Positions 1 through 24,787 of a stretch of DNA of 24,787 nt are shown here, one piece after another. Positions within the stretch are counted from its first letter, which is position 1, and each line of letters begins with the position of its first letter. Where the stretch lies: NCBI RefSeq assembly GCF_946479715.1, contig NZ_CAMLHF010000069.1, forward strand, positions 1-24,787. Reading direction: 5' to 3'. The notes below the pieces were generated by a model. That model did not search any database. It had not been told where the DNA came from and saw nothing but the letters and a program-made list of their open reading frames with translations. Source of the stretch: an uncultured Pedobacter sp. (lineage in GTDB: Bacteria; Bacteroidota; Bacteroidia; Sphingobacteriales; Sphingobacteriaceae). A program made the translations under genes and the position numbers.

Positions 1-1
1 A

Positions 2-2110
2 GATTGGCAGAAGGAGATGATTGGCGGAACTGCGCATTATAGCGATTATCAGGCTTCTGTATCTGGTGGGACTAATAATGTTCAATACATAGTTGGTGGA
101 AATTTTCATAAAGAGAACACCGTATTCCCTGGGCAAACCGGAGATAATAAAGCAAACGCGCATTTTAGTATATCAGGAAGTTCTTCTGATCAAAAGTTCA
201 AAACAACACTTACTGGTTCTTACATGAGCAATTGGAATAACTATGCTCGTGAGGATTATACAAAATATATTACTTTATCACCTGTTTTACCAAAACCTTT
301 CAAGGAAGATGGAAGCCTCAATTGGGAACCTTTGATAGGGTTTGGTTTTGATGATTTTCAATTTGCCAGTTTTTCCAATCCATACAGTAAATCTTTTCAA
401 CCCTTTTCTTCCAAGGTTAATAGTTTGACGACCAGTAGTATCATTAGCTATAGATTGTTGCCATTTCTATCTTTAAAAGCGAATGTAGGTTATAGCTCGC
501 TAGTTGGCGATTCTTATATAGCAGTTAATCCTTACTCATCACTACCTTCAAACGATGTCGTAAATGGTACAATTCTCCGGGAATCTCAGTTTAATTCTAG
601 TAATATTCAATCATTTAGTTTTGAACCTCAGATAAATCTGATAAAATCTGTTTCCAAAGGGATTTTGAATGTGTTAATAGGCGGCTCATATCAGAGTTCC
701 AATAATCAAGCACAAAACATCATTGCAAGTGGATTTAGTATTGACAATTTAATGCAGAATCCTGGTGCTGCAACTACTTATTTAGTCGGAAAAGGTAGTT
801 CTGAATATAAATATGTAGCCTTGTTTAGTCGACTTACTTATGATTGGGACAAAAAGTATCTTATTAATTTAAATTTTCGTAGAGATGGCAGCAGCAGGTT
901 TGGCCCACGAAATCAATTTGGAAACTTCGCTTCTGTTGGGACTGCATGGATATTTACTGAAGAGAATTTTGTTAAGCATAGTATGCCCTTCTTAAGTTTT
1001 GGAAAACTTAGGGCAAGTTATGGGGCTTCTGGTAATGATGGAATTCCAAACTATGCCTACCTGGACCGTTATAATTTGGTTAATGGAAATTACCAGGGCG
1101 TTAAAGGCTTATCAACTCAAGGCTTATTTAATCCTTACTATTCATGGGAGATTACAAGGAAAGGTGAGGTTGCTTTAGAATTGGGATTCTTAAAAGATCG
1201 GATCCTACTTCAAAGTGCTTATTACCGAAATAGGTCATCAAACCAATTAGTAACGCAACCGTTACCTTCTATGTCTGGCCCAGGAAGCTTAATTGTAAAT
1301 CTACCGGCTTTAATCCAAAACAGTGGAATGGAGGTGTCGTTAAATACAATAAATATAAAGACACAGGATTTTACCTGGTCAACATCTTTTAATATAAGTC
1401 AAAACAAAAATAAACTTGTTGATTTTCCAAATATTGAACAATCAACATTTTACACTTATTTGGGCTATCGAATTGGTGAGCCTATTGGAATTACTTCAAC
1501 CTATAAATTAATGGGTGTTAATCAAAACACCGGGCAATACCAATTCTTAGATCACAATGGAAATTTAGTTTCAAATCCATCCGATCCTGCTGATAGGATT
1601 GTAACTATTAATACAGCACCAAAGTATTTTGGTGGTATATCAAACAGTTTTTCTTATAAGAATTTTAGTATAGATGTGTTCTTCCAGGCAGTCAAGCAGG
1701 TTGGAAAGAATTACTTATTTAGTTTTGGGAATATGCCAGGATATATGAATGCTGGTAATCTAAGTAATCAACCAATAGAGGTCTTGCTGCGATGGCAAAA
1801 ATTAGGGGATGTATCTTCAGTCCAGGGATTTTCTGGAAATGTAGACTTTTTAGAATCCTATAATAAAGCAAACAATAGTGATCAGTCTTATTCGGATGCA
1901 TCTTTTATCAGACTTAAAAATTTATCGATGTCTTATATGATAACTAATTTTCTAAAGAATAAGAGTGCGTCTGGAAACATGAAAATCTTTGTTCAAGGCC
2001 AAAATTTATTCACTATCACAAAGTTTAAAGGGCTAGATCCAGAAAACCAAAGTGTTACTTCATTGCCTCCATTAAGAATTATTACCGGGGGTATTCAACT
2101 CACATTTTAA
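2..2110 (+). CDS. SusC/RagA-type TonB-dependent outer-membrane transporter, 3' part
   Basis: The reading frame is open from the left edge, beginning D-W-Q-K-E before the first in-frame ATG at 17, so this is the C-terminal ~700 residues of a larger protein (the family is usually about 1000). The signal peptide, carboxypeptidase-like domain and most of the plug lie outside the window. The visible part is beta-barrel in character: alternating aromatic/polar strands, a typical 'RRDGSSRFGP' segment, and a C-terminus ending in an aromatic strand (GGIQLTF) as in SusC proteins. SusC proteins form an outer-membrane barrel capped by a SusD lipoprotein and import oligomeric nutrients using TonB energy. 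The SusD gene follows after 10 bases. Substrate cannot be read from this sequence; the downstream protease suggests peptides. Family call is secure, substrate is inference. Confidence 0.95.
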   Translation, partial: DWQKEMIGGTAHYSDYQASVSGGTNNVQYIVGGNFHKENTVFPGQTGDNKANAHFSISGSSSDQKFKTTLTGSYMSNWNNYAREDYTKYITLSPVLPKPFKEDGSLNWEPLIGFGFDDFQFASFSNPYSKSFQPFSSKVNSLTTSSIISYRLLPFLSLKANVGYSSLVGDSYIAVNPYSSLPSNDVVNGTILRESQFNSSNIQSFSFEPQINLIKSVSKGILNVLIGGSYQSSNNQAQNIIASGFSIDNLMQNPGAATTYLVGKGSSEYKYVALFSRLTYDWDKKYLINLNFRRDGSSRFGPRNQFGNFASVGTAWIFTEENFVKHSMPFLSFGKLRASYGASGNDGIPNYAYLDRYNLVNGNYQGVKGLSTQGLFNPYYSWEITRKGEVALELGFLKDRILLQSAYYRNRSSNQLVTQPLPSMSGPGSLIVNLPALIQNSGMEVSLNTINIKTQDFTWSTSFNISQNKNKLVDFPNIEQSTFYTYLGYRIGEPIGITSTYKLMGVNQNTGQYQFLDHNGNLVSNPSDPADRIVTINTAPKYFGGISNSFSYKNFSIDVFFQAVKQVGKNYLFSFGNMPGYMNAGNLSNQPIEVLLRWQKLGDVSSVQGFSGNVDFLESYNKANNSDQSYSDASFIRLKNLSMSYMITNFLKNKSASGNMKIFVQGQNLFTITKFKGLDPENQSVTSLPPLRIITGGIQLTF

Positions 2111-2120
2111 TACTGACATC

Positions 2121-3557
2121 ATGTATACAAAAAATAAACTATCAAAGTATATAATAGCTTATAGTATTGCCGTTTTGCTTTTGCTCGTATATGGGTGTAA
2201 GAAACTTATTGAGGTCCAGACTCCGATTGACCAGGTAATAAGTAGAGAGGTCTATAATAATTCATCAACTGCAACTGGAGTGTTAACAGGCATTTATTTC
2301 AATATGAGTGAAGGTAGTTTTGCTGCAGGAGGCGGTGGGATTTCGGCCTTTTCTGGTTTTTCATCCGATGAATTGACCATAAACAATATTAATAATAATG
2401 ATTTTCAGGAGCGTGTTTTTAAAAATAATTTATCAGCAACTATTTTGACCCCTGGTTTATGGGGACAGTTATATCTTTACATTTTTAGAGTGAATGCTGC
2501 ATTAGAAGGACTTTCTACCTCATCTAAGTTGCCAAGTAAAGTAAAAAAACAGTTGATTGGCGAAGCTAAATTTTTAAGGGCATTCTATTTCTTTAATCTT
2601 ATTAATTTATATGGAGATGCCCCATTAGTTCTTACAACCGACTATAAGTTAACAAGCATTGCAGCTAGAACTCCAATGTCAGAAGTTTATAGCCAGATTG
2701 AGAAAGATTTACTAGAAGCTAAAGAAACCTTAAGTCAAAATTTTGTTGGGGCTGATGCAGTCTCGCTAACACAAGAGCGAATTCGACCAACTAAAGCAGC
2801 TGCCACAGCTTTATTGGCGAGGGTGTACCTGTATGAGTCAGAATGGCAAAAGGCGGAAATTGAAGCTACAGAAATTATAACTAATCCCAATTTTGAATTG
2901 TTGCCTGATTTAAAACAGATCTTTCTAAAAAATAGCAGAGAAGCCATCTGGCAATTGCAACCTGTTCATATCGGATTAGGTACGCCCGACGGAATGTTCT
3001 TTAGCCCAATTGGGGGTACCGATATAAGGAATATACTTTCTTTAAGTAAATTCGTGAATAATACATTTGAGATCGGTGATCTTCGAAAATTGAATTGGGT
3101 AGATAGTATTCTTGTTGGCGGCAATTATTATCCCTATCCAGCCAAGTATAAAGTTCAAATTCAACAAGATTTAACGGAGTATCAGATGGTTCTAAGAATT
3201 GGGGAACAATACTTAATTCGAGCAGAGGCAAGAGCGCATTTAAATAGGTTAAGCGGAGTGAATAGCGCATTAGAAGATTTGAATGCGATTAGAACACGTG
3301 CGAATTTAACTCAAATTACAACCGGTTCTATGGATGATATTCTTTCGTTGATCTATAAAGAACGACGGTACGAACTCTTTACAGAGGGCCACCGTTGGTT
3401 TGATTTAAAACGTACCGGGACAATCAATGAAGTGATGCCTATAGTAGCGACAAGCAAAGGAGGCAGTTGGAATGCTAATAAGCAACTGTATCCTATTCCA
3501 CAGGATGATATCAATAAAAATCCAAATTTGCGCGGGCATCAAAACCCAGGGTACTAA
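2121..3557 (+). CDS. SusD/RagB family nutrient-binding outer-membrane lipoprotein
   Basis: A 478-residue protein starting with a lipoprotein signal: positively charged N-terminus, hydrophobic stretch and lipobox LLVYGC, with Cys26 as the lipidated residue. The first half contains the helical TPR-like SusD core ('KFLRAFYFFNLINLYGDAPLV', about residues 150-170). The C-terminal part shows the family signature 'YKERRYELFTEGHRWFDLKR' followed by a P-I-P-x-x-D-I motif and a terminal N-P-G-Y. Length is normal. It lies 10 bases after the SusC gene, as usual for the pair, and would form the lid over that barrel at the cell surface. Nothing is missing or frameshifted. The bound ligand is unknown. Confidence 0.95.
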   Translation: MYTKNKLSKYIIAYSIAVLLLLVYGCKKLIEVQTPIDQVISREVYNNSSTATGVLTGIYFNMSEGSFAAGGGGISAFSGFSSDELTINNINNNDFQERVFKNNLSATILTPGLWGQLYLYIFRVNAALEGLSTSSKLPSKVKKQLIGEAKFLRAFYFFNLINLYGDAPLVLTTDYKLTSIAARTPMSEVYSQIEKDLLEAKETLSQNFVGADAVSLTQERIRPTKAAATALLARVYLYESEWQKAEIEATEIITNPNFELLPDLKQIFLKNSREAIWQLQPVHIGLGTPDGMFFSPIGGTDIRNILSLSKFVNNTFEIGDLRKLNWVDSILVGGNYYPYPAKYKVQIQQDLTEYQMVLRIGEQYLIRAEARAHLNRLSGVNSALEDLNAIRTRANLTQITTGSMDDILSLIYKERRYELFTEGHRWFDLKRTGTINEVMPIVATSKGGSWNANKQLYPIPQDDINKNPNLRGHQNPGY

Positions 3558-3621
3558 GCAATTTACACAGTTAGAGCTCTGCTTTAGCTGATGATTTTTA
3601 ACTTTTTAATAGTAACACACA

Positions 3622-6297
3622 ATGAAACCAATTATTTCACTAATCATACTATGCTCACTTTTATTTTTCGAGGGGCTAGCCCAAAATATTTCAAGTAAGC
3701 CTCCTTTGGCATTAGACACTTACAAAAACTGGCAACGCTTACACCAATACGCAATTACCAACGACGGGAATTTTACTGTCTATCGACATGGTCCTGTAAA
3801 AGAAGGTTATGATGTGATGGTGATCCAGTCAAACAAGAACAAGGATTACAGAATTGAAATACCGAGAGTAATTGATTTTGATGGGTTTACAGATGATAGT
3901 AAAAAAATCATTTATAAACTACCCGGCGATAGTCTTGCTATATATGATCTGTATGTTAAAACAACGGTTTATTTCGTAAACGTTAAAGACTTTAAATCTT
4001 TTAGCATTGGGAAAAGCCAATTTTTGCTTTATAGCTTACAACGTAAAGACTTAAAAGGAGTTGTTTTAAAACGGATTGATACTGATTGGAGTATGAGCTT
4101 TTCAAATGCAGAAAGTTATTTTTTAGGGAAAAAGAACAATCTATTACTACTTAATATGGGCAATTGTTTAATGGAATTCAACATGTTGACTTTTAAAAGT
4201 AAAGTGATCTTTGAAGGTAATTCCGCAAACTATGCTTTTGACCGAGATGGTAACCAGCTGGTATTTTTAACAGAAAATCAGGTTAATGAAGAAATCCGCT
4301 ACTCTTTGATGTATTATAAGAAGGGAATGACAAAGGCTGAAGTAAAGTTAAATAATAACGATCTGAAAACTAATGATCTTTGGGGTATAGCAAACAGACA
4401 GCCATACTTTAGCCAAATAGGGGATAGGATATTTTTTCATGCGGACTTGAAAAATGAGAAAAAAGAGGCTAATAATGATAAACTAGAAGACGTCAAGATA
4501 TGGAATTCACAAGATCGTATTGTTCAGGACAATTTAAATGATAAGAAAGAATACCTAGAAGAACTCAAAAAGCCAGTCTTAATGGTGATTAATATCAACA
4601 CAAATAAGGTCATCCAACTAGTACGAAGAAATGAAACTGTGTGGAATGCCAGTACCGACAAATACTTACTGGTTCAACATGAAGCTGAAAGAACAGATGC
4701 TTTCTGGAAGCCAGAATGGACAAAGTCTTCTCTTTTTCTGGTGTCAACTACAGATGGTTCCAGGTATTTGGTTAAGGAAAACTATGAAAGAACAAGTACC
4801 CTGCAATTATCTCCCTCAGGGAAATATGTGTTTTATTTTGATCGTTCAAAGAAACAGTATATCAGCTACAATACCAAGACACATAGTTCCCGTATTATTT
4901 CTGGAGATGTACCTGTTTCGTTAAAATATGTTGCTCCTTTGGGTCTTGGATCTATAGAGGTCGGATTCGGGGGGTGTTTAGAAGATGAGAACTCGATATT
5001 CGTGTATGACAGGTTTGACATTTGGCAGCTGGATTCCGAAGGCACTAAACCACCGATCAACGTAACTGGTGGCTATGGGCGTAGAAACCACACGGCATTG
5101 AGATTAGTTAAAAATGATGACCACAGCATTTTTCGGAAAAATGAAGGGATTTTGTTGCAGGCATTCAATACTGAGAACAAAAACAATGGGTTTTATAGGC
5201 TTACTTTGAATTCTAATAAACTCGATTCATTGACGATGGGCCCTTATGTCTATTGTCTATCAAATACTTCATTGATAGAATCTTTTTCTCAAGATAATCA
5301 AGGAGCACTGCCTAAAAAAGCAAGGGATACCCAGGTCTATCTTGTCTATCGCATGAGCGCCAAGGAAAGCCCGAATTTATTTTTAAGTAGCGACTTGAAG
5401 ACTTTTAGCCCTTTAACAAATATTAGGCCCGAACAGCAGTTTAACTGGTTGAATTCTGAACTGGTGAGATGGAAGATGTTTGACGGGAACCAGGGGGAAG
5501 GAATATTGTATAAACCTGAAAATTTTGATCCAAGAAGGAAATATCCCGTCATTTTTTATTACTATGAACACCTGTCGGATGTTTTGAACACATTTCCGGA
5601 ACCTAGACTTACAAATGGTACACTTCCAATTAGTGAGTTTGTAAGTAATGGCTACATAGTGTTCATTCCCAGCATCTATTATAAGGTCGGGGAGCCGGGG
5701 CCTAGTGCATATAACTGTGTGGTTTCGGGAGCGAAATATCTTTCTGGTTTTCCATGGATAGATTCTGTTAAAATGGGATTACAGGGTTTTAGTTTCGGAG
5801 GGTTCCAAACAGGCTATATCACTACCCAAACCAACCTTTTTGCCGCAGCAGCTCCCGCTGCTGGTGTGTATGACATCATTTCAAGAATGTCAAACCCTGA
5901 AGGGGGCTATCACCACCCGGAAGCTGGGCAGGGACGGATCGGCGCAAGTTTATGGAACAATAAAGCTGCTTATATCAATAATTCTACGGTTTTTCAAGCA
6001 GATAAGATTAATACCCCATTGCTAATTGAGATCGGCGGTAAAGATACCAGAGTTGAACCGGGACAAGGCAGAGAACTTTTCAAGGCATTGAGACGGAACA
6101 ATAAAAAGGTATGGATGCTTGAATACCCTAGTGAAGGCCACGGTCTCGGAGGAAAGCCAGCCGAGGATTACGGCTTTCGTTTAAAGCAGTTTTTTGATCA
6201 TTACTTAAAAGATCAACCCATCCCAAAATGGATGGCAGAGCCAGGCAACAAAAGCTTGGAATTAAATACCCCAACAGAATCAAATAGGACCAAATAA
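3622..6297 (+). CDS. Secreted S9 family (prolyl oligopeptidase-like) serine peptidase
   Basis: An 891-residue protein with a Sec signal peptide (MKPIISLIILCSLLFFEGLAQ). Residues about 25-620 look like a degenerate beta-propeller, and the C-terminal ~220 residues are an alpha/beta-hydrolase catalytic domain. The nucleophile is in G-F-S-F-G-G (Ser724), the acid in G-G-K-D-T-R (Asp808) and the base in S-E-G-H-G (His840), so the triad is intact and correctly ordered. S9 enzymes cleave short peptides, often at proline or as dipeptidyl/acylaminoacyl peptidases; the exact specificity cannot be told. It follows SusD after 64 bases; a near-match -7 box (TAACTTTT) lies about 16 bases before the ATG, so it may also have its own promoter. 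A role in digesting peptides taken up by the SusCD pair is inference. Confidence 0.92.
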   Translation: MKPIISLIILCSLLFFEGLAQNISSKPPLALDTYKNWQRLHQYAITNDGNFTVYRHGPVKEGYDVMVIQSNKNKDYRIEIPRVIDFDGFTDDSKKIIYKLPGDSLAIYDLYVKTTVYFVNVKDFKSFSIGKSQFLLYSLQRKDLKGVVLKRIDTDWSMSFSNAESYFLGKKNNLLLLNMGNCLMEFNMLTFKSKVIFEGNSANYAFDRDGNQLVFLTENQVNEEIRYSLMYYKKGMTKAEVKLNNNDLKTNDLWGIANRQPYFSQIGDRIFFHADLKNEKKEANNDKLEDVKIWNSQDRIVQDNLNDKKEYLEELKKPVLMVININTNKVIQLVRRNETVWNASTDKYLLVQHEAERTDAFWKPEWTKSSLFLVSTTDGSRYLVKENYERTSTLQLSPSGKYVFYFDRSKKQYISYNTKTHSSRIISGDVPVSLKYVAPLGLGSIEVGFGGCLEDENSIFVYDRFDIWQLDSEGTKPPINVTGGYGRRNHTALRLVKNDDHSIFRKNEGILLQAFNTENKNNGFYRLTLNSNKLDSLTMGPYVYCLSNTSLIESFSQDNQGALPKKARDTQVYLVYRMSAKESPNLFLSSDLKTFSPLTNIRPEQQFNWLNSELVRWKMFDGNQGEGILYKPENFDPRRKYPVIFYYYEHLSDVLNTFPEPRLTNGTLPISEFVSNGYIVFIPSIYYKVGEPGPSAYNCVVSGAKYLSGFPWIDSVKMGLQGFSFGGFQTGYITTQTNLFAAAAPAAGVYDIISRMSNPEGGYHHPEAGQGRIGASLWNNKAAYINNSTVFQADKINTPLLIEIGGKDTRVEPGQGRELFKALRRNNKKVWMLEYPSEGHGLGGKPAEDYGFRLKQFFDHYLKDQPIPKWMAEPGNKSLELNTPTESNRTK

Positions 6298-6313
6298 TTT
6301 ATTCAGATAACAT

Positions 6314-7708
6314 ATGAAAGCTTTTAAATTGATAATAGTTTGTTTCCTAATCGGAACAAATATGAGTTATGGCCAAGGTATAAAATTTCAACAGCTAACA
6401 AGCTGGAAGGTGGTAAAAGAAAAAGCCATGAATGAAAATAAGTATATTTTTCTAGACCTTTTTGCTACATGGTGTGGTCCTTGTAAGGATATGGATAGAA
6501 ATGTCTTTCCTTTAGCGGAAGTCGGCGCCTTCTATAATGATAAATTCATTTGCATTAAAGTACAGATGGACAAAACAAAGGATGATAATGCACTTGTAAA
6601 AGCTTGGTATGCACACGCGGAAAATATAAATAACCAGTATCAGATTCCCGGTTATCCAACTTACCTCTACTTTTCACCTAAAGGTGAGCTGGTGCATAAA
6701 GTTTCTGGATTAATGCCTGCGAAGCGTTTTCTTGCAGAGGGTAAGACGGCAATGATTTCCGATGACCAGTATACTTTTTTATTTGAGGAATATCAAAAGG
6801 GAAAGCTTGATACCTCTTCGTTTAAAAGGCTAGCCAGGCTGGCAGCTAAACTGGATCAAAAGGCGGCGTCGGACAAAATTTCGAGAGAATACATTAATCA
6901 CCTAAATCCGGAAGCGCTCTATACATTAGACAATTTAATCTTTACAGCAGAATTTACAAAAAAGTCAAGTGATAAGGGGTTTGCCATTCTTTTAAAAGAC
7001 TCCGTAAAAATTAAAGAAATCGTAAACGATGCTTATGGCCGAAATTTCATTAACCAGGTTGTTGACAATATCATTTACTCAGAGCAAGTCGCGGATCCTT
7101 TTCAAAAAAACAAGAAGATGACTTATGAAGAAATGAAGGCTAATCTAAGCCAATACGGCAAACGTGGCATGGCTATATATACTGAAAAGATTATACCTAT
7201 AGTAATTAACAATGAAGAAATCGTGCCCTTGTTAAAAGAAGGGAGTAACCCTGATTGGAATAAAGTTGAAAAGGATTTGGTAGCGAAATACGGGAACAGG
7301 GCACAAAAGATTGTATGGGGAAGCATTGCTTATTTTTATTATAGAAAGAAAGATGTAACGAATTTCGTCCTCAGGAAGAATATGATCCTTAAAAAGTATC
7401 CAGGAGAGATCAGTAATTCCACGCTTAATAATGATGCATGGTTTGTCTTTGAGCATGCTAAAGGAAAAAAGGATTTGCTTGCGGCTCTGGCCTGGAGCAA
7501 GAAAGTTATAACAGAAGAACCTGAAAGTTCAGTAAATTGGGATACTTACGCGAACCTGCTATACAGGGTTGGAAATACAAAAGATGCATTGATCTGGCAA
7601 AAGAAGGCCGTTGATGCAGATCCAAACCATAAAGAAATTTCGGCTAATTACCAGAAGATGTTGCAGAACAGGCCTACCTGGCCGGATAATTCAGGTACTA
7701 AAAATTAA
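6314..7708 (+). CDS. Secreted thioredoxin-family protein with C-terminal TPR-like region
   Basis: A 464-residue protein with a signal peptide ending near S-Y-G-Q (residues 1-21). The thioredoxin fold occupies about residues 30-150: active site A-T-W-C-G-P-C-K (Cys54, Cys57), and the cis-proline motif appears as P-G-Y-P-T-Y. The rest is helical, ending in one or two TPR-like units (about residues 385-450, 'NWDTYANLLYRVGNTKDALI'). Such proteins are periplasmic disulfide reductases or oxidoreductases. The gene starts 16 bases after the peptidase stop and is clearly in the same transcription unit, so it may keep cysteine-containing envelope proteins or substrates reduced. Partner and direction of the redox reaction are not visible. 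Confidence 0.88.
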   Translation: MKAFKLIIVCFLIGTNMSYGQGIKFQQLTSWKVVKEKAMNENKYIFLDLFATWCGPCKDMDRNVFPLAEVGAFYNDKFICIKVQMDKTKDDNALVKAWYAHAENINNQYQIPGYPTYLYFSPKGELVHKVSGLMPAKRFLAEGKTAMISDDQYTFLFEEYQKGKLDTSSFKRLARLAAKLDQKAASDKISREYINHLNPEALYTLDNLIFTAEFTKKSSDKGFAILLKDSVKIKEIVNDAYGRNFINQVVDNIIYSEQVADPFQKNKKMTYEEMKANLSQYGKRGMAIYTEKIIPIVINNEEIVPLLKEGSNPDWNKVEKDLVAKYGNRAQKIVWGSIAYFYYRKKDVTNFVLRKNMILKKYPGEISNSTLNNDAWFVFEHAKGKKDLLAALAWSKKVITEEPESSVNWDTYANLLYRVGNTKDALIWQKKAVDADPNHKEISANYQKMLQNRPTWPDNSGTKN

Positions 7709-7712
7709 GACC

Positions 7713-8210
7713 ATGAAGATAAAAAAATCAATCAGGGTAACGGTGTTGATCTTTGTCATGATTTACTTCTCGAAACCTAGTATAGCACAGCAATCCACTT
7801 TTTCAGGATCCTGGGGACTGAACAAAGAAAAGTCAGATTTAGGTGGTTTGGGAGTAGATATTGCCGCGCCAAAGGTAATTGAAGTATTGGTTAAAGGAGA
7901 TTCAATAACGGTAAAAAGAACTTTTGCAGACAAGCAGCCCTTTATAGAAGCCTTGATTTCTGGCGGAAAAGAAGTAGAAACACTCCCTGACGGAAATCTA
8001 TTAAAACGTGCCAAAGTTCAGTATGTTAAAGATAAGCCGGAGATAATATTCAACTGGTATTATGAGGTTAGTGGTAATCAATGGAACTATAAGCGGGTTG
8101 AAAATTGGAGTATATCAGAAGAGGGGAAACTGCTGACGATAGAAAGAATAACAACATTGCCAGACAAGATAGATAAAGTACTGGCGGTCTATCTAAAGGC
8201 AACAAAGTAG
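7713..8210 (+). CDS. Small exported lipocalin-like/beta-rich protein of unknown function
   Basis: I chose the ATG at 7713 because it gives a good signal peptide (M-K-I-K-K-S-I-R-V...S-I-A-Q) and sits 4 bases after the thioredoxin gene's stop; the frame remains open upstream to 7611 but that part overlaps the previous gene. The 165-residue product has 'FSGSWGLNKEKSDLGG' right after the signal, resembling the G-x-W-x-L-N-x-x-K-S start of small secreted lipocalin-like proteins, followed by alternating beta-strand patterns. It is likely periplasmic. Function is unknown; it is the last member of the SusCD-peptidase cluster by spacing. Confidence 0.7.
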   Translation: MKIKKSIRVTVLIFVMIYFSKPSIAQQSTFSGSWGLNKEKSDLGGLGVDIAAPKVIEVLVKGDSITVKRTFADKQPFIEALISGGKEVETLPDGNLLKRAKVQYVKDKPEIIFNWYYEVSGNQWNYKRVENWSISEEGKLLTIERITTLPDKIDKVLAVYLKATK

Positions 8211-8296
8211 AAAACTCTTGGCTGCTAAATCTCTTTTCTCATTCAAGAAGAAACTGAAAATGTCGATAAATACAAATGATAAATCAATATTATTTT

Positions 8297-8383
8297 ATGA
8301 AAACGTTAAAATTTAACTTACCTCTAATTGCTGCCCTTATTGCGGGCATATCAACACAGACAATAGAAAAAGAAAACATATAA
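8297..8383 (+). CDS. Possible 28-residue peptide with a hydrophobic segment
   Basis: This short frame begins MKTLKFNLPLIAALIAGIST and stops after E-K-E-N-I. A lysine-rich start followed by a hydrophobic stretch looks like a signal peptide with almost no mature part. It could be a tiny membrane peptide or the truncated start of a former exported protein. It lies in the 183-base gap between the SusCD cluster and the next gene, 10 bases before the ATG at 8394. There is no independent evidence of translation. Confidence 0.25.
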   Translation: MKTLKFNLPLIAALIAGISTQTIEKENI

Positions 8384-8393
8384 AGTAACAATT

Positions 8394-8780
8394 ATGAATA
8401 AAACGATAACAAATCATCTACTAATGTTTGAGGCAATAATAGGACAAATACTAAAATTGAAAGTAACTGAGGGGAATTCTATTGGCATTGGTTTGCAGCT
8501 ATATTGCACTTTTACTGAACTAACTGAGGAAGTTTACAACTTGCTGTTGGGAGATCCTGATTTTGCGGCAAAGGAAATGGAAGGTGGGTTGACAGAGATT
8601 GATAACATGATAGGTGAATGTTGTTTATTGAGTGTAGTGTATTCGCCCAATCCTGTTTTTGATGGCGTGGAGGAGGGAAGGCGGATGAAGGAGATGCTCG
8701 TTAGATTAGTAGCTAAAGATCTGGCAAAGTTGAAAGAACTCTTTACAGATATTAAAGCAATCCCTGATTTTAAGATTTAG
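8394..8780 (+). CDS. Hypothetical helical protein
   Basis: A 128-residue protein of no family I recognise. It is predicted largely alpha-helical, has no signal peptide or membrane segment, contains a Cys-Cys pair near residue 76 (G-E-C-C-L-L), and ends in a charged amphipathic region. It lies 22 bases before the AraC-type regulator and is probably cotranscribed with it, so it could be an accessory partner. Codon use and frame are normal for the window, which supports a real gene. Confidence 0.6.
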   Translation: MNKTITNHLLMFEAIIGQILKLKVTEGNSIGIGLQLYCTFTELTEEVYNLLLGDPDFAAKEMEGGLTEIDNMIGECCLLSVVYSPNPVFDGVEEGRRMKEMLVRLVAKDLAKLKELFTDIKAIPDFKI

Positions 8781-8802
8781 TGATGGATTAATTTTTAAGG
8801 AT

Positions 8803-9207
8803 ATGTATTTAGAATACGTCAATACTGAAACGCTCTTTTTGTTTACCACTCCAGAAGTAGAATACATTCGCCTGACGCCGGATGTGCAGTTGGTGGACAG
8901 GCTGGAAAGGCTAATTGAGGTTGATTTTAGACAGCATAAGAACCGGTTGTTTTATGCGAGGAAATTGGAGATTTCGATATGTAGCTTGGATAAGTTAGCA
9001 AAGGCTCATTTAGGGAAATCGGTATATGAGTTGATACAGAATAGGGTTCATGAAGAGGCGAAAAGGTTGCTTCGCGGGAGTGGGATTTCTATTAAAGAGA
9101 TTACGTATGAGCTTGGGATTTCTGATCAGGCGTATTTCTGTAGGTGCTTTAAGAAGATTACGGGGCTGACGCCGCGGGGGTATAGAGTGAAAGAGAGGGG
9201 TTTTTGA
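8803..9207 (+). CDS. Short AraC-type helix-turn-helix regulator
   Basis: A 134-residue protein whose C-terminal ~100 residues are an AraC/XylS DNA-binding domain: two helix-turn-helix units, the second reading 'SIKEITYELGISDQAYFCRC' followed by the family motif F-K-K-I-T-G-L-T-P-R-G-Y-R. The usual ~170-residue ligand-binding domain is absent; only about 35 residues precede the DNA-binding part. It is either a minimal regulator or one that takes its signal from the preceding 128-residue protein, 22 bases upstream. The stop codon lies inside the palindrome beginning at 9201. Target genes are unknown. Confidence 0.85.
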   Translation: MYLEYVNTETLFLFTTPEVEYIRLTPDVQLVDRLERLIEVDFRQHKNRLFYARKLEISICSLDKLAKAHLGKSVYELIQNRVHEEAKRLLRGSGISIKEITYELGISDQAYFCRCFKKITGLTPRGYRVKERGF

Positions 9208-9231
9208 GGTCGCAATTTGCGACCTCAAAAA
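9201..9231. repeat. Palindromic element copy 1 (core GGTCGCAATTTGCGACC)
   Basis: Perfect 15-bp arms (9201-9215 and 9217-9231) around a single central T. The core at 9208-9224 is shared with three other sites (9247, 9966 and 10339). The T-run precedes the stem and the A-run follows it, so the runs pair with each other; a standard intrinsic terminator would have T after the stem. The AraC stop codon TGA (9205-9207) lies in the left arm. Confidence 0.85.
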
Positions 9232-9237
9232 AGAAGC

Positions 9238-9272
9238 AACTGAACTGGTCATAATCTGTGACCAGTTCAGTT
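9238..9272. repeat. Palindromic element copy 2 (hairpin with core GGTCATAATCTGTGACC)
   Basis: Perfect 14-bp arms at 9238-9251 and 9259-9272 with a 7-base loop. The centre, at 9255, is 39 bp from the centre of copy 1. The core at 9247-9263 fits the same consensus as copy 1, but the outer arm sequence differs (AACTGAACT against TTTTTGA), so the core and the symmetry are conserved while flanks are not. No T-run follows. It could terminate or protect transcripts or bind a dimeric protein. Confidence 0.8.
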
Positions 9273-9324
9273 CAATGAAGCATTTAATAGCTAAACCAAT
9301 AAATTTCATGTGAAAAATAAAAAA

Positions 9325-9861
9325 ATGATGAAACCGATTTTATTAATAGTAACAGTATTTTTTGCACAAACCATTTTTGCTCAACAAAAATTTGGGCATG
9401 TAAATGTGGAGTCTGTTTTTTTAGCCATGCCCGAGGCAAAGAGTGCACAGACGAATCTTGAAGCGTTTAGTAAATTGAAAAGTGATGAAATAGATAAGAT
9501 GCAAAAGGAGTACCAGATAAATTATGATAATGCTGTTGCCAAGAATAAGACGTTAAATGAGTCAAACAAGGATGTCGTATTAAAGGAACTTGAAGTGTTG
9601 TCTATTGAGCTGGAATCTTTGAAGAAACGAATTGAGGACGCGGCCAAAAAAGCTCAAGAGGAGGTGATTAGGAGACAAGGGGAACTTTTTACACCAGTAA
9701 ACGCAAAGTTTATGACGGCGTTAAAATCTGTTTATAAGGAAAAAACTTTAAGTTATGTATTCTCTGTATCAGGTCGTGAGGGAGATAGCAACTTGTTATT
9801 GTGGGACAATGGAATAGATCTAACTGAAGATGTTAAAAAGAAATTGGGGTTGTCTAAATAA
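9325..9861 (+). CDS. OmpH/Skp-family periplasmic chaperone-like protein
   Basis: A 178-residue exported protein with signal peptide M-M-K-P-I-L-L-I-V-T-V-F-F-A...I-F-A-Q, then 'FGHVNVESVFLAMPEA', the usual OmpH opening, a charged coiled-coil of about 80 residues (the Skp tentacle region), and a final part with 'YVFSVSGREGDSNLLLWDNG' and L-T-x-D-V-x-x-K-L-G. In-frame GTG at 9310 is an alternative start adding five residues; the ATG at 9325 (or 9328) gives a more standard signal. Family members hold unfolded outer-membrane proteins in the periplasm. The usual bamA or lpx neighbours are absent, so this is probably a paralogue with a specialised role. Confidence 0.88.
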   Translation: MMKPILLIVTVFFAQTIFAQQKFGHVNVESVFLAMPEAKSAQTNLEAFSKLKSDEIDKMQKEYQINYDNAVAKNKTLNESNKDVVLKELEVLSIELESLKKRIEDAAKKAQEEVIRRQGELFTPVNAKFMTALKSVYKEKTLSYVFSVSGREGDSNLLLWDNGIDLTEDVKKKLGLSK

Positions 9862-9941
9862 AGGGTTTAAGGTTACGGAGCAGATGACTCGGGGGATAGG
9901 AGGTTGGGAGGACTTAGTGGTAGATTTAATATTTAGACTGG

Positions 9942-9988
9942 AGAATGAAGGAGAGGGGTTTTTGAGGTCACAATTTGTGACCTCAAAA
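9942..9988. repeat. Palindromic element copy 3, within a 47-bp repeat of 9184-9230
   Basis: The palindrome has 14-bp arms (9960-9973 and 9975-9988) around a central T; the core at 9966-9982 is GGTCACAATTTGTGACC. With its left flank, the stretch 9942-9988 matches 9184-9230 at 43 of 47 positions at a constant offset of 758. Two of the four differences are compensatory (9212 G to A, and its partner 9220 C to T). Read in the frame of the AraC gene tail, the flank encodes R-M-K-E-R-G-F-stop against R-V-K-E-R-G-F-stop at 9184. It lies in the 272-base gap between the OmpH-like and ORF6N genes, where no convincing gene was found. Confidence 0.85.
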
Positions 9989-10075
9989 GAAAACAGAAGG
10001 GAACCACGTTGGAAGTTCTTTGAAAATATTGGGGTTTTTATCAAATATTTTATTATTGGTATAAAATATATCTTT

Positions 10076-10106
10076 TTGGTTAATTTATGGCTTTTGTATA
10101 TGTTTG
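10076..10106 (+). promoter_or_regulatory. Bacteroidota-type promoter for the ORF6N gene
   Basis: A perfect -7 box TATGTTTG (10099-10106, consensus TAnnTTTG) is preceded after 20 bases by TTG (10076-10078). The start codon at 10134 follows 27 bases after the -7 box. Spacing fits the known TTG-N19-ish-TAnnTTTG pattern of this phylum. Confidence 0.6.
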
Positions 10107-10133
10107 TTTTAGCATTTAGGCTACAAATTAAAT

Positions 10134-11009
10134 ATGACGGCAATAGAAGCAATCACTCAGGAAACGATACAGAATAAGATTTTTACGATTCGTGGTAAAC
10201 AGGTAATGATTGATAGGGATTTGGCGGTGTTGTATGGGGTAGAGACGAAAGTACTTAATCAGGCGGTTAGGCGAAATTTAGACAGATTTCCTGAAAATTT
10301 TATGTTTCAGCTTAACAAAGAAGAGTTTGAATCTTTAAGGTCACAATTTGTGACCTTAAAGGACAATAGAGGGGCTCATAGTAAATACTTATCTACTGTT
10401 TTTACTGAGCACGGAGTATTAATGCTCAGCTCTGTATTAAGAAGTGAAACTGCATTGAAAGTAAGTATTCAGATTATGAATGCGTTTGTAGAGATGAGGA
10501 GGTTTTTGAGGGATAATGCGGAGGTGTTTGTAAGGTTGGAGAATGTGGAACGGAAACAGCTTAGGGCTGATGAGAACTTTGATAAGATCTTTAATGCATT
10601 GCAAAGTAAGGAGTTGAAACCGAAGCAAGGTATATTCTATGATGGGCAGGTATTTGATGCCTATAGTTTTATAGCTGATTTGGTGAGGGAAGCGAAGACA
10701 TCAATTGTGCTAATTGATAACTACGTTGATGATACGGTACTTCGATTATTTGCTAAACGCAAACAAGGCGTTTCATTGACCATTTATACCAAAAAGGACT
10801 CTATACTTAATTTGGATATAGTTAAATATAAAACCCAATATGGCCCCGTTGGGGTTAAAGAATTTAAAGCTTCGCATGATAGGTTTTTGATTCTGGATGG
10901 TACGGTGGTTTATCACATCGGTGCTTCTTTAAAGGATTTGGGGTTGAAATGGTTTGCGTTTTCGAAAATGGAGATTGCAGCTCTGGATTTGTTAAGTAAA
11001 ATAAGATAA
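10134..11009 (+). CDS. ORF6N-domain protein with C-terminal phospholipase-D-like half domain
   Basis: A 291-residue cytoplasmic protein. Residues about 8-120 form an ORF6N/KilA-N-like DNA-binding domain known from phage and chromosomal antirepressor-type proteins: 'IRGKQVMIDRDLAVLYGVET', R-F-P-x-x-F-M-F-Q-L, then F-T-E-H-G-V-L-M-L-S-S-V-L. A charged helical linker follows (about 120-160). Residues 165-285 contain 'SIVLIDNYVDDTVLRLF' and S-H-D-R-F-L-I-L-D...Y-H-I-G-A-S-L-K-D-L-G, resembling a PLD-type half site in which the H-x-K is H-x-R. The protein is presumably a regulator whose effector part binds nucleic acid or phosphate. Its own promoter (10076-10106) precedes it. Residues 67-76 (S-L-R-S-Q-F-V-T-L-K) are encoded by a perfect palindrome. 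Confidence 0.85.
   Translation: MTAIEAITQETIQNKIFTIRGKQVMIDRDLAVLYGVETKVLNQAVRRNLDRFPENFMFQLNKEEFESLRSQFVTLKDNRGAHSKYLSTVFTEHGVLMLSSVLRSETALKVSIQIMNAFVEMRRFLRDNAEVFVRLENVERKQLRADENFDKIFNALQSKELKPKQGIFYDGQVFDAYSFIADLVREAKTSIVLIDNYVDDTVLRLFAKRKQGVSLTIYTKKDSILNLDIVKYKTQYGPVGVKEFKASHDRFLILDGTVVYHIGASLKDLGLKWFAFSKMEIAALDLLSKIR
10333..10361. repeat. Palindromic element copy 4, inside the ORF6N coding sequence
   Basis: Perfect 14-bp arms (10333-10346 and 10348-10361) around a central T; the core at 10339-10355 is GGTCACAATTTGTGACC, identical to copy 3. It encodes L-R-S-Q-F-V-T of the ORF6N domain. Read in a suitable frame, intergenic copies 1 and 3 also encode L-R-S-Q-F-(A/V)-T-S-K, so the repeats resemble a fragment of this domain's coding sequence. 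Confidence 0.85.
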
Positions 11010-11086
11010 TAATACTACCATGGTTTTTCACGGTTTTAAATGGATTTAAAAAAGCAAAAAATGACATGATTAACTATGAAAATGGG

Positions 11087-11107
11087 ATCCTGAAATAAAT
11101 TCAGGAT
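11087..11107. repeat. Short hairpin at the start of the repeat region
   Basis: ATCCTGAA (11087-11094) and TTCAGGAT (11100-11107) form a perfect 8-bp stem with a 5-base loop. It is followed directly by GACG-rich repeats. It opens the 330-base gene-free stretch 11010-11340. Confidence 0.55.
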
Positions 11108-11130
11108 GACGAGGCGCGAATTGGCATAAC

Positions 11131-11162
11131 CAAGAGATCTCTCCTATCGTCGAGATGACGAA
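11131..11162 (-). repeat. 32-bp dispersed repeat, inverted copy of 13195-13226
   Basis: By eye, 11131-11162 is the exact reverse complement of 13195-13226 over 32 bases. Here only one half of the element is present; at 13195 it forms one arm of a long hairpin. It contains the motif CGAGATGACG, which seeds the adjacent minisatellite. Confidence 0.85.
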
Positions 11163-11295
11163 GCGATAATGAGATGACGAAGTGATAATGAGATGACGAA
11201 GTGATAGCAGGATAACGGGAGGGGACGACTTGGCGATAGTGAGATGACGGAGAGGGATGACGGGACGATAATGAGATGACGGGAAGGGATGATGA
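11152..11295. repeat. GAGATGACG minisatellite
   Basis: Copies of GAGATGACG or close variants begin at 11152, 11171, 11190, 11209, 11241, 11254, 11273 and about 11287. The first steps are exactly 19 bases (unit GAGATGACGAAGTGATAAT); later steps vary (32, 13, 19, 14). Unit sequence decays towards the right. Long ORFs across it are repeat artefacts. The gene at 11341 starts 46 bases after the array. Confidence 0.75.
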
Positions 11296-11340
11296 GGTGT
11301 GCATAGCGACTTAAATTAAACTAAACACCCTATTATTTTT

Positions 11341-11970
11341 ATGAAAAAACGAAAACCCATTGTATTAACAGATGAGATGATATTGCAATGGAAAAAAAGT
11401 ACAGTAGATTACCTGAAAGGGCTCTATGGAGCACCATTAAATGAATTAGAATATGCATTGATGTCGCAGGGGTATTTAAGGCCCCAATTTAAGCGAAAGG
11501 GGAGCTTTTTGCTTGAACCCGGTATGCTGGTTAACGAAGCCTGGTACCTGAAAAAAGGACTGGCAATACTTTATGGCTTTGAACGTAAAACAGAATCAAT
11601 GAACATTTATTACATATGGGAAGCCGATTCTATTATTGTATTGTATGAGGAATTTATTAAACAGTTGCCAAACAAAGCGTTTTACATTGAACTGCTTGAG
11701 GATTGTGAACTTGTTAGTATAAGTAACCTTACCATGAGTGGCATTTACAAAGAACATACCGTAGCTCATGTGCTAACTCAGAGTATATTGAGTAAGCAAA
11801 TAGAAAGAAGGACGATACAATGTGAGATATTGATGATGCCAAAACTTGATAGGCGAGAGGCTTTTGAAGAGCGATTTCCAAATCTGAGAGGCAGGCTTTC
11901 TATAGACCAGATCTGTGCATTTATTGGCATTAAGCCATCTACCTATGGGTATGCTAAAAATGGGGATTAA
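11341..11970 (+). CDS. Crp/Fnr-like regulator with divergent DNA-binding end
   Basis: A 209-residue protein resembling the Crp/Fnr group of Bacteroidota: a beta-roll sensor domain (about residues 45-130, with 'GSFLLEPGMLVNEAWYLKKG'), a long helix (about 135-165) and a C-terminal helix-turn-helix candidate 'LSIDQICAFIGIKPSTYGYA'. The residues that bind cAMP in E. coli CRP are not present. The recognition helix lacks the R-E-T-x-x-R pattern of the other two Crp proteins here, so its operator should differ. It lies between the minisatellite and a strong terminator, alone in its transcription unit. Regulatory targets are unknown. Confidence 0.7.
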   Translation: MKKRKPIVLTDEMILQWKKSTVDYLKGLYGAPLNELEYALMSQGYLRPQFKRKGSFLLEPGMLVNEAWYLKKGLAILYGFERKTESMNIYYIWEADSIIVLYEEFIKQLPNKAFYIELLEDCELVSISNLTMSGIYKEHTVAHVLTQSILSKQIERRTIQCEILMMPKLDRREAFEERFPNLRGRLSIDQICAFIGIKPSTYGYAKNGD

Positions 11971-12012
11971 CAAGCCCCAAAATTAGTGTTTCGGTTGTCT
12001 ACAAACACCTTC

Positions 12013-12039
12013 TAGCCCTCCGTTTGGGGGGCTATTTTT
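12013..12039 (+). terminator. Intrinsic terminator after the Crp-like gene and just before the next ATG
   Basis: TAGCCCTCC pairs with GGGGGGCTA (one G-T wobble) over a 4-base loop, followed by five Ts (12035-12039). This is a good rho-independent terminator for the gene ending at 11970. It ends 5 bases before the next start codon at 12045. Confidence 0.8.
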
Positions 12040-12044
12040 GTATC

Positions 12045-12452
12045 ATGATAACAGAGAAACTATTGTTTAATATTCACATGATGGGTGGCAATCGAGCCAC
12101 CATCATCTTTAAATGCGATGATAATCCTTTTAGGATTGACAGGCTTTGCAATGCGCTTCAGTTTGTGGCCACCATGGAGCAACTAAGGAGGGCAATAGCT
12201 ACAGGTGCGAAACAGAACTGCTATCATTTACTGACCAATGAACCGGGACATGAATGGATACTGGAATGCAGGTGTGCAAACGGGTTGGTAGCCCTGGAGC
12301 TTTGGTTTCAGAGTTCGGGATTCCGCGACACTTTGGAGACGAAGTTTATCTGGGAAGGTACTGTTGCAGAATTTGATAAAGCGGTATGCAGATTAACTGA
12401 GATACTGGAAATACAATGTAAAAAAAGAAGGGAAGGGGGTACGATGTTTTAG
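12045..12452 (+). CDS. Hypothetical protein
   Basis: A 135-residue protein starting M-I-T-E-K-L-L-F-N-I; the frame is open further upstream to a TTG at 12024, but that overlaps the terminator stem. An alternative ATG pair lies near residue 10-11 (M-M-G-G-N-R). No signal peptide, membrane segment or known family is visible. It has six or so cysteines and an aromatic-rich middle ('HEWILECRCANGLVALELWF'). It lies upstream of the DUF6266-like gene with 94 bases between. Its promoter cannot fit between the terminator and the ATG, so its transcript must start upstream of the hairpin or translation must start later. Confidence 0.55.
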   Translation: MITEKLLFNIHMMGGNRATIIFKCDDNPFRIDRLCNALQFVATMEQLRRAIATGAKQNCYHLLTNEPGHEWILECRCANGLVALELWFQSSGFRDTLETKFIWEGTVAEFDKAVCRLTEILEIQCKKRREGGTMF

Positions 12453-12546
12453 AAGTAAATAGGGACTAGTATGGCTTGCTTCGAGGAAGTGGAGTTAGAA
12501 TTAACAAATCATTTAACAATAACAATAAATTTAAATTTTAAAAAAT

Positions 12547-13191
12547 ATGGGTAAATTTTCGAGAGGGATCCTTGGGGGATTCAGTGGTAAAGTTGGTAAC
12601 GTAGTGGGCGTTAACAATGGTGGATCTTATTACATGCGCAGCTTGCCGAGCAAGAGCAAGAAACCACCTACCGAAGCGCAGTTAAGACAACGCCTGAAGT
12701 TCAGTCTGGTGCTTGCGTTTTTAAGGCCAATACGCACTTTGATTAGTGTAGGCTATCAGTCGTTTAAAAAGAAAGGTGGCACCTTTGGCGCGGCTACGGG
12801 TTATCTGTTAGAAAACGCGATAACTGGTGTGTATCCTGCTTTAAGCATCGATTATACTAAAGTTAAAGTGAGTAGGGGTAGTTTGCTTGGGGTAGCGAAT
12901 CCGGAATTGGTGACTACGGCAGGTACTTCGGAAATTGAATTTAACTGGAGCAACAATGCGTTGGCCGGCACGATCAATGGAACGGATATGGCGACGCTTT
13001 TGGTGTACAGTGACGTGCTTGATGAGTACATTATGCTGGCGGGAGCGGCTCCAAGGAGCGCTGAGACTTTTTCGCTGGCTATTCCGCCAAGGTTGTTAGG
13101 CCAGGAGGTGTATTGCTGGATGAGCTTTGTGAGGGCTGATGGTAAACAGGCTAGCGATAGCAGGTATATGGGGAAGGTTCCGGTGATCTAG
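12547..13191 (+). CDS. DUF6266-like family protein
   Basis: A 214-residue protein starting 'MGKFSRGILGGFSGKVGNVV', the characteristic opening of a family I recognise as DUF6266, common in Sphingobacteriaceae and of unknown function. It continues with G-x-x-Y-M-R-S-L-P, K-P-P-T-E-A-Q-L-x-Q-R-x-K-F and a beta-rich C-terminal half ('EIEFNWSNNALAGT'). There is no signal peptide. Length looks complete. It sits alone, bracketed by the dispersed 32-bp repeats at 11131 and 13195, which suggests mobility of the block, though nothing proves transfer. Confidence 0.8.
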   Translation: MGKFSRGILGGFSGKVGNVVGVNNGGSYYMRSLPSKSKKPPTEAQLRQRLKFSLVLAFLRPIRTLISVGYQSFKKKGGTFGAATGYLLENAITGVYPALSIDYTKVKVSRGSLLGVANPELVTTAGTSEIEFNWSNNALAGTINGTDMATLLVYSDVLDEYIMLAGAAPRSAETFSLAIPPRLLGQEVYCWMSFVRADGKQASDSRYMGKVPVI

Positions 13192-13194
13192 GCG

Positions 13195-13270
13195 TTCGTC
13201 ATCTCGACGATAGGAGAGATCTCTTGTTCAGGTATAGTTCAAGAGGTCTCTCTCTGCGTTCGAGATGACG
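13195..13270. repeat. Long imperfect hairpin repeat (full element)
   Basis: CGTCATCTCG (13197-13206) and CGAGATGACG (13261-13270) are perfect outer arms. The inner parts (13207-13226 and about 13239-13260) pair imperfectly, giving a stem of about 30 bp around a loop near 13227-13238. Its left arm with two flanking Ts is the 32-bp sequence found inverted at 11131-11162. This type of palindromic intergenic repeat resembles REP/BIME-like elements. It begins 4 bases after the DUF6266-like stop and could stabilise or end that transcript. Confidence 0.8.
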
Positions 13271-13353
13271 ATCGCTTTAGATTGTTAAGTATGCTGGTTA
13301 GCTGTAGCACAGGGTTGTGAATGCTAATAAAATGTTTTTTTGATAATTTTATT

Positions 13354-13385
13354 TTGAAATATTACTAAAAATATTAGTAAATTTG
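13354..13385 (+). promoter_or_regulatory. Promoter with overlapping TTACTAA-N5-TTAGTAA operator
   Basis: A perfect -7 box TAAATTTG (13378-13385) is preceded after 21 bases by TTG (13354-13356); the ATG is at 13405. A perfect inverted repeat, TTACTAA (13362-13368) and TTAGTAA (13374-13380), fills the spacer and overlaps the -7 box, the usual place for a repressor operator. Confidence 0.6.
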
Positions 13386-13404
13386 TTTATTCAATTTTAC
13401 CTAT

Positions 13405-13794
13405 ATGGGCAACAGACCTCAACGAGAACACAGACCGTTATTTGAATATTCAGGTAAGTATGAGCAAACGGTTAGAACAATAGATTTGATCAGAAAGATA
13501 TTTAATAATGCGCTTAAGCAAAGGCTATGGGTGTTTGAGCCATCAGTGAAAAGATGGTTCAGTCCGGAAGAGTTCATGGAAATGTATGAACGGTATGACA
13601 ACCTGGATCCGAAATGGATTGCAAAGATCGAAGTTCGCGATCCGATGGAGGGACTGGAAGCTGCGGATACGCAGGTTGAAAGTATACTTGCAAGAAAGGC
13701 CATATTGACGAAGAAGATTATAGACTATGAGCGGGCTAAACAGAAAAGTATGGAGGACTCGATAAAGGCAAGGCCAAAGGTTAAACAAATATAA
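13405..13794 (+). CDS. Hypothetical charged protein
   Basis: A 129-residue protein without signal or membrane segments and of no family I can name. The middle has 'VFEPSVKRWFSPEEFMEMYE' and the C-terminus is a basic helix (residues about 95-129) that may form a coiled coil or bind nucleic acid. It has its own promoter with a symmetrical operator, so it is probably a tightly controlled single gene. No neighbour in the same unit is seen. Confidence 0.65.
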   Translation: MGNRPQREHRPLFEYSGKYEQTVRTIDLIRKIFNNALKQRLWVFEPSVKRWFSPEEFMEMYERYDNLDPKWIAKIEVRDPMEGLEAADTQVESILARKAILTKKIIDYERAKQKSMEDSIKARPKVKQI

Positions 13795-13869
13795 CCCTGA
13801 TATTTTCTCATTCATTGCTGATTTTGCCCGCTTTAGCGATTAATTTAATGTTAAAGATGTTCTAATCAG

Positions 13870-13877
13870 TAACTTTG
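13870..13877 (+). promoter_or_regulatory. -7 box directly before the histidine kinase gene
   Basis: TAACTTTG is a perfect TAnnTTTG match, ending 5 bases before the ATG at 13883. No clear TTG is found at the right distance upstream. If it works, the mRNA is nearly leaderless or translation starts at the next Met codon (13910). Confidence 0.45.
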
Positions 13878-13882
13878 GGTAT

Positions 13883-14920
13883 ATGCAAGAGAAATTACCT
13901 GTAAAAAGAATGAACCGGCTAACCTGGTTGCTATCTGTGATCATAGGTATTATCTTTTACATTATCATTTCTCATGGTTCCCGCCAGGAGGACATTTATC
14001 CTTTTACCGGTTTTACCATATTTGGGATACTCATGATCGGCCATATTGATGTTCTTGTAATGGTTATTTTAGCAAGGCGTTTTGATGTGAAATCGAACCG
14101 ATTTATGTGGTACAGGTGCCTGATAGGTTATCCCTTGAGCATATTGGTATACTTTGTTACCTGGCCTTTTGTAGCCCGAATGGCAAATGTAAGCTGGACA
14201 TACACAGACTTAAATCTGTTTCTGGCATTTATAGGTTCGGGAATTGTGATCAATACCATGATCATTTTAATGCACGATTCGGTATTGCTGTATGAACATA
14301 AATTACACAGTGAACTGGAGCTTTCGAAGTTGAAAGCGGCTAATGCGGAAGCAAGTAATCTTCTGTTAAAACAGCAAATTCATCCTCACTTTCTGTTTAA
14401 TGCTTTGAATACGTTAAAAGCATTGTACCACAAGGATGCTCATATTGCCGACGAGTACATTGTTCATATGGCGGGCTTTTTAAGGGCTTCCATTTACCAT
14501 CATACTGATAATATTGCCAAATTGAAAGAGGAGGTTCAGGTATTAAATGACTATCTGGAAATGCAGCGGATAAGGTTTGGTACAGCGCTGGATTGTAGTA
14601 TTGATGTGCCGGTTGAAACCCTGGAGCGTTATTACCTGCCCTCGTTTTCTTTGCAGCCTTTGCTGGAGAATGCGATTAAACACAATAATTTCACCTTGCT
14701 GGCTCCGCTAAAGGTTAGCATTACACAGGATGGTGACCGTTTGCTGATCAGCAATAACGTGCAAAAGAGGAACATCACCGTTGCATCTACCAATTACGGC
14801 CTGGCGAATCTTGCGGAAAGGTATAGGTTATGCTCTGGTGACGAGATTAAGATTATAGAGACAGATGACATCTTTTCAGTCAGTATAAAATTATTAAATT
14901 ATGAAGATCGTAATCATTGA
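13883..14920 (+). CDS. LytS/YehU-type membrane sensor histidine kinase
   Basis: A 345-residue protein with four hydrophobic segments (about residues 13-30, 42-64, 80-97 and 110-132), a short coiled coil, then a His_kinase domain of the LytS class: Q-Q-I-H-P-H-F-L-F-N-A-L with His169 the likely phosphoacceptor, the N box L-Q-P-L-L-E-N-A-I-K-H-N (Asn263), and a G-L-A-N-L-A-E-R-Y motif near the end. It would autophosphorylate at the inner membrane and pass phosphate to the regulator whose gene overlaps its 3' end by 20 bases. No extracellular sensor domain is visible, so the signal is probably within or near the membrane. A later start at 13910 would remove nine residues. Confidence 0.93.
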   Translation: MQEKLPVKRMNRLTWLLSVIIGIIFYIIISHGSRQEDIYPFTGFTIFGILMIGHIDVLVMVILARRFDVKSNRFMWYRCLIGYPLSILVYFVTWPFVARMANVSWTYTDLNLFLAFIGSGIVINTMIILMHDSVLLYEHKLHSELELSKLKAANAEASNLLLKQQIHPHFLFNALNTLKALYHKDAHIADEYIVHMAGFLRASIYHHTDNIAKLKEEVQVLNDYLEMQRIRFGTALDCSIDVPVETLERYYLPSFSLQPLLENAIKHNNFTLLAPLKVSITQDGDRLLISNNVQKRNITVASTNYGLANLAERYRLCSGDEIKIIETDDIFSVSIKLLNYEDRNH

Positions 14921-15671
14921 GGATGAAGTGGTTGTTGCAGACGACCTGGAAATGAATGTTAGGAAGCTGATTGACGAACCTTTGGAGATCGTGAAGTTAG
15001 GCTCAGTAAAAGAAAGTATTGCTTATTTTAAAGACAATGAGGCCCCGGATCTGATTTTTAGTGATATACAGTTAGGTGACGGACTGAGTTTTGAGATCTT
15101 TGTCGCAGAGCCCGTTTCGGCCCCCATAATTTTTTGTACGGCTTACGATGAATATGCCCTGGATGCGATTAAGGCCAATGGCATCGATTATATATTAAAG
15201 CCGTTTACGCGACAAATGCTGAATACTGCTCTGCAGAAATACATGCAGCTGAAGAAGATATTTTCGGCAGACCAAACCCCGCAGTATGAAACTTTGCTGA
15301 AGTTACTTTCGGGGAAAGAGGCTCAAAAAGCGGCTTCTATATTGGTATATCATCAGGATAAGATTATTCCTGTGAATCTGGATGATATTGCCATGTTCTA
15401 TCTGGATAGTGAGCTTACGCATTTGCTGACCTTTTCGGGAAAGACTTATTATCCTAATAAAAATCTGGATGAGCTGGAGCGTTTGGCTGGTAGTGCTTTT
15501 TTTAGAGCTAACCGGCAATATCTGGTGTGCAGGAAGGCCATTATTGATGTTTCGAGTTTCTTTTCGAGGAAGCTATCCTTAAACTTAAATATCCCCTTTG
15601 CCGAAAAGGTAATTGTGAGCAAAGGGAAAGCTCCAATATTTTTGAAATGGCTGGCCAAAGGCACTAGTTAG
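14901..15671 (+). CDS. LytTR-family response regulator
   Basis: A 256-residue protein with an N-terminal receiver domain (residues 1-120: acidic pair E7-D8, phosphoacceptor Asp55 in F-S-D-I-Q-L-G-D, Thr in F-C-T-A-Y, Lys in I-L-K-P-F) and a C-terminal LytTR DNA-binding domain (about 150-250; 'FFRANRQYLVCRKAIIDVSS'). It overlaps the kinase gene by 20 bases and is translationally coupled to it, so the two form a two-component system. LytTR proteins bind pairs of short direct repeats upstream of their targets; the adjacent beta-barrel gene could be one target, which is inference. Confidence 0.94.
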   Translation: MKIVIIEDEVVVADDLEMNVRKLIDEPLEIVKLGSVKESIAYFKDNEAPDLIFSDIQLGDGLSFEIFVAEPVSAPIIFCTAYDEYALDAIKANGIDYILKPFTRQMLNTALQKYMQLKKIFSADQTPQYETLLKLLSGKEAQKAASILVYHQDKIIPVNLDDIAMFYLDSELTHLLTFSGKTYYPNKNLDELERLAGSAFFRANRQYLVCRKAIIDVSSFFSRKLSLNLNIPFAEKVIVSKGKAPIFLKWLAKGTS

Positions 15672-15696
15672 ATACGCTTTGGTAAGTGTGATTTTG

Positions 15697-15734
15697 AGTA
15701 GCTCTCTGATGTTCAGGGGGCTACTGCTGTTTTT
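15697..15734 (+). terminator. Terminator-like hairpin after the LytTR gene
   Basis: AGTAGCTCTCTG (15697-15708) pairs with CAGGGGGCTACT (15714-15725), 12 bp with two wobbles and a 5-base loop. Five Ts (15730-15734) follow after a 4-base gap. It lies 25 bases after the stop at 15671. The rest of the 230-base gap (15735-15901) shows no certain feature. Confidence 0.5.
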
Positions 15735-15901
15735 GGGCTTTTCTTTCAGTCGGGTATATGCCATTTCCGGTATGACTTTGCCCGCTTCGGTCACATTTTG
15801 CATGAAGGGGGTTCCTGTTAACCTCACCTTTGATGTAAATAACCCGCTGGCGTGGTGGGGAGAAATCAAAAAGACATCAAAAATCAATAATTAAAAAACA
15901 G

Positions 15902-16507
15902 ATGAAAAAGTTAGTATTAGTGTTAGTTGTTTTGGTTGCAGTAAGCACAAAAGGTTTTAGTCAGACCGCTGAAAACGCAGGTTTTGTTCAGAAATTGATG
16001 AAAAAGTTAGAATTTGGTATTACCGCAGGAGGTAATTACAGCAATTTTAGTGGTGCCAATTTTGACACGGAGGCGCTTCCTGGTTTCCATGCGGGACTTA
16101 GTGTTTCTTACAAGTTCACAGACAATTTCCTGGTAACAGAAGAATTTCTTTACTCGCTGCAAGGGGCTAAAGTAAAGACCGGGCAGTTTGCCGGACAGGA
16201 TATAAAGCTGTCGTATGCTTCTGTGCCAATCCTTTTTAAGTACCGCACGAACTCGGGCTTTTATATAGAGGCTGGTCCGCAGGCAAGTTTTAAAGTTAAA
16301 GAAGACATTGGTGGGATTACAGATGCTAAATTTGCTAAGAAGATCGATTTTGGAGTGGCTGGAGGATTAGGGTTTCAGTCTAAAATGGGCTTAGGGATTG
16401 GTGCAAGATATGTTTATGGTATGCAGAAAGTTCAGGAAACGCCATCAGTGGCTTTAGGTGATTTGAAGAATAATAACATACAGGCTAGTATATTTTATAC
16501 TTTTTAA
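15902..16507 (+). CDS. PorT-like outer-membrane beta-barrel protein
   Basis: A 201-residue exported protein with signal peptide M-K-K-L-V-L-V-L-V-V-L...G-F-S-Q. The mature part opens 'FGITAGGNYSNFSG', then shows alternating strands ('GFHAGLSVSYKFTDNFLVTE', 'YASVPILFKYRTNSGFYIEA', 'GLGIGARYVYG') and ends in a C-terminal strand with aromatic end (A-S-I-F-Y-T-F). This is the usual pattern of the PorT/OMP_b-brl_2 group, eight-stranded outer-membrane barrels. Specific function is unknown. A terminator follows directly (16528-16563). It lies downstream of the two-component system, in the same direction but separated by a terminator-like hairpin. Confidence 0.85.
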   Translation: MKKLVLVLVVLVAVSTKGFSQTAENAGFVQKLMKKLEFGITAGGNYSNFSGANFDTEALPGFHAGLSVSYKFTDNFLVTEEFLYSLQGAKVKTGQFAGQDIKLSYASVPILFKYRTNSGFYIEAGPQASFKVKEDIGGITDAKFAKKIDFGVAGGLGFQSKMGLGIGARYVYGMQKVQETPSVALGDLKNNNIQASIFYTF

Positions 16508-16527
16508 ACATTTGTTTATATATGTTG

Positions 16528-16563
16528 AGCTGTGTCGTCCTGGTGGGGCGACACAGCTTTTTT
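16528..16563 (+). terminator. Strong intrinsic terminator of the beta-barrel gene
   Basis: AGCTGTGTCGTCC (16528-16540) pairs with GGGCGACACAGCT (16546-16558), 13 bp with one wobble, over a 5-base loop, followed by five Ts. It lies between the convergent genes ending at 16507 (+) and 16565 (-); the T-run serves the plus strand. Confidence 0.88.
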
Positions 16564-16564
16564 G

Positions 16565-16954
16565 TTATTTTACTACGGTAGCTTCTAGTTCAACTTTTAG
16601 TGTTTCAAAGAGGCTTGTTACTTCCATTAGGGTTGTTGCCTGTTTGATGTTGTGTTTAGCGATCCATTCTTGAAGGATAGGGAAGTTGGGCCACAGCTCT
16701 GCTGTTGCAGTGGTGTAGATGTTTAGCTTTACGATGTTTTTGAGTTCATAGCCGGCCTGGGTGATCACCTGTTCCAGGTTTTGTATGGCCTGGATTAACT
16801 GGGATTTCATGTCTTCGTTACTTGATATGCCATCTTTGTTGATTGCTGCTTGTCCAGAGACGTAGAGTGTGCTTTGTGCTTGTTTTACTTCGACAGCTTG
16901 TGAGTAGCTGCGTTCGTCCTGCCATTTCCAGGGATTGATATTTGTTAATTCCAT
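16565..16954 (-). CDS. RidA/YjgF/UK114-family protein
   Basis: A 129-residue protein of normal length for the RidA family: 'YSQAVEVKQAQSTLYVSGQA', G-x-x-x-x-x-x-x-x-x-M-x-x-Q, N-L-E-Q-V-I-T-Q-A-G, L-M-E-V-T-S-L and E-L-E-A-T-V-V. True RidA hydrolyses reactive enamine/imine intermediates using an arginine in the A-R-S-x-V-E-V motif (Arg105 in E. coli). Here the aligned sequence reads A-T-T-L-M-E-V, so that arginine is replaced by threonine. This suggests one of the non-RidA Rid subfamilies with another or unknown role. It lies downstream of, and in the same direction as, a Crp/Fnr gene 95 bases away, with its own promoter and operators between them (16980-17047). Confidence 0.88.
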   Translation of the reverse strand: MELTNINPWKWQDERSYSQAVEVKQAQSTLYVSGQAAINKDGISSNEDMKSQLIQAIQNLEQVITQAGYELKNIVKLNIYTTATAELWPNFPILQEWIAKHNIKQATTLMEVTSLFETLKVELEATVVK

Positions 16955-16979
16955 TGTATTTGCGTTTTGATTTGCATTA

Positions 16980-17047
16980 CAAAGGTGGGGGTTGTTCGGG
17001 CCGTTGGAAGTTGATGTTTCTCACTAGTTTGAAGTGAGGTATGTCAC
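16980..17047 (-). promoter_or_regulatory. Predicted Crp/Fnr-type operators and promoter of the RidA-like gene
   Basis: On the plus strand, GTGAGGTATGTCAC (17034-17047) is a perfect GTGA-N6-TCAC site and TTGATGTTTCTCAC (17011-17024) matches with one change. Read on the minus strand, a -7 box CACCTTTG spans 16987-16980. The centre of the proximal site (17017.5) is 37.5 bp upstream of the last G of the box, the same distance as before the YceI operon. The two sites are 23 bp apart. Confidence 0.62.
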
Positions 17048-17049
17048 GC

Positions 17050-17613
17050 TTATTTGGATAGTCTGCTTAGGGTTTCTCTTGAAATGCCAAGGTAGGCAGC
17101 GATGAGGCTTTTGGGTACGCGTTGAATAAGTGAGGGGTATTGTTTGATTAGTTGTTCGTAGCGTTCTTTTGAATTGGAGGTCAGCCAAGAGATGATGCGT
17201 TTTTGGGACCCGAGGAAACCGAAGTTCGCTTTTTGAAGTAAGAAACGTTCCATTTTTTGGAGGTTATCGCATAGGTTTTGGTAATTCTCTAGTGTGAGGC
17301 ATAGGACTTCGGTATCTTCTAAGCACTCTAATGACATGGTGGCTTTGGTTTGGGTGAAAAAGGCGTAGTAATCGCTTTCCCACCAGTCTTCCATAGCGAA
17401 GGACACGATGTGTTGTTTGCCGGTTTCTTCTGTGTAGACAAGTTTTAGAAGCCCGGAGATTACGAAGTAGGAGTGTTTGACGGCTTCGCCTTCTTGAATG
17501 AGGAATTGGTGTTTCTTGAATTTTTTAGTGGTGAAATGGGATAGGATGAAGGCGTATTCTTCATCGGTTAGGGGGACTATTTTTTCTATATGGGTTCTGA
17601 GGGGTTCCTGCAT
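17050..17613 (-). CDS. Crp/Fnr-family transcriptional regulator
   Basis: A 187-residue regulator. Residues about 15-120 are a cNMP-type beta-roll ('KHQFLIQEGEAVKHSYFVISG'), followed by a dimerisation helix and a helix-turn-helix near the C-terminus (V-P-K-S-L-I-A-A-Y-L-G-I-S-R-E-T-L-S-R-L). The cAMP-pocket signature G-E-L...R-S-A of E. coli CRP is replaced by W-W-E-S-D-Y-Y...T-K-A-T, so the ligand, if any, is different. Recognition-helix residues R-E-T-x-x-R match those by which E. coli CRP contacts GTGA. The gene is a clear paralogue of the one at 23950. GTGA-N6-TCAC sites lie just after its 3' end, before the RidA-like gene. Confidence 0.9.
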   Translation of the reverse strand: MQEPLRTHIEKIVPLTDEEYAFILSHFTTKKFKKHQFLIQEGEAVKHSYFVISGLLKLVYTEETGKQHIVSFAMEDWWESDYYAFFTQTKATMSLECLEDTEVLCLTLENYQNLCDNLQKMERFLLQKANFGFLGSQKRIISWLTSNSKERYEQLIKQYPSLIQRVPKSLIAAYLGISRETLSRLSK

Positions 17614-17778
17614 GGGTTGAGGACTAATATCTGAAAATAAATTGGGAAGAGGGGGAGAGAATTTCAGATGTATAGTTCAATAGAGTTGTGTTTTACAAGA
17701 GTTGAAAAGAAAAATATTTTGGGCTTTATAGAAAACATTGAAGAAAACCTCGATTCACTGTGAAAAGACAGATAATGT

Positions 17779-17823
17779 ATGTCCAGTTTATAAATAAAAT
17801 GTTATCATTTGTAAACTGGACAT
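17779..17823. promoter_or_regulatory. Long hairpin or operator upstream of the RelA/SpoT gene
   Basis: ATGTCCAGTTTA (17779-17790) and TAAACTGGACAT (17812-17823) are perfect 12-bp arms. Five more pairs (one wobble) extend the stem inward to 17795/17807, leaving an 11-base loop. It ends 31 bases before the ATG at 17855. No T-run follows, so it is better explained as a leader structure or a dimer operator than as a terminator. Confidence 0.6.
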
Positions 17824-17854
17824 TTATAAATAACTTAGTGAAAATCGCGCTCGG

Positions 17855-18910
17855 ATGGCAAATGAAAATGATCATATTGAAGCTTATAAGCTTAAGTTAA
17901 GTGAATATACTCTGTTGGCTGAAAAAGTCAATATTATCATCAAAGAAAACCTAGAATTGGAAGAGATGAAACCGCATGGCATCTTTTTTAGGGCAAAGAC
18001 AGTAGATAGCTTTGGGAAAAAGATTAAACGTAAAAGTTATAAGAATGCATTAAATGACATCACTGATTTGTGTGGAATCAGGATTATTTGCTATGTAGAA
18101 GATGAAGTGACTCAAGTATGTAAATTAATCAGATCACTTTTTGAAGTGGATGAAAAGAAAAGCATTAATAAGAATGACGAGCTGGGAGAGGATCGTGTAG
18201 GGTATAAATCTGTGCACCTCATTTGTAAACTGAATAAAAGCAGACTGGCTTTGCCTGAGTTCAAAAAATTTGAAAATCTTGTTTTCGAAGTGCAGGTAAG
18301 AACAATTCTTCAACATTCGTGGGCAGAAATAGAACACGATAAAAATTACAAGTTTTCTGGAGTTTTGCCAAAGGAAATAAAGAGGCGCCTCATGCTACTT
18401 TCTGGTACACTAGAACTTGTGGATCGTGAGTTTAATCAATTGTCTAAAGAGATTGATCAGTATGCTAGTCAGGTGAATGACCAAGCGGTTAAGGGGGAGT
18501 TGGATATTCCCATAGACAGTGTGTCTTTAATACAGTATCTGTCCTTAAGATTTGCGAAGCTAGTCGAAATAAAACGCACTGATCCTAGTCTAAATGGAGC
18601 AGATGATGAGTTGTTACGTGAAATGAAAGAATTCAATTTGAATACATTGAAAGATTTAGAAGATATTATACCTAGCAACTTTGTAGATGTAGTTTTAAAC
18701 CAAAATCGATATAGACCTGCAAACTTTCTAGGTCTAGTAAGGGATATTATGATTATTCATGATCATGAGCGTTTTTTTGAGCAAGTCAAGGTAGATTGGT
18801 CCGTGACTGACGATCTAATTCCGATTTACTCTTATTATAAAATAGATGTGGCTAAATTACCGAATCATGTTGGAGGACTTCTTTATTTTGATGAGGAGGA
18901 AGAAGAGTAA
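17855..18910 (+). CDS. RelA/SpoT-domain (p)ppGpp synthetase-like protein
   Basis: A 351-residue cytoplasmic protein. The synthetase domain spans about residues 20-200: F-R-A-K-T-V-D-S-F-G-K-K-I-K-R-K (ATP-binding basic segment, 45-60), D-I-T-D-L-C-G-I-R-I-I (68-78), G-Y-K-S-V-H-L (G-loop, 116-122), and E-V-Q-V-R-T-x-x-Q-H-S-W-A-E-I-E-H-D (145-162). The key residues of (p)ppGpp synthesis appear present. There is no HD hydrolase domain and no TGS/ACT part, so it resembles a small alarmone synthetase with a ~150-residue C-terminal extension of unknown function ending in a run of glutamates. It could be a housekeeping accessory synthetase or the toxin of a defence-like system; the sequence does not decide. 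Confidence 0.87.
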   Translation: MANENDHIEAYKLKLSEYTLLAEKVNIIIKENLELEEMKPHGIFFRAKTVDSFGKKIKRKSYKNALNDITDLCGIRIICYVEDEVTQVCKLIRSLFEVDEKKSINKNDELGEDRVGYKSVHLICKLNKSRLALPEFKKFENLVFEVQVRTILQHSWAEIEHDKNYKFSGVLPKEIKRRLMLLSGTLELVDREFNQLSKEIDQYASQVNDQAVKGELDIPIDSVSLIQYLSLRFAKLVEIKRTDPSLNGADDELLREMKEFNLNTLKDLEDIIPSNFVDVVLNQNRYRPANFLGLVRDIMIIHDHERFFEQVKVDWSVTDDLIPIYSYYKIDVAKLPNHVGGLLYFDEEEEE

Positions 18911-19062
18911 GCCATATACTCAACTAATAAATGCCTTAATAATTAGTGTATTGCATAAATTTAGTTCCAACAATAACATCACATCTCTATTTAAAATCTT
19001 TTCATTAATATTACTTCAAATAATTCATCTGAATTATCTGACAACAAACTAAGCTTCCAAAA

Positions 19063-20727
19063 ATGCTCTTATTTCAGAATAAACTCCGCTCATCTACTTT
19101 TGTCTTTCTTATTTTTCTATTTTATTCCGTTAATCTTTTAGCTCAGGTGCCAGCCAATCCAGTAAAAGAAAGTGCTGCCGTCCCTTTATTTTTCCTTGAT
19201 GGAAAAGAAATACTTCAATCTGAAATGACAAACATAAGTCCAGATGATATCGCCATGGTTACAGTGTTAAAGAAAAATACTTTTGAAAAGTATGGCGAGA
19301 AGGGTAAAAATGGAGTTGTACTAATCGAAACAAAAGTTCACTGCAGGCAACTTTTTCAGCAATACTTGTCTGGAAAGTCGGCCGAGTACAAGAAAATACT
19401 TAACGATGATTCAAATGATCAAAACGTACAGTATGTTTTAAATGAAAAGGTTTTAAAAGACAATTATGAGGGTGATCTGGCGAGCATAGCCGACAGCACA
19501 TTTATTAGCATTAATGTAATTGGTGCCAAAGAGCTTAAAGCTTATGAGGTTACTGATAAGAAGTACAGGGTTGTTATTAAAACAAAAGTACCAGATAAAC
19601 CAGTACAGGAGGAAGTTCAGCAAAGTAAATTTGACCCCGAATTGTTGGTTATTTCGGTAGGGAAAGTCAGTTTTGATCCCTCTGCATCTAAGTCTATCGA
19701 AAAGAAAAATAAGGAGTTAAAAGAAAAGATCAGTCAAATCAAACAAACAGATCCGTCGAAAATAGAAGAAGAAAACAGTCGGCTAATGATGGAAAGTTCT
19801 TTAAAGTATATTAAGAACCTTAATTTCTTTGGTCAGATCTCTATGATTTCTCAAAATTTCCTTACTTATCGGTTTATTGAGCGCTTCCCTAATACACTTA
19901 TTCTTTTAAAGGACACAGTTGCGGAAAATGGTTTAACTGATTTGGCTAAGATCGCACAGAATGAAAAGATGCCTTATGTATTGAGTTTTCCATCGGCACA
20001 TATAGCAAAAGAGAATGGACAATTTGTGCTTCATCTTAAAGTTCAGTTATATGAGGCGGAAAGCAATTCTATAGTGCTGGACAAAGATTACACCGGTGAT
20101 CAGAGTAATCCTGGTTTTGAATTTTCATGTGATGGTTCTATTCAGTGTGTCATTAACAATGCCTTATCTGGTGCTTTGGCTGATGTTGTCCGTCAAATCT
20201 CATCAAATAACAAAACGCTGCAGGCTGAGGGTGTATTGGCAGGAAAAAGAGCTGAAGTTATTGAGAAAGATATCTTTTTAAAGAATACTGACCCAGCGTT
20301 AATCAAATCTGCGGTTACTGAATTGGATAGTACAATCAACCTTTCTGATATGTATCAAACGTTTTATAACGATGATAAAAGTAAGTTTGTTGGTTTCTTT
20401 TTTCGTAAAGTAGATAAGCAGGATATGAAAAGCCTATCGGAAAGCAAAAAGGATATGAATGTGAAGATATTATCCGGAGCTGATATAAAAGACAAAAACG
20501 CTTTGGATGTGCCACAAAACTATGCCTACATTGTGATAGGTGTTTTAAGTGAAGGTAAATGGCATTATAAAAAGGATAAGGTCACTTATTTTGAGGCCGA
20601 CAATGAAAACGAAGGCAGGTTGGAGTATCTGAATAATCTTCAGGAGTGGGGTTATTTTAAAGACGCACTTACAGAAGTTGATCCTGACTTTTGGGATGGG
20701 GAGCTTTTTGAGGATATTGAAGAATAG
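19063..20727 (+). CDS. Secreted protein of unknown function with plug-like N-terminal motif
   Basis: A 554-residue exported protein with a signal peptide ending near L-L-A-Q (residues 1-28). Residues 37-80 ('FFLDGKEILQSEMTNISPDD...KYGEKGKNGVVLIETK') resemble the TonB-plug-like segment found in SusC proteins and in some other Bacteroidota envelope proteins, but no barrel follows. Residues about 200-250 are a charged coiled coil; the rest is mixed alpha/beta with two cysteines (F-S-C-D-G-S-I-Q-C-V) near residue 350. The C-terminus is very acidic. It lies 6 bases before the DUF2185-like gene and is surely cotranscribed with it. Function is unknown. Confidence 0.75.
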   Translation: MLLFQNKLRSSTFVFLIFLFYSVNLLAQVPANPVKESAAVPLFFLDGKEILQSEMTNISPDDIAMVTVLKKNTFEKYGEKGKNGVVLIETKVHCRQLFQQYLSGKSAEYKKILNDDSNDQNVQYVLNEKVLKDNYEGDLASIADSTFISINVIGAKELKAYEVTDKKYRVVIKTKVPDKPVQEEVQQSKFDPELLVISVGKVSFDPSASKSIEKKNKELKEKISQIKQTDPSKIEEENSRLMMESSLKYIKNLNFFGQISMISQNFLTYRFIERFPNTLILLKDTVAENGLTDLAKIAQNEKMPYVLSFPSAHIAKENGQFVLHLKVQLYEAESNSIVLDKDYTGDQSNPGFEFSCDGSIQCVINNALSGALADVVRQISSNNKTLQAEGVLAGKRAEVIEKDIFLKNTDPALIKSAVTELDSTINLSDMYQTFYNDDKSKFVGFFFRKVDKQDMKSLSESKKDMNVKILSGADIKDKNALDVPQNYAYIVIGVLSEGKWHYKKDKVTYFEADNENEGRLEYLNNLQEWGYFKDALTEVDPDFWDGELFEDIEE

Positions 20728-20733
20728 GAAGTT

Positions 20734-21366
20734 ATGGCTAGCTGGAAATTAGAGAATGCTAATGAAGTTCGAAAGAAAGTACCATATACTTTTTATAAAC
20801 CATCTGATGAAATAATTGATCGGCTAATACCTGGAGAAGCAACAGTTAAACTGATATTTTCATTCGAATCTGACGATCCAGATGCTGTTAGCGGAGAACG
20901 AATGTGGGTTATCATGGAGTCTGTTGATGAGTATGGTAATTATTCTGGTATTTTAGATAATGACCCTTTTTATATTAAAGATTTAAAGGCTGGCGATTCC
21001 ATCATCTTTAGAAGGGAACACATTATTCAGTATGACACACTTGATGAGTTGGATTTTGAAGACCCATTGGGTGAGATGATTGAAAAATGTAGACGAAAAT
21101 GCTTTGTATCTAATCATATTCTTGAAGAAGGATTTAAGGTTGGTAGATTATACCGTGAGGAAGGGGATTATGAAGATTATTCGGGATGGACAATTATGAG
21201 TGATTATGAAACTCAGGAATATATTGATGATTCGACAAATCTCCAATATGTTTCAATAGGGAAGGTGTTAAATCTTGATGATAGCTTTATTCACTTACTT
21301 GAAGAACCCATGGGGTCGGATTTCGCGAAAGATGAAGTAACAGGGAAATATTTCTCTATTGAATAG
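20734..21366 (+). CDS. DUF2185/Imm33-like domain protein
   Basis: A 210-residue acidic cytoplasmic protein without signal peptide. The N-terminal half contains 'PYTFYKPSDEIIDRLIPGEA', G-E-R-M-W-V and G-x-L-D-N-D-P, a pattern I associate with DUF2314-like modules found next to DUF2185. The C-terminal half, 'CFVSNHILEEGFKVGRLYRE' followed by S-G-W-x-I-M-S-D-Y-E-T-Q-E-Y, matches the DUF2185/Imm33 pattern of polymorphic-toxin immunity proteins. It follows the secreted unknown by 6 bases. Whether it is an immunity protein here is inference; no toxin domain is recognisable next to it. Confidence 0.65.
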   Translation: MASWKLENANEVRKKVPYTFYKPSDEIIDRLIPGEATVKLIFSFESDDPDAVSGERMWVIMESVDEYGNYSGILDNDPFYIKDLKAGDSIIFRREHIIQYDTLDELDFEDPLGEMIEKCRRKCFVSNHILEEGFKVGRLYREEGDYEDYSGWTIMSDYETQEYIDDSTNLQYVSIGKVLNLDDSFIHLLEEPMGSDFAKDEVTGKYFSIE

Positions 21367-21414
21367 AAAGCCTTAAGAAGCAGTTATAAATAAAACTAGT
21401 AGCTAAATATGGAT

Positions 21415-21714
21415 TTAATAAACCGACTTCCAGATCTTAAATGTATTCTGGTGGTTCCCATCAATTTGTCTGATGACAAGGCAAAGGTGTTCTTCTCTCT
21501 GAGGGAAATATTTATCAATGATTTGCTGAGTCTGCTGAATTAATTGTCCGAGGTGCTGTTCAAAATCAATGTTTTTAACATCTAAAATAACCTGATTCAT
21601 TCTTGCTGAAATTGTGCATTCGAAGGTAAATTCTCTTTTGAGCGCTTTTACTACTTTTGACCTCAGTTTTTTCATTGAATTCTGATTTTGGGTTATTAAA
21701 AAGGGTTTCCCCAT
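21415..21714 (-). CDS. Small hypothetical protein
   Basis: A 99-residue frame; an internal Met (codon at 21675-21673, M-K-K-L-R-S-K) is an equally good start and would leave 86 residues. It is basic at the N-terminus and alternates strand and helix ('QHLGQLIQQTQQIIDKYFPQ'). No family is recognised. It runs convergent to the DUF2185-like gene with 48 bases between and no clear terminator. A perfect minus-strand -7 box (TATTTTTG, 21821-21814) lies 100 bases upstream, which supports a real gene. Confidence 0.5.
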   Translation of the reverse strand: MGKPFLITQNQNSMKKLRSKVVKALKREFTFECTISARMNQVILDVKNIDFEQHLGQLIQQTQQIIDKYFPQREEHLCLVIRQIDGNHQNTFKIWKSVY

Positions 21715-21892
21715 TAATTATTATCAGTCTAAACGTTAGCTGCCTTTAATAATTGTGCAGGAAAATGTCATTATTTTATTCTCCCGTTTTTATTTGGCAA
21801 CATTCTAAATTAGCAAAAATAGTATAAGCGCCAACCTTTTCTATGTTGTTTTATTGTAACAAATTTGGGTGATAGGCAGAGGTGCTTTGAGA

Positions 21893-21974
21893 GTGATCTG
21901 GATCACATAAAACAAGCTTCATTTTAATGGTGATGTAGGTCACACAACTTCCGGGCAAATCCTTCAGAACTTTG
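21893..21974 (+). promoter_or_regulatory. Paired Crp/Fnr-type operators and promoter of the YceI operon
   Basis: GTGATCTGGATCAC (21893-21906) and GTGATGTAGGTCAC (21930-21943) are both perfect GTGA-N6-TCAC sites, 37 bp apart centre to centre. A -7 box GAACTTTG (21967-21974, one mismatch to TAnnTTTG) follows. The proximal site centre (21936.5) is 37.5 bp from the last G of the box, consistent with class II-like activation near -41.5. The rest of the 283-base gap (21715-21892) holds only the possible minus-strand -7 box at 21821-21814. Confidence 0.68.
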
Positions 21975-21997
21975 ATGTACAATTAAAAACAAAAGTT

Positions 21998-22531
21998 ATG
22001 AAAACTCAAAAATTTGAAATCTTAGCTGCCCAAAGTAATATTGACTGGGTAGGCAAAAAAGTAACCGGTGCACACAATGGTACCATTGGTATTAAAGAAG
22101 GTGAAATTATTCTGAACGACGGTAAACTGGAAGGTGGTAAATTCATTATCGATACCGCATCAATCAAAATACTGGATGTTACTGACCCCGGAACGAATGC
22201 TCAATTTGCCGGTCACCTGGCTTCTGATGATTTCTTTGCGATTGAAAAATATCCTGAAGCAACATTGGAAATCACCTCAGTTTCTGGTAATGATGTTGAA
22301 GCCGACCTGACCATTAAAGGCATTACGCATCCAATTAATTTTGATGCTGCGATAGCGGTAAATGGCGACAGTTTAAGCGCTACGACCAAGCTGTTAGTTG
22401 ACCGTACCAAATACGAAATGAAATTCCGCTCCGGTAATTTCTTCCAGAACTTGGGAGATACCCTGATCTACAATGATTTTGAATTGTCTATTGATGTAAC
22501 CGCTAAAGCTGTACAACCAGTATTAGCCTAA
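21998..22531 (+). CDS. YceI-family protein, cytoplasmic type
   Basis: A 177-residue YceI-like lipocalin-fold protein: 'FEILAAQSNIDWVGKKVTGA', H-N-G-T-I-G-I-K-E-G, F-I-I-D-T-A-S-I, H-L-A-S-D-D-F-F-A-I-E-K-Y-P-E-A and L-T-I-K-G-I-T-H-P-I. Family members bind isoprenoid/quinone-like lipids in a hydrophobic barrel; E. coli YceI is periplasmic. This one has no signal peptide, so it is probably cytoplasmic. It is the first gene of the operon behind the paired operators, 11 bases before the tautomerase. A role in carrying or sequestering a reactive lipid or quinone is inference. Confidence 0.92.
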   Translation: MKTQKFEILAAQSNIDWVGKKVTGAHNGTIGIKEGEIILNDGKLEGGKFIIDTASIKILDVTDPGTNAQFAGHLASDDFFAIEKYPEATLEITSVSGNDVEADLTIKGITHPINFDAAIAVNGDSLSATTKLLVDRTKYEMKFRSGNFFQNLGDTLIYNDFELSIDVTAKAVQPVLA

Positions 22532-22542
22532 AAGATAAAGCC

Positions 22543-22761
22543 ATGCCATACATTAAAATTGAACTAACCCGCGAAGGGGTTAGTCCCGAACAAAAACAAG
22601 CCCTGATTAAAGGGGTTACAGATCTGATGACAGATGTGTTGAATAAAGACCCTCAGCTAACCCATGTGGTGATTCAGGAAATAGAACTTGATGATTGGGG
22701 TTTTGCAGGTGAACAGGTATCTGTATTAAGAGAAAAAGGGATTACAGCTGATAAAAAATAA
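22543..22761 (+). CDS. 4-oxalocrotonate tautomerase-family enzyme
   Basis: A 72-residue protein starting M-P, so Met removal exposes the catalytic Pro1 typical of the family. It continues 'YIKIELTREGVSPEQKQALI', with Arg near position 10, and contains W-G-F-A-G-E near the C-terminal end, as in small 4-OT enzymes; length is normal. Such enzymes move protons in 2-hydroxymuconate-like or other enol substrates and some dehalogenate. It lies between YceI and the SDR with gaps of 11 and 4 bases, clearly one operon. Substrate is unknown. Confidence 0.93.
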   Translation: MPYIKIELTREGVSPEQKQALIKGVTDLMTDVLNKDPQLTHVVIQEIELDDWGFAGEQVSVLREKGITADKK

Positions 22762-22765
22762 GGGA

Positions 22766-23500
22766 ATGAAAAAGCTAACCATAATAGTTACCGGTGCCTC
22801 ATCAGGAATCGGTAAAGAAATAGCCCGCCACTTTTTGGAAAATGGCGACAATGTAGTGATCAATTCATCAACCCCGGAAAAGCTGGAACTGGTTTACCAG
22901 GAGCTTGGTGGTGGCGATAACCTGGCCATGGTGGCAGGTAACGTAAAAGATAAAAGTACCGGTGAGCAGCTTTTGGCAGTAGCGCTTGAGAAATTTGGTG
23001 CGGTGGATGTGCTGGTAAACAATGCCGGTATATATGAAACTAAACCATTTCTGGAAGTGGATGAGGCTTATCTGGACCGCTTTTTAAATACCAACCTGAA
23101 GGGTACCTTTTTTACTACACAGGCGATTATTCCACAAATGTTGAAACAGCAGGGAGGGGTAGTGATCAATATTGGTACTCCGCTGGTAAACCATGCGCTT
23201 GGTGGTGGCCCATCAACCGCGCCAATGACTTCTAAGGGAGGGATACACGCGCTTACCCTCCAGCTTGCGGCAGAATTTGGGAAACATAACATCAGGGTGA
23301 ATACCGTTGCCCCGGGAGTGATCCGCACGCCTATGCATGGGGATGATGCGGATCAAAGTGCAGGATTGCATTTGCTTAACCGTGTTGGTGAGGTGGAAGA
23401 CATTGCACAAATGGTATATTTAGTTGCCAGAAGTAATTTTATAACCGGCGCAATTATCAATGTAGATGGTGGTATGGCTGCGGGGCATCATCTGAATTAA
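22766..23500 (+). CDS. Short-chain dehydrogenase/reductase-like protein without the catalytic Tyr
   Basis: A 244-residue Rossmann-fold protein of classical SDR length. Cofactor motif T-G-A-S-S-G-I-G (residues 9-16), N-N-A-G (85-88), N-T-N-L-K-G (108-113) and V-N-T-V-A-P-G are all present, as is the C-terminal F-I-T-G-A-I-I-N-V-D-G-G-M. The Y-x-x-x-K site is altered: Lys157 remains in M-T-S-K-G-G, but the tyrosine position is Pro153, and the usual serine about 13 residues before it is not evident (I-G-T-P-L). It probably binds NAD(P) but may not work as a normal reductase. It is the third gene of the YceI operon, 4 bases after the tautomerase. Confidence 0.9.
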   Translation: MKKLTIIVTGASSGIGKEIARHFLENGDNVVINSSTPEKLELVYQELGGGDNLAMVAGNVKDKSTGEQLLAVALEKFGAVDVLVNNAGIYETKPFLEVDEAYLDRFLNTNLKGTFFTTQAIIPQMLKQQGGVVINIGTPLVNHALGGGPSTAPMTSKGGIHALTLQLAAEFGKHNIRVNTVAPGVIRTPMHGDDADQSAGLHLLNRVGEVEDIAQMVYLVARSNFITGAIINVDGGMAAGHHLN

Positions 23501-23524
23501 TTAGACCTATAAAAACTAAAGAAA

Positions 23525-23905
23525 ATGAAAACTACTAAAGAAGATTCATTGGCAATTACCCAGGCACTGGAAGATTATTATTTTAAAGGGATTTATGAAG
23601 GTGATACGGATAAGCTGCGGAAGGTTTTAAACCCCGGTACTTTGTTGTTTGCCGATATAAAAGGGCAGCCTTATTTTAAAACGCTTGATGACTACCTTGA
23701 TGGTGTGGCCAACAGGCAAAGTCCGAAAGATTCTGGCAAACCTTTTAAGGGAACGGTGATATCGGTAGAGGTGATCAACACGATTGCTGTAGCCAAGGTG
23801 CATGTTAAAATGTATGAGTTCAATTATGACGAGCTGCTATCGTTCCATAAGATTGATAACCGCTGGATGATGGTGAACAAAATGTTTACGGACGTAAGCG
23901 TATAG
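23525..23905 (+). CDS. NTF2-like / lumazine-binding-family protein
   Basis: A 126-residue protein of the small alpha+beta barrel (NTF2/SnoaL) fold, with the pattern of the Lumazine_bd_2 subgroup: 'ITQALEDYYFKGIYEGDTDK' at the start, then L-x-D-Y-L-D-G-V and a final beta-sheet 'VINTIAVAKVHVKMYEFNYD' with F-H-K-I-D-N-R-W-M-M-V-N-K. There is no signal peptide. Such folds are used as small-ligand enzymes or binding proteins. It sits between the SDR (24 bases) and the Crp gene (44 bases), so it probably acts on the same small molecule; which one is not visible. Confidence 0.85.
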   Translation: MKTTKEDSLAITQALEDYYFKGIYEGDTDKLRKVLNPGTLLFADIKGQPYFKTLDDYLDGVANRQSPKDSGKPFKGTVISVEVINTIAVAKVHVKMYEFNYDELLSFHKIDNRWMMVNKMFTDVSV

Positions 23906-23949
23906 ATTTAAATCTTTAACTTTAGAGGGTACTATGAAATACAGCTGAT

Positions 23950-24528
23950 ATGCCATCGGAAGCCAAGGAAATTTTAAAAGCTCATATTGATAAATTGGTT
24001 GTTCTGACTGATGAGCAGTTTGATTATTTCTTCTCTCATTTTAAAATACTTAGCTTCAAAAAAGGGCAGGCCATTATAATGGAGGGCGATGAAGTAGATT
24101 GTGAATACTTTGTGGTTTCGGGTTGTTTAAAGGCTTTCTTTATCAACGATGACCTGAAAATGTTTATCCTGCAATTTGCTATGCCTACCTGGTGGGCTTC
24201 TGATTTTAACGCATTGTATAACCATACCAAGGCGACTATTAATGTGGACTGCATTAGCGATGCGGAAGTGCTTTGCCTGAGTAATAGTGACCGGGAAAAG
24301 CTGTGTAATGAGATCCATAAGGTAGAGCATTTTTTTAGGTGGCGCACCAACAGGGGCTATGTGGCGGTTCAGAAAAGGTTGTTGTCCTTTATGAATAATG
24401 ATGTGCGGTATAGGTATGAGGAGCTTTTGAAGTTGTATCCGGAGCTTTATAATATGGTGCCTAAGAAACTGATAGCTGCTTATTTGGGTGTTTCGAGAGA
24501 GACACTGAGCCGGTTGTACAATGATTAA
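23950..24528 (+). CDS. Crp/Fnr-family transcriptional regulator
   Basis: A 192-residue paralogue of the regulator at 17050-17613, alike over the full length: beta-roll (about 30-120, 'GQAIIMEGDEVDCEYFVVSG'), W-W-A-S-D-F...T-K-A-T in place of the cAMP-pocket signature, and the helix-turn-helix V-P-K-K-L-I-A-A-Y-L-G-V-S-R-E-T-L-S-R-L. The recognition-helix residues equal those of the paralogue and match the E. coli CRP residues that contact GTGA. It is the fifth gene of the operon that begins behind two GTGA-N6-TCAC sites, so autoregulation is likely. Effector is unknown; a redox or electrophile signal would fit the neighbours. Confidence 0.92.
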   Translation: MPSEAKEILKAHIDKLVVLTDEQFDYFFSHFKILSFKKGQAIIMEGDEVDCEYFVVSGCLKAFFINDDLKMFILQFAMPTWWASDFNALYNHTKATINVDCISDAEVLCLSNSDREKLCNEIHKVEHFFRWRTNRGYVAVQKRLLSFMNNDVRYRYEELLKLYPELYNMVPKKLIAAYLGVSRETLSRLYND

Positions 24529-24539
24529 TGAATTTTAAG

Positions 24540-24787
24540 ATGATGTGGTACGAAACAAGAGCATCGAAAATATTAGGGATTGATTATCCTATTTTACAAG
24601 GGCCATTTGGAGGGAATCTGTCTTCTGTAGCGCTGGTATCGACAGTGTCTAACGCCGGTGGGCTGGGTGGTTATGGGGCTTATACATTGAGTCCGCAAGA
24701 AATTATTGAGGTAGACCTGCAGATTAAGGCTGCAACGAATAAGCCTTACAATATCAATTTATGGGTTTCGGATACAGACGCCGTGGA
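24540..24787 (+). CDS. Nitronate monooxygenase (2-nitropropane dioxygenase-like), 5' part
   Basis: The first 82 codons of a gene cut by the window end. ATGs at 24540 and 24543 are both possible. The sequence 'ILGIDYPILQGPFGGNLSS' and V-S-N-A-G-G-L-G-G-Y-G-A-Y-T-L-S-P-Q-E-I is the typical FMN-binding TIM-barrel start of this family, followed by Y-N-I-N-L-W-V. These flavoenzymes oxidise alkyl nitronates or act as NADH:quinone reductases. It begins 11 bases after the Crp stop and so belongs to the YceI operon, extending the detoxification theme. Confidence 0.9.
   Translation, partial: MMWYETRASKILGIDYPILQGPFGGNLSSVALVSTVSNAGGLGGYGAYTLSPQEIIEVDLQIKAATNKPYNINLWVSDTDAV

Follow-up and report, generated by a model that had tools for sequence, protein, structure and literature searches.

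Why should a short palindrome lie inside the coding sequence of an ORF6N-domain gene and recur in the intergenic DNA upstream of it? The question is raised by a 24,787-nucleotide stretch of DNA from an uncultured Pedobacter sp., here called the window, for which an earlier note had offered two answers, namely that the ORF6N protein recognizes the palindrome, with an operator inside its own gene, or that palindromic fragments of ORF6N genes have spread as small elements. We found no description of palindromes inside ORF6N genes in the literature searched.

Palindromes and gene relics in the window

The palindromic core was located at all four places at which it had been claimed, 9208-9224, 9247-9263, 9966-9982 and 10339-10355, and the window as a whole contains nine strand-matches to it at up to three mismatches, compared with a mean of 0.32 in shuffled sequences. 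Each copy had been said to have perfect arms of at least 13 bp, which is true of three of them (9208, 9966 and 10339) when the arms are counted outward from the 3-nt loop, whereas the 9247 copy has one mismatch. The 10339 copy lies in codons 67-76 of the ORF6N gene, as described, and covers the residues S-L-R-S-Q-F-V-T-L-K. The suggestion that the intergenic copies can be read as L-R-S-Q-F-x-T-S-K holds for 9208 and 9966 (F-L-R-S-Q-F-[AV]-T-S-K) but fails for 9247, in which the L-R-S-Q-F frame contains a stop and the readable frame is E-L-V-I-I-C-D-Q-F. The features are collected in Table 1.

Table 1. Location of the ORF6N gene, the palindromes and the gene relics in the window.
Feature	Position	Strand	Remarks
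Palindrome at the 3' end of an AraC-type gene	9201..9231		Perfect 14-bp arms
ORF6N gene relic, middle part of the gene (KKEATELVIICDQFSSMKHLIAKPINF)	9227..9307	+	E 9e-5; contains the 9247 copy
Palindrome of another arm class, second reading frame	9238..9272		16-pair arms, one mismatch
Possible second ORF6N relic (DLIFRLENEGEGFLRSQFVTSKENRREPR)	9923..10009	+	E 0.067, suggestive only; contains the 9966 copy
Palindrome upstream of the ORF6N gene, about 150 bp from its start	9960..9988		Perfect 13-bp arms
ORF6N-domain gene, 291 aa	10134..11009	+	Pfam PF10543, E 9.4e-35; PLD-like C-terminal fold in the model
Intragenic palindrome, ORF6N residues 67-76	10333..10361		Perfect 13-bp arms, loop ATT; homologous site in relatives

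Two familiar identities were rejected. A known Rfam RNA is not indicated, since the search of the window gave no matches at the gathering scores, and the idea that the intragenic copy acts as a terminator was dismissed because the 10339 copy is absent from the list of intrinsic terminators (hairpins with a T run after them on the transcribed strand), in which the 9247 copy (minus strand) is the only one of the four.

The relic and the possible second relic came to light when a profile built from 13 second-frame ORF6N proteins was run against every peptide of the six-frame translation of the window. The 9208 copy directly adjoins the relic that holds the 9247 copy, and at another locus (L138) a copy outside the genes abuts a broken ORF6N gene; ORF6N matches at the remaining outside copies tested were weak or absent. 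The 9208 and 9966 copies are joined by a common stretch in which 47 of 58 bases are identical, and local duplication thus did occur. The idea that ORF6N fragments spread as small elements is partly supported by this duplication, the 9247 relic and locus L138, but copies outside the genes are few (3/37 and 7/35 places). We suggest that most intergenic copies in the window are what remains of ORF6N genes that have broken up.

The ORF6N protein matches the PF10543 profile with 119.2 bits, compared with a gathering score of 27.8. In its AlphaFold model (mean pLDDT 81, pTM 0.46) the palindrome site corresponds to the end of a helix and a low-confidence loop, and a Foldseek search with the model matched NucT, other PLD-family structures and TrmBL2. 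No sequence relatives were obtained from the PDB at E 1, nor from a viral search with a short ORF6N protein as the query, and the four matches in a Phage_pRha search all overlapped already-known ORF6N places.

Pairing in ORF6N genes is conserved at the DNA level

An inverted repeat with arms of about 12 bp and a loop of 3 nt is present in most of the sampled ORF6N genes, mostly at the same codons. At a score of 8, a hairpin was identified in 168 of 203 sampled ORFs, leaving 35 without, compared with shuffle means of 0.6-3.2 per set, and a score of at least 12 was reached by 33/85, 19/54, 22/37 and 11/27 ORFs, for which synonymous shuffling gave means of 0.0-0.1; some distances of -36 nt in the shuffle-test set are cases of the motif matching in the wrong place. 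At 109 of 115 distinct sites chosen by their peptide alone, at least 10 of the 12 Watson-Crick pairs are kept. Furthermore, both arms had changed at 110 positions in 53 disjoint pairs of nearest relatives, as compared with 29 expected. This covariation test used 127 of 158 ORFs (115 distinct), with the second-frame sites among the 31 that had no peptide anchor, and identical arms were collapsed beforehand, so that observed and expected changes alike are more frequent than they would otherwise be. Pairing drops beyond pair 12, and the unit spans about 27 bp. The loop ends show no covariation (85 of 131 vs 83.7 expected); a survey of 203 ORFs gave 142 with an inner 5-bp site (131 distinct) and 61 without, many of which reflect a failure to match the FTEQGV-segment motif, and one early survey left ORFs without the downstream motif unparsed.

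These results show that conservation of the pairing acts on the DNA and exceeds the requirements of the protein. Orthologues keep the palindrome in their codons, contrary to the refuting outcome named in the earlier note, that they would use non-palindromic codons.

Since LRSQFVTS is partly conserved in the family, it might be argued that the protein needs this peptide and that its codons give rise to the palindrome incidentally. We consider this extremely improbable, and peptide need alone was rejected, because synonymous shuffles abolish the hairpins and the arms co-vary. Moreover, the same DNA core encodes a different peptide in another frame: GGTCRCA is present at 10 of 11 second-frame sites, where it encodes ELVTNCDRF-like peptides rather than LRSQFVTS.

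Another explanation places the hairpin in the mRNA, as a signal for translation pausing or as a target for an RNase or another protein. The coding strand would form a stable stem with a triloop, and most second-frame sites have a T·G pair at position 8 (G·T 9, A·C 1), both in favor of an RNA structure, yet G·T mismatches are not favored over A·C, neither over pairs 3-12 (17 vs 35) nor over pairs 6-12 (30 vs 37), and none of the 115 sites has G·T at pair 9, where the codons would permit it. The finding that G·T does not outnumber A·C points to DNA rather than mRNA, and a role of the hairpin in the mRNA is improbable.

The sequence of the arms is much less constrained than their pairing. Identical arms were found in 0-6% of the pairs with less than 80% flank identity, compared with 43% and 75% above this value, in a comparison that required 9 of 12 pairs and thereby retained 127 of 134 sites and removed the wrongly picked ones. 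In the whole set (265 ORF6N ORFs found, 158 parsed, 134 used), which includes a few wrongly picked sites such as those of L015 and L072, the Spearman correlation between arm and protein similarity was 0.09 and -0.01. Arms are alike in close relatives, and no trend is seen among pairs with less than 80% flank identity. The loci analysed were the best 30 of 106 and the best 30 of 58 matches, with another set of 30 loci and 20 stretches representing 53 of 55 matches. The palindrome also occurs in tandem, with extra copies gained and lost in frame, and copies in the same gene can differ in their core (L023, L024), though their mean similarity is slightly higher (9.25/12, n = 12) than that of copies of different genes (8.31/12, n = 198). 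The flanks are hypervariable between near relatives.

Distribution of the core and palindromes in other gene families

The genome-wide search for the core, as proposed in the earlier note, revealed no dispersed repeat but 0-3 places per genome in sets of 44 and 60 genomes, while the core pattern read backwards, used as a control, was absent from both. The core is indeed rare elsewhere, which the note had listed as an outcome against its own proposal: 34 of 37 places in one count and 28 of 35 in another are inside ORF6N ORFs. Hairpins with a score of at least 8 are likewise rare near the genes, within 400 bp upstream in 11/84 and downstream in 5/84, several of them with other cores. A REP-like dispersed repeat was rejected on the counts of the core per genome; REP sequences, described in one account as palindromes of 20-40 bp (PMC3733652), are short palindromes too, but high-copy and extragenic, whereas those of ORF6N genes are low-copy and intragenic. 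In viral contigs, 2 of the 120 core copies listed are in ORF6N ORFs, and the bare core there is a different matter from the core of the ORF6N genes. A number of the other listed viral copies are hairpins with A/T-rich flanks.

Such a palindrome is also carried by RhuM, by DUF1016/YhcG and by a subgroup of Bro-N, in each case mainly at one site, among the best 30 of 57 RhuM, 30 of 97 DUF1016 and 30 of 32 Bro-N matches; pairs 1-8 in the tables for these families were preselected for pairing and are excluded as evidence. The DUF1016 arms are too varied for a single consensus. All three are families of DNA-binding or nuclease type. The host proteins match the PADLOC models of phage-defence candidates PDC-S05 (ORF6N, RhuM) and PDC-S02 (DUF1016), which describe proteins and have no link to palindromes in this analysis.

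The yhcG gene of E. coli K-12 contains three palindromes. It was matched in 4,417 of 5,426 genomes, over at least 80% of the gene in 3,310, and we compared 11 hand-picked alleles together with two truncated alleles and one whose IS2-type insertion lies at another position in the gene. Variants that are paired in both arms were observed among the alleles, several adjacent pairs have changed together, and the length of the array varies between strains. An L494-type stretch is present in 462 of the 5,426 genomes at 80% coverage.

Could the palindromes persist without any function? Hairpin-templated mutation, by quasi-palindrome correction or template switching, would recopy one arm to the other and make the palindrome self-perpetuating. 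This would account for arms that pair strictly while their bases vary freely, for the joint changes of adjacent pairs in E. coli and for the perfect or near-perfect palindromes that adjoin or lie within relics. However, ordinary genes do not retain palindromes in this way, as a score of 12 was reached by only 9 of 860 other flank ORFs, 7 of which resemble RhuM or DUF1016, and the recurrence in four families needs another cause. Furthermore, several E. coli alleles have a degraded middle palindrome in yhcG, so that arm correction is not automatic. We therefore regard templated mutation as an unlikely explanation.

Possible explanations: selfish elements or self-recognition

A selfish element would be a small hairpin whose in-frame insertions are tolerated in a loop of the protein, with tandem multiplication and replacement in the course of time, much like the Rickettsia palindromic elements (RPE), described as units of about 100-150 nt inserted into intergenic regions, functional RNAs and CDSs (Ogata et al., 2000, 2002, as cited in PMC4316617). 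The two share palindromic DNA in frame within ORFs without disruption, and the tandem arrays, the second reading frame, the hypervariable flanks of near relatives, the copies outside genes and the variable arrays of E. coli all agree with such an origin. However, compared with the RPE as described there, the unit is only about 27 bp, it occurs in a few gene families across several phyla, mainly at a single site per family, with 0-3 core places per genome, and its arms co-vary. Dispersal over many unrelated genes and intergenic regions, as in the RPE, was not observed for the GGTC core, from which alone it was judged. The preference for one site in one gene family and the hairpin in 168 of 203 ORF6N ORFs make a selfish element doubtful, though a reading that deserves attention.

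We tentatively favor the hypothesis that the repeat acts in cis, as a DNA site belonging to the gene that contains it, most probably a target of the encoded DNA-binding protein. The DNA-level conservation that an operator requires is strongly present. Further points in favor are the covariation of the arms, the shared core in a second reading frame, the near confinement of the core to ORF6N ORFs, the recurrence in three other families, the paired variants of E. coli and the mismatch pattern. Points against are the scarcity of upstream copies, the varied arms of DUF1016, the loop ends that do not co-vary and the ORF6N ORFs with no hairpin at a score of 8. Arm sequences that show no clear relation to protein similarity beyond close relatives may also speak against a simple sequence-specific operator, as may the different cores within one gene. 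The repeat may instead act as a two-fold or hairpin- or cruciform-forming candidate target, and self-recognition by the gene product could serve autogenous control or self-processing.

A comparable case is the O protein of phage lambda, whose iterons are situated within its own gene. Phage replication initiators and the genes studied here have palindromic sites in common, some of them arranged in tandem; PLE RepA and Odn of phage ICP1, for example, are reported to read semi-palindromic iterons of about 30 bp (PMC8263062). Unlike these, the ORF6N-type genes show no sign of a replication-initiator role, and the sequence of the candidate site drifts while the pairing stays.

Why the site would be placed inside the ORF may be explained by the mobility of these genes. 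Of 12 loci scanned, 5 have the ORF6N gene next to type I restriction-modification genes, and at another locus it lies in a NeuB/epimerase operon; such varied neighborhoods fit single-ORF mobility. A gene that recurs as a single ORF in unrelated operons cannot rely on a fixed promoter, and would hence carry the site within itself. In its broader form, which is possible, the hypothesis is that mobile single-ORF genes (ORF6N, RhuM, Bro-N and DUF1016) carry their own recognition or processing site, that the product recognizes the gene wherever it is inserted, and that the repeat array drives fast change or on/off switching of a variable loop. Several of these families are phage-defence candidates.

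The question can be addressed now in a standard laboratory strain, since yhcG of K-12 has three copies of the palindrome and the gene is present in thousands of strains with sequenced genomes. If the hypothesis is correct, several gene families would have kept, over long evolutionary distances and with clear covariation, DNA-level information at one site that stays in register with the protein code. Protein genes would then contain a second code, probably connected with candidate anti-phage functions.

Palindromes of the ORF6N gene

The 17-bp core lies at all four places named by the earlier note, one of which does correspond to codons 67-76 of the ORF6N-domain gene (PF10543, E 9.4e-35). The same note described every copy as a perfect palindrome, which is true of three copies, whereas the one starting at 9247 contains a mismatch. 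In an AlphaFold model of the window's ORF6N protein (41 sequences, mean pLDDT 81, pTM 0.46), the residues encoded by the palindrome span the point where a helix (62-73) gives way to a low-confidence loop (pLDDT 60 for block 71-80); the C-terminal part of the protein resembles PLD-family nucleases and TrmBL2.

Features of the window and of two other loci; pairs in the window's arms are counted outward starting at the 3-nt loop
Position	Feature	Details
9208	Core copy, intergenic	14 perfect pairs
9247	Core copy, intergenic	16 pairs, one mismatch
9966	Core copy, intergenic	13 perfect pairs
10339	Core copy inside ORF6N gene	13 perfect pairs
9227-9307	Resembles ORF6N type with palindrome in second frame (one frame over from LRSQFVTS)	E 9e-5
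9923-10009	Weak ORF6N match	E 0.067
11131-11162 / 13195-13226	32-nt inverted repeat	100% complementary, arms 2 kb apart
11154-11281	GATGACG-type repeats	Adjoin the 32-nt inverted repeat
L480:1863-1891	Palindrome GAACTTATCACA-NTT-TGTGATARGTTC between two integrase genes	Near-identical intergenic copy upstream of ORF6N in another genome (L003)
L481:2495-4228	Three tandem ORF6N genes beside leuS, Parabacteroides plasmid	0/3 with palindrome at score 9

Conservation was studied through relatives, using 80 ORF6N loci collected by protein search and peptide patterns chosen to avoid the palindrome site; their titles span many phyla, and since many are metagenome-assembled, individual names may be wrong. 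In most parsed genes an inverted repeat, with arms of roughly 10-15 bp around a 3-nt loop, lies between the FQL and FTEQGV segments; its arm sequence takes several different forms across the genes. Orthologues do keep a palindrome at this site, a point that the earlier note had proposed to check; it is the pairing that is kept and not the sequence. The same picture emerged from samples drawn by Pfam profile in the phyla of genomes G001, G035 and G043, which should be Bacteroidota, Desulfobacterota and Planctomycetota, respectively, and in which the family is present in 32/118, 35/118 and 27/119 genomes (loci analysed: 53/55 matches, best 30 of 106 and best 30 of 58). Counting the best hairpin anywhere within the ORF in four ORF sets, with 10 synonymous-codon shuffles for each gene as a control, a score of at least 12 was reached by 33/85, 19/54, 22/37 and 11/27 ORFs (shuffle means 0.00, 0.10, 0.00 and 0.00) and a score of at least 8 by 75/85, 43/54, 30/37 and 20/27 (3.2, 1.2, 0.6 and 1.2). 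Overall, 168/203 ORFs have a hairpin at score 8, mostly centred 45-57 nt ahead of the FTEQGV motif, and 35/203 have none at this score; some plasmid genes likewise lack a palindrome at score 9. Two small Segatella copri plasmids (2955 and 4140 bp), annotated only with a replication protein and ORF6N, each carry an intragenic palindrome that is again different in sequence.

The core was also mapped in 44 genomes chosen because they hold an ORF6N locus, where 34 of 37 places (28 genomes) fall within an ORF6N ORF, and in 60 genomes from the genus of G001, where 28 of 35 places (26 genomes) do so; G001 is one genome with a match common to both sets. The two free inner core positions are complementary in all of these matches except one A..C. 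Five of the ten outside places (L082, L089, L134, L141, L146) have an ORF6N ORF no more than about 150 bp away. Matching for ORF6N relics took in nine of the ten, all except L484: L138 adjoins a broken ORF6N gene (E 4e-7), L134, L142 and L145 gave weak matches (E 0.04-0.4), and no ORF6N match was found at L082, L089, L113, L141 or the second copy of L146. Given the ORF6N matches in the window and the 47/58 bases common to its 9208 and 9966 copies, we read the window's intergenic copies as probably gene relics in the main, some of them duplicated locally. Within 400 bp, a hairpin of score 8 occurs upstream of 11/84 ORF6N genes and downstream of 5/84, the former figure arguing against a promoter operator as the general case. 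Phage contigs (e.g. L152, L191, L226) also contain the bare core, as intergenic hairpins preceded by A-rich sequence and followed by T runs, which sets them apart from ORF6N sites.

Covariation of the arms

Among 131 distinct sites chosen by the inner 5 bp only, pairs 6-12 are paired in 105-125 sites versus 53-88 expected from column composition, with pairing dropping from pair 13 outward and no covariation of the loop ends (85/131 versus 83.7 expected). At 115 distinct sites chosen by peptide alone, blind to pairing, 12/12 pairs are formed in 52, 11 in 39, 10 in 18 and fewer in 6; pairs 1, 2 and 5 are nearly invariant and hence uninformative on covariation. Pair 9, which may be G-C, A-T or C-G, is paired in 110/115 of these sites (mean 67, maximum 79 in 2,000 shuffles). 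As a guard against shared ancestry, 53 disjoint nearest-relative pairs (636 positions) were compared after identical arms had been collapsed: both arms had changed at 110 positions, against 29.1 expected under independence, 93 of them from one Watson-Crick pair to another, and a single arm at 52. What is shown is a pairing constraint on the DNA at one main coding site, with the sequence itself drifting.

An mRNA stem is expected to favour G·T over A·C mismatches. The counts were 17 and 35, respectively, in pairs 3-12 of the peptide-chosen sites and 30 and 37 in pairs 6-12 of the inner-5-bp set, while a T·G at pair 8 common to the second-frame sites points the opposite way, toward RNA. The inner-5-bp set includes 14 minor-frame sites; apart from 3 that are off-site, they encode ELVTNCDRF-like peptides rather than LRSQFVTS, with the GGTCRCA core the same in 10 of these 11. 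These comparisons point to a constraint on DNA rather than on RNA or peptide.

Other gene families

Near ORF6N genes, 9/860 other ORFs (150-500 aa) reach score 12, and seven look by eye like RhuM or DUF1016 (YhcG), one of which, in L018, was confirmed as DUF1016/YhcG by Pfam. In samples of 29 genes each from the best-matching loci among 118 genomes in the phylum of G001, score 8 is reached by 19 RhuM (shuffle 0.85; 18 at one site), 18 DUF1016 (0.65) and 7 Bro-N genes (0.8; 6 in one subgroup of 11). The arm sequences of RhuM and those of the Bro-N subgroup are particular to each, and the DUF1016 loop ends co-vary in 16/26 versus 11.0 expected.

Escherichia coli K-12 yhcG, a DUF1016 gene, has three successive palindromes (12 pairs with one mismatch, 16 pairs with one mismatch, and 15 bp perfect). 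Among 11 hand-picked alleles, the arms of the first are AATTCGCCAGAC, AATTGTGCAGAC or AATTCTCCAGAC, perfectly paired in all except K-12, and the middle one falls below score 7 in six (L494, L497, L498, L502-L504). A single copy remains, in frame, in L495; the loss in L496 is similar and frameshifted. Divergence among the alleles reaches 13% over the 285 nt preceding the array, so some may be imports. In two further strains (L492, L493) the yhcG match extends only to base 406, which falls near the very end of the third palindrome; a small transposase gene lies downstream.

In 12 ORF6N loci, partly chosen for holding RhuM or DUF1016, ORF6N lies between HsdM and HsdS in three (L018, L023, L013), adjoins one of them in two (L039, L052) and sits within a NeuB/epimerase operon in L026; the remaining six loci had no such genes among their scanned proteins. 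ORF6N and RhuM proteins match the PADLOC phage-defence candidate PDC-S05 and DUF1016 proteins match PDC-S02, and ORF6N also matches phage anti-repressor families.

A putative site of the gene itself

No such coding palindrome is described in the titles and abstract openings of open-licence papers among the matches listed, or in passages of PMC4316617, PMC8263062, PMC7967276 and PMC11514479, an absence that is not proof. Several observations speak against use of the palindrome by the gene's own product. Arm identity is almost uncorrelated with protein identity (Spearman 0.09 for the N part and -0.01 for the C part in 8,911 pairs; N versus C, 0.33), and the share of pairs with identical arms is 0-6% where flank identity is under 80%, against 43% for 80-90% and 75% for anything higher. 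Ten of 158 parsed ORF6N genes have at least two copies at score 8, in frame and in tandem; copies inside one gene can differ, and the DUF1016 arms from the best-matching loci are too varied for a single consensus. An element akin to the selfish Rickettsia palindromic element and self-templated correction of the arms are both serious rivals. Use by the gene's own product is nonetheless favoured because the host families are DNA-binding or nuclease families, the core is nearly confined to the ORF6N gene and is the same in two reading frames, and its settings fit mobility as a single ORF. We therefore favor the view that the palindrome would be a cis-acting site of its gene, most likely used by the gene's own DNA-binding product.
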